Assembly (NCBI RefSeq): GCF_964204645.1
Contig: NC_134036.1
Location: 124,001 to 188,000, forward strand
Direction of reading: 5' to 3'
Source of the DNA: Tubulanus polymorphus
Lineage: Eukaryota; Nemertea; Palaeonemertea; Tubulaniformes; Tubulanidae
DNA length: 64,000 nucleotides
How positions within the stretch are numbered: position 1 is the first letter of the stretch; each line of letters opens with the position of its first letter. Below the pieces are notes generated by a model. It was not told the origin of the DNA, did no database searches, and saw nothing but the letters and a program-made list of their open reading frames with translations. Position numbers and translations under genes: made by a program. Positions 1 to 64,000 of the stretch are shown here, in pieces.

Positions 1-1265
1 GAAATTTTGTCATCAGTTGAGAAAGACCTGTGATTGATCACCGTCCGCGTTGCATGCAGTCACCACCGAATTCTCGCTTGGATTTCTTCAGTTCGAGGAA
101 TTAAATAAATATAAAAATTTCCCAAACCCTCACCATTCAACTTAAAATAACAAACTAATATTGTAAAAAAGTCGAAGCCCCTGGTGGAATTACCCGCTGC
201 CGGGACCGAGATGACGAGATAAATAAATAATTCAGCCAGAAACGACTGAATTAAATAATACTTTACCCCGCCACCGGTGGGATATAGGACTCACGCATTA
301 GCAACCTCATTCCAGGGAGGACAGTGCTGCGCGTAGCCACCGTCCGCTTACCGGAGCTCATTGCCACATCCTGACCCGCCTCCTCCGAGACTCGAACCTG
401 GGCCACAGCGGTGACACGCTAGTCGCCTACCGACTAAGCCATCCGGTCCGCCCGATTGTGGCAGGAAAACATTCGAACATATTCGACGGCCATTCACATT
501 CGGACAAAAGACCATGACGTCACAATGGTCAACGCCGTGACGATATCGACTCTGACTGAAATCGCCAGTTTCTGACCAATCTTAAATTTCGCAGCTACAG
601 CACCACTGGGGGGGGGGGGGGGGGGATACACAGCACTATAGATTTCTGTGAATTCATTCATTGCTTTTTTGAAAAAAAAAACATATTCCCATCTAGACGA
701 TAAATATAATTCAAATCTAATTTAAACACGAACCGAAATCATGCGATTTTTAAACAGACTTTCGTATTTCTTATCAAAGGTAAGTCGGGGTTATCTGGGT
801 TTCCCGATGACCTAATTAGAAACCCGGTAGGGGATTCCGTCACCAGTCAATCTGACTACTATTCACGAGCTTCACGCGATACTTACAGGAGGTTCATGTT
901 TACAGGTGAGAATACGAATACTTCATCAAACTCTATTTCAAACATTTTAATCATTCAATTTTAAACTCACGTCATTTATTTAGCCATCTGTACACAATAC
1001 CGCGTTCGGGCGAATTGAATACGTGACCGATATCAAAAACTTAACAAACAATTAGAATTTATTCATTTCATCAAAAGTGTCTCACATGGTTATCATTAGT
1101 TTGACCAGAATAAACGATGCATCCTCGTGAAATAGTGACAATATTAATACTATATCTAATATGATATCGACCTACGTTTTGGGTTAACTGACCTACGCGG
1201 GGGGTCGGGGATATGGTGCAATAAATTCTATCTATTTTCAGTGTTTTTTTATCTACAGTTTAAAG
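1..1265. other. 5' flank of left LRR gene
   Basis: There is no convincing coding sequence here. It holds a tRNA-derived SINE (160-452), an 18-base G run at 608-625 that is absent from the right arm, and a possible 5' UTR intron: a donor GTAAGT at 780 and a T-rich acceptor ending at 1258, just upstream of the ATG at 1266. A short ORF starting at 741 would not be in frame with the main ATG, so the intron, if real, lies in the untranslated leader. Confidence 0.5.
160..452 (-). mobile_element. tRNA-derived SINE, left-arm copy
   Basis: Read on the minus strand, the 5' part carries a pol III A box (TGGCTTAGTCGGTAGGCG) and B box (GGTTCGAGTCTC) spaced as in a tRNA. A non-tRNA body of about 220 bp follows and ends near a short homopolymer run. 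The tRNA-like part does not fold into a complete cloverleaf with a proper acceptor stem, so this is a SINE and not a tRNA gene. The same copy is at 50,714-51,005 in the right arm, so the insertion predates the duplication. Confidence 0.8.
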
Positions 1266-2786
1266 ATGACTGCCGCACGTTTGTCGTTCGTCGATCAAGG
1301 CTTGAAAACTTTGCCGATAAAAATCATCAAGAAATATTTATCAGTTCTCGAGGAGCTCGATTTAACATCGAACCATATTAAATATCCTTTACATTAAACA
1401 ACTATCTATCGATATTCTATGTGTACCGCTGTATATATTTGTTTAGGGTCACATGATCTTTATAGCGATAAATCATTATCAGTTCACGATTCACGTCAAT
1501 CGTTCGATATATTTAATGCGCATTTCGATATTTCTTTTTTCTGTGATCGGAATTTTACCAGCATTTAAAAAAAAATGATTTCAAAATCAATTTTTCGTCT
1601 TTTTTCCGTTTAACGATATTTTCACAGATTTTCGATTTCTCTACGAATTGCCGAATTTGAACACGTTAATTTTGGACAGAAATGAAATAAATTCACACGT
1701 GAAATTTCCGAAACACACGGGTTTACACACACTGTGGCTGAATCATAACAATATCGAAAATCTCGGTAAGAACCTACTGTATAGTTTTACAAGATCAGCT
1801 TCAATTTTGACTCACCAGGGGGCAGTTCATAAGATCGGCCTATAAGACTATCTTAGTTCTATAGCCAATTAAACACTATTACTACAATTACTATCGCCCC
1901 CTGGTGCAATTGATTATAACTACAGCAGGTTTTCGCTGTTTTAATATTTTAATTAACTCGTCAATTTCAGGTGTATTCATTCAAACGGTTATGAAATCGT
2001 TTCCGAATTTAAAATATTTAAGTCTAATGAATAATCCGGCAGCGCCGAGTTATTTCAACGGAGGAAGTGTCGTCGAGTGGAACGATTATAGGTAACATAC
2101 CTCCACCCCCTCATCCACTCCTAACCTCCCCTCATCCACTAATACCCCTCCCACCCATCATCCACTCCTACCCCTCCCCCTTATCATCCACTCCTAACCC
2201 CCCTCAACCTTCAAAACCTTCATCGTGATACGAAGAGCAGTGATACAAATTCTTTGCGTCGAAAGTCAGTAAATTTGGATCAAAATAAAGTCCAAGAATT
2301 GATTGGATTAATTTCCTTTCAAATGAGTTATTAGTTTGCAAATGTATCTATGATTTGTAGACAGTTCGTGGTGAGCCGATTCCCGAGTCTAGTGGCGCTT
2401 GATGACGTCACGATTACCGCCGAATTCAGATACGAATCAGAAAGAATTTACGGTCGATGTTTAAAAGAAGATGAATTTATTATTCACCACCAATATCAGC
2501 AGCAAGAAGAAGTCAGTTGATTCTGTTAAAAAGCTTAACTATTTCTGATCTGTTTAATACTGACCTCAAATATATATGTCTGTACAAAATATTTAAGTTA
2601 TATGTAAAATAAATTTAAAGGTGTTTTAGAATTTTTGTCGTCATTGGTTTTTAATCTTTCTTCCAGCCGCAGCCGCAGCAGCAGCAGCAGCAGCAGCCGC
2701 AGCAGTCCGTGAAACAGTCAAAACAGCGTCACCAATCTTCTCATCAACTGGGGCCCGTGTACGCTGATACCAGCGGTAATCAAACC

Positions 2787-2821
<35 letters not shown>

Positions 2822-3506
2822 GCGGTGCCCGCTTGGGAGTGAGGGCGAGGGGACCGCACCGACTCCGCGCCCCACGCCCGGGGCGGAGGAGGGCCAGCAA
2901 CGACGGACTAAACAAAACCGAAAGTCATCTCTGACCAAACGATATAAGACTGGTGGTCCTATCATTCACGATGATGATGGTTACGATAGTTTACCACCAG
3001 TACAACACATAGAATTTCCTGAGTTCGATTTAGATGTAGACAGTCTACAAACTGTCGATACAAACACTGATAATGACGCCCACGGATCCAATATCGATGT
3101 AGACAGCCTACCAGATTTTGATACGTGGCCAAACTCTACCCGTGACGTCACACATGTTGATACGGAGGAGGTCTCTTTCTCCGAGGAAGAACAGACTGAA
3201 GAAACTTTAAATATCGAGGATGAATTGCTACAGAATTTACCACCAGTTTTCGATGGAGAAAACTTGGTCCGTTTAGATGATGGAGACACAACTGAAATAC
3301 AACCAGGTCCGGGTCCACGTCCGGATCATATGCGGCATGCTGGAATACGGAGAGGACCTGTGTACGATGATGATGACGATGATAGAGGAGGACCTGTAGA
3401 TGATAATGATAGTGAAGATGAAGATGTTACGACGATGCTGGGACCGGTGCAGTCTCACGATCACGGACGGAAAGGTCCGATCTATGGTGGCGGTGACTGG
3501 TACTGA
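1266..3506 (+). CDS. LRMDA: LRMDA-like leucine-rich-repeat protein with long disordered tail, left copy
   Basis: Five exons (1266-1381, 1626-1765, 1971-2091, 2361-2511, 2667-3506) give 455 residues. Residues 1-176 form a short LRR domain: repeats with LEELDLTSNHI, LNTLILDRNEI, LHTLWLNHNNI and LKYLSLMNNPAAP are followed by the LRR-cap signature DYRQFVVSRFPSLVALDD. Arrangement and spacing resemble LRMDA (C10orf11), a vertebrate protein linked to melanocyte differentiation. The last exon adds about 280 residues absent from vertebrate LRMDA as I know it: a Gln/Pro tract, an Ala tract (11 Ala), and an acidic region with recurring Gly-Pro-Val/Ile motifs. Intron 1 has AT-AC ends; no GT donor in exon 1 keeps the frame. 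The last donor is GTCAGT after Glu-Glu. The gene converges on the zinc-finger gene. The family call rests on motif order and memory, so orthology is likely but not proven. Assigning the tail exon to this gene rests on phase and splice sites. Confidence 0.8.
1382..1625 (+). other. U12-type AT-AC intron of left LRR gene
   Basis: The intron starts with ATATCCTTT, the U12 5' splice-site consensus, and ends TTTTCAC before exon sequence AGATTTTCG. A branch-site-like TTTAAC has its adenosine about 12 nt from the 3' end, within the usual U12 spacing. These boundaries join exon 1 (phase 2) to exon 2 in frame and give an uninterrupted LRR (HIKDFRFLYELPNL). The same boundaries occur in the right copy. 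Confidence 0.85.
2667..3506 (+). other. Tail exon: CAG tracts read as Gln then Ala, plus repeated GP[VI] motifs
   Basis: This is the last exon of the LRR gene. It opens with a CAG tract read as glutamine. About 75 nt later a second CAG tract is read one base over as GCA, giving alanine. The remainder is Asp/Glu/Ser-rich and predicted disordered. It carries at least six Gly-Pro-Val or Gly-Pro-Ile motifs (LGPVYAD, GGPIIHDD, RRGPVYDD, GGPVDDND, LGPVQSHD, KGPIYGGG) and ends in GGDWY. Confidence 0.65.
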
Positions 3507-4404
3507 GGTTGGAGATCACTCGCTGAACGTGGAGAACGTTAGTAATACCATCAACAGTATTTTATAATTATTAATGTCTTAATGAAATATGAGCAGCATT
3601 TTTACAAATTTAAACATCGATTCTCATTTATAGTTGAGATTTATAAATCTACCACCAGAGACTGGGATAAATTCGTCTGTGTTTTGAGCTGTGTTTGATG
3701 TTCTGATAATAAAATCATTGAGCTTTAGATTCTCGGCGTCTCTATTCAACACAAACTCTACATGAAAAATGATACATTGTTTCTCCTAATCGGCCGGGTC
3801 ACTTTCGTAAACTGCAATGAAATTTGTAATCAGTTCATATCTATAACTGCAGGGTCTGTTATTGGTAGCCTGATCATAAAAGGTAATGTGCAGGGTAGAT
3901 AGGCGGCCGGGTCAACATTCAAACTCAGCAGGAATGAGAAATAAAGTATCATTTTTGCTAAGCCTACACTGCCAGGTCGCGTTTTACTTAGATCGGTCCC
4001 GAGTTGAAGCCAGTTCACTTTAACCATGGACTCTAAAATGCGCTTTAGAATCCATGGTTTCACTCGATATGATCAATATCATCATCATCAATCATAGATA
4101 GATTTCGTTTAATTGACAAGAAGCAGAATTTATTCAGTTATATTTCTATTTACATCGAAGTCCAACAAAATCTATTACGCGTCTGTTTCAGACCAGTTCT
4201 ATTTACACACGTCTTACAAAATACTGAACATCACAATATATATAATGCATATTCGAAATATTCATTTCATTTATGCCCGATTAAACAATAATTAGTTCCT
4301 AAACAAATCAAAAAATAGAGAATGGTATGAATTAAAATGAGAGATTGGAATTTGATAATTTCTTAAACCTGAATCAGTTTTAAACAACGCAATCAACATC
4401 AAAA
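3507..4404. other. Convergent 3' ends of LRR and zinc-finger genes
   Basis: This stretch holds the two 3' UTRs. An AATAAA at 3708-3713 (+) fits the LRR transcript. An AATAAA on the minus strand at 4129-4134 fits the zinc-finger transcript; its counterpart at 47,046-47,051 is conserved in the right arm. The predicted transcript ends do not overlap. Between them are two CGGCCGGGTCA motifs (about 3,791 and 3,901) and the hairpin at 4,022-4,059. Confidence 0.55.
4022..4059. other. Near-perfect hairpin between convergent genes (left)
   Basis: A 16-bp inverted repeat (AACCATGGACTCTAAA against TTTAGAATCCATGGTT) surrounds a 6-base spacer. There is one mismatch in the stem. The same hairpin is kept at 47,115-47,152. 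It could be a fold-back transposon remnant or a structured 3' element; nothing here decides. Confidence 0.7.
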
Positions 4405-4427
4405 CTACAAATTCAAATCAATATCAG

Positions 4428-4535
4428 TCTCATTGTTTGCTCCTGTCTCATTGTTTACTCCTGTCTGATTGTTTACTCCTGTCTCATTGTTTACTCCTGT
4501 CTGATTGTTTACTCCTGTCTGATTGTTTACTCCTA
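4428..4535 (-). repeat. 18-bp tandem repeat just after zinc-finger stop codon (left)
   Basis: About six copies of an 18-bp unit (GGAGTAAACAATCAGACA on the minus strand) lie in the 3' UTR. The unit is a multiple of three, and the reading frame of the main protein stays open through it after the single TGA, reading GVNNQT/GVNNET. The right-arm counterpart has expanded to about 15 copies. Confidence 0.85.
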
Positions 4536-4599
4536 CAGTCAAATTATCTTCATCTTTCTCCCATCCGGAGATGAAGAATTCCCGATTGATTAAATGCAC

Positions 4600-7500
4600 T
4601 CAGTTATTGTCAGAATTACAACCTAAATTCAAACTTCCAGTTTTTACTTTTTCATTTATCAAATTATTTTTATTTACAATCAATTGTCCGTTTTTTGGTT
4701 CATGTTGCAATCCATTAACTGCCAGTATTTCAGGATTGGACACATCTTTACAAATATCCACTTCCATTGCTTCACTACAATCTGTATCTTGTTCCTTTGC
4801 CTCAACCATTTCTACATCTGTGTCATTTGTGGCACCACTATCTACAACCTGCTCATTCGTCTCAACACCTGTCTCATCTTCAATTACATCATCCATTTCT
4901 GGCCTTTCCTCCTTTACCTCATCAGTGTCTGGCCTTTCCTCATTTACCTCATCAGTGTCTGGCCTTTCCTCATTTACCTCATCAGTGTCTGGCCTTTCCT
5001 CATTTACCTCATCAGTGTCTGGCCTTTCCTCATTTACCTCATCAGTGTCTGGCCTTTCCTCATTTACCTCATCAGTGTCTGGCCTTTCCTCATTTACCTC
5101 ATCAGTGTCTGGCCTTTCCTCATTTACCTCATCAGTGTCTGGCCTTTCCTCATTTACCTCATCAGTGTCTGGCCTTTCCTCATTTACCTCATCAGTGTCT
5201 GGCCTTTCCTCATTTACCTCATCAGTGTCTGGCCTTTCCTCATTTACCTCATCAGTGTCTGGCCTTTCCTCATTTACCTCATCAGTATCTGGCCTTTCCT
5301 CATTTACCTCATCAGTGTCTGGCCTTTCCTCATTTACCTCATCAGTGTCTGGCCTTTCCTCATTTACCTCATCAGTGTCTGGCCTTTCCTCATTTACCTC
5401 ATCAGTGTCTGGCCTTTCCTCATTTACCTCATCAGTGTCTGGCCTTTCCTCATTTACCTCATTAGTGTCTGGCCTTTCCTCATTTACCTCATCAGTGTCT
5501 GGCCTTTCCTCCTTTACGTCAACTGTGTCTACCTTATTGTCATTTGCCTCATAAGTACTCGCCAGATCATCACACGTCCCTTCAACTTTTATCAAATTCA
5601 CATTAGACTCAGTTTCTATCTGATTATGACCGGTAGGTATCGAGATCTGATCATTATGTGTATCAGTAATTACTACATCATTTCCCTGAGAAATGTTCTC
5701 CGATTGTTCCATAGAATTCATCGTTTTATCAATTTCTGCCTCGTTTGTTTTAACTAAATCAGAATCAACTTCAGTTTTAACAACGACCGCAATTTGTGAA
5801 CTGATCGTATCATTTTGCAGTTCAGCATTCTCATTTTTAAGAGTTATGACATTAGATAGAATGTCTATTTTAGCGGGGTCAACTGTGGTGTCGACCAACT
5901 GATTCGGTACGAGTTCTAATTTTACGAGTTCATCGTTTATTTCCGCTTTCAAAGTAACCGTGCCGATATCCGGTTTGTTATTATGCGTTTCTAAATTGTC
6001 GTCCGAGCGACGAATATTCTCGTTTTCGACACCTTTGAGCGATACAGTTCCAGCATTGTCTTTAGCGCCATCTGTGTTTGAAAAACAAACACACGATTAG
6101 AATTATATTCTACCACTTGATACTATAACCTAACTACTATCTACTGTGTATAGGAAGGAAGGGATGCATGAATTGAACTTACCGCGATCTGAATCAGGTA
6201 TTTCAATGATTTCTAAAGGAACAACTTCGTTGACAATACTGCTTACAATTGTGCGACATATATGGTCAGGATCATCGGCGATTGGTTCTGAAAAATCAAC
6301 AGAAACATTACACATTGAACTGTGAACTCCCCTCTCAGATAGAACCCATCTCCCGGGAGAGAGTGAACCCACTGGGACCCATGATCTCTAATGCTATAAA
6401 CAGTATTTACCTTCATTAGATCGTTTTCGTTTTAAACCCAAAGCAGTAAAAATCGTTTGTGGAACTTCATCAGTGTCTATAAATAGAATGTCAGAAAACA
6501 AACTGATAGATAGAAATCAGAAAACATGTCTGGAGCCGCAGGGGTACATCAGGGGCTGCAGGGCGGGGGAGGGAGTACATCAGGGGCTGCAGGGCGGGGG
6601 AGGGAGCAGGGGGTACATCAGGGGCTGCATGTTGGGGGGAGAAGGGGGTACATCAGGGGCTGCAGGGTGGGGGAGCAGGATTCAAATCTTAACACAGAAC
6701 TGTGGAACTGGACTATGGTATTTATCCACTGGTTATATCTAAACAATTTTTCAGCAACTGCAGCCACAAACAGGTAATTGATTATACAGATTTATACTCA
6801 CTGGCGGTATCACACATATCAGGACTCACAGTTTCAAACACCTCTACGCAACGCGGAGCTGGACGAGTTTTATAGCACGAGAACTTATTACAAAATACTA
6901 AATGATGAGCTGTAAAATTATTAAACAGAATCAGCGAATCAGAGAAACAACTAACAATAAACATCGCAACAATAGAGAGCGACAAACTTACCGAGCGTGT
7001 TACCGTAGCGACTACGAAAACCGCACAAGCAGAACATGAATTCAGGTTGCGGATGTTCGAGAGGAATATCGAGGGTACCGTAACCGGCGTGATATTTCAA
7101 CATGTGCGAGGAGTAAGAGTTAGAACAACACGTCGCAAACCGACACAATGAACATTGTATGTATTTCCTGTAAATCAGATCATTAACTTTACTGCATTTA
7201 TTCTGTCATTGAAAATAGAGGATTCTTGTGAAAAATATGCTGGAATTTTAAAGGCACAGCATTTATTGTTAAGTGTATGACATCATGGCTCCTGAACTGG
7301 CAAGGCTTTCAATCTACCAAAAAATACAGAAACTTAATTTTGGCGTTATCTTCTATTCTTCACATTAGCTCGATATATTTCATAGCAATTATCAGCATTG
7401 ATAGAATATTGAAATCGTACTCTGGTAGAGGGCAGCAGATATTTTTTAAGGGGTGGCTGAATTTCATAGGGATAGATGTAAAAATTTAAAGGGGTGGTCG

Positions 7501-10500
7501 CCACTTGTAACCGACAGGACCACTAATTAATTCACCAAGCAAAGCAGCGAGGAAATTCTGCAGACTGAATGAAGATGCTGAAAAACGGATATTTCGTCCA
7601 GGGAGCAGGCGCAGTCTAATTACTACTCACTTATAATGTCCTCTAGACGACATCACTTTGGTACATTCGACACAGCGTAGATGACTGACTGGTTCTACAA
7701 TCTTCACAGACGACATTTCCTGCACTTTAGAGTGTTGAGGTACATTCAGTGATTTAATATGACTCGTTCCAACTCGACCTTTACCGCCACCTAGTTGGAT
7801 CATTACTTGTTCGTTCGATGTAGTTTTTCCTGTGTTTGAAATACCTGTAAATTCAGAATCATACGCTTTATTCAATAATATTCATTGTTTGAACATTTGA
7901 AAGTTGTTTCTTCTCAAGTTACATCCTTTTGAATTCAAACTACAATAAACCTCGTCCAACTTTATAATCTAATCCAATAATCCATTTTCTGATTGCCAAT
8001 GCCCTCAAGCTGGTTCCATAGTTGGTCTTAGACCGGTCTTAAATCTAAGCCCTGACTTTGGAACCGGTTCCACGGCCTTAACTTTTTCAAGGAGTAGCAA
8101 CTTGCTACAAACCATGTTATAGTTTTTGTAATTAAGCCAAGGATACAAGGAGAGAGGGGAGAGGGGGAGAGGGGGGAGAGGGAGAGAGAGGGAGAGAGAG
8201 GGAGAGAGAGGGAGAGAGGGAGAGAGAGGGAGAGAGAGGGAGAGAGAGGGAGAGGGAGGGAGAGGGAGGAGGGAGAGAGAGGGAGAGAGAGGGAGAGGGA
8301 GAGAGAGGGAGAGAGAGGGAGAGAGAGGGAGAGAGAGGGAGAGGGAGGAGGGGGAGAGAGGGAGAGATACTTACAGTTTCTACCGGTATCAGTGCGCCGG
8401 TTTGTCGCGTGATGCGTCGATTTATGGAATTTCAAATCGTTTTTCGTAACGAACACTAGTTTACACGCTGTACATTTACGACACGTCGAGTGAGTTTGAT
8501 GTCGTTGTAAATGTTGATAGAAACTCTGAGTTAAACCCCAGCCGTGACGCGACGACAGAGAAACTTTAAACACTTTCAAACAATAGAAACATAAAACATG
8601 TCGGGTTTTATCATGTTTCTGAAATAAATAAACAATCTTTCATGAGCAACTGAGTTGCTAACCACAAAGTTCTACGTAAAGATTTGACTGTACAGTCAAA
8701 TCACTTAATGAAATTCAAACCAACCGTTCCATCCCATCTGTACTGATTCCCAAATTCAAAATCAAAACCCTGTTACATTCAAGGCAAGTGTGGTGGGTTC
8801 GTAGTAACGGCCATTCGAAAATTTTAGCATAACATCAAATAAATAAGAAAATCAATTTGCTAGTTTATGATATAAATCTATACTAGAAATCGACTAATTT
8901 GGACCAATCAACTTTAGCCAACAAGAATGAAACTCTGAAATTCTTGCAGATTTGTTTTTTAGAATTCTGAAATTCTTGCAGATTTGTTTTTACAATTCTG
9001 AAATTCTTGCAGATTTGTTTTTATGCACAAGAGGACGATACTGAAGTCAGTTGTTGAATTTACCTTGTTGAAATGGTCGATGATATCGTCGTAAAGCGAT
9101 GACCTGAATGAACACAGTTGGCAGACGTACGGCATTTCACACGGTTTATGAACAGTTCTCATGTGAGCCGTCAATGTTCGATGAGTCGTGTGATCTTTCT
9201 CACAAATACGACAAACGAGTACACAACTATTACTCTGATGGACCTGTAATGTGTTAAACGAATAGAGAAATACTGAATGAGTACCCATAATGTTACTCAA
9301 AAACAGAAATAATAAATAGAGAGTTAGTGGGGTCGAGGTGCACCATGCCCACTCGGTCGAAGCGTCATCCTATAAAAACGATGTTTTTGGTGAACAAAAA
9401 ATGACCACCAGTCGGACATCTTGATTCTGATTGGGCCAATTTTTGTGAATACAGAGGTGTTTAGAGGTGTTTAGAAATACTGATAGGCATATTGCAAATG
9501 GATGGTGACAACCTCTATTCTGGGATTGAAATGAAGAGTCAACAAACCTTTTCGACGTGAGTTTGCATCTCAAATGGAGTATCAAATTGACGGAAACAAT
9601 GTTTACATTGAGTTAGATCATTCAAATCGATATTCTGTTGTTTCTCACTCTCGATATGCGCTCGCATGTGGATCATTACTTTTATATTGTTGTACAACAT
9701 TATCTGACAATGATAACACTGAAAATAGTTCGCAAAGACATTTCATTAGTAAGTTATAATGACAGTTCAGATTACATAAGTTTAACCCCTTCCGTGCTGA
9801 CTAATTTGTACTCGAAAGTGCTGGAGGTAATTTGGAAATTTTTCAAATATTCCAATAATGGGCATTCCGCTCTAGTTCATCTACACCGCAGTGCGGTGTA
9901 TTGTTACTTATTAATATTTCACTGTTTGACACATGCTGCCATCTTTCAATAGAGAGGAACCTTAATTACTAATAACTACATCAATACACCGCAATGTTTA
10001 TACTCTGCACTGCGGTGTAAAAACGCACTGAAAGGGTTGATATTTGACTGAAAGAGCTTTAGTGCATCTACACCACAGTGCAGTGTATTGTTAGTTAGTA
10101 ATATTTGAATATGCTGCCATCCTTAAATAGGTATGAAAACTAATTATTAATTACATCAATACACCGTAATGCGGTGTACTAGCGATGTTAATCACAGATT
10201 TATGCACCGCACTGAAAGGGTTGATACGATTGGAACTTACTTTAAATCGATATTCTCCGATCTCCTGAGATTCAATGAGCCCTTCCTGTTTACCGTAGTA
10301 ATACTCATCGAGAGGAACCCAACGTCCCGGGACCGAACCCAGAACTTCTACTTCCGGTTCTTCTTTCTTTTCCAACAACGTTAAAAGGGCTTTCATCGTT
10401 TTCGAGTTGGACTCGTCGGAGCCGGCGTTTAGTGAAGTAAGTTTGATACCGAGTCCGGACGTCCCTGGTACTGTATGTATCTCACCACCGGATGTCCCCA

Positions 10501-13500
10501 TCACCGTACGCTCCAGACTGGATGTCCTTGTCAATGGGACGGTACGCTCCACACTGGATGTCCTTGTCAGCGGGACGGTGCGCTCCAGACTGGATGTCCC
10601 TGTGGTACGCTCCACACTGGATGTCCTTGTCAGCGGAACGGTGCGCTCCAGACTGGATGTCCCTGTGGTACGCTCCACACTGGGTGTACCTGTCGTTGGT
10701 CCGGTATGCTCCACGCTGTATGTCCCCGTTTTTGTTATGAGACGTATTTTCACTATAATAAGACAGAGTGAAATTGTAATCGTGATTTAAAATTGACAAG
10801 AAATTTCTTACAAAAATTAAATGTGATGAAGAATCTTACTTTTAGATTTAGGAGGCCGACCTCTCTTCGCTTGTGGACGCGTGATCGTTTCAATTTCACT
10901 TCCATTCTATAAAACAAGGTGAAAGTTTGAGATATAAAACATACAGACATTCAGAGACTCAAATTCTATTTACTAAGCATGAATCGTTATTTGTCCGATA
11001 AAACTTGTGACATAACTGAACTCATCTATATTTTTGAGGCTCAATTTGTCGTTCTAATTCAATTCAAGTGTCAGTTGTCATCAACATAATAAAACTCAAC
11101 TAAACACAGAATATGATGACAATTAGTTTTACCTCATTACGTTGAGTGTCTTTAACAGTGAGCGAGGAATCACTGATAGATTTCGGTGATATATTCAATG
11201 ATTTATTTGAAGGAGAATCGATTATAACAACATCATCCGGCTGATCTTCCGGAATATCTGTTTATGAAATACAAATATCAACGTTACTCAAACGCAGCTT
11301 CATTGTGTCTTTAAGCGTGTTACTCGAGGTATAATAAACCGACCTGTTATTTTCTCCGTTCCTCGGTTTCCTGGCGACAAAGTCTTAGCGATCGGATTTG
11401 TTTTAAAACTAGAAGGTGTAACAACCCGAGCTGGTATCATAGGTGGCGCTACGGTCAACGGTTTTCGTACAGTTTTTAGATGCGCGCCGTTTACTGGTTG
11501 TTCACTAGGTGGCGCCGGTGTCTGTTGGTCGGGACGTCGCGCGCATTGATTGGTTTTCGTCGAGACTTTCGGAGATCTTGTTTCCATGGTAACGATGACA
11601 TCCTTATCGTCATCGTCGTCGTCAATAATGGTAACCACGGCGGTCGGCTTTAACGATTGATTCAACGCTAGAAATTATTTAACAATAAACACTGTTTAAA
11701 CCTGACGACGATGACCCCCAGCAGAGTTTTAAACCCGACGACAGATAAACAGAACTGTTGACCCCTAGCAGAGTTTTAAACCCGACGACGGTGTTAAAAA
11801 GTACTGTTGACCCCCGGCAGAGTTTTAAACTATTTACTTACGTTTTATGGTGGGTGATAAAACCTGATTACCGCTTGATTTCGGAGGAGCTGCAGTTGGA
11901 GGCGGAGGAACAACAGTCGGAGTTTTCCTTTTCAGCGTCTGCAATGGACTCCTTTGTGCGTGGATCGGAGATTTTAGCGGTTGTCGTGGACTGGTTTCCT
12001 CGTCATCATCATCTTCATCAATAATAATCGGTTCTACTCCTCGGTTTAACGTTTTATTCTGAAATAAACATTTAAAATACGTTTCATTTGACTTTTATAG
12101 ATGCAACAGGGGGAGGGGGAGTTAGGGTGAGTGAGTTAGGGGGAGTGGAAGGGGGAGTTAGGGGGAGTGGAAGGAGGAGTTAGGGGGAGTGGAAGGGGGA
12201 GTTAGGGAGAGTGGAAGGGGGAGTGGAAGGGGGAGTTAGGGAGAGTGGAAGGGGGAGTGGAGGGGGAGTTAGGGGGAGTGGAGGGGGAGTGGAGGGGAGT
12301 TAGGGTGAGTGAGTTAGGGGGAGTGGAAGGGGGAGCTAGGGAGAGTGGAAGGGGGAGTGGAGGGGGAGTTAGGGGGAGTGGAGGGGGAGTGGAGGGGGAG
12401 TTATGGGGAGTGGAGGGGGAGTGGAGGGGAGTTAGGGTGAGTGAGTTAGGGGGAGTGGAAGGGGGAGCTAGGGAGAGTGGAAGGGGGAGTGGAAGAGGGA
12501 GTTAGGGAGAGTGGAAGGGGGAGTGGAGGGGAGTTAGGGGAGTGGAGGGGAGTTAGGGGGAGGGGGTTAGGGGAGTGGAAGGGGGAGTTAGGGGGAGTGG
12601 AAGGGGGAGTGAGGGGAGTGGAAGGGAGTTAGGGGGAGTGGAGGGGAGTTAGGGGGAGTGGAGTTAGGGAGTGGAGGGGAGTTAGGGGGAGAGGGTTGGA
12701 GGGGAGTGGAGTGGAAGGGTGGAGTTAGGGGTGAAAATCTGAGTGCATCCTCCTGAAACGGAACTTATCTACACTTACTCTCACAACCGAATGATTCACA
12801 TTTATATCAGCAGTTTGTCTATGGTCATTATTATTTTTACGCATTCTTTTTATAGGTGGTGGTCCTCCAGGCAGTGGTCCTCCAGGCATTGGTCCTCCAG
12901 GCGATGGTAATCCGCCTCGATCCTGAAAAAACAATCAGTCAAAATATTGGAGATGAAATCCTACCATACCAGATAAATGGAACTGGTAGATATTGAGCTG
13001 TCTCTATGACGCACCTGGATGGGTGATCGAGGTTTCATACGTTTTCTGAAGCTTAAATACAACGTTGGGTCATGACTCGGATGTCCCGGGGGAAATATAG
13101 ATGGCACTGCGATATCTTTTAATATACGTTGTCTCGTTCCTGTAAAATCTTTTTCCTAAAAAATAAATATGAACAAAAAGTTTTAAGGGGGGAATCAAGA
13201 GACGAATTTTGAAGGACTTCTCAAATCCAAAATAGGCACTATGTGTTGGATATCAAAAAAGGCAAAATCATGTAGGCCAACAGTACTCCCACACTGAAAT
13301 GCACCAATCATCTTTATTGACAAAATTAAAAAGGGCACTCAAAGAAATTTGATAGACTTCAACAAGTCTCACAAGTTCCCAGGTGCCGACAATCGACATA
13401 CAATATTGAAATATGAGATTGAGATAAGATTGATGTGAGAGGTTTTACCTGGAAATGATCGCTACAAATATAGAACATTTCCGATCCGTGCGATAGTGTT

Positions 13501-13688
13501 TTTAGTGTTAACCGCGGATGCGCGATGATTTCAATCCACTTTCTAATCACCGCTAGTAACGGCTTGTTGCAGTCGCGAGGTTTCGGGATAATATGGAAGC
13601 TGATCGGCGACAGATGAATCGACTCGTTCGAGCGTCTATGATTCGTACAATTATGTACAATACACGAACACGTGTTGGACGTCTCCAT
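4600..13688 (-). CDS. POGZ: THAP + AT-hook + POGZ/ZNF280-type zinc-finger protein (full-length left copy)
   Basis: Seventeen exons, 5' to 3': 13688-13449, 13155-13015, 12922-12779, 12058-11842, 11667-11344, 11257-11133, 10906-10840, 10752-10241, 9718-9548, 9243-9064, 8618-8375, 7844-7631, 7167-6992, 6909-6802, 6476-6411, 6287-6183, 6071-4600. They total 4,506 nt (1,501 aa) with all phases consistent. Residues 1-100: THAP domain (Cx4C, IPKP, RKW, CSDHF, then AVPSIF from exon 2). Residues 176-400: acidic, Pro-rich, with SUMO-interaction-like motifs. Residue ~410: AT-hook KRGRPPK. Residues 591-955: POGZ/ZNF280-type C2H2 array including YVCQLCSFRSSLYDD, LCFYCLKVFK, a GKGRV linker, and QCSLCRFATCC, the region corresponding to POGZ's HP1-binding finger. 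Residue ~970: LKRKR, a possible NLS. C-terminus: 21 acidic decapeptide repeats. No CENPB or DDE domain. Probably a nuclear chromatin protein. The family call is strong; one-to-one orthology with POGZ is inferred. Confidence 0.85.
4902..5520 (-). repeat. Coding 30-bp minisatellite: acidic decapeptide repeats (left)
   Basis: There are 21 units of exactly 30 bp in the last exon of the zinc-finger gene, encoding (N/K)EERPDT(D/N)EV. Most units are nearly identical at DNA level, which implies recent expansion or homogenisation. The right copy has 19 units. Both strands stay open in several frames through the array, so long antisense ORFs here are artefacts. Confidence 0.93.
6535..6685 (+). repeat. 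Intronic G-rich tandem repeat
   Basis: About four imperfect copies of a 31-39 bp unit containing TACATCAGGGGCTGCAGGG and a G-rich run lie in the intron between exons 14 and 15 of the zinc-finger gene. The right copy keeps a shortened version near 44,465-44,545. Confidence 0.75.
8145..8370 (+). repeat. GA-rich purine tract beside exon 11 donor
   Basis: About 220 bp of nearly pure GAGAGAGG-type purine sequence sits within about 5 nt of the exon 11 splice donor, in the intron. On the transcript it is a CU-rich tract. It is longer and interrupted in the right arm (42,574-42,856). The long translated Leu/Ser/Pro ORF across it is a repeat artefact. Confidence 0.85.
9781..10224. mobile_element. piggyBac-like non-autonomous element (left), with nested repeats
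   Basis: The element begins TTAACCCCTTCCGTGC and ends GCACTGAAAGGGTTGA. These are inverted termini with CCC next to TTAA (one end degraded), as in piggyBac-type MITEs. Inside are two related units bounded by near-palindromes of the CACCGCAGTGCGGTG type. There is no transposase ORF. It lies in the intron between exons 8 and 9 of the zinc-finger gene and is shared with the right arm (40,614-41,059), so it predates the duplication. Confidence 0.6.
10450..10725 (-). repeat. Coding Ser/Thr-rich repeats in zinc-finger gene exon 8
   Basis: Imperfect repeats of 33 and 48 bp encode TSSLERTVPL and TSSVERT-type segments (about residues 430-510). The region is absent from the right copy, because the duplication breakpoint lies further 3' in the same exon. 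Confidence 0.8.
12058..12922 (-). other. Exon 3 of zinc-finger gene and following intron
   Basis: Exon 3 (12,922-12,779) encodes a Pro/Gly repeat (PGGPMPGGPLPGGPPP) followed by a basic patch KRMRK. The intron from 12,778 to 12,059 is almost completely filled by a G-rich minisatellite. Confidence 0.75.
12101..12730 (+). repeat. G-rich minisatellite filling an intron
   Basis: About 630 bp is built from AGTTAGGG, GGGGGAGTGGAGG and related blocks. The plus strand is almost free of C. Regularly spaced runs of four or more G make it a strong G-quadruplex candidate. The host gene runs on the minus strand, so the G-rich strand is the template and the pre-mRNA would be CU-rich. Confidence 0.9.
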
Positions 13689-16600
13689 CTCGCACGATCA
13701 GATCGTCAATTCAACGTTCAACCATAAAATCTGCATTTCAAAAGAGAAAATTATCGTATTTCATAATATCTAATAATTCCATCAAAATTCTACAATTACA
13801 AAATTGAAATTTAATAACACAGACAGCAGCCACAACAGGTAACATTTGAGCGGAGTTAAATCGAGTCAATTTAACTGGATCAAAAATTCACTCAATATCA
13901 ATGATTATACAAAACTGAATAATGCTGCCTGGCAGCCTTCTTTATCTATAGATTTTCTCTGCACATATTTACGATTAGCTAGATCTACTTTATAGATTTC
14001 AGACAACTACTAAAAATAAACTACATTGCTTACTTATTTTTTCAAACATAATTAGCCCTATAAACCTGTAATTGGTGGCACTAATCTAAAAAAACATGAA
14101 CGATCTTCAGCCTGTAAAATGGCCGCCATCTTTGTTGTAACAACAGTAACTTTTTTTGGTTTTTCCTGCTTTTTTACCTCGAAATAAGCCGTGAAAATTC
14201 CTAAACAAGAAACTATTCATGCAGATTACTGATATAAAGGGGTCAACGTACCAATATCGGCCTATTTCCGGCACATTTCGCTGTTTAAATCGTCAAGCGG
14301 AACGGGTATCGTGACCCGACTCCCGCTGGTCCAGTTCCAGCAATTCAATTCAACTGAATACGGCCTAAACAACTCACTCGATACAGCGAAATATTTATGT
14401 AATCATTTAGTGCTGGCCATAATTTAAAGTCACGATTAATTATTTTGCATGCTTGTGTGATAATACACTTCAAACAGATGCCATGTTCATGGCGATTTCG
14501 ACGCTGAAAATATGGCGCAATAAAATCAAAATTGAATTGAAAGTTTCGAATCAAGATTTTTTCTTACTGTACTTATTGAGTTCCAAAAAGTATTTTCTTT
14601 CAATTCAACCATCGATTTTAAGCGTATAATAGTAGAATCTTCATGGAAAAGTTTTGATAGAATTAATTTCTTTTCACTGCGGAATTTTCAATTTACGGCA
14701 CATCTCATTATTTTCGACGATTTGAAATTATTTCTATTTCCGGTATAAAAGATTCTGGGGCGTTAAGCATTTTTTACGATTGCTTTACTTTCCGAAAAAA
14801 TTAATTATATATTTTGTGATTGACCGCGGCGCTATGATATTACGCAATCGCAGTATATGCCGCGGCGGGCTGAGACGCCAAAGATAGCATAAACACTGCA
14901 ACCTCCCGCGGCGTGGAGTGAATAGAAAATGAAAAACCAGTTGCCGGAGCATGGTCGGAACGTCGAAATGGTCTAATTATCATTAAAACGATTAATCTAC
15001 ACCAAATAAGTAAATTTTAAGCAACTGAAACTTTGCAAAAAATTGATTGTAATTGATTTTCTAATCGTTGATATAAATGATTATCCATCCAATGCGCTGG
15101 GGATAAGAAGGACTTCAATACTTCCAATGGTGATGATGGGATACCTGATACCTCAGATCTTTTATCTACTAAACACAGCTTACCTCGTGCTCAATCTCAT
15201 TTGGTCCAAACAGTCGAAGGGGATCTTGTTTTGAGGGGCTGAGTTTGTGTGGCAATTCCTCAGTGCATATCTCCAAATACTCACGCCCCAGAATAGTCTA
15301 GTAGGGGCCTACTACCATAGCCTAGGCCGTTCTCAAACATAGTCTGGTCTCCGACTAAACCAAGATAGTCAAACACAAACTGTTCCACCAAAGTTCAGGC
15401 ATTAAATCACGATAGTGAGCATCTTTCCTTATGACAGACGCACATTCAGAAACGCCGACCGTATAGAATTGAAATATTGAATCTTTTCTATCGTATCCAC
15501 CCAGAATGGAATCCACTGGAGATAAACCAGACATAAATAGAGATAAACCAGAGATAAACCAGACATAACTATAACAATTAATTCTTTAAACTGTCTCTTA
15601 ATTATTCACAACAAATTGTCACATTACAAGATTCAAACATTGGGTTAATTTAATTAAAAACATTATTACAGAGTTTGTTAAAACACGTCCAACTCAAGCG
15701 TATCTCGTTTCCAAACAATTTATCTTTCTTCAATTTACGCAGGAAGGAAATTTCAAACGATAAAATTATTGATTTCACGTGGATTTCATATCGATCAAAG
15801 TTTGTTTCGAAAAAGGAAAGTCTGGCTGATTATAAAGAGGCTACAGATTTCAATAAATGAATATTTAAACAATTTGAATTTGAATCCAAATAATCATCAA
15901 ATGAAATATCAAAATGAAGGGAACGATATTCGAAATTTATCTGATTCTTTTAAATGATAAATTTAACGAAAGCCCCTTGTACGAAATAAAATATTGAATT
16001 GATTTTAATCACGATTATTTTTCAATATCCAACACTTTCAAGACAAACGACAGTAACGGTTCAGTAGCCCCTTCCACTATTCTCCACTGTGGATATAAGC
16101 CAAACTTTCCACCAAACTTTTTACAAATAATTTCCACACGTCGCCCTCTATTGACCGACCAGAGAACCATCTCCATAGTAACGCCGTTCTTTTCGTGACA
16201 GTTTACAAGATTTTTTTTTATAAAACAACACCTAATGAAGAACTAGCGCGCGTACACGTGTGGTCTTAAATCGAGGCAGGCGCAAGCACCCTCTATTGAG
16301 TAAAGTTATAACTAGATGCCGGATGCGGTTTTTCGAAAGAGAAAATATTTCTTAAATAGTGAGCAAAAAACTATCACAGAATGAAATAAATATTATTTTT
16401 ACGTCGAGCCTAATTTATTTTTAGGCCGATTTCGTCAACTGTAATAAAACTCAAACCAAACAAAAACAATAACAAAAATCTAAGTCGTTTTTTAAAATGC
16501 TTAATAAATAAATATATATAGACTATTGCACCATCATCGTTTGAATCTATGTTTCTATCGTTTTAGCAAAAGTCATTTTTCACTGAACAAAGTTCTATAA

Positions 16601-16972
16601 GATACGGCGCCTAAATCTATCGGACATCTATCGGACATCTATCGGACATCTATAGACATCTATAGACATCTATCGGACATCAAACATTTCTAAAGTGTTT
16701 TAATAATGATAATGATTTTTGACAGGTTTCTATTTTGACTAGGTGCACTCCTAAAATATATATATATATATATAAGTAACCATTAACGACGGCTGCCTCG
16801 ATTCATGACCAAATTGAAGCTAATTTACATAGCTAGAGAAACACATAGTAAATACCACTATATATCACTATATATCAATTATTAATTAATTACTCTCATT
16901 AATTAATTACTCTCATTTAGACGATTAATTTAAGTTAATAATTAAATCAATTATTTTCAAACATACACGTAT
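13689..16972. other. Intergenic: zinc-finger promoter side and RUSC 3' flank
   Basis: This is AT-rich DNA with no supported gene. It must contain the 5' UTR and promoter of the zinc-finger gene (transcribed leftwards from about 13.7 kb) and the 3' UTR of the RUSC gene (ending leftwards below 16,973). A relatively CpG-rich patch at about 14,820-14,950 is the best promoter candidate. Short tandem repeats lie at 16,615-16,682 and a TA run at about 16,757-16,774. I see no tRNA or other RNA gene. Confidence 0.5.
16615..16682. repeat. 12-bp tandem repeat
   Basis: About six copies of CATCTATCGGAC, some shortened to CATCTATAGA, lie in the 3' flank of the RUSC gene. Confidence 0.85.
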
Positions 16973-19900
16973 TTAAACGATTATTTCACACATAACGTCT
17001 TCCTCTGATTGGCCGCCGTCTAATTCCCTTAGCAACGACGCTTCCGTACCACCGGTCTGTTGATCGTTGCTAGCGGCAACTGTAGCTATGTCGACTGATT
17101 GCTTGTGTAGTATATTAACGGCGGTTGTCTCGGTGATATCCTTCACGCTCGCACGGTGTACCAGACCGGTTTTATTACCATAGCAACAAAACAGCCAATC
17201 ATCTTCCAGTTCCTTAAGCACTAACATTATATCGTTCTTATTGAAGCTAAGTTGTTCGGTTACCCCGGCAACGTGGTAGCATAAACTCTGAACGTAACTG
17301 TCAACGAAAAAAAAAAGAGAAACAAAATCATATCGAATCGGCGCCATCTTTTCCGTATTGAATGAACTAAACGATACTCACCGTTTCGGAGCCGAGATTG
17401 ATTCGTCCATTCTCGGAATAGAGCGTAACTTATTACCGGCAGACGTCGTCTGTTTCTCCGTTTCACCACCAGGTGTCGTCACCGTCGTCGTCGGCTGCTG
17501 CTGCTGATCTAACAACAATTTGTCGAATACGTTTATCAAATTTTCTCCGATGCTCCAACGTTTCTGATCCGACAATCTCTCACCAGGTGGCAGCGTCGAT
17601 GAAATGTTCGGTTGCGACAGCGTTTTAGCTCCGAGGCTCGGGGTTTTCCCCGTCGTCGCTGCGGCGGCTGTTGCGTTGTTATCGAAACGATACTCGGTAA
17701 CGCCCTCTTTATAAACGGTTTTATCGTGCTCCGCTAGGTGGCGCGCTAGTTTCACTAACCACGTGTTAGTATCGAAGTCCTCGGCAACCGGCGTCGACGA
17801 CGAGTCGCTACCGTAAAGTTCGCTGTTTAATATCTGATTATTCTTGACGATTTTCTCCACGTTTTCTCCGCCGGTGTTCGTATTATTAGATAGTTTACTG
17901 TAATCGTTATTCTGAGGGAATATATCGCTGTTCTGTCCGATCGCCGCGAGATACATCGCCAAACCCTCCATATTCCCACCACCCATCGGAGCCGACACGT
18001 TGCTAGGCGACGCCGAGGAAGACTTGGAGAAGAAGTTCGCCAGCGAATAAACCGTTTCTATCGGCGGTAACGACCATCGATTGTTACTCGGTTGCCTAGC
18101 GACGGAATGAGGGGCGTATTCTTGTTGTAGTTTTTGACCGAGGTAATCCATGGCCGACTGTGATAATTGCGTTCCATTTTCGATCCATTCTCTCGCGTGT
18201 TGCACGTAACGCATTATGTCGTTATGGCGATCGATTTGTTCGACCCCCTCGTTTTGCATGCGACACTCGGCCTCCGAGCGATGCGGCCGCAGTTTCACGC
18301 CTTGCCCCTCCTCCGAGTCGGAGTCGTCCTCCTCCGACGCTTTGTTGCTTAGCGACGCGTTACGTACGAGTTTATATTCGAAGTTACATTCGATTTGAAA
18401 CGGAAGCGAAACGAGAGGTTTTACGATCTGCATCACTTCGTCGAACAAGTGCTGCCCCCTGTTGTTCGTTAGGATCATGAAGGCGTCGCCGTAGAAATGT
18501 TTACGCAACAATCGGTCCTGATTGTGAACCATTTTCATCCAATAAGGCAAAGTTTTCGCGCTGGAAATAAACGGACGAAAATTGATATTTGAGATCTCGG
18601 TATTTTCATGTATTTCGATGTATTTCAGTTTTGGATGTATTTTCATGTATTTCGATGTATTTCAGTTTTGAAAGTATTTTCATGTATTTCGATGTATTTC
18701 AGTTTTGGACGTATTTTCAATGTAACTTACTTCAATAAACCGAATATAAAAGCGTTGAATTTTGACAGAGTATTTCCCAGGTAAATTTGATGTTTCACTT
18801 CCTGTATGATATCGCTCAATCGTCGAGCAGAGGGACCTGCAACAATACAGACAGTTATAGTTATACATTCAAATCTAAGTCAATAACAACAAGAGAGTTG
18901 CTAAGAGGTTGGCTCAAGAAAACCGGCAGATGAATACCATAGCAACAATGAACTTATAATTGTCACTATGACAACTATCAACTGGTTAACTCTAACCAAC
19001 CTTTCAGCGACTGGAAAAAACTTACCGCTATCAATAGATTCCTCTATCAGTTTCCAGACGCTGTTTTTAAACTGGCCGAAAAAACTGTGAATTTTCGGTT
19101 TCAACCCGTCGCTAATCAGGTTAAAAACGGCCGGACAGAGGTGTTTTAGAACGAGTATTCCAACATCTGGAGAATCAGACGATCTTCCCAACTATAAATA
19201 CATCATTAAAATACAATATTAATACCCTGTAATTAAACACTGGAATTCACTCTGTTCGATTTTTACCTTCTCTTTATTAGCGCCGCCATTGTTAAAGTAA
19301 TTCACCAACACATCAACCGCGTGACTCAATTCTTTCACTAAAGCTGAAATATTATAAAACACCATTTATTTCTAAAAACATCCCTAAAACTCTCTTCATA
19401 GAGTAAATACACTCATTACCACAGTTATCAGTTCTTTCACTCAAAATGAGTTAATTTGCGATGTTTCAATTTTCAACTGAGGAACTGGATCCCGAAATGT
19501 GGAACTGAGTCCAGAACTGTGGAACTGGATTCTGAACTGTGGAACTGAATCAAGAACTATGGAACTGGATCCAGAATTGTGAAACTGTGTCCAAAACTGT
19601 GGAACTGGATACTGAACTGTGGAACTGGGTCCAGAACTGTGGAACATGGTAAATAAACTCACATTTTTTATTGATTAATTCCGTGTCAATGACCTCCTCT
19701 TCTCGGAAATTGTAAGATAAAACTCTAGTTGGTGACACGGTGAATTCCTGTGGAGGAGTTTCAGAACCGAACGCGCTATCCTCACTGGTATCTGACGGGT
19801 GACAATCATCTGTATATTCTACAATATCAATTATAAACATTAGTAACCGATGACAACAGTCAGTGACAGCGTGTGTCGGGGTGGTGTACGTACCGTGATT

Positions 19901-22900
19901 GTTGCAGCGGTTGTCATGGTGAAGCGGAGGTGGAGGAGGCAGTAATTTACTGGTCGATGGTTGTTTTTTAGGAGATGTTCTCGGACTGCTGTACGGTGAA
20001 TGATATCGAACTTCCTCCGCAAACTTCACCGATTTCTTATTCTTACGACCGTGGCAACAGTTACCGTGGAAACAAGGCATAAATGGTATGAAGCCATATG
20101 GAACCATGAATTGCGGTACGGTATGCTGACAGTAGGGGGCGACGCTACGGTCGTCGTAGTGAAACGCGTTTGGTCGCGTACGGTGATAATTACATTGTTG
20201 ATTGATGTCGTCACATGACCCAAATTCAGCTCGTTGACGACGAGATTTCGAGCGCGATCGATGAGCGATTCCGTGATCGTTTTCACGCCACTCGCTAGGG
20301 GGCGCTGAACTGTCGTCGGACGCCGTGATATCCATATCGGAATACGCGTGTGACATGTGATTATCGACCTGGTCGGTACATGTAGGTTTACCAGTAGGTG
20401 GCGCCATACACACCGGCGGTGTACTGTTACGTCTCGTACTCGGTTTAATACACGGTTTTAACGGCTTCTTGTTCGAACGTTGTTGTTGCGAATCCCGATT
20501 ACGGACGTCCTCTGAACTGCACCACGACGACGGACGACACCTCGCTGCGGCCGATACCGGACGACCGTTACAAGCGTGTCCCGGCGGCGGCGGTGGTGGA
20601 TAATCATACATATAGGGGGCGCTGGTGAGATTCTCGTAGGAACCGTAATAAACGGGATATGGTATAAACTGAGGAGGTGGATATCCGTGATGGGGACAAC
20701 ACGGAGCTCCGTAAGAATGATGATGATGAGGAGGATATCTATGATGCTGATGATGATGAGAAGAATGATTAGATGAATCGTTACTGATTTCCATCGCTGA
20801 TGAACCGGTAGAACTGATACCTGCGTCGCTAACCGCTCCGTCGCCGTCACTGTCATTGTTGTTGACGTTACGTTGTGCGTTCGTCACTTTCTTCTTAGTA
20901 CCGGTTCTGGTTGGTAGAGGGCGGTTGAGATTGGTTTTCTGCGGTGTAGTTGTATCCGAGTCGATACTGCTCCCGCTGTCGACCGCGTTACCTCCGACTG
21001 ATTGTATCTGTCTGTTCCTAGGTGGCGCTACTTTCACCGATGTACCGTCGATTCTGGGAGGTTTATCGGGAGGCGACGTCGCGAGGTTTTTATTTTCTAA
21101 CCGTCCACTCGCCGATCGGCTGCGATTGGTTGGAATATCTCCGTTGACGAGCTTACGACCTCTCGTATCCGAGCAACTCGACGACGACATCAGATCATTG
21201 TTGAGGAAACTCAAATCGGGCAGATTTCTGTTCAGATACATGAAACTGCTACTGAGAGGGCGCTGTCTCTGTAAATTAGATTCCGGTTTCGGTGGATGCA
21301 GATTTGTCGGCATACTCAGCCGTTTACTGCGTTTAGACAAATAGAACGCGCCCTCGGTATCGGGGTCTCGTCCGCGTGGTCGACGCAATACGACCTGCTC
21401 ACTCGCCGCAGCAGTCTCCTCCTCACTCGCCGCAGCAGCAGTCTCCTCCTCACTCGCCGCAGTCGGCTCATTGCTATTTAAATCGTTATGTAACGATGTC
21501 TGTAATGATTTCTGCGATTGTGAACCTCGTTTCAGCGAATCCGATGTTTGTATCGATTGGTCGATCGTGTTGTTAAGGGAGATTTGTCTATTGTTGCGAG
21601 TTACGCCGACGTCGAGCTCGTCTATATCTGTTTTATCGAGATTCCCGTTCGATGAACTGGGAGACATGTTTTTAGGCGATAACGAAGCTATGATCTCCTC
21701 TCTAAACGGGTTCGTTAGGGGTATATCTAACGGACTCTGTAGTAACGCGTCTGTTGTATTGGACTGGTTAAGCGAACTTTGACTGGTTACCGACACCGAT
21801 ATCGTTCCATCCGATTCGTTTTGTTTCCCCGTTTTAGTTTTAACCGTCGTCGCTTCGCACGAAAAGTTTGTTCGAATAAACGGCATCAGAGAGACCTCGG
21901 CAACCATCGCCGGGTTACGACAATCATCGGTAACCGGGTTACGATCCGGGGAACTGACATTCTTCCAACATATCTTACCACTAGGTGGCGCACTGGCGTA
22001 AGTAGTGAAACTGGCGAGGCTGGAGATGCTACGTTTCTGCGGAGAGGGCGTCCTCGACTCGAGGTTGTTGATCGCGTAGCTACAACTAGTCGTAGTGTTA
22101 CTGCTCGTACTGGTATCCGTGGATACGTCTAACAATGCCGACTGCGTTAACGAGCTGGTATTTGAATCGCGATGCATCGTGCGGCTACTCGCGACTGACG
22201 ACGTCAGACCGGATCTCGATAGTAACCCGTCATGTGACATCATCGACGTGATCCATTTCTGATATAGAGGAGACGGCAGGCGACACCTGGTGTCGTCGTT
22301 ATCAGTCGATTTCGCTCGACGGAATATCTCGTATAGCGTAAACGAATGACGTTTATTAGTTTTATCGTCGGTCGTCGCGGTTCCGTTAAACGTTCTCAGC
22401 TCAGGAACGTTCTCTTTATTCTCGGATAGCGATTGAGTTATAGTCGTACACGAGCTGCTCATTAAACTCGGAGCACTTTTCCATTTAATCGAAGACGACT
22501 CCGAATAAATCGATTCTTCTTTCTTCAAGAACTCTTTCATTTCGGTGACTTTCTGCCACGAGGTCAGCGGAACCGGTTTTTTCTTCACCTGTTGTCCCCA
22601 GGTCGTTAGAGTTTTACTCGCGCTGATGTCGTGATCCGACGCACTCTTACCGACCACGTTCTGTTTCAAGGTCGTAGTCGTAGCGACGACCTCCGGTTGC
22701 ATACAGCGTCGTTCGATCTGTTCGAAGTGATGTAAAGAATCATCAGTACTTCGATCCTCAGTGAAACTCATGTCTAACAACGATTTCTCCGGACAATGAA
22801 TCGTCGCTAGGTTACCGCGCATTTTCTCTAGTTCGGCGATGAGGAAACGTTCCTCGGCTTTCTGTATCTCTTCCATCAATCGATCCTCGGCCCCCTCCGA

Positions 22901-25838
22901 ATAACTCCCCGACGAATCCTCCGAATCTGTTTTTACCGTCGCGAACGTCATCAGCTGTTCGTCCGTCGTCGTCGCGGCGGCGGCCGTCTGCTCGTCGTTG
23001 CTAGGTAACGTATCCGTAGTCACGGAGACGCTGTGTAAATCGTTTTGAACGTTGTTCCAGCGTTTGAGTAGTTTATTAGAATGACGCTCGACGGAGACCT
23101 GAGCCAGACCGTCGTGGTAACTATACATCAGTTTATGCGCACAAGGTGGCGCTACTTGTACGCTATCGGACGCGGTCAGACGTTCCTCCATCAGTTTCTG
23201 ACAGCCGCAATCCTCCATACTCTCGTACGCGAACGAATCCGTTAAACTTTCCAGCGATGAATTCAGATTCGGTTGTAACTCGTCGAGTAAACCCGATTCG
23301 CAGTCGTTCTCCGTCTGCTCGTCCTCCGAGTCGCTGGCGCCACCTACGTTACCGTTCCACTCCTCGGCGACCGCCGCCACTCTACGTCTCACTCCGCTGT
23401 CGTTCGCGCTCCAACTCTCGCCGTCCACGGCCATCGCCGACATATCCGAGTCGTCGTGGCAACAATCGTCGCGGTTACTACAACAAGCGACTGTCTCATC
23501 GTCGCTTACGGTTTCATTGTCATCTCCTAGCAACGGTTCCTTCTCGTTAATCGCGTAATTCTTCAATGACACGTGTAACTGAACGGCAGCTTCTGATTGG
23601 TCGAATTCTCCTTCGGAATCGGAATGTAGTTCCCTAGCGACCAGGTTACCGGTATTGAACTTCTCGACTACGACGTCATCGTTTACCCATAATTCCTCAT
23701 CCTCTCCCTCGTCCTCGTCAAACTCACCGTCCGTTGATTTATTCGGGCTCCGATCGAACGACAGCATGTAATTCTCTTTCTTAGCGCAACAAGAATCCAA
23801 CTTAAAATTCTCCTCGGTCGTCAAGCTCGTCGTCAAGTCCGTACGGTCGAGACTATCGGTTGAGAGGTAGGTGGCGCCACGAGGGGTACTGTGTGTAGAT
23901 GAGAACAGCGCCGCGCTGCGAGAGCTGTGCGCGCTGTGAGTAGATGAGAACAGCGCCGCGCTGTGGTACGACTGGGGAGAATAAAGCTGTTCGTCTCTTA
24001 ACTCCGGTAAATCAGACATCTCGGCGGAGCTGGTCGGGTCGTATCCGCTCGATCGACCGCCCTGCGAACTCGTCATCTTCTCGCTCATACTCAACTCGAC
24101 GTCGCGGTAACCGTTCAATAAACACGTCTCAGATTTCGTCCTCAGTAACGTCATATCGTTGGCGCGGTCCTCGCCGTAGTCCGGTCGCGGTCCGTTCCCG
24201 CCTCCGTAGACCGCGAAGAACGACGATATATTCTCCGATTGAAACGTTTCCATGTCGATCGCGTCGTAATTAGACGAGAAATCGTCGTCATAGAAATACC
24301 CGCTGCTCGTCGACGCTTCCATTGTTGAAGAGTAAGATTTCGTTACCGGGACGACCGGATGCTGGTGGCATACGGGGCTACTGCTAGCTTCATCCCTCTC
24401 TTCGTTCTGCTGCATCATCTGTTTCTGCGGCGACCGAACCTATCACGAAATAAAATATCATCACGTTTCGATATATCGAACAATTAACGGTTAATACTCG
24501 AAATATAAAACATGATTTTTCACCTGAGAATATCAGAAATATCAACATAGTAATCCAGGACTCAGCGAGAGACTCAACGAGGACTCAGTGAGAGACTCAG
24601 TGAGAGACTCAGCGAGAGACTCAGTGAGAGACTCAACAAGGACTCAGTGAGAGACTCAGTGAGAGACTCAGTGAGAGACTCAGCGAGAGACTCAGCGAGA
24701 GACTCAGTGAGAGACTCAATGAGAGACTCAACTAGGACTCAGTGAGAGACTCAGTGAGAGACTCAGTGAGAGACTCAGTGAGAGACTCAATGAGAGACTC
24801 AGCTAGAGACTCAGCGAGAGACTCAGTGAGAGACTCAACGAGGACTCAGTGAGAGACTCAGTGAGAGACTCAATGAGAGACTCAGCTAGAGACTCAGCGA
24901 GAGACTCAACGAGGACTCAGTGAGAGACTCAGTGAGAGACTCAGTGAGAGACTCAGTGAGAGACTCAATGAGAGACTCAGTGAGAGACTCAGTCAGTAAG
25001 AGACTCTCTGTCTATGTCACACACTGTAATATTCTCTTGACTCAGTTCTGAGAAAGAACCTGGATTTACAACACATGACTCATACCGACACCGAGAACCG
25101 TCGTCCGGCAGCAGACGGATCTGAGCGCGAGACAGAGACCTCTTCAGATCAACACAAATAACATCAACAAAAAATAACGTTTCAACAATATAAAAACATA
25201 GTGACTAGCCGTTAAATATTAAACATTCTTTAACTGATTGTTTTACTGTGAATATCTCAGTCCAACGCATGGATATCAAACAGTAATAGTTGAGAGATAG
25301 AATGAGTGGTTTCTTTTTTTCTATTTGTAAATATCAATGATTAGTCATTTCATATCAATGATATCAGGTGTTTTTAAACATATCTGAAATTCTTTGCGCG
25401 CTGAGCACAGTTAAACAAACCGCAGGTGGTATGTACGTCCTATAAAAACCTGTTCATATAATCGCAATCTATTACATAGAGATATAGAAGTATTTCAACA
25501 TAATATTCATCAAATAATAAACTGGACCCCGGGTTCTATAGACTGAGTATCAAAGTCAACCCTAGGGGTAAATCATTAACCAGCATCGTAGTAACAATGA
25601 GAAACCATGGTATTAGCTGGTAGATTTTAAAATGTTCTCAGCTAGGATTATTTTGCCAGCACATCTCTGATCTTCGCCCCCCTCTCACCCCAAACACCTC
25701 CCCTCACTCCCCACTCCCCCCTCTCACCCCAAACACCTCCCCTGCTCTAGTATAAACAGTCAATGATTGACTATTGATTATTGTAGATTGTATGAATCTG
25801 GTTTCTCTGGGGATTGAGAAGCAAGAAGCAGCAGAAGC

Positions 25839-25870
<32 letters not shown>

Positions 25871-25871
25871 T

Positions 25872-25915
<44 letters not shown>

Positions 25916-25937
25916 CAGCAGTAGCAGCAGTAGCAGT

Positions 25938-25969
<32 letters not shown>

Positions 25970-25982
25970 CAGCAGTAGCAGT

Positions 25983-26018
<36 letters not shown>

Positions 26019-27121
26019 CAGTGGAATCTCTCATTACATTCCACATTTAACAACCAAACCACAACCATTCGATATTCAGAAATAAGCAAAGCATTCTACA
26101 CAGAATCAGCTGCGAGGAGAACTGGGAGTAGCGTGCTGTTTGAACTGTAGCGAGGAGTAGCTAGCTGTTTGAACTGTAGCGAGGAGTAGCTAGCTGTTTG
26201 AACTGTAGCGAGGAGTAGCTAGCTGTTTGAACTGTAGCGAGGAGTAGCTAGCTGTTTGAACTGTAGCGAGGAGTAGCTAGCTGTTTGAACTGTAGCGAGG
26301 AGTAGCTAGCTGTTTGAACTGTAGCGAGGAGTAGCTAGCTGTTTGAATTCATAATGAGGAGTGAAGCAAAGCAGAGGAGACACAAATACAATATATACAC
26401 GCACTGAGGATATTGAACTTCAACAGAGGATTCGAGGCCATTGAAATGATGCATGAAATTTGAGAAGGTTTTAGAAATTGAAGAAATGTCCCGAAATACC
26501 CGAGAATAAGGTAGCCTGCCTGTAGAATATAGCGGGCATAGTTCCAAATACCCGAGAATAAGGTAGCATGCCTGTAGAATATAGCGGGCATAGTTCCAAA
26601 TACCCGAGAATAAGGTAGCACGCCTGTAGAATATAGCGGGCATAGTTCCAAATACCTTTTGTCCGATAATAATGGTTAATGATAGTTAGTATTTATTTAC
26701 CAATAGAACGTAGCGCCGCCTATAGTTAGGATTTTTAGACGCGACGCGTCGTTGCCACCGGCGACCAGGTCTCAACAGCTACAACAATACACACATAATA
26801 AACCAACGCACGCGAAATATAAATAAACATCGAAAATAAAAATACGACAAAAATTAACGAAAAAATCACAAACAATAAATCAATAATAACTCAGCAGGAG
26901 ATGAGAACAGCATAGCGAGAAATAAACAGTTAATTGATTGATTAATTAATCAATTAATTATCTAATATGTTAATTACCTGATTTGAATATGGATTCGTCG
27001 TCGTCGTCGACGCTGACATGTTATCGTTGCAATCAGCGGCAACAATATCATCGGTCGCTGTACTCGTCGCTATCGGCAACCGCATCGTTCTTCCATTGTT
27101 GGACTGAACTTCCATCTTCAT
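16973..27121 (-). CDS. RUSC1/RUSC2: RUSC1/RUSC2-like RUN and SH3 domain adaptor
   Basis: Exons 5' to 3': 27121-26978, 24439-19894, 19818-19663, 19343-19267, 19191-19026, 18836-18731, 18560-17382, 17297-16973. They total 6,699 nt (2,232 aa) with all phases consistent. Residues ~50-1,600, mostly one exon, are Ser-rich and disordered, with His-rich and poly-Pro stretches and a PP1-docking-like KKSVKF motif. Residues ~1,616-1,800 form the RUN domain: VKELSHAVDVLVNYF, DVGILVLKHLCPAV, LSKFNAFIFGLLK, then LPYWMKMV. Residues ~2,125-2,190 are an SH3 domain (VQSLCYHVAGVTEQLSF, ALVLKELEDDWLFC-like core). RUN then C-terminal SH3 is diagnostic of RUSC proteins, adaptors in vesicle traffic and signalling. 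Start chosen at an ATG-AAG-ATG; an alternative first exon lies at 28,277-28,333. One vertebrate-split homolog is assumed. Introns carry many tandem arrays. Confidence 0.9.
18590..18720. repeat. 51-bp-type tandem repeat in RUSC intron
   Basis: Nearly three copies of a unit containing GTATTTTCATGTATTTCGAT lie in the intron between the two central RUN-domain exons. Confidence 0.8.
19481..19645. repeat. 19-bp tandem repeat in RUSC intron
   Basis: About eight to nine copies of the type GTGGAACTGGATCCAGAAC lie in the intron just upstream of the first RUN-domain exon. The unit resembles the AACTGTGGAACTGG ends of the fold-back element at 43,705-43,813, so it may have grown from such a terminus. Confidence 0.8.
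19819..19893 (-). other. 75-nt in-frame, stop-free intron of RUSC gene
   Basis: The donor is GTACGT and the acceptor is TTGATATTGTAG, with a CTAAT-like branch site. The intron is 75 nt (25 codons) without a stop. Splicing joins residue His to EYTDDCHPSD; retention would add 25 residues rich in hydrophobics. It therefore behaves like an exitron candidate. Confidence 0.65.
24540..25005. repeat. GAGACTCAGTGA minisatellite in RUSC intron
   Basis: About 460 bp of 12-bp units (GAGACTCAGTGA, GAGACTCAGCGA) with interspersed shortened units lies in the intron upstream of the large exon. Confidence 0.9.
25086..25139 (-). other. Candidate 54-nt cassette exon of RUSC gene
   Basis: A GC- and CpG-rich island stands out in AT-rich intron DNA. 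On the minus strand it has an acceptor after a T-rich tract (…CTGAAGAG) and a donor GTATGAGT. It is 54 nt, phase 0 at both ends, with no stop. It would add VSVSRSDPSAAGRRFSVS, which contains a basophilic-kinase-like RRFS. The acceptor is weak, so this is tentative. Confidence 0.35.
25825..26018 (+). repeat. Long CAG/TAG trinucleotide tract in RUSC intron
   Basis: About 190 bp of GCA-AGC trinucleotides is interrupted by GTA triplets. The poly-Ala and poly-Cys ORFs across it are artefacts. It lies between the first exon(s) and the large exon of the RUSC gene. Confidence 0.93.
26130..26345. repeat. 29-bp tandem repeat in RUSC intron
   Basis: About seven near-identical copies of a 29-bp unit containing GCTGTTTGAACTGTAGCGAG are present. 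Confidence 0.93.
26495..26656. repeat. 52-bp tandem repeat in RUSC intron
   Basis: Three copies of a 52-bp unit containing CCCGAGAATAAGGTAGC and TAGAATATAGCGGGCATAG are present. Confidence 0.9.
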
Positions 27122-27584
27122 CACACAACAACTACAAAAATACGTAGGAACCAGTTACTAAGCAACCACGGCGAATATTAACTGATTTTTCGGTGGTTTT
27201 CAACAATTTTTTTTTAAACTTTTTTTTCGGAGCAGATGAAATTAATTTGTCACAACTTTTATTGAATACAGGAAACAATCATGAGACTTGTGCGGGGGGA
27301 GGTGTGCGGGGGGGGGGGGGAGATTTAATACATCTCAAAAAACTAATTAGAGCATGACTCCCTATTCCTGCCGTACTCCCTACAATCAATAAACTATTGG
27401 CAGCCTCTATACGAGTTGCAGCCGGAGCCGGGCTCAGTGAGAGAGAGAGAGAGAAGCTGTACCGAGCGAGGATGGATTACTCTCCAGACTCATCCCGTGT
27501 ATCCATGGTAACATGAAGAGAGCCGAGCGGAGTTTGTATTGTAGAAAATATACGACAAACGTTTTATACTGCAGATACAGGGGA

Positions 27585-27695
27585 GGGGGGTCTGAAGGGG
27601 AGGGTCTGTAGGGGAGAGGGTTTGTAGGGGGATCTGTAGGTAGGGGGTCTGGAGGGGGGTCTGAGGGGAGGGTCTGTAGGGAGGGTCGTACATCT
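27585..27695 (+). repeat. G-rich tandem repeat, RUSC 5' region
   Basis: GGGTCTGTAGGGGAG-type units lie between the two candidate first exons. Together with the G-rich stretch at 27,294-27,322, this forms a second G-quadruplex-prone patch on the plus strand. Confidence 0.8.
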
Positions 27696-28276
27696 TTAAA
27701 ACCCAGCAGAAAAAAACACCAAATTCACCAATATCAAATCCATGTAATTTCAGCGATTCAATCCCAAACTATTATGCTGTAGACACAAGGGGAGTCTGAA
27801 AGGGGGAGGGTGTCTGAAGGGTGCCTGGGTAGGTGATGTGTGCTGCGTAGTACTATGTACGGGTGGGGGGAAGGGAGAGGGGGGATACTGATGGCTGCTC
27901 ATTTATTTATCACCTTCGTTAATAAACGCTTAATATGGAAATTGATTTATAAGACATAAACCTCACAGTTTATACGACACCAGTGTGCGTGGTGTTATAT
28001 ATAACCCTGAAGTGTGTGGCGTTATATATAGAGACCCCTGAAGCTAATCGCATATGGAAATCAATATCGAATAGAATTACAACCTTTTAAATTAGTGGGA
28101 GTCACAAACAGCCGAGAGATTTAATAAGTCAAAAACAGTGGGTTTCAATGTTTAAACTTGTGGTTTTCTCGAGGGTTTAGATAAATAAAATACACCTTCT
28201 TTCAACTCAAAACAATACCTGCTTCACTAATATAATCTATAATTCAAATATTTTTTTCCAACCAGAACAACTCTAC

Positions 28277-28333
28277 CTGTTGTTGTTGTTGTTGCAATTG
28301 TCCACCAGGGGTCGCTGTATTCCTAACCTCCAT
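28277..28333 (-). other. Alternative first coding exon of RUSC gene
   Basis: An ATG at 28,333 opens a 19-codon exon (MEVRNTATPGG, then LQQQQQQ) ending with donor GTAGAG in phase 0. This is the same phase as the other first exon (27,121-26,978), whose second Met also starts MEV. Each can splice to the large exon at 24,439. Two promoters are a natural reading; it could instead be a coincidental ORF. Confidence 0.5.
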
Positions 28334-31300
28334 GATTGATTTTTATTCAACAAATCCAACAATGTCGGTTTACGACGTATTCCCATTGTTCTATCGTTGC
28401 TTAGCAACACAAATCCTTCGAGACGATCACATGAGATTATCGTATTCCGATAGCGGTAGAAAATGAAATGTCTAAAGGTCGTATGTCAGATCTATGTACA
28501 TTCAGTATATACGGTATCCTCGGCTAACAGAATATATACGGTATCCTCGGATAACAGTATATATCCACAACACAGTCCTACCGACTCAAACACTGATTAA
28601 CTCTTTAAAAAATATCAATTTTGTTGCTATTTTCTCAGAAAAATCCTCAAAATTTCCCCGAAAATCCGTTATTTCGGTATTTTGTGAATTTGAGCGATGA
28701 AGAAAATGATCCCCAAACCGAGTACTGAAGACTCCACTGAGAAACCCCACTGAGGACTCCACTGAGAAACCCCACTGTGGACTCCACTGATGACTCTACA
28801 GAGGACTCCACTGAGGACTCTGCTGAAGTGTATATATTATACTTCCAACAAAAAATTTCTCAGAAATAAATGAAGAATTCTCGGCAGTGCTACGGCAGAT
28901 GTATCCTATAACAGACTAGTGATGTAAGTGAATGACGATGAAATTGAGACTCTCAGTTATTTATCACAAATTACATCCCTAGAGTATAGTAACATATATA
29001 ACTGGTAATGACAATATAATCCTAGCCGAATAGCAGCAGCAGCAGCAGCGTCCCGCAGCCTGCATGCAGCGCTGATACTTGATGGCTGCCAATAAATATA
29101 AAGTATCTAATCAAATACTGCAATATTCAAAACATCTAATTAAGCAATTTATCAATTTCATCAACACAAATATCAAAACTAGTTTAAACTGTTTCACAAA
29201 CCAAATTTTAATATCCGGGGCGATTGATTTTTTTTTTAGAAATATCGGAAACAGTTTACAGTCAGTCAGTGACGTGTGACAAATATATGAATCAATATTA
29301 AACCAGCTGTGATGAGTTAAACACCCGTAGTTAAATAACAACATGTGTGAGTGTCACTCTCCTCCCCCCCTCTACCAGCGGCACTAACAACATCTCCAGT
29401 TCAATCTATTTCACAAAATACTGAACAAATTTATGAGTTATTGATGAAACGTGTGTTAATCAGTGAAAATTACAATTAAAACAAAATCCCACAATTCAAA
29501 ATTTGATTGAAACAAATTTGCTCTAAATCTCGTAGAGTCAATAAACCTTTTGATTCACGAATTCCTGGCCTCTACAATTGTGGGATTCACTTAAAAACTG
29601 ATAAAATCCACTCCAAACTCTACAGAATGTATTCCAAATATAACCTAAAAAGTGGATATCCTTCCACTTATTCCAATTCAAAGATTCCACTTTTACTGAT
29701 AAAACATGAGAATCTATTCCCAATCTGAAGTGGATATCCTTCCTCGCGATTAGATTAATCCAAAAAACATTTCATTCCACCGAATTCCACAATCAGACAG
29801 TTCCACGAGTTCCACTATCGTGTAAATGATTTCCTACGTGATAAAATAAAGCGCGTTCACTTCAGTAAAATAGTTGTTATACACTAGAGTAGAACAGTAC
29901 AGACAGACGGACGGACTGAGGAGATATTCGCAAATATGTGAGTCACAATAGATTCCTTATGCAACCCGGTAAAATACTGATACCTAAACCTAACACAGCA
30001 TCCTTTATCCTCCTAGTTATCCTTCTCTTCATCTCTCTATCTCTAACAATAATAAAACACAGCCGGGCGAGATTGAAAACAGCGCGAGAGGGTGAGGAAA
30101 AACACCCGCCTCTAATTACTACAATAACCACCTTAAACGCTTCACGCTTTATCTGATAATCCTTAAATATTTTAGAAATTCTGAATTAATAAAACATTTT
30201 TTAATCGAAATATCGATAAAATCCTCAAAATCTCGACGAAAGAATCAGCATAATAACACACTACCATATACGCAGTAAGTCTGACGCATCTACTGGAGTT
30301 TATATCAAAATCTCAAAATATCTGATATTGATAGACAATATGAAATCTGACGATATTAAAACACAGAAATCTCATCAGTAAATATTGATTTTAAGATACG
30401 CCGGCAGTAAATGGATATTCTATGTACGGATCAGACAAACAAATCTCAAACACAGATTGAGATAAAAATCTTCGCAACATTATTTATTTGTGATCTATAT
30501 ATTTGAGGGGGTTAGTAGAGTAAGCTGTGGGAGATTACAGTCCACACCTCCTCAAATCACCCACTTCTCACAATATCAGCCTCTCTCCTTTACAAAGAAT
30601 AAAATCTCTGTTTACTAATTACTAATCAACCAATTAAATTAACCTAACGAGATTAGGGTCTAATTCCAAACTTCATCGAGGAGGATATAAACACAGGCTC
30701 TCTCTCTCTCTCTCTGAGCCTATCACCAGAAGATGAAAGTCACCTTTTTCAGTTAATCAATTTGAATACTGTCTGATATTTTCCCCCATGTTTCACACAT
30801 TAAATGAACGACCCTGGTGGTTTTACTGCTGAGTCTGTGATCAGCACGGTATGTATTACTCACACTCCTCCTGTACCAACACAGATGATTCCCGATTAAA
30901 ATCGGACTGTCAAAACTGATCGTTAGAAATTAGTGAATTTCCGTCGGGATATATCCATCGAATTTACCATCAATAAACAGTGAAATAACTAAAATAATCT
31001 CTTACCTATTTATTTATCCCGGGCTATAGATAAAAACCCGTTAATTTGGGCGACAATCCATTCGCAAAGCGAATTACGTTATTCCGTTTTCTGACGCCAT
31101 TTTGAATCATAATCCTGATGATGACATTAAACAGATTTCAGGGGTCGGGATTGATTTGGACGACGGGAAATTTTTGACAGCTTTAACAGACGGCAGTCGA
31201 TTGAAATATCGAGGTTTTAAACGTTTTTTAAGCGGATTTTGTCGACATTTTCGTTTACGATATTTTTATTTCCGCGTTCACGTCAAGTGGCTCCACAATG

Positions 31301-31714
31301 ACGAACTTTTGAATGACGCTGTAACCGCGAAATTCAACATTCAGTCGACTCTAAAACATGGATTTGGCTTGAACGCAACGTCGCCAGTTCATCGGATGAG
31401 GCCTCGGGTGAACATTTCACTCAGATGTCCGGCACCGAGGCCGAACAGGAATGATTAAATAGGCGGCGCCAGCTGACGGTAAATTTTATTTTGGTAGTTT
31501 TTGTTTACTTTTTGGCCGAAAATTGGTGTTTTCTGATAAACAGATCAAGTAAATATTTTTCTAATCGTTAGTTGTGATGTAAGGGTGGAATTTATTGATG
31601 TTGATTATTTTCTAAAAGGTTCAAATCGCTCTGATTCAGAGCCGTCAACCACAAAACAAGTCAAATTCAATTGGTATTTTATTCTCTAAGGTAGTGCACC
31701 AGTCAGTGAGAATA
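28334..31714. other. Intergenic between divergent RUSC and VPS72
   Basis: This is AT-rich DNA without a supported gene. It includes a short repeat of TATACGGTATCCTCGG (about 28,508-28,560), repeated CACTGAGGACTC-like units (28,730-28,830), a short GCAGCA tract (29,034-29,050) and a CT run (about 30,697-30,714). The genes on each side are transcribed outward, so both promoters lie here. The stretch 31,080-31,460 has higher GC and an open frame of 118 codons without ATG; I regard it as leader or promoter DNA, not a gene. Confidence 0.5.
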
Positions 31715-34700
31715 ATGTCGTCTAATAAAGATGAGAACAGTAGCGGGAGCGGGAGTGATGGAGAGGATTATGAGGAACCGAATCTGGCGGCTCAGAGAGA
31801 CAAACGTAGCACGGCCGGGACGAAGATGGCTCGACTTCTGGAGGCCGAGGATGAGGATGATTTCTACAAAACAACTTACGGTGGATTTAATGAGGTGAGA
31901 TTGAGGGGGGTCGCGAGGCGGTAGGGGGAAGGGGGATCGCGGTTTCAGGGTTAGACGAGGCTTAAGGGTTAGCATCCTACAATTAACGGTCGTTGATTTA
32001 ATTATTGTTAATTACAGGAAGAAGATGATTGTGAGTACGCGTCTGAAGAATCAGAAGCAGACGACGTTGACTCGGATTTCGATATCGATGAAACGGAGGT
32101 CGTCGTGGATACGGAAGAGGACGTAGATCGTCCGAAACGACGGAAACGAGGCGCCGTGACGACCAAGGCTTATAAAGAACCGGCGAAAAAACAACCAAAA
32201 ATGGCGCCACCTGCCTTGAAAAAACCTAAACCAGTTCAAACCAGCGCCAGTTTACAGACTATAGGTCGTTACGAGTTAATGAAGTTTGGGTTTTTGAATT
32301 TTCGAATCGTAACAGTTTTAACGGTTTTGTTTGTTGTAATTTCAGGTAAAAAGTCGTTACGTCGAACGACGGAAAATAAATCGCAACAATTGGTGGAACG
32401 AGAGAAAGATCGAGAACATCGGATGAAAATGATGAAAGATATCGCGGCGAGGAAGAACGTGACGGAAGTTCGACGGTTAACGCAGGACGAACTTCTCGCT
32501 GAGGCTCTTATTACTGAGCAACAAAACATGAAATCACTCGGTAATTGTTAGGGAGAAAATATCCCCCCTCATCCCTCAAACACCCTCTTAAACTCGTTCT
32601 ATGAATTATTGAGGGGAACAGGGAGAGAATATCCCCCCTCATCCCTCAAACACCCTCTTCTTAAACTCGTTCTATGAATTATTGAGGGGAACAGGGAGAG
32701 AATATCCCCCCTCATCCCTCAAACACCCTCTTCTTAAACTCGTTCTATGAATTATTGATGGGAACAGGGAGAGAATATCCCCCCTCATCCCTCAAACACC
32801 CTCTTCTTAAACTCGTTCTATGAATTATTGAGGGGAACAGGGAGAGAATATCCCCCTCATCCCTCAAACACCCTCTTCTTAAACTCGTTCTATGAATTAT
32901 TGAGGGGAACAGGGAGAGAATATCCCCCTCATCCCTCAAACACCCTCTTCTTAAACTCGTTCTATGAATTATTGAGGGGAACAGGGAGAGAATATCCCCC
33001 CTCATCCCTCAAACACCCTCTTCTTAAACTCGTTCTATGAATTATTGATGGGAACAGGGAGAGAATATCCCCCCTCATCCCTCAAACACCCTCTTCTTAA
33101 ACTCGTTCTATGAATTATTGAGGGGAACAGGGAGAGAATATCCCCCCTCATCCCTCAAACACCCTCTTCTTAAACTCGTTCTATGAATTATTGATGGGAA
33201 CAGGGAGAGAATATCCCCCCTCATCCCTCAAACACCCTCTTCTTAAACTCGTTCTATGAATTATTGATGGGAACAGGGAGAGAATATCCCCCCTCATCCC
33301 TCAAACACCCTCTTCTTAAACTCGTTCTATGAATTATTGAGGGGAACAGGGAGAGAATATCCCCCTCATCCCTCAAACACCCTCTTAAACTCGTTCTATG
33401 AATTATTGATGGGAACAGGGAGAGAATATCCCCCCTCATCCCTCAAACACCCTCTTCTTAAACTCGTTCTATGAATTATTGATGGGAACAGGGAGAGAAT
33501 ATCCCCCCTCATCCCTCAAACACCCTCTTCTTAAACTCGTTCTATGAATTATTGATGGGAACAGGGAGAGAATATCCCCCCTCATCCCTCAAACACCCTC
33601 TTCTTAAACTCGTTCTATGAATTATTGAGGGGAACAGGGAGAGAATATCCCCCCTCATCCCTCAAACACCCTCTTCTCAAACTCGTTCTATGAATTATTG
33701 ATGGGAACAGGGAGAGAATATCCCCCCTCATCCCTCAAACACCCTCTTCTTAAACTCGTTCTATGAATTATTGATGGGAACAGGGAGAGAATATCCCCCC
33801 TCATCCCTCAAACACCCTCTTCTTAAACTCGTTCTATGAATTATTGATGGGAACAGGGAGAGAATATCCCCCCTCATCCCTCAAACACCCTCTTCTTAAA
33901 CTCGTTCTATGAATTATTGATGGGAACAGGGAGAGAATATCCCCCCTCATCCCTCAAACACCCTCTTCTTAAACTCGTTCTATGAATTATTGAGGGGAAC
34001 AGGGAGAGAATATCCCCCCTCATCCCTCAAACACCCTCTTCTTAAACTCGTTCTATGAATTATTGATGGGAACAGGGAGAGAATATCCCCCCTCATCCCT
34101 CAAACACCCTCTTCTTAAACTCGTTCTATGAATTATTGATGGGAACAGGGAGAGAATATCCCCCCTCATCCCTCAAACACCCTCTTCTTAAACTCGTTCT
34201 ATGAATTATTGATGGGAACAGGGAGAGAATATCCCCCCTCATCCCTCAAACACCCTCTTCTTAAACTCGTTCTATGAATTATTGAGGGGAACAGGGAGAG
34301 AATATCCCCCTCATCCCTCAAACACCCTCTTCTTAAACTCGTTCTATGAATTATTGATGGGAACAGGGAGAGAATATCCCCCCTCATCCCTCAAACACCC
34401 TCTTAAACTCGTTCTATGAATTATTGAGGGGAACAGGGAGAGAATATCCCCCCTCATCCCTCAAACACCCTCTTAAACTCGTTCTATGAATTATTGAGGG
34501 AACAGGGAGAGAATATTCCCCCTCATCCCTCAAACACCCTCTTCTTAAACTCGTTCTATAAATATATAATTCTGATTCTATTTATGTTCAATAAGTTCGC
34601 TCCAGTTATCGCTTTGGTTGGCTTTAAGCTGATGGGGGTGGCTCCAAACTGTGTTGGGTGGCTCCAGAGTATGGACTCCAAACTACAGCAATGAATGGTT

Positions 34701-35453
34701 TAATTGTTATAATTAGCTCCAAACTGTTTGGGGTAGCTCTAGACTGTGGGAGGGCTCCATACTGTGTTGGGGGGGCTCCAGACTGTTGGGTGACTCCATA
34801 CAGTAATGAATGGTTTAATTGTTATAATTATAGAGGAATATACACGATTGGAACTAGAGAAGAAACGTTCACGAGTAACGAAACAAGTTTATCGCGGCCC
34901 GGTCATCCGTTATAACTCAACAACAATGCCTCTAATCGAACAGTTACCTAGCAACGAACCGGAAATCAACGTCGACGCTTTAAGTCCTACGTGAGTGTAA
35001 TTAAATGTGGTCGGCAACGACAACAAAGTGAGATATATCTAATTAACGTAATATAACGTCTAATTTATATTTTCTAGAGAACCGATAAAAGAGATTCCAT
35101 TCTCTACCGAACAGACGACGGAGCAGACGCAGCCGGGACAAACGGAGAAAACAAAGTTACCTCCGACCACCGCAAAATGTTCTCGAACTTTTATCACATT
35201 TACCGATGACAAAACGTTCGCGGAAGTTTTCCATCACAAGAAATCTCGTCCCCCGCCGAGACAATACTGTCCGGTTACTAGGTTACCGGCGAAATATTTC
35301 GACCCGATTACGTTGACTCCTTACGCGACGGCGCAGGCTTTTAAAGCCATCAGAGACACCTACTGGCAACACGTGAAATCACAAAATGAGAAAAAAACTA
35401 AACAGAAACAATCATCGCAACCGGCATCCCCCGTTACAGCTGCTGTATCCTAG
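31715..35453 (+). CDS. VPS72: VPS72/YL1, H2A.Z chaperone subunit of SRCAP/SWR1 and TIP60 complexes
   Basis: Exons 31715-31894, 32018-32264, 32346-32540, 34834-34990 and 35078-35453 give 384 residues with all phases consistent. The N-terminal YL1 domain includes RLLEAEDEDDFYKTTYGGF, then a long acidic stretch (DVDSDFDIDE) that in the family binds H2A.Z-H2B, a basic patch (RPKRRKRG) and the TKAYKEP motif. The middle has LTQDELLAEALITEQQNMKSLEEYTRLE. The C-terminal YL1-C domain has CSRTFITFTDD, CPVTRLPAKYFDPIT and PYATAQAFKAIRDTYW. Length is close to that of vertebrate YL1. The protein loads H2A.Z in the nucleus. Start: ATG at 31,715 gives a Ser/Glu-rich leader before the conserved block. Intron 3 (2,293 nt) is almost wholly minisatellite. 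An AATAAA is at 35,555-35,560. Confidence 0.96.
32548..34560 (+). repeat. 73-bp minisatellite filling VPS72 intron 3
   Basis: About 27-28 head-to-tail copies of a unit of about 73 bp (variants of 70-72) contain GGGAACAGGGAGAGAATAT, a C run, and CTCGTTCTATGAATTATTGA. Variation is limited to GAGG/GATG, C-run length and loss of CTT, so the array is young or homogenised. It begins about 8 nt after the exon 3 donor. The ORFs it gives on either strand are artefacts. The repeat is long and has no unique spacers, so it is not CRISPR-like. Confidence 0.96.
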
Positions 35454-36053
35454 ACAACCGCTGTCCCCGGTTACAGCTGCAATATCCTAGACAACCAGCT
35501 GCAGATACTGTCTCCTCCCATCAACTGTCATCTGTATATCATTTTTCATTGATAAATAAAATTGTTTGATAAAAATTACAGGTTGTGATGCATTTATTTA
35601 TTATTAGGTTGTTCTGAAGTGTTTTGAGACTGTGTGGGCCCCGGCCCTCCTCGACCAGACAGACTAACTGTGAATATAATTGCCCTCCTCGACCAGACAG
35701 ACTAACTGTGAATATAATTTGAGACGTTTTAAGTCAGTTTGAAGATCAATTTGACACTAATGTTTGCACTATTTCTAGATAAATCATTTTCTATTCTATT
35801 AACTTAATGAGTGGTGACTAATGACTAGTATTTGCATTAGTTTATTTTAGGGCCGCCGATGTGATCAAGTTGATTAGTGAAACCGTCACTCAAAACTCGT
35901 ATATTACAAAATGAAAATCATTTCTATCAAAAACTGGATTGTAAAGTCTTTATTAATTAAAAAGATCATCTCATTATATAAAGTATTAGCGTTGGATGAC
36001 GATTGAAACAATATTAGCCCGCTACAGAAAAAATAGCGAGAGCTCCATGTCGA
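35454..36053. other. VPS72 3' flank
   Basis: This holds the 3' UTR and downstream sequence. A direct repeat of about 46 bp (CCCTCCTCGACCAGACAGAC…) occurs twice at about 35,645-35,718. I see no other gene. Confidence 0.5.
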
Positions 36054-36680
36054 CCGTCTAGTGCTGCCCCTATGTATGACGGTAGCGGGGAAAATGCGAA
36101 CTAATATAATACTCGCTTCCCAGAGTCTTCGAACGGCCGTAGTGGACGAACTAATTACCGATTTGCGGGCCGGATTCCGAGGGAATTCTCAAATTCTGAA
36201 AACAGTTCTTAAACGTTTGAACCAAACAATTTTTCTATAAAAGAATTAACCTTAAAAGAGTAGATTTGAATCGGGATATTTCTAGTATCGTCTTGCAGCG
36301 AGCGACAGGTGTTTGTTTGTTCCCTGATTATTTGCGCGCAATTAAAATATATCGAAGAAAAAGTAAGGAGATTTTGTCAATTCAAATGATAAATGATCAT
36401 TTAAATATGTAAACGAATAATTTATTCTGTATATAAATACTAATTAACTGATAAGTAAGTGAATTTTAGCTAAAAAATTGAATATAGTTACCTTAGAATT
36501 AAGGAAATATCATACAAAATTCAGAACATATTCATAGTATCATATTTAATCAGAATTAGGCACCATGCTGGTCCGTATTGTGCGTAATAAGGAAATTTAT
36601 ATTCCGGCGGTAAATATGCGCCGCTATTTTAGTTCACAGAAATCCCGCTATCGTTATTCATAGGGGCAGCACTGTACGGT
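36054..36680. mobile_element. Non-autonomous DNA transposon with long terminal inverted repeats, copy A
   Basis: A left end CCGTCTAGTGCTGCCCCTAT and a right end whose reverse complement is CCGTACAGTGCTGCCCCTAT bound about 630 bp. Similarity continues inward past TAGCGGG to GTGAACTAA, giving TIRs of about 60 bp. The interior holds a decayed short ORF (with NRDISS and the WQRATG-type core in sister copies) that I do not recognise. Sister copies are at 56,866-57,490 and 60,140-60,755. No transposase is visible. Confidence 0.75.
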
Positions 36681-36707
36681 TAAGATTTAGCTTTAACTCG
36701 CTATCGT

Positions 36708-36919
36708 ACTGTGGCATGCGAGTAATACGGATATTTTTCTTAGCCGAATTTCGTGTATTATTTAACACGATTTAGTTGTGTATGAATATATCAATTAACT
36801 CTTTAGCTTAATCTAAGAGAACCTTGATTTTAAAACGATTTTCAAGCCATTGTTGATGAAACTATTTTTACAGCGGAATGTATTACCATCTGGTAAAGCG
36901 GCAGACTCACATGCCACAG
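36708..36919. mobile_element. Small inverted-repeat element next to copy A
   Basis: Ends ACTGTGGCATGCGAGT and ACTCACATGCCACAG are inverted repeats about 210 bp apart. The pair recurs just after each related copy (57,518-57,729; 60,783-60,994; 61,556-61,761), so the two elements travel together as one repeated block. Confidence 0.6.
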
Positions 36920-37669
36920 GAAGAATTTCAAGCAAATTTAATTTTATTCTCCAAAATTGTGCATTCAACCACCTCTACCATCAAAGTTGCAGCACATGAA
37001 CACTTTAACATCCCGTTTAGGTCGACCCTTCTTGGTCAGGGTTAAAATCAAACTCTCCCCTAATGAAACCAACTACAAATTTGCGCCAATAACTGGAAAA
37101 ATCTGTGTAAAGACGAAACCAGTTTAATACAACTTTATTGCACTTTTTGTCCACAAGATTGAGATTCCACTGGAACCAGAAAAAAAATTCAGTAACAACC
37201 ACTACAAAATTATATGAATAATTTATTGAGAAATTTATTGATTTATTGCATTAAAAAATGTATCATGCATCAGAGTTAAATATCAAACTAAATAGTCTTG
37301 CATAAAGCGAACATGTGATCAACTCAATCAACGCAATGAACTGACTGAACTAACCCAGGAATCGAAACCTGAAATCAGACATCGGATTTACAACATCAGA
37401 CAACAGTTTTATGATGCATTCAGACAGAAATGAAATCATTCTCTGACTTTATAATGGAATTTTCTGATCCTAAACTCAGATTTTTTGCTTAGCAAGTATA
37501 AATTTAGCCAGTCTCAGTTTGAGTAAGACAAGGTTTACTGTTTTTGAGTTAAAAGCCGACAATTCCTTGCACCGTCGTGTAGAAATAAAACTTGAAATTA
37601 ATTTCTTTCCAAAATATGGAGTGAGTGATGTTTTAGGAGTGTTTTAAATCTAGAGAAATCGAGACTTAC

Positions 37670-37754
37670 CTAAACGGAAAGAATTGATCGTCCATGTTTC
37701 CTCAACCTAAAGAGCCATGTTTATTTCTACCCCACACGTACAGATCATTGTTAT
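37670..37754 (-). pseudogene. Broken RCC1-repeat exon, copy A
   Basis: This is homologous to the intact exons at 58,435-58,520 and 62,461-62,546 (NNDLYVWGRNKHGSLGLGN). Here the Leu codon in GLG is TGA, and one base is missing before the donor, shifting the frame. Acceptor (TTGTAG) and donor (GTAAGT) remain. Confidence 0.75.
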
Positions 37755-38274
37755 CTACAATATAATAACACTGTAAACATTGTAACATCATTCTAGACAC
37801 TAAGCTAGGGATTGATAGAGAGAGGGAGCAGGGTTTATGTATAGAGGGAGTAGGATCAGGGAGTTTCACAGAGTAACTAGGCTTAAGAATAGAGATAGTG
37901 TGTCTCAGAAATCCCTATCCCTATGAACTAGCATGTCTCCAGCCTCGATTGCCTACGTACCTATTGATAACTATTAAAATGAGACATCAATTTCTAGCAT
38001 TTTTTCCACGGCTCGGCTCACGGCTCTACTTGGTTCATCTTGGTTTATCTGGTTCGTCCTGGTTTATCTGGGTTCATCTTGGTTTATCTGGGTTCGTCAT
38101 GGTTCATCTTGCACCATCTGCTCCACTGCATCAATGTCTGTATAATGTTGAAATCAATTCTCTACTGATTGTAGGTAAAGGGGGAATCAGTGACCACCAT
38201 AACATCCATCAATAGTTCCACCATATTGATGACAAACATCCTAAAAAATATACATTAAGTTTATAAATGTGAGT

Positions 38275-39240
38275 TATGTTAGAGTTAAGTCTAGTAACCG
38301 GTGTATCAGAGAAATGGCAATCTAAAGTACCCCTCAAAATGAGGGTTAGGGGTCAAATATTTTTTGTCTCCGATTTCGATGAAATTTAGTGTAGACATGT
38401 ATTCTGGGGTGCTGATCACAAATCTGAAAGAATTTTTAGGATCCGAGGCCCCAAAAATGAGAAATTCGAATTCTTAAGGGTACCCCCTAAATTTTCAAAA
38501 GGCCCTGGACCCCAGAGTTTTCGAGATATTCGAAATCTGATTGCAGATTTCGAATCAGCACCCCTGAAAATAGTAAGGACTAAAATTTTAAGCAAATCGA
38601 AGAGATTCGATTTTTTGGCAAAAAACGGCAAAAATCTAAGGTCCAGGAGTTTTTTTTCGGCGAAAAATTTTTTTTCTCTGATTCCTTCCAAACTTGGTAG
38701 GAAGATGTATTCCGAGGTGTAGATTCCGGATCTGTAATCAGATTTTGAATCGGAATTCATCTTCATTGGCAAATAAGGGTTTTAATGCCCAAAATATGCA
38801 CCCCAAAAATGGGGTACAAAGTCAAATTTTTTTTTTGGCCCAATGTTAACTAAATTTTCTAGAGACATGTTTTTTGGGGTGCTGATCACGAAAATGAAGT
38901 TAGTTTTTGGATCCGAGGCCCAAAAAATGAGAAATTCAAATTTTTTGGGGGGACCCCCTAGATTTTCAAAAGGCCTTGGACCCCAGATCTTTCGAGATAT
39001 TTAAAATCTGATTGCAGATTTGCAATCCGCATCCCTGCAAAATAGTAAGGACTAAAATTTCAAGCAAATCGAAGGGATTCGATTTTTTCGCCAAAAATTG
39101 CAAAAATCTAAGAAAATTAGTTTTTTGGATTGAAGTGCCAAACAAGAGAAATCCAGGATTTTATGCTTTTAGCCCCTTCAAATTGACCTGTTGATGTCTT
39201 TTTTACAGCTGATATCAAATATTAAATCAATTTTTAGATA
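38275..39240. repeat. AT-rich dispersed repeat with internal duplication, copy A
   Basis: Two related halves of about 430 bp share AAAATGAGGGTTAGGGGTCA-like or GGGGTACAAAGTCAA starts, then TTTGGGGTGCTGATCAC, GGATCCGAGGCCC, and CAGAGTTTTCGAGATAT. Other copies are at 54,540-55,340, 58,975-59,300 and 63,010-64,000. No coding potential. The class of element is unknown. Confidence 0.75.
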
Positions 39241-40549
39241 GAAATTGATCAATTAACTAAAAACCCATTAATTCTAGTAACTATCACATGGTTTCAGACA
39301 TCTACAAACATCTCTTTTCTCAAGAAGAAATTCAGTTATAACCATGAACACATTTACTCAATGTATTAATGCTCGTATCTGTATCAAATACAATCAATGA
39401 AGCTAATAATTCCTAGTCACATTTTGTAAATTAAATTAATATTCAATTGTTGATGACCTATTGATTTGTGTTTAAAGTCATAATTCAGTCAGAAGAATTT
39501 GAGTCTAGCTCAGTCTCAGTTAGTGCACTATCGCAGTAAATTTACCCGAATTAACTTCGTTTATAATTACAGGGGTTTTCAAAGATGTCACCAGTTGGAA
39601 TTAAATTGATAATTTGTGTAGTTGTATTTTACACAAATTACAATATTTATAAATGTGGGTATGTACAAGAAATAAGATTTTTTATCGTTTTCACTTTGGC
39701 CTTTAACTACTTTTTCAGTTTATCAGACTAACTAAAATTTGAGTCAATCAGTTAATAATTAATTAATAGTTGTCCGCTCTCTTCTGACCCGCCACAAAAC
39801 ACTCAATGCTGTACAGTTTCTTGTGCGTGGTAACAACAATTATTAAATAATTAACTAGTATTTGTGACTGAATTGAATTGGTCACTTCAAGGCGATATTT
39901 GGATTTATTTTGAGTAATTCGGCGAAAATATTCACTGAAATCGATCTATTTACTCGACTTCTAGATAATATCGTTCATATCTCTTCTTTAAACATCTAAA
40001 TCGCTCCGAAATCAGCATTTATAACGAATAAATTCGGTAAAAACGGCAAGAAATAAAACCGCGGAAGTTCCACATAATCTACGTGTCGCGCGTCTAGAAA
40101 CCTCGCATACCTAGGCTAGTAAGACCGTATTGTGCTGCCCTCACTGACTGCGGAGATCAGGTGAACTAATTACCAAACGACATACAAATTACTTCGATCT
40201 GATTCTGTTATTCTTTTAGTTTATTTTCAATCCCATTTCATATGAAATAAAAACAGTATAGAGATGTTAGACAAAATTTCACTCCGATATTACATTGTAC
40301 TGTACGGTGCTGCCACTAATTCTGAGTTGGCGGCTACCTCGCATACCGATGTCGCCTAAGTGCAAGTTTACCGTATGGTGCTGCCCTCGCTCACAGCGGT
40401 GATTGGTAACACTATCTGAAAAATAGTGATATAGCCTTTTTACCGTACAGTGCTGCCGCCACTATATCGACGGTGAACAGAAACACTATCAGCTTTTCCA
40501 GACTTATTCTAACATGTCTAATAAAACTCGAAATGGTCTCATAAACATA
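39241..40549. other. Spacer up to the duplication breakpoint, with TIR-like motifs
   Basis: There is no gene. From about 40,120 to 40,460 four motifs of the type ACCGTAC(A/G)GTGCTGCC occur (near 40,123, 40,308, 40,370 and 40,441). Each resembles the terminus of the 36,054-36,680 element. The cluster ends about 100 bp before homology to the left arm begins. Confidence 0.55.
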
Positions 40550-40613
40550 AACAAGAAGGGCTCATTGAATCTCAGGAGATCGGAGAATATCGATTTAAAG
40601 TAAGTTCCAATCG

Positions 40614-41059
40614 TATCAACCCTTTCAGTGCGGTGTATAAATCTGTGTTTGACTTTGCTAGTAGGCCTACGTACTACTACACCGCGTCGTGGTGTATTGA
40701 TGTAACTAACTATTAGTTTTCATGCCTATTTAAGGATGGCAGCATATTCAAATATTACTAACTAACAATACACTGCACTGTGGTGTAGATGCACTAAAGC
40801 TCTTTCAGTTAAATATCAACTCTTTCAGTGCGTTTTTACACCGCAGTGCAGAGTATAAACATCGCAGTGTATTGATGTAGTTATTAGTAATTAAGGTTCC
40901 TCTCTATTGAAGTTTGGTAGCACCTGTCAAACAGTGAAATATTAATAAGTAACAATACATCGCATTGCGGTGTTGATGCACTAAAGTGGTATTGAACACA
41001 CTGGTCAGGGTCAAATTTTCAAATATCTTTCGAGTAGTCAGCACTGAAAGGGGTTAAAC
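40614..41059. mobile_element. piggyBac-like non-autonomous element (right)
   Basis: This is the counterpart of 9,781-10,224. Its ends are better preserved: AACCCTTTCAGTGC at one side and GCACTGAAAGGGGTTAA at the other, with TTAA next to the terminal Cs. The internal palindromic units are also present. Confidence 0.6.
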
Positions 41060-42573
41060 TTATGTTATCTGAACTGTCATTATAACTTACAAATGAAATG
41101 TCTTTGCGAACTATTTTCAGTGTTATCATTGTCAGATAATGTTGTACAACAATATAAAAGTAATGATCCACATGCGAGCGCATATCGAGAGTGAGAAATA
41201 ACAGAATATCGATTTGAATGATCTAACTCAATGTAAACATTGTTTCCGTCAATTCGATACTCCGTTTGAGATGCAAACTCACATCGAAAAGGTTTGTTAA
41301 CTCTTTATTTCAATCCCAGAATAGATGTCACCATCCATTAGCAATATGCCTATCAGTATTTCTAAAGAAGCATAAAATACAAATAGTATACTCTTTATGT
41401 GTTCCTGGTACGGTATTTCATATTTACTTTGATCAATTTTCTCTATATTTGGTTCATGCATTCACCTACCCTCTAAACACCTCTGTATTCACAAAAACTG
41501 GCCCAATCAAAATCAAGATGTCCGACTGGTGGTCATTTTTGTTCCCCCAAAACATTGATTTTATAGGATGACGCTTCGACCGAGTGGGCATGGTGCACCT
41601 CGACCCCGCTAACTCCCTATTCATTGAGGAGTTTCTGTTTTTGAGTAACATAATGGGTACTCATTCAGTATTTCTCTATTCGTTTAACACATTACAGGTC
41701 CATCAGAGTAATAGTTGTGTACTCGTTTGTCGTATTTGCGAGAAAGATCACACGACTCATCGAACGTTATCGGCTCACATGAGAACCGTTCATAAACCGT
41801 GTGAAATGCCATACGTCTGCCAACTGTGTTCATTCAGGTCATCGCTTTACGACGATATCATCGACCATTTCAACAAGGTAAATTCAACAACTGACTTCAG
41901 TATCTCCTCTTGTGCATAAAAACAAATCTGCAAGAATTTCAGAATTGTAAAAACAAATCTGCAAGAATTTCAGAATTCTAAAAAACAAATCTGCAAGAAT
42001 TTCAGAGTTTCATTCTTGTTGGCTAAAGTTGATCGGTACAAATTAGTTACTTTCTAGTATAGATTTATATCATAAACTGGCAAATGGTTTCTCTTATATA
42101 TTTGATGTTATGCTAAAATTTTCGAATGGCCGTTACTACAAACCCACCACACTTGCCTTGAATGAAACAGGGTTTTGATTTTGAATTCGGGAATCAGTAC
42201 AGATGGGATGGAACGGTTGGTTTTGAGTTTCATTAAGTGATTTGACTGTACAGTCAAATCTTTACGTAGAACTTTGTGGTTAACAACTCAGTTGCTCATG
42301 AAATATTGTTAATTCATTTCAGAAACATGATAAAACCCGACATGTTTTATGTTTCTATTGTTTGAAAGTGTTTAAAGTTTCTCTGTCGTCGCGTCACGGC
42401 TGGGGTTTAACTCAGAGTTTCTATCAACATTTACAATGACATCAAACTCACTCGACGTGTCGTAAATGTACAGCGTGTAAACTAGTGTTCGTTACGAAAA
42501 ACGATTTGAAATTCCATAAATCGACGCATCACGCTACAAACCGGCGCACTGATACCGGTAGAAACTGTAAGTA

Positions 42574-42856
42574 TCTCTCCCTCTCTCGTCTCCCTCTCTC
42601 TCTCCCCCTCTCCCTCTCTCCCCCTCCTCCCTCTTACTCTCCCCCTCCTCCCTCTTACTCTCTCCCCCTCTCTTTCTCTTTCGTATCATATAACAAACCG
42701 GCGCACTGATACTGGTAGAAACTGTATCTCTCTCCCCTTCTCCCCCTCTCTCTCCCTCTCTCCCCCTCTCTCTCCCTCTCCCCCTCTCTCTCCCCCTCTC
42801 CCCCTCTCTCCCCCTCTCTCCCCCTCTCCCTCTCTCCCCCTCTTCCTCTCTCCTTG
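42574..42856 (+). repeat. CT-rich tract with duplicated exon end
   Basis: This is a CTCTCCC-type array following the exon 11 donor of the truncated gene. It is interrupted at about 42,690-42,727 by a second copy of the last 30-odd bases of exon 11 (AAACCGGCGCACTGATAC…), which has lost the GTAAGT donor. Confidence 0.85.
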
Positions 42857-43704
42857 TATCCTTGGCTTAATTACAAAAACTATAACATAGTTTGTAGCAA
42901 GTTGCTACTCCTTGAAAAAGTTAAGGCCCTGGAACCGGTTCCAAAGTCAGGGCTTAGATTTAAGACCGGTCTAAGACCAACTATGGAACCAGCTTAACAC
43001 GATATCTCAGACAAACAGGGTCCATCAGGTCTAACTGAAGTCTTGAATGGATTATTGGATTAGAGTATAAAGTTGGACGAGGTTTATTGTAGTTTGAATT
43101 CAAAAGGATGTAACTTGAGAAGAAACAACTTTCAAATGTTCAAACTATGAATATTATTGAATAAAGCGTATGATTCTGATTTTACAGGTATTTCAAACAC
43201 AGGGAAAACTACATCGAACGAACAAGTAATGATCCAACTAGGTGGCGGTAAAGGTCGAGTTGGAACGAGTCATATTGAATCACTGAATGTACCTCAACAC
43301 TCTAAAGTGCAGGAAATGTCGTCTGTGAAGATTGTAGAACCAGTCAGTCATCTACGCTGTGTCGAATGTACCAAAGTGATGTCGTCCAGAGGACATTATA
43401 AGTGAGTAGTAATTAGACTGCTCCTGCTCCCTGGACGAAATATCCGTTTTTCAGCATCTTCATTCAGTCTGCAGAATTTCCTCGCTGCTTTGCTCGGTGA
43501 ATTAATTAGTGGTCCTGTCGGTTACAAGTGGCGACCACCCCTTTAAATTTTTACATCTATCCCTATGAAATTCAGCCACCCCTTAAAAAATATCTGCTGC
43601 CCTCTACCAGAGTACGATTTCAATATTCTATCAATGCTGATAATTGCTATGAAATATATCGAGCTAATGTGAAAAATAGAAAATAACACCAAAATTAAGT
43701 TTCT

Positions 43705-43813
43705 GGGTCCGGTTCCACAGTTCCGAGTTAAGATTTAACTCTGAGTTAACTCATTGAAAATGAACCATCTTTAACTCAGAGTTAACTCTAACTCACAACT
43801 GTGGAACTGGGTC
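43705..43813. mobile_element. Fold-back MITE present only in right arm
   Basis: A hairpin of about 110 bp has ends GGTCCGGTTCCACAGTT and AACTGTGGAACTGGGTCC. Most of its length is self-complementary (internal TTAACTCTGAGTTAACTC). It splits a sequence that is continuous in the left arm (TTTCTG/TATTTT at about 7,333), so it inserted after the duplication. Related termini recur elsewhere in the window. Confidence 0.85.
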
Positions 43814-45570
43814 CTGTATTTTTTTGTAGATTGAAAGCCTTGCCAGTTCAGGAGCCATGATGTCATACACTTAACAATAAATGCTGTGCCTTTAAAATCC
43901 CAGCATATTTTTCACAAGAATCCTCTATTTTCAATGACAGAATAAATGCAGTAAAGTTAATGTTCTGATTTGTAGGAAATACATACAATGTTCATTGTGT
44001 CGGTTTGCGACGTGTTGTTCTAACTCTTACTTGTCGCACATGTTGAAATATCACGCCGGTTACGGTACCCTCGATATTCCTCTCAAACATCAGCAACCCG
44101 AATTCATGTTCTGCTCGTGCGGTTTTCGTAGTCGCTACGGTAACACGCTCGGTAAGTTTATCACTCTCTATTGTTGCGATGTTTATTGTTAGTTGTTTCT
44201 CTGATTCGCTGATTCTGTTATATTATTTTACAGCTCATCATTTAGTATTTTGTAATAAGTTCTCGTGCTATAAAACTCGTCCAGCTCCGCGTTGCGTAGA
44301 GGTGTTTGAAACTGAGAGTCCTGATACGTGTGATACCGCCAGTGAGTATAAATCTGTATAATCAATTACCTGTTTGTGGCTGCAGTTGCTGAAAAATTGT
44401 TTAGATATAACCGGTGGATAAATACCATGGTCCAGTTCCACAGTTCTGTGTTAAGATATGACTCCTGATGTACCCCCTGCTCCCCCCAACCTGCAGCCCC
44501 TGATTTACCCCCCGCCCTGCAGCCCCTGATGTACCCCTGCGGCTCCAGACATGTTTTCTGATTTCTATCTATCAGTTTGTTTTCTGACATTCTATTTATA
44601 GACACTGATGAAGTTCCACAAACGATTTTTACTGCTTTGGGTTTAAAACGAAAACGATCTAATGAAGGTAAATACTGTTTATAGCATTAGAGATCATGGG
44701 TCCCAGTGGGTTCACTCTCTCCCGGGAGATGGGTTCTATCTGAGAGGGGAGTTCACAGTTCAATGTGTAATGTTTCTGTTGGTTTTTCAGAACCAATCGC
44801 CGATGATCCTGACCATATATGTCGTACAATTGTAAGCAGTATTGTCAACGAAGTTGTTCCTTTAGAAATCATTGAAATACCTGATTGCGATCGCGGTAAG
44901 TTCAATTCATGCATCCCTTCCTTCCTATACACAGTAGATAGTAGTTAGGTTATAGTATCAAGTGGTAGAATATAATTCTAATCGTGTGTTTGTTTTTCAA
45001 ACACAGATGGCGGTAAAGACAATGCTGGAACTGTATCGCTCAAAGGTGTCGAAAACGAGAATATTCGTCGCTCGGACGACAATTTAGAAACGCATAATAA
45101 CAAACCGGATATCGGCACAGTTACTTTGAAAGCGGAAATAAACGATGAACTCGTAAAATTAGAACTCGTACCGAATCAGTTGGTCGACGCCGCAGTTGAC
45201 CCCGCTAAAATAGACATTCTATCTAATGTCATAACTCTTAAAAATGAGAATGCTGAACTGCAAAATGATACGATCAGTTCACAAATTGCGGTCGTTGTTA
45301 AAACTGAAGTTGATTCTGATTTAGTTAAAACAAACGAGGCAGAAATTGATAAAACGATGAATTCAATGGAACAATCGGAGAACATTTCTCAGGGAAATGA
45401 TGTAGTAATTACTGATACACATAATGATCAGATCTCGATACCAACCGGTCATAATCAGATAGAAACTGAGTCTAATGTGAATTTGATAAAAGTTGAAGGG
45501 ACGTGTGATGATCTGGCGAGTACTTATGAGGCAAATGACAATAAGGTAGACACAGTTGAGGTAAAGGAGG

Positions 45571-46140
45571 AAAGGCCAGACACTGATGAGGTAAATGAGG
45601 AAAGGCCAGACACTAATGAGGTAAATGAGGAAAGGCCAGACACTAATGAGGTAAATGAGGAAAGGCCAGACACTGATGAGGTAAATGAGGAAAGGCCAGA
45701 CACTGATGAGGTAAATGAGGAAAGGCCAGACACTGATGAGGTAAATGAGGAAAGGCCAGACACTGATGAGGTAAATGAGGAAAGGCCAGACACTAATGAG
45801 GTAAATGAGGAAAGGCCAGACACTGATGAGGTTAATGAGGAAAGGCCAGACACTAATGAGGTAAAGGAGGAAAGGCCAGACACTGATGAGGTAAAGGAGG
45901 AAAGGCCAGACACTGATGAGGTAAATGAGGAAAGGCCAGACACTGATGAGGTAAATGAGGAAAGGCCAGACACTGATGAGGTAAATGAGGAAAGGCCAGA
46001 CACTAATGAGGTAAATGAGGAAAGGCCAGACACTGATGAGGTAAATGAGGAAAGGCCAGACACTGATGAGGTAAATGAGGAAAGGCCAGACACTGATGAG
46101 GTTAATGAGGAAAGGCCAGAAATGGATGATGTAATCGAGG
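45571..46140 (+). repeat. Coding 30-bp minisatellite, right copy
   Basis: Nineteen 30-bp units encode the same acidic decapeptide as in the left gene, with more Asn variants. The count differs by two from the left array (21), exactly explaining the 60-nt difference in exon length. Confidence 0.93.
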
Positions 46141-46481
46141 ATGAGACAGGTGTTGAGACGAATGAGCAGGTTGTAGATAGTGGTGCCACAAATGACACAG
46201 ATGTAGAAATGGTTGAGGCAATGGAACAAGATACAGATTGTAGTGAAGCAATGGAAGTGGATATTTGTAAAGATGTGTCCAATCCTGAAATACTGGCAGT
46301 TAATGGATTGCAACATGAACCAAAAAACGGAGAATTGATTGTAAATAAAAATAATTTGATAAATGAAAAAATAAAAACTGGAAGTTTGAATTTAGGTTGT
46401 AATTCTGACAATAACTGAGTGCATTTAATCAATCGGGAATTCTTCATCTCCGGATGGGAGAAAGATGAAGATAATTTGACT

Positions 46482-46756
46482 GTAGGAGTAAACAATCAGA
46501 CAGGAGTAAACAATCAGACAGGAGTAAACAATGAGACAGGAGTAAACAATCAGACAGGAGCAAACAATCAGACAGGAGCAAACAATGAGACAGGAGTAAA
46601 CAATCAGACAGGAGCAAACAATGAGACAGGAGCAAACAATGAGACAGGAGCAAACAATGAGACAGGAGCAAACAATGAGACAGGAGCAAACAATCAGACA
46701 GGAGTAAACAATCAGACAGGAGCAAACAATGAGACAGGAGCAAACAATCAGACAGA
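46482..46756 (+). repeat. 18-bp tandem repeat after zinc-finger stop (right, expanded)
   Basis: About 15 units of GGAGTAAACAATCAGACA and GGAGCAAACAATGAGACA are present, against about six on the left. The frame of the main protein remains open from the TGA at 46,416 through the array. Confidence 0.88.
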
Positions 46757-47114
46757 TATTGATTTGAATTTGTAGTTTTGATGTTGATTGCGTTGTTTAA
46801 AACTGATTCAGGTTTAAGAAATTATCAAATTCCAATCTCTCATTTTAATTCATACCATTTTCTATTTTTTGATTTGTTTAGGAACTAATTATTGTTTAAT
46901 CGGGCATAAATGAAATGAATATTTCGAATATGCATTATATATATTGTGATGTTCAGTATTTTGTAAGACGTGTGTAAATAGAACTGGTCTGAAACAGACG
47001 CGTAATAGATTTTGTTGGACTTCGATGTAAATAGAAATATAACTGAATAAATTCTGCTTCTTGTCAATTAAACGAAATCTATCTATGATTGATGATGATA
47101 TTGATCATATTGAA

Positions 47115-47152
47115 ACCATGGATTCTAAAGCGTGTTTTAGAGTCCATGGTTA
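47115..47152. other. Near-perfect hairpin between convergent genes (right)
   Basis: This is the partner of the hairpin at 4,022-4,059, with AACCATGGATTCTAAA and TTTTAGAGTCCATGGTT arms. The stem is kept although individual bases differ between arms. Confidence 0.65.
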
Positions 47153-47667
47153 AAGTGAACTGGCTTCAACTCGGGACCGATCTAAGTAAAACGCGACCTG
47201 GCAGTGTAGGCTTAGCAAAAATGATACTTTATTTCTCATTCCTGCTGAGTTTGAATGTTGACCCGGCCGCCTATCTACCCTGCACATTACCTTTTATGAT
47301 CAGGCTACCAATAACAGACCCTGCAGTTATAGATATGAACTGATTACAAATTTCATTGCAGTTTACGAAAGTGACCCGGCCGATTAGGAGAAACAAGGTA
47401 TCATTTTTCATGTAGAGTTTGTGTTGAATAGAGACGCCGAGAATCTAAAGCTCAATGATTTTATTATCAGAAGATCAAACACAGCTCAAAACACAGACGA
47501 ATTTATCCCAGTTTCTGGTGGTAGATTTATCAATCTCAACTCTATAAATGAGAATCGATGTTTAACTTTGTATAAATGCTGCTCATATTTCATTAAGACA
47601 TTAATAATTATAAAATACTGTTGATGGTATTAACGTTCTCCACATTCACAGCGAGTGATCTCCAACC

Positions 47668-49913
47668 TCAGTACCAGTCACCGCCACCATAGATCGGACC
47701 TTTCCGTCCGTGATCGTGAGACTGCACCGGTCCCAGCATCGTCGTAACATCTTCATCTTCACTATCATTATCATCTACAGGTCCTCCTCTATCATCGTCA
47801 TCATCATCGTACACAGGTCCTCTCCGTATTCCAGCATGCCGCATATGATCCGGACGTGGACCCGGACCTGGTTGTATTTCAGTTGTGTCTCCATCATCTA
47901 AACGGACCAAGTTTTCTCCATCGAAAACTGGTGGTAAATTCTGTAACAATTCATCCTCGATATTTAAAGTTTCTTCAGTCTGTTCTTCCTCGGAGAAAGA
48001 GACCTCCTCCGTATCAACATGTGTGACGTCACGGGTAGAGTTTGGCCACGTATCGAAATCTGGTAGGCTGTCTACATCGATATTGGATCCGTGTGCGTCA
48101 TTATCAGTGTTTGTATCGACAGTCGGTAGACTGTCTACATCTAAATCGAACTCAGGAAATTCTATGTGTTGTACTGGTGGTAAACTGTCGTAACCATCAT
48201 CATCGTGAATGATAGGACCACCAGTCTTATATCGTTTGGTCAGAGATGACTTTCGGTTTTGTTTAGTCCGTCGTTGCTGGCCCTCCTCTGTCCCGGGCGT
48301 GGGGCGCGGAGTCGGTGCGGTCCCCTCGCCCTCACTCCCAAGCGGGCACCGCCCTGCTGCTGCTGCTGCTGCTGCGGTTTGATCACCGCTGGTATCGGCG
48401 TACACGGGCCCCAGTTGATGAGAAGATTGGTGACGCTGTTTTGACTGTTTCACGGACTGCTGCGGCTGCTGCTGCTGCTGCTGCTGCGGCTGCGGCTGGA
48501 AGAAAGATTAAAAATCAATGACGACAAAAATTCTAAAACTCCTTTAAATTTATTTTACATATAACTTAAATATTTTGTACAGACATATATATTTGAGGTC
48601 AGTATTAAACAGATCAGAAATAGTTAAGCTTTTTAACAGAATCAACTGACTTCTTCTGGCTGCTGATATTGGTGGTGAATAATAAATTCATCTTCTTTTA
48701 AACATCGACCGTAAATTCTTTCTGATTCGTATCTGAATTCGGCGGTAATCGTGACGTCATCGAGCGCCACTAGACTCGGGAATCGGCTCACCACGAACTG
48801 TCTACAAATCATAGATACATTTGCAAACCAAAAACTCATTTGAAAGGAAAGTAATCCAATCAATTCTTGGAGTTTGTTTTGATCCAAACTAATTCATGAT
48901 GTTTCGACGTTTGGTGAAATATTTATAGATGCAATTTCATTTCCAAATTTTGTGTTCAAATACTTGACTTTCGACGCAAAGAATTTGCATAACTTCGTAT
49001 CACGACAATGAAGGCTTTGAAGGTTGAGAGGGGTTAGGAGTGGTTGAGGGGAGGTTAGGAGTGGATGAGGGGGTGGAGGTATGTTACCTATAATCGTTCC
49101 ACTCGACGACACTTCCTCCGTTGAAATAACTCGGCGCTGCCGGATTATTCATTAGACTTAAATATTTCAAATTCGGAAACGATTTCATAACCGTTTGAAT
49201 GAATACACCTGAAATTGACGAGTTAATTAAAATATTAAAACAGCGAAAACCTGCTGTAGTTTTAATCAATTGCACCAGGGGGCGATAGTAATTGTAGTAA
49301 TAGTGTTTAATTGGCTATAGAACTAAGATAAGTTTTATAGGCCGATCTTATTAACTGCCCCCTGGTGAGTCAAAATTGAAGCTGATCTTGTAAAACTATA
49401 CAGTAGGTTCTTACCGAGATTTTCGATATTGTTATGATTCAGCCACAGTGTGTGTAAACCCGTGTGTTTCGGAAATTTCACGTGTGAATTTATTTCATTT
49501 CTGTCCAAAATTAACGTGTTCAAATTCGGCAATTCGTAGAGAAATCGAAAATCTGTGAAAATATCGTTAAACGGAAAAAAGACGAAAAATTGATTTTGAA
49601 ATCATTTTTTTTAAATGCTGGTAAAATTCCGATCATAGAAAAAAGACATATCGAAATGCGCATTAAATATATCGAACGATTGACGTGAATCGTGAACTGA
49701 TAATGATTTATCGCTATAAAGATCATGTGACCCTAAACAAATATATACAGCGGTACACATAGAATATCGATAGATAGTTGTTTAATGTAAAGGATATTTA
49801 ATATGGTTCGATGTTAAATCTAGCTCCTCGAGAACTGATAAATATTTCTTGATGATTTTTATCGGCAAAGTTTTCAAGCCTTGATCGACGAACGACAAAC
49901 GTGCGGCAGTCAT
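47668..49913 (-). CDS. LRMDA: LRMDA-like leucine-rich-repeat protein, right copy
   Basis: Exons 49913-49798, 49554-49415, 49208-49088, 48801-48651 and 48495-47668 give 451 residues. The first four have exactly the lengths of the left copy. The product is nearly identical: same LRR domain and cap, same Gln tract, a shorter Ala tract (7 against 11), same acidic GP[VI] tail. No stop or frameshift is seen, so both copies appear functional. Intron 1 again has AT-AC ends. It converges on the truncated zinc-finger copy. If the arms are real duplicates, this organism has two adjacent LRMDA-like paralogs in opposite orientation about 44 kb apart. Confidence 0.8.
49555..49797 (-). other. U12-type AT-AC intron of right LRR gene
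   Basis: The intron is 243 nt with the same ATATCCTTT start and TCAC end as the left copy and the same TTTAAC branch-site candidate. Both ends are unchanged although nearby intron bases differ between copies. Confidence 0.85.
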
Positions 49914-50713
49914 CTTTAAACTGTAGATAAAAAAACACTGAAAATAGATAGAATTTATTGCACCATATCCCCGACCCCCCGCGTAGGTCAGTTAACCCAA
50001 ACGTAGGTCGATATCATACTAGATATAGTATTAATATTGTCACTATTTCACGAGGATGCGTCGTTTATTCTGGTCAAACTAATGATAACCATGTGAGACA
50101 CTTTTGATGAAATGAATAAATTCTAATTGTTTGTTAAGTTTTTGATATCGGTCACGTATTCAATTCGCCCGAACGCGGTATTGTGTACAGATGGCTAGAT
50201 AAATGACGTGAGTTTAAAATTGAATGATTAAAATGTTTGAAATAGAGTTTGATGAAGTATTCGTATTCTCACCTGTAAACATGAACCTCCTGTAAGTATC
50301 GCGTGAAGCTCGTGAATAGTAGTCAGATTGACTAGTGACGGAATCACCTACCGGGTTTCTAATTAGGTCACCGGGAAACCCAGATAACCCCGACTTACCT
50401 TTGATAAGAAATACGAAAGTCTGTTTAAAAATCGCATGATTTCGGTTCGTGTTTAAATTAGATTTGAATTATATTTATCGTCTAGATGGGAATATGTTTT
50501 TTTTTCAAAAAAGCAATGAATGAATTCACAGAAATCTATAGCGCTGTGTTCCCCCAGTGGACGTGCTGTAGCTGCGAAATTTAAGATTGGTCAGAAACTG
50601 GCGATTTCAGTCAGAGTCGATATCGTCACGGCGTTGACCATTGTGACGTCATGGTCTTTTGTCCGAATGTGAATGGCCGTCGAATATGTTCGAATGTTTT
50701 CCTGCCACAATCG

Positions 50714-51005
50714 GGCGGACCGGATGGCTTAGTCGGTAGGCGACTAGCGTGTCACCGCTGTGGCCCAGGTTCGAGTCTCGGAGGAGGCGGGTCAGGATGT
50801 GGCAATGAGCTCCGGTAAGCGGACGGTGGCTACGCGCAGCACTGTCCTCCCTGGAATGAGGTTGCTAATGCGTGAGTCCTATATCCCACCGGTGGCGGGG
50901 TAAAGTATTATTTAATTCAGTCGTTTCTGGCTGAATTATTTATTTATCTCGTCATCTCGGTCCCGGCAGCGGGTAATTCCACCAGGGGCTTCGACTTTTT
51001 TACAA
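50714..51005 (+). mobile_element. tRNA-derived SINE, right-arm copy
   Basis: This has an A box from about 50,724 and a B box at 50,768-50,779 in direct orientation, with the same body as the left copy at 160-452. It ends near a T run after CAGGGGCTTCGAC. Confidence 0.8.
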
Positions 51006-51165
51006 TATTAGTTTGTTATTTTAAGTTGAATGGTGAGGGTTTGGGAAATTTTTATATTTATTTAATTCCTCGAACTGAAGAAATCCAAGCGAGAATTCGG
51101 TGGTATCTGCATGCAACGCGGACGGTGATCAATCACAGGTCTTTCTCAACTGATGACAAAATTTC

Positions 51166-52554
51166 GATGATTTTTTAACGTCACCAAATTCCAGTCAGAG
51201 TAGATGTGCACGCGGCAATGTCTGGTGAACTTGTGTATAAATTCGGCTTCAAAACGACTCTATCCAATAGAGAATAACTCTCTGGGGACCTGTCATACGC
51301 TCTACTACACAATAGTGCCGCGTGACTACACAAACCCTTAAGCAAACTTCGATATCCTAAAGCAAAACTCGAAAATAGTAAAATTGAGCCGGTATTATAG
51401 TTCAAAACCAGACGTAAATAGAAGGGAAATCTACACTAAAGTTTGTTGGATAGTTTAGATAAAATTTCAGCATACAATTTTAGGCTAAAATCGTAGCATT
51501 CGATATTTCTATCTTTAACAATATGTGTCTCTATGAATAGTCGAATTAAACTCGATGACCTGTAAGCCCCATTGAAAACGTTTGGCACGAATTGAATGGT
51601 TCTCGAGGATTAGCGTCACGGACTCGGGTCTGTCACAGGAATGCGCGATCGAGCTTTCTGATTGATCCATTCCGGTCGCATCGATGATGCACCGTCGCTG
51701 ATTGGTCGACGTAGGTATTAGAAGCGCGGTTCGAGCCTCTCGACGCCAGTCCGAGAACCGATGTCCAGTGATGAAGGTCAACCTATAAGAACTCTGCAAC
51801 AAGGCGTGAAGAACGTGTGGCTTCAAGCGAACAACCTACTAATTAGCGGCTGATGATGTTAGGAGAGACTGGAACGTGAAGGAATTTGTGACGCCTAGCT
51901 ATTGAGAACGCAAGATGAGACTGGCGGCTGTTGGTGCTGATGATTGCGGAGGAGATCCCGATCTGCTGCTGTTACTGATGCTGCTGCTGCTGTTGATGTC
52001 GGATTTCAACTACAAACAGATGACCACTCACTTGCTGATGAGGACGAGATGCTGATGTTGCCGATTTCCGATGTTCTATTTCAAGACGCACACATTTTGA
52101 TCAGGTTAGAAATTTCATATAGAATTCAAAACTCTGAATCGAATCTTTCGAAAATTATCGCGTTTTGATTGTGGAACCCAATTCGGCTTAATTTGAATCG
52201 AAATTGCATTTTGAAATTCAACGTTTTTTGGTTTTTTAATCTCAAATTCTAGTTCAGTTTTCAAATCGCTTTTGTCTCTGGATTTATTTCTGGAATTCCT
52301 CGGGGTTATATTAGTCGCAATTTTATACATTATGAATATTGTATCTTTTTAGGGTTAACCGAAACCAGTTCGCTACTACAACTTGTTTGTCGCAATGTCC
52401 TGAACTAGTTTGCTGCTGCTGCTGCATTGCGAACCGCATCAACCCACATTTTGCTGTTTCGGAATCTTTACACTAAGATAAGGTAACTATATTAAACTAC
52501 ACCCATCAGGAATCGTTTTCAAGTTCATCCGATTTCTTTTTCAGCCGGCAAGTT
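51166..52554. other. Region beyond the right arm, no firm gene
   Basis: The sequence is mixed. A minus-strand open frame at 51,515-51,826 (103 codons) and a plus-strand one at 51,944-52,168 (74 codons, over a CTG-rich stretch) have no recognisable domain and I do not call them genes. The stretch ends where the 44-bp array begins. Confidence 0.4.
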
Positions 52555-53182
52555 CTACTCCCGACTACGGAACCATCTCCAAACCTCGAGACGCAGACTC
52601 TACTCCGACTACGGCACCATCTCCAAACCTCGAGACGCAGACTCTACTCCGACTACGGCACCATCTTCAAACCTCGAGACGCAGACTCTACTCCGATTAC
52701 GGCAACATCTTCAAACCTCGAGACGCAGACTCTACTCCGACTACGGCACCATCTTCAAACCTCGAGACGCAGACTCTACTCCGACTACGGAACCATCTTC
52801 AAACCTCGAGACGCAGACTCTACTCCGACTACGGCACCATCTCCAAACCTCGAGACGCAGACTCTACTCCGACTACGGCACCATCTTCAAACCTCGAGAC
52901 GCAGACTCTACTCCCGACTACGGCACCATCTTCAAACCTCGAGACGCAGACTCTACTCCGACTACGGCACCATCTTCAAACCTCGAGACGCAGACTCTAC
53001 TCCCGACTACGGAACCATCTTCAAACCTCGAGACGCAGACTCTACTCCGACTACGGCACCATCTCCAAACCTCGAGACGCAGACTCTACTCCGACTACGG
53101 CACCATCTTCAAACCTCGAGACGCAGACTCTACTCCGACTACGGCAACATCTTCAAACCTCGAGACGCAGACTCTACTCCGT
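52555..53182 (+). repeat. 44-bp tandem array
   Basis: About 14 copies of a 44-bp unit contain CGACTACGGCACCATCTTC and CCTCGAGACGCAGACTCTAC. The period is not a multiple of three and the frames are closed, so it is non-coding. Units are nearly identical, and every unit carries a CTCGAG. Confidence 0.93.
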
Positions 53183-53504
53183 CATTATTTCGTTTTTCCG
53201 CATGTTATAAAGTAACGTAAATAAATAAACGTCCATCTACATAAAATACTCGTCTTCCCTAAAAATCTCTTGTCTCGGGCACTTTTTCCCCTCACAACTT
53301 CATACTCGACACTGCTCCGGAAAGGACTCTTCCGCTTACAACTTCTCACGTTCAAGGAAAGGACAAAGTCAAAAAGGAAAGGACAAACGCAAAGTACAAA
53401 TCAAAGCATTTATTCCAAATTCAAAGTAGGAATTTCTTACAGCTTGTTTGCAAAAGTAAAATTCAACATTTTATTGAAACAACAATTTATTAACAAGCAA
53501 TAAA

Positions 53505-53582
53505 TAAAATTATGGGATTTGAACCACCAACCCCCAACTGGCCAGCAGTCCAGCACCCTACCAACTACGCTATAGGGACGTA
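53505..53582 (-). repeat. tRNA-like SINE head or tRNA fossil
   Basis: On the minus strand, TAGCGTAGTTGGTAGGGTG resembles an A box and GGTTCAAATCCC a B box, correctly spaced. The 3' acceptor strand does not pair with GTCCCTA at the 5' end, and an AT-rich tail follows. This is a tRNA-derived repeat, not a functional tRNA. Confidence 0.55.
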
Positions 53583-53694
53583 CTGACAGCACGCAGAGGA
53601 ACTCCTATTTATCCATTGCTTAAGCAAATTTTATTAAAAAAAATAATGCCATCTACCGGGCGAGACAGGAACTAGTTCCTATCACAACCCGGTA

Positions 53695-54185
53695 GATGAC
53701 GGAGAGAAATAACAGAGTAAGGAGAGAGGAGAATGAAACAGAGTGAGAGAGTAAGGAGAGAGAGGAGAATGAAACAGAGTGAGAGAGTAAGGAGAGAGAG
53801 GAGAATGAAACAGAGTGAGAGAGTAAGGAGTGAGATGAGAATGAGAGAGTGAGATGAGAATGAGAGAGTGATATGAGAATGGGAGAGTGAGAGATGAGAA
53901 TGAGAGAGTGAGATTAGAATGGGAGAGTGAGATGAGAATGAGAGAGTGAGATGAGAATGAGAGAGTGATATGAGAATGGGAGAGTGAGAGATGAGAATGA
54001 TAGAGTGAGATTAGAATGGGAGAGTGAGATGAGAATGAGAGAGTGAGATTAGAATGGGAGTGAGATGAGAATGGGAGTGAGATGAGAATGGGAGAGTGAG
54101 ATTAGAATGGGAGAGTGAGATGAGAATGGGAGAGTGAGATGAGAATGAAACAGAGTGATATGAGGATGAGAGAGGATAGAAAGAG
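53695..54185. repeat. GAGAGTGAGATGAGAATG array
   Basis: About 480 bp of purine-rich units of 18-20 bp (GAGAGTGAGATGAGAATG) follow a few longer units containing AACAGAGTGAGAGAGTAAGG. It is non-coding. Confidence 0.88.
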
Positions 54186-54464
54186 ATAGAGAGGATAGGA
54201 TGGCATATCACCTGAACTTCTATGTTCCTCTTGTTTTCTATCTAGGATGCTGTCAGCAGTTTTACAGTTTTTAGTTCAAACAGATATTTATCCCATCAGC
54301 AGCAATGTTATTATTTAGTCCTCGTGGACATAAAGTTCACTATAACTGAAGTCAAGTTCTCGCAATATTTGTTCGTTTGTTTGTTTATCCAGTCGCTGAG
54401 TCCGAACACTGCCCACACGTATTTATCCAGTTCATCTGATGTAGTCCTGATCATCAAACACAAA

Positions 54465-55385
54465 CGTCAATAGTTCCACCATATTGATGACAAACATCCT
54501 AAAAATATACATGAAACTTAATAGATTTAAGGCAATCAATCAAACATACAGAGTTAGAGTTAAGTCTAGTAACCGGTGTATCAGAGAAATGGCAATCTAA
54601 GGTACCCCCAAAATGAGGGTTAGGGGTCAAATATTTTTTGTCTCCGATTTCGATGAAATTTAGTACAGACATGTATTCTGGGGTGCTGATCACAAATCTG
54701 AAAGAATTTTTAGGATCCGAGGCCCTAAAAATGAGAAATTCGAATTCTTAGGGGTACCCCCTAAATTTTCAAAAGGCCCTGGGCCCCAGAGTTTTCGAGA
54801 TTTTTGAAATCTGATTGCAGATTTGGAATCAGCACCCCTGAAAATAGTATGGACTAAAATTTTAAGAAAATCGAAGAGATTCGATTTTTTGGCCAAAAAC
54901 GGCAAAAATCTAAGGTCCAGGAGTTTTTTTTGGGCGAAAAATTTTTTTTCTCTGTTTCCTTCGAAACTTGGTAGGAAGATGTATTCCGAGGTGTAGATTC
55001 CGGATATGCAATCAGATTTTAAATAGGAATTCATCTTCATGGGCAAATAAGGGTTTTAATGCCCAAAATATGCACCCCAAAAATGGGGTACAAAGTCAAA
55101 ATTTTTTTTTGGCCCAATTTTAATAAAATTTAGTACAGACATGTTTTTTGGGGTGCTGATCACGAATATGAAGTTAGTTTTTGGATCTGAGGCCCCTAAA
55201 ATTAGATATTCACGATTTTGTGTTTTGACCCTTATTTTCGTCACAAATTTTGATAAAATTTGGTCCAAAAATACAATTTTTCATCTATTGAGCCAAGTAT
55301 TCAATTAATTTTTAGGTAAAAATTGATGCTCTTACTAAAACCATGAATTATAATTCCTGCAACACAATTACAGGCTGCTACAAAT
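54465..55385. repeat. AT-rich dispersed repeat, copy D
   Basis: This begins at the shared AATAGTTCCACCATATTGAT block and carries both halves of the repeat described at 38,275, then the segment AATTCCTGCAACACAATTAC that is also found at about 59,300. It shows that the repeated block occurs without its RCC1 exon. Confidence 0.7.
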
Positions 55386-55594
55386 AACTCCAATGACAAT
55401 TCTTATGAAATGCAGTAAACACTATGTTTACAGATAAACTTCACTCATAAATGTTTCTGAGACTTGAGACTGAAATTCTACTCACCCTAGCAGTAATAAT
55501 AGTCCACTCTGTTCCACAATTCCACATACTGAGTTCCACATCTCCAGGAATCCACCACTGATTATTTTTACGAGTATCAATCCACTTATAGTCC

Positions 55595-55760
55595 AGTAAG
55601 TTCACGTATAGTCCAGTTAGTTCACATGTAGTCCAGTTAGTTCACATTTAGTCCGGTTAGTTCACATATAGTTCACATGTAGTTGGGTAAGTGCACATAT
55701 AGTTCACACGCAGTCCGGTAAGTTCACGTATAGTCTGGTAAGTTCACTAGTAGTCCAGAA
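55595..55760. repeat. 20-bp tandem repeat
   Basis: About eight imperfect copies of TAGTCCAGTTAGTTCACA are present. It is non-coding. Confidence 0.8.
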
Positions 55761-55889
55761 GAAGTTGACCGAAGAAGTAAAACTGATGAATTTCAGTTGA
55801 AGTCCACCACGTCCAGTATTCATGATGTAGTTGACCCACAATCCGGAAAAGAAAACCTGAAATATAAAATTGAAATCACATTAAGAGAG

Positions 55890-56285
55890 AGACTGACTGA
55901 AAGGTTGGGGGAGGATGGGGTGAGAGGTTGAGGGAGGATGGGGTGAGAGGTTGGGGGAGGATGGGGTGAGAGGTTGAGGGAGGATGGGGTGAGAGGTTGA
56001 GGGAGGATGGGGTGAGAGGTTGAGGGAGGATGGATTGAGAGGTTGGGGGAGGATGGGGTGAGAGGTTGAGGGAGGATGGGGTGAGAGGTTGAGGGAGGAT
56101 GGGATGAGAGGTTGAGGGAGGATGGGGTGAGAGGTTGAGGGAGGATGGGGTGAGAGGTTGAGGGAGGATGGGGTGAGAGGTTGAGGGAGGATGGGGTGAG
56201 AGGTTGAGGGAGGATGGGATGAGAGGTTGAGGGAGGATGGGGTGAGAGGTTGAGGGAGGATGGGATGAGAGGTTGAGGGAGGACA
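55890..56285. repeat. 23-bp tandem array
   Basis: About 17 copies of a 23-bp unit (GAGAGGTTGAGGGAGGATGG plus GGT) are present. The G-rich plus strand gives a Pro/Ser/His repeat ORF on the minus strand that I treat as an artefact. Confidence 0.9.
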
Positions 56286-56865
56286 GGTTGAGATTAGGAT
56301 GGTTGAAAAGGGAAGCAAGACGTGGTAGGCAAAAGTAAATCAGCAGTTTTCAGCACTTGTTTACTGGATTAACAGATTATTATTTTTGCACAACTCTGCT
56401 GATACGAGTTGCTGTGGGAGTAAGATGGTGAAACTGGTCGAGTCAGCTGGTGGAACCTGCTACTAGCATGGCCTATACTAGCGAAAGTGGTTATTGACAC
56501 CGAGTGAGGTCCCTGTGTAGTGAGGTCACTGAGTGAGGTCCCCTGTATCTGCGAGTCCACTGCGTGAGCCCCCCCCCCCCCCTGTGTCCCTGGAAGACAT
56601 GAAATCTCATTCTTTTACTTACTTATACGACGGGCCTAATTCTAAGTGTCAGAGTAGGTGAGTAGGACGTCGTGGTTAAAAACACTTGAGGTTCTTGATG
56701 ACACGAAATCTCATGAATTCTTATCTTTTTAACTAATATCAAAGTTCGTACATTTAGAATCATTGTGGCTTTAAATTCTTTATCAATTGAGAGAATAGTT
56801 TCATCGTAAATAAAGAATTAGCGATTGAATTGAGCGCGCTCCACAGTGCGTGATTTCCATGCTGA

Positions 56866-57490
56866 CCGTCTAGTGCTGCCCCTATGTATAACGATAGCGG
56901 GTAAAACGTGAACTAATACAATACTCGCTTGCCAGAGTCTTCGAACGGCCGTAGTGGACGAAATAATTACCGATTTGCGGGCCGAATCCGAGGAAAATTC
57001 ACAAACTCAGAAAACTGTTCTGAAACGTTTGAACCATGCAATTTTCTATAAGAGAATAAGCATTAAAAGAGTAAATTTGAATCGGGATATTTCTAGTATC
57101 GTCTGGCAGAGAGCGACAGGTGTTTGTATGTTCTCCGCTTATTTGCACGCAACTAAAATAATATCGAAGGAAGATATGAAGATTTTGTTTATTCAGATGA
57201 TAAATGATCATTCAAAAATGTAAATGAATAATTTATTCTGTATATAAATAGTAATAAATTGATGTGAAGTGAATTTTAGCTAAAAAATGAATATCGTTAC
57301 TTAAAAAATAAGGAAATATCATTCAAAAATTCAGAACGTATTCATAATATCATATTTAATCAGAATTAGACGACAAACTGGTCCGTTTTGTACGTAATAA
57401 GGAAATTTATATTCCGGCGGTAAATATTCGCCGCTATTTTAGTTCACAGAAATCCCGCCATCGTTATTCATAGGGGCAGCACTGTACGGT
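56866..57490. mobile_element. TIR element, copy B
   Basis: The termini and interior match copy A (36,054-36,680). The interior open frame is the longest of the family (89 codons from 56,954), with VNLNRDISSIVWQRATGVC as the best-conserved stretch. I do not recognise it. Confidence 0.72.
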
Positions 57491-57517
57491 TGATATCAAA
57501 CCAAGCCTAGTCATCTT

Positions 57518-57729
57518 ACTGTGGCATGCGAGTACAACAGATATTTTTTTTAGCCGATTTTCGTTGATCATTTAACACGATTTCGTTGTATATGAATAAT
57601 TCTATCTTCTTCTAAGCTCTATTCAAGAGGATCTTATTCTTATATCGATTTTCAAGCTATTTTTGATAGAACTCATTTGTCGGCGGAATGTTTTAGCATC
57701 CGGTAAAGCGGTAGACTCACATGCCAAAG
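57518..57729. mobile_element. Small inverted-repeat element, copy B
   Basis: Ends ACTGTGGCATGCGAGT and ACTCACATGCCAAAG lie 28 bp after the TIR element, as in copies A and C. Confidence 0.55.
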
Positions 57730-58434
57730 AAAGAATGTCAGGCAAATTAAGTTTTATTTTCCAAAATAGTGCATTTATCCAACGCTACCATCAACGTTGC
57801 AGCACATGAACCATTAAACATCCTATTTAGGTCGGCCCTTCTTGGTCAGGGTTAAAATCAAACTCTCCCTTATGAAACCAACTACGAATTTGCGCCAAAA
57901 ACTGGAAAAACTTCAGTTGAACCTCGTTAATACGACAAATCTGTGTAAAGACGAAACCAGTTTAATACAACAATTGCATCCCACAAGATTCATAATAACG
58001 AGGTTCCACTTTAACCGGAAAAAAATATTCAGTAACAATCACCACAAAATTAGTGAATAATTAATTAATTGTGAAATTTATTTATTTCAGTGAAAAACGT
58101 GCATCAGAGTTAAATATCAAACTAAAGTCTTGCATAAAGCGAACATGTGATCAACTCCGCAATGAACTGACTGAACTAACCCAGGAATCGAAACCTGAAA
58201 TCAGATTTACAATATCAGACATCAGATTTACAATATCAGACATCAGATTTATGACGCATCACTTTCACACATGTTTCTGGTGCGTTATGTTATTACAGTA
58301 CAGTAGAGTCTGTTCCTAACTCAACAACTCTATGCACCGTCGTGGAGAAATAAACTTGAAATTAAATTTCTTTCCAAAATATGGAGTGAGTGATGTTTTA
58401 GGAGTGTTTTAAATCTAGAGAAATCGAGACTTAC

Positions 58435-58520
58435 CTTAAACGGTAAGAATTGATCGTCCATGTTTCCTAAACCTAAGGAGCCATGTTTATTTCTACCCCA
58501 CACGTACAGATCATTGTTAT
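58435..58520 (-). CDS. RCC1-repeat exon, copy B
   Basis: This 86-nt exon has acceptor ATTGTAG and donor GTAAGT. It encodes NNDLYVWGRNKHGSLGLGN and MDDQFLPFK, the central strand pattern of an RCC1 beta-propeller blade (WGxNxxGxLGLG). Two leading bases need a G from the upstream exon and the end is phase 0. No other exon of the gene could be recognised nearby, so it may be an internal exon of a gene with long introns, or a captured exon moving with the repeated block. The parent gene is not identified. Confidence 0.6.
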
Positions 58521-58974
58521 CTACAATATAATAACATTGCAAACATTGTAACATCATTCTAGACGCTAGGCTAGGGATTGATAGAGAGAGGGAGCAGGGT
58601 TTATGTATAGGGGGAGTAGGACCAGGGAGTTTCACAGAGTAACTAGCATGTCTCCAGCCTCGATTGCCTACATACCTATTGATAACTATTAAAATGGACT
58701 CTACTTGGTTCATCTTGGTTTATCTGGTTCGTCCTGGTTCATCTTGGTTTATCTGGGTTCGTCCTGGTTAATCTTGGTTTATCTGGGTTCATCCTGGTTC
58801 ATCTTGCACCATCTGCTCCACTGCATCAATGTCTGTATAATGTTCAAATCAATTCTCTACTGATTGTAGGTAAAGGGGGAATCAGTGACCACCATAACAT
58901 CCGTCAATAGTTCCACCATATTGATGACAAACATCCTAAAAAATATACATGAAACTTGATAGATTTGAGTTAGA

Positions 58975-59340
58975 GTTAGAGTTAAGTCTAGTTACCGGTG
59001 TATCAGAGAAATGGCAATCTAACGTACCCCTCAAAATGAGGGTTAAGGGTCAAATATTTTTTTTTTTTGCCCATTTATGATAAAATTTAGTACAGACATG
59101 TTTTTTGGGGCACTGATCACGAATATGAGTTAGTTTTTGGATTTGAGGCCTCTAAAATGAGATATTCAGGATTTCATGTTTTGACCCGTCACAATTTTCA
59201 TGAAATTTGGTCCAAAAATACGATACGATTTTTTATTAAATGATGCCAAATATTCAATTAAGGTAGAAATTGATGCTCTTCCTAAAACCATGAATTATAA
59301 TTCCTGCAACACAATTACAGGCTGCTATAACTCAATAGAC
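58975..59340. repeat. AT-rich dispersed repeat, copy B (shortened)
   Basis: This retains the start (GTATCAGAGAAATGGCAATC) and parts of the second half (TTTTTTGGGGCACTGATCAC), with a deletion between. It is followed by the AATTCCTGCAACACAATTAC segment seen in copy D. Confidence 0.65.
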
Positions 59341-59610
59341 AATAACAAGTTTTCACCACTTTTTCCACATAGTCATGTCCCTACAACATAATCAGTGGTG
59401 CTACCATGGAGACCTGTCCAGATGGCACTTAAGAGGTCATTTCTTCATATCTCTGAGGGTAGGGGTAACAGGGGCAATCGTCTCGGTCATCAAGTTCCTT
59501 GAACTCTTGACAAAGGCAGCTTTCAAAAGTACAATTACAGGAAGGCATCAAAAGCTTGGAAAAACCAAAGGTGCTCCAGTGAGTGTTGTAAATAGTGGAA
59601 AAACGATAAT

Positions 59611-59693
59611 CTGTTAATCCTTGTGTCTATTATATATATAAAATAACGTTATATTAGATACATACTATAACTATAGACACTGTGGATTAACAG
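59611..59693. other. Inverted repeat around an AT core
   Basis: CTGTTAATCCTTGTGTCTAT is matched by ATAGACACTGTGGATTAACA in inverse orientation, with about 42 bp of AT-rich sequence between. It probably marks the junction of the tandem segments or a small MITE. Confidence 0.65.
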
Positions 59694-60139
59694 ATTCTTG
59701 TTTTTACACAAAACGAGCCACTGTGTGCTGGGAGAAAACCGGCAGTGAAACTGCTGAAACTGCTGAACATGTGGAAAAGAGGAGGAATTAACAGGAATTG
59801 TAACAACAGCTCATCAAGATTTGTGAAACTATCGCCTGCGCCTGAGCTCAGTGCACGCGGCTAGAGTACGGCCTAATAAAAAAGTGAAACTTGAAAGTGG
59901 TAGCCAACAAGCAGAAAGGTTATTGTCACTGGAGTTGTAGCCTACTCCAGTGACAATGTAGGTCACTGCTGTGTCTATGAGGGCAAAACATCTCATGAAT
60001 TCTTACCTTTTTAACCAATTCGTACATTTAGAGTCATTGTGGCTTTAAAGTCTTTATCAATTGCATAATTTAGAGAATAGTTTCATTGTCAATAAAGAAT
60101 GAATTGAGTGCGCTCCACAGAGCGCGATTTCCATATCGA

Positions 60140-60755
60140 CCGTCTTGTGCTGCCCCCATGTATAAAGATAGCGGGGAAAACGTGAACTAATATAATACTC
60201 GCTTGCCGGAGTCTTCGAACGGCCGTAGTGGACGAACTAATTACCGATTTGCGGGCCGGATTGCGAGGAAAATTCTCAAACTCTTAAAACTGCTTTTACA
60301 CGTTTGAACCAAACTCTTTTTCTATCAAAGAAAAAGCCTTAAAAGAGGAAATTTGAATTGGGATATTTCTAGTATCGTCTGGCAGAGAGCGAGAGGTGTT
60401 TGAATGTTCCCTGATTATTTGCGCGCAATTCGAAGGAAAAATAGAAGGTTTGTCAATTCAAATGATAAATGATCATTCAAAATGTAAATGAATAATTCAT
60501 TATGTATATAGTACTAATTAATTGAAGCTAATTTGAATTTTAGCTAAAAAATTGAATATCGTTTCCTAAAAAAATAAGGAAATATCATCTAAAATTCGGA
60601 ACGTATTTATAATATCATATTTAATTAGAATTAGGCGACGCACTGGTCTATATTGTATATAATAAGGAAATTTATATTCCGGCGGTAAATATGCACCGCT
60701 ATTTTAGTTCACAGTAATTCCGCTATCGTAATTCATAGGGGCAGGACTGTACGGT
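60140..60755. mobile_element. TIR element, copy C
   Basis: The termini match those of copies A and B with a few substitutions. The interior frame is broken. The small inverted-repeat element follows at 60,783-60,994. A partial second copy, right terminus only, ends at 61,528 and is followed by another small element at 61,556-61,761. Confidence 0.7.
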
Positions 60756-62460
60756 TAACATCTGACTTAGCTTCGCTATCTTACTGTGGCATGCGAGTAA
60801 TACAGATATTTTTCTTTGGCGAATTTCGTTCATAATTTAACACGATTTCGTTGTATATCAATAATTCTATTAACTTTTAAGCTATATAGAAGAGGGTCTT
60901 ATCTACAAAATGATTTTCAAACCATTTTTTATAGAACTCTTTTGTCAGCGGAATGTATTAGCATCCGGTAAAACGGTAGACTCACATGCCACAGGAAGAA
61001 TTTCAAGCAAATGATATTTTATTTTTCAAAATATTGGATTCAACTACCACTACCATCAACCACTGTAACCAGAAAAATGCTCTGAAACTATTAGCTAATT
61101 TTTCTATTACAGAATTATCTCAAAGAGTTAACTTGAATCGGGGTATTTTTAGTTTCTCCTGGCAGAGAGCGATAGGTGTTTGTATGTTCTCTTTTCACGC
61201 AATTGAAATATATCGAAGGAAAAATATGGAAGTTTGTCAAATTCAGGATAAATTCAAAAATGTAAATGAATAATTCATTCTGTATAAATACTAATTAATT
61301 GATAAGTAAGTTATTTTTTAGAAAAAAAAGAATATCGTCACTTAAAAAATAAGGAAATATCATTCAAAAATTAGAAAGTATTCACAATTTCATAATTAAT
61401 CAGAATTAGACGACACAGTGGTCCGTATTGTACGTAATAATGAGATGTATATATGCGGTAAATATGCACCGCTATTTTAGTTCACAGAAATTCCGCTATC
61501 GTTATTCATAGGGGCAGCACTGTACGGTTCATACCTAGCTTTACCTCGCGTTCTTACTGTGGCACGCGAGTAATAGAGAATAGTCGAATTTCGTTCATTA
61601 TTTGGCACGATTTCATTGTATATTGTTAATTCTTTTAACTTGTTAGCTTCATCTAAGAGGATCTTCTTTTTAAAACGATTTTTAAGCCATTTTTATAGAA
61701 CTCTTTTGTCAGCGGATTGTATTATCATCCGCTAAAAAAGCGGTAGACTCACATGCCACAGGAAGAATTTCAATCAAATTAAATTTTATATTCAAAAATT
61801 GAGCATTCAACCAACACTACCATCAAAGTTGCAGTACGCAAATCATTAAACATCCTATTTATGTCGACCTCTCTTGGTCAGGGTTAAAATTGAACCCTTC
61901 CTAATGAAACCAACTACAAATTTGCGCCAAAAACTGGAAAAACTTCAGTTGAACCTCGTTAATACGACAAAGACGAAACCAGTTTAATACAACAATTGCA
62001 TCCCACAAGATTCATATCAACGAGATTCCACTGAAACTAGAACAGAAAATCAGTAACAACCACCACAAAATTGGTGAATAATTGATAGATACATTTATTT
62101 ATTAATTTCATTGAAAAATGTATCATGCATCAGAGTTAAATATCAAACTAAAGTCTTGCATAAAGTGAACATGTGATCAACGCCGCAATGAACTGACTGA
62201 ACTAACCCAGGAACCGAAACCTGAAATCAGATTTACAATATCAGACATCAGATTTACAATATCAGACATCCGATTTATGACGCATCACTTTCACACATGT
62301 TTCTGGTGCGTTATGTTATTACAGTACAGTAGAGTCTGTTCCTAACTCAACAACTCTATGCACCGTCGTGGAGAAATAAACTTGAAATTAAATTTCTTTC
62401 CAAAATATGGAGTGAGTGATGTTTTAGGAGTGTTTTAAATCTAGAGAAATCGAGACTTAC

Positions 62461-62546
62461 CTTAAACGGAAAGAATTGATCGTCCATGTTTCCTAAACCT
62501 AAAGAGCCATGTTTATTTCTACCCCACACGTACAGATCATTGTTAT
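62461..62546 (-). CDS. RCC1-repeat exon, copy C
   Basis: This is the same 86-nt exon as copy B with intact frame and splice sites; one Leu is replaced by Phe (DDQFFPFK). Two intact tandem copies could be spliced in series to extend an RCC1 propeller, or may be alternatives. No flanking exons were recognised. Confidence 0.58.
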
Positions 62547-63009
62547 CTACAATATAATAACATTGCAAACATTGTAACATCATTCTAGACGCTAGGCTAG
62601 GGATTGATAGAGGGAGGGAGCAGGGTTTATGTATAGAGGGAGCAGGGCCAGGGAGTTTCACAGACTAACTAGCATGTCTCCAGCCTCGATTGCCTACGTA
62701 CCTATTGATAACTATTAAAATGAGACATCAATTTCTAGCAGTACTTCCATTAGTCACGACTCTACTTGGTTCATCTTGGTTTATCTGGTTCATCCTGGTT
62801 AATCTTGGTTTATCTGGGTTCGTCCTGGTTCATCTTGGTTTATCTGGGTTCGTCCTGGTTCATCTTGCACCATCTGCTCCACTGCATCAATGTCTGTAAC
62901 GTTCAAATCAATTCTCTACTGATTGTAGGTAAAGGGGGAATCAGTGACCACCATAACATCCGTCAATAGTTCCACCATATTGATGACAAACATCCTAAAA
63001 AATATACAT

Positions 63010-64000
63010 GAAACTTGATATATTTGAGTTAGAGTTAGAGTTAAGTCTAGTTACCGGTGTATCAGAGAAATGGCAATCTAAGGTACCCCCAAAATGAGGG
63101 TTAGGGGTCAAATATTTTTTGTCTCCAATTTCGATGAAATTTAGAATAGACATGTATCCTTGGGTACTGATCACAAATCTGAAAGAATTTTTAGGATCCG
63201 AGGCCCTAAAAATGAGAAATTCGAATTCTTAGGGGTACCCCCTAAATTTTCAAAAGGCCCTGGGCCCCAGAGTTTTCGAGATATTCGAAATCTGATTGCA
63301 GATTTGGAATCAGCACCCCTGAAAATAGTAAGGACTAAAATTTTAAGAAAATCGAAGAGATTCGATTTTTTGGCAAAAAACGACAAAAATCTAAGGTGTT
63401 AGTCCAGGGTTTTTTTTTGGGCGAAAAATTTTTTTTCTCTGATTCCATCGAAACTTGGTAGGAAGATGTATTCTGAAGTGTAGATTCCGGATCCGCAATC
63501 AGATTTTGAATCGGAATTCATCTTCATTGGCAAATAAGGGTTTTAATGCCCAAAATATGCACCCCAAAAATGGGGTACAAAGTCAATTTTTTTTTTTGGC
63601 CCAATGTTAACTAAATTTACTACAGACATGTTTTTTGGGGTGCTGATGACGAAAATGAAGTTAGTTTTTGGATCCAAGGCCCAAAAAATGAGAAATTCGA
63701 ATTTTTTGGGGGGGACCCCCTAGATTTACAAAAGGCCTTGGACCCCAGATCTTTCGAGATATTTAAAATCTGATTGCAGATTTGCAATCCGCATCCCTGA
63801 AAATAGTAAGGACTAAAATTTCAAGCAAATCGAAGAGATTCGATTTTTTCGCCAAAAATTCCAAAAATCTAAGAAAATTAGTTTTTGGATTGAAGTGCCA
63901 AACAAGAGAAATCCAGGATTTTATGTTTTTAGCCCCTTCAAATTGACCTGTTGATGTCTTTTTTACAGCTGATATCAAATACTAAATCAATTTTTAGATA
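63010..64000. repeat. AT-rich dispersed repeat, copy C, running to window end
   Basis: Both halves are present and are closest to copy A in the second half (CTTTCGAGATATTTAAAATC, GCAATCCGCATCCCTG). It continues past the window. Confidence 0.72.

Follow-up and report, generated by a model that had tools for sequence, protein, structure and literature searches.

POGZ is a neurodevelopmental-disorder gene which is named after its pogo part. The vertebrate POGZ and ZNF280D proteins examined in this study have a 40-residue motif at their very start (LMMECxEExLSPxQ..., for which the name ME motif is coined here). These POGZ proteins carry no THAP domain; in those scanned, pogo HTH_Tnp_Tc5 and DDE_1 lie at the C-terminus, and some fish pogzb proteins have a piggyBac domain besides pogo. 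THAP1, THAP2 and THAP11 are short proteins without POGZ fingers, and their THAP domain is matched by the family profile used here. The THAP pattern is made up of C2CH ligands together with an invariant P, W, F and P, and the domain can serve as a protein-binding module too. In POGZ, the ligand change H840A is reported to lead to the loss of both HP1alpha binding and repression (PMC7673123). POGZ is said to bind HP1 without a PxVxL motif, whereas in fly the binding of HP1c to Woc and Row needs the PxVxL-binding chromoshadow part of HP1c, and hence the mode of binding may differ. No THAP-POGZ or THAP-ZNF280 fusion was found described in the literature searched, that is, in titles and the beginnings of abstracts, with most subscription papers, bioRxiv and supplements lying outside the search.

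The window considered here is a 64-kb stretch of genomic DNA of the palaeonemertean Tubulanus polymorphus, taken at its whole length, and the gene under study was rebuilt in it from splice sites (Table 1). All 16 introns of this minus-strand gene (13688..4600) are bounded by GT-AG, the exons are joined in phase and there is a single terminal stop. The best match to the finger-array query is the T. polymorphus protein LOC141913879 isoform X3 (P0001; 1,491 aa). It is identical to our model over 1,214 residues from the N-terminus and over 286 at the C-terminus, the sole difference being in the acidic 10-aa repeat, of which the model has 20 EERPDT[DN]EV units and P0001 has 19. At the DNA level TRF reports an array of period 30 with 22.6 copies (4880-5556), and the acidic repeat is a coding minisatellite. 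Both the splice-site rebuild and the NCBI model bear out, exact to the base, the in-phase exon chain from THAP domain to fingers which the first-pass annotation had proposed, although the chain consists of 17 exons and not of the nine given there. A Pfam scan of three ORFs adjoining the gene returned nothing at E<=0.01.

Table 1. Features of the Tubulanus gene in the window, with their place in the product, positions, strand and basis.
Feature	Place in product	Positions	Strand	Basis
Whole coding gene	17 exons, 1,501 aa	4600..13688	(-)	rebuilt from splice sites; identical to P0001 outside the repeat
THAP domain	aa 9-101, over exon 1 (13688-13449) and exon 2 (13155-13015)	13093..13664	(-)	PF05485, invariant residues
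Two acidic stretches with hydrophobic cores	PIIIDEDDDDEE from aa 185; VVTIIDDDDDD from aa 258; exons 4 and 5	11600..12028	(-)	
AT-hook core QAKRGRPP	exon 7	10850..10873	(-)	
POGZ/ZNF280-type zinc finger array	aa 567-954, end of exon 8 to exon 14	6802..10312	(-)	family comparison
HP1-binding-type (HPZ) double finger	aa 846-886, exons 12-13	7089..7674	(-)	PF25429; ligand alignment with vertebrate POGZ and ZNF280D
Post-finger motif TIFTALGLKRK, resembling xLGLV[KR]K of protostome relatives	exon 15	6424..6462	(-)	
Acidic 30-base tandem repeat array (EERPDTDEVN units)	exon 17	4885..5517	(-)	TRF

The N-terminal THAP domain claimed earlier was recovered in a domain search of the product. When aa 1-127 were scanned alone, PF05485 matched with 52.0 bits (cut-off 23.9; E=1.2e-13) over all 87 profile positions. 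In a single-piece scan of residues 1-1227 it was not reported at E<=1, and the precomputed annotation of P0001 also misses THAP, so automatic tags undercount this domain. C9, C14, P35, W51, C75, H78, F79 and P98 are invariant over ten aligned family THAPs, and the Tubulanus domain has the C2CH ligands as well as the P, W, F and P of the THAP pattern. It is predicted to be a transposase-type DNA-binding head. With the family THAP profile, the exon 1 and exon 2 pieces scored 51.7 and 20.2 bits (the next best match having E 1.1), and no second THAP cassette was detected by this profile in the window.

Over its 371 residues, the finger array shows 52-53% identity with the four lophotrochozoan proteins compared; with six others, three from arthropods and three of vertebrate type, the range is 33-38%. 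Before the HPZ finger it is collinear in 10 relatives, with blastp spans of 300 to 370 of the 371 query residues at 33-53% identity. The zf-POGZ double finger PF25429 was matched at aa 843-882 with 47.8 bits against a cut-off of 27 (E=2e-12). Its C-x2-C, H, second C-x2-C and first terminal His are conserved in all 11 aligned proteins, Tubulanus included, and the last His is displaced in Limulus. Vertebrate POGZ, the fingers of which are mostly 34-37% identical to those of Tubulanus, has the HPZ ligands in common with it. ZNF280D (Eublepharis P0087) is like Tubulanus in its finger array (33%), its HPZ finger and, by eye, an N-terminal hydrophobic-acidic stretch. The alignment of the zinc ligands with vertebrate POGZ and ZNF280D agrees with the earlier statement that the HP1-type finger is kept in the Tubulanus protein. 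An ancestral HP1/heterochromatin targeting of the family may be regarded as plausible because these ligands are conserved.

The acidic linkers, AT-hook and acidic repeat C-terminus mentioned in the first-pass annotation could be located in exons 4-5, 7 and 17, with the AT-hook core KRGRPP at aa 411-416. SUMO-interaction motifs were also considered; 14 overlapping SUMO-binding-like patterns were counted in the whole protein against a mean of 5.5 and a maximum of 16 in 500 shuffles, and the candidate was dropped as the count was not clearly above the shuffles. No Pfam match to pogo HTH/DDE was obtained at E<=1 in residues 1-1227, consistent with the lack of a DDE region noted before; the unscanned residues 1228-1501 are acidic repeats by eye. 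Since pogo HTH_Tnp_Tc5 and DDE_1 are absent from aa 1-1227 and present in POGZ, the Tubulanus protein is not POGZ in the strict sense.

The family survey comprised 141 distinct proteins (drawn from the best 120 of 562 finger-array matches and from a second list of 54, itself taken from a capped candidate set), with 47 of invertebrate type (P0001-P0036, P0121-P0130, P0141) and 94 of vertebrate type (P0037-P0120, P0131-P0140), the type being assigned by name or else by similarity and tags. Among the proteins listed, the family profile found THAP in 11 of the 47 invertebrate-type and in none of the 94 vertebrate-type proteins. THAP occurs along with PF25429 in Tubulanus, Lingula (LOC106172366), Ostrea (LOC125661824), two Mytilus (LOC134719102, LOC127721543), Capitella (CAPTEDRAFT_222950), Limulus (LOC106460211), Centruroides vittatus, two Ixodes (one being I. 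hexagonus P0126) and one tick-like protein. Ten of the eleven served to build the profile and match it by construction; independent PF05485 evidence exists for all 11 (from scans, or from a precomputed tag in case of Mytilus californianus). Run on 261 proteins, the profile brought up nothing else but noise (E 0.7 for an arthropod fragment and 0.95 for a vertebrate POGZ). The relatives listed here with an identifier share THAP, finger array and HPZ with Tubulanus, at finger identities of 50-52% in the lophotrochozoans, 38% in Limulus and 34% in I. hexagonus.

Whether this architecture is standard in the family had been left to such a survey, and the outcome is divided: the pairing of THAP with POGZ fingers recurs in ten other proteins, but 36 of the 47 invertebrate-type representatives, including both insects, are without THAP. 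The family therefore does not depend on a THAP head. As every 90% cluster is represented by a single isoform, however, a missing THAP carries little weight; of the two Centruroides species, one has THAP in its protein and the other (P0035) lacks it. The THAP-less representatives and the possible protein-binding role of THAP count against a DNA-reading head. No deuterostome invertebrates or cnidarians are named among the proteins listed (best 120 of 562; 54), the lists being filled by vertebrates. The THAP-POGZ finger pairing is not unique to Tubulanus, and it is probably a host-transposase fusion on a POGZ/ZNF280 body.

The ME motif, present in most relatives checked, is common in the POGZ/ZNF280 family but not defining. 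A profile built from 23 protostome sequences matched 14 of 15 control proteins, three vertebrate ones among them at 17.8-22.1 bits, and the exception was Tubulanus P0001. No ME motif was detected in the whole window, skipped and upstream exons included (best score 4.0 bits). The THAP-bearing relatives retain the motif whereas Tubulanus lacks it, and this lack in the gene and the window counts against explaining the gene as a chromatin adaptor of the family. Of the THAP members that have the ME motif, only Lingula carries THAP behind it; in all the others THAP precedes the motif. The nemertean Lineus longissimus (LOC135498810) has a finger array 53% identical to that of Tubulanus, and in the isoform compared the ME motif is present and THAP is missing.

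Arthropod relatives, those with THAP included, add a degenerate Merlin/IS1595-like domain of RNase-H fold. For PF12762 (gathering score 27), 26 of 36 relatives matched at E<=10 (best E 1.5e-4), the scores shown (19.1, 14.7 and 13.1) all being below 27; among full-length arthropod proteins, two of eight matched (E<=5 or E<=10). The predicted structure has the RNase-H-like order b-b-b-a-b-a-b-a and was obtained from a 36-row alignment of shorter relatives (36 of 120 listed, from 220 matches); the full-length AlphaFold model of a Timema relative was poor (pLDDT 41). A fold search of a viral library gave nothing at E<=0.001, and NCBIfam gave no transposase match in five arthropod proteins. Neither a PF12762 tag nor a Merlin name is found in the best 120 of 220 relatives of the arthropod domain, so the Merlin link rests on the Pfam scans and the fold. 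The Merlin-like profile did not match the Tubulanus protein at E<=100. On the 141 listed proteins it matched eight arthropod ones at E<1e-113, seven of which are in the profile and match by construction, and the rest gave E 7 or worse. A relation between THAP and the Merlin-like domain was also considered and rejected (profile comparison E 0.097, probability 0.6%). The first-pass annotation had suggested that two branches of the family captured different transposase DNA-binding domains; the domains do differ by branch, but two is too few, as Merlin/IS1595-like and piggyBac parts occur too. The comparison suggests that the fingers and HPZ may form the ancient core common to the family, to which transposase parts were added in individual lineages.

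Judged from sequence, the Tubulanus gene probably, though with considerable reserve, encodes a POGZ/ZNF280-family chromatin adaptor which has a transposase-type THAP as DNA-reading head and recruits HP1 through the HPZ finger. THAP, AT-hook and fingers would select the DNA sites, the HPZ finger would bring HP1 and repressive partners to these sites as in POGZ, and the acidic tail may be an unstructured, polymorphic and flexible spacer. It can be argued that the THAP exons are part of a separate upstream gene, as our model was built from genomic sequence and the NCBI model may be a prediction. Such an artefact is highly improbable in view of the in-phase GT-AG chain, the identical NCBI model and the THAP-finger pairing in ten other proteins (nine named, in four further phyla), and a separate THAP gene was ruled out on the basis of the exon chain and these relatives. 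Another explanation considered is targeting by the fingers alone, THAP being either a degenerate passenger or a module for protein binding. This would agree with the 36 THAP-less representatives and with fingers that are better conserved than THAP in most pairs compared (the two are about equal in three distant pairs, Ostrea/tick-type and Lingula/Centruroides). However, the C2CH, P, W, F and P residues are kept in all ten family THAPs, unlike in free decay, and this explanation appears unlikely.

As to the origin of the THAP head, one capture and several are equally likely, and each is put forward tentatively. A single capture would mean that one THAP became joined, ahead of the ME motif and fingers, in the ancestor of the protostomes, that the THAP differences reflect fast divergence, that THAP was lost in insects and others, and that vertebrates lost it or never had it. 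The N-terminal position of THAP, ahead of the ME motif, in Ostrea, Mytilus, Capitella, Limulus, Centruroides vittatus and ticks is consistent with this, and so is the cluster of five chelicerate THAPs (support 0.86) in a small, poorly separated tree. In the same tree, however, the Mytilus THAPs group with THAP2 and THAP1 (support 0.79 and 0.86); Lingula has the ME motif before THAP; and Ostrea and Mytilus are 77% identical in the fingers but 29-32% in THAP. Cross-phylum family THAP pairs are 21-39% identical, no closer than family THAPs are to THAP1 and THAP2, which we take to be human (23-39%, in an alignment differing from that of the cross-phylum pairs), and a single capture is thus unproven. 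With repeated capture or exchange, the lineages would have taken different THAP cassettes, as insertions or alternative first exons, onto a conserved body. Mytilus trossulus and M. californianus are 99% identical in the fingers and 57-58% in THAP, with 55% in the next linker, 92% in the disordered linker and 81% in the acidic tail; identity jumps sharply just before an internal Met and is 92-99% from there through the LGLV region. The M. coruscus protein starts eight residues upstream of the same Met and has no THAP. In Mytilus, either THAP would change unusually fast or different THAP exons would be used. THAP is reported to have undergone large expansions independently in Capitella and in Crassostrea (PMC10027918), which also favours several captures. 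On the other hand, the Mytilus comparison may set one isoform against another, the window has a single THAP and the chelicerate THAPs form one group. Moreover, THAP is slightly better kept (81%) than the linkers (65-78%) between two Ixodes, so fast THAP change is not general.

Under the chromatin-adaptor reading, the conserved finger/HPZ body would have acquired transposase parts several times in animals, namely THAP in protostomes, Merlin/IS1595-like in arthropods, pogo in vertebrates and piggyBac in some fish pogzb. Swapping such a part on the kept body would redirect HP1 to new sites without a new adaptor. It is possible, though somewhat doubtful, that this body is a standing acceptor of at least four kinds of transposase (THAP, possibly several times; a dead Merlin/IS1595-like part in the arthropod ancestor; pogo; and piggyBac in fish pogzb), the protostome THAP head being exchanged or fast-changing on a near-frozen HP1-recruiting body. 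If true, the THAP head would behave as if it tracks moving DNA targets, for example transposon ends. The invertebrate members could reveal the function of the core alone, and it can be tested in this family whether one chromatin adaptor can be retargeted repeatedly by transposon DNA-binding parts.

The acidic tail of the gene under study is encoded in part by a minisatellite of 30-base units, and this array is one unit longer in the window than in the public protein of the same species (LOC141913879 isoform X3), which accounts for the difference in acidic-tail length between the two. A pattern search for xLGLV[KR]K, which the motif following the fingers resembles, found it in 10 lophotrochozoan and chelicerate relatives. 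The 1,629-aa open frame neighbouring the gene gave no match at E<=0.01 in a Pfam scan.

Features of the window gene and its neighbourhood (window coordinates)
Feature	Position	Strand	Location or basis
Coding minisatellite, 30-base unit	4880-5556		acidic tail of window gene
Post-finger motif resembling xLGLV[KR]K	6424-6462		window gene
Long purine-rich tandem array	8150-8367		within intron 11 of window gene
Long purine-rich tandem array	12116-12715		within intron 3 of window gene
Neighbouring open frames	16973-24439	minus	
SH3-like stretch (candidate)	16973-17377	minus	by eye
Open frame, 1,629 aa	19550-24439	minus	

Several observations concern POGZ/ZNF280-family relatives outside the window. 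In Dreissena, one of the two members (P0122) matches the HTH_23 model upstream of the fingers (E 3.8e-9, aa 627-662) and the other (P0030) is without a tag of this type. Between the Mytilus congeners M. trossulus and M. californianus (P0011 and P0012), THAP identity is 58% and that of the N-terminal ME motif, linker and finger regions is 92-99%. The pogzb proteins of three fish, Neoarius (P0133), Tachysurus (P0134) and Hypomesus (P0140), contain a piggyBac transposase domain at full length, positioned after the HP1-binding-type double finger and ahead of the C-terminal pogo part, and precomputed tags place piggyBac in three further fish proteins. Arthropod family members (P0034, P0035, P0036, P0126, P0127, P0128, P0129 and P0130) carry a conserved Merlin/IS1595-like transposase domain N-terminal to the fingers, and this domain is probably inactive as a transposase.
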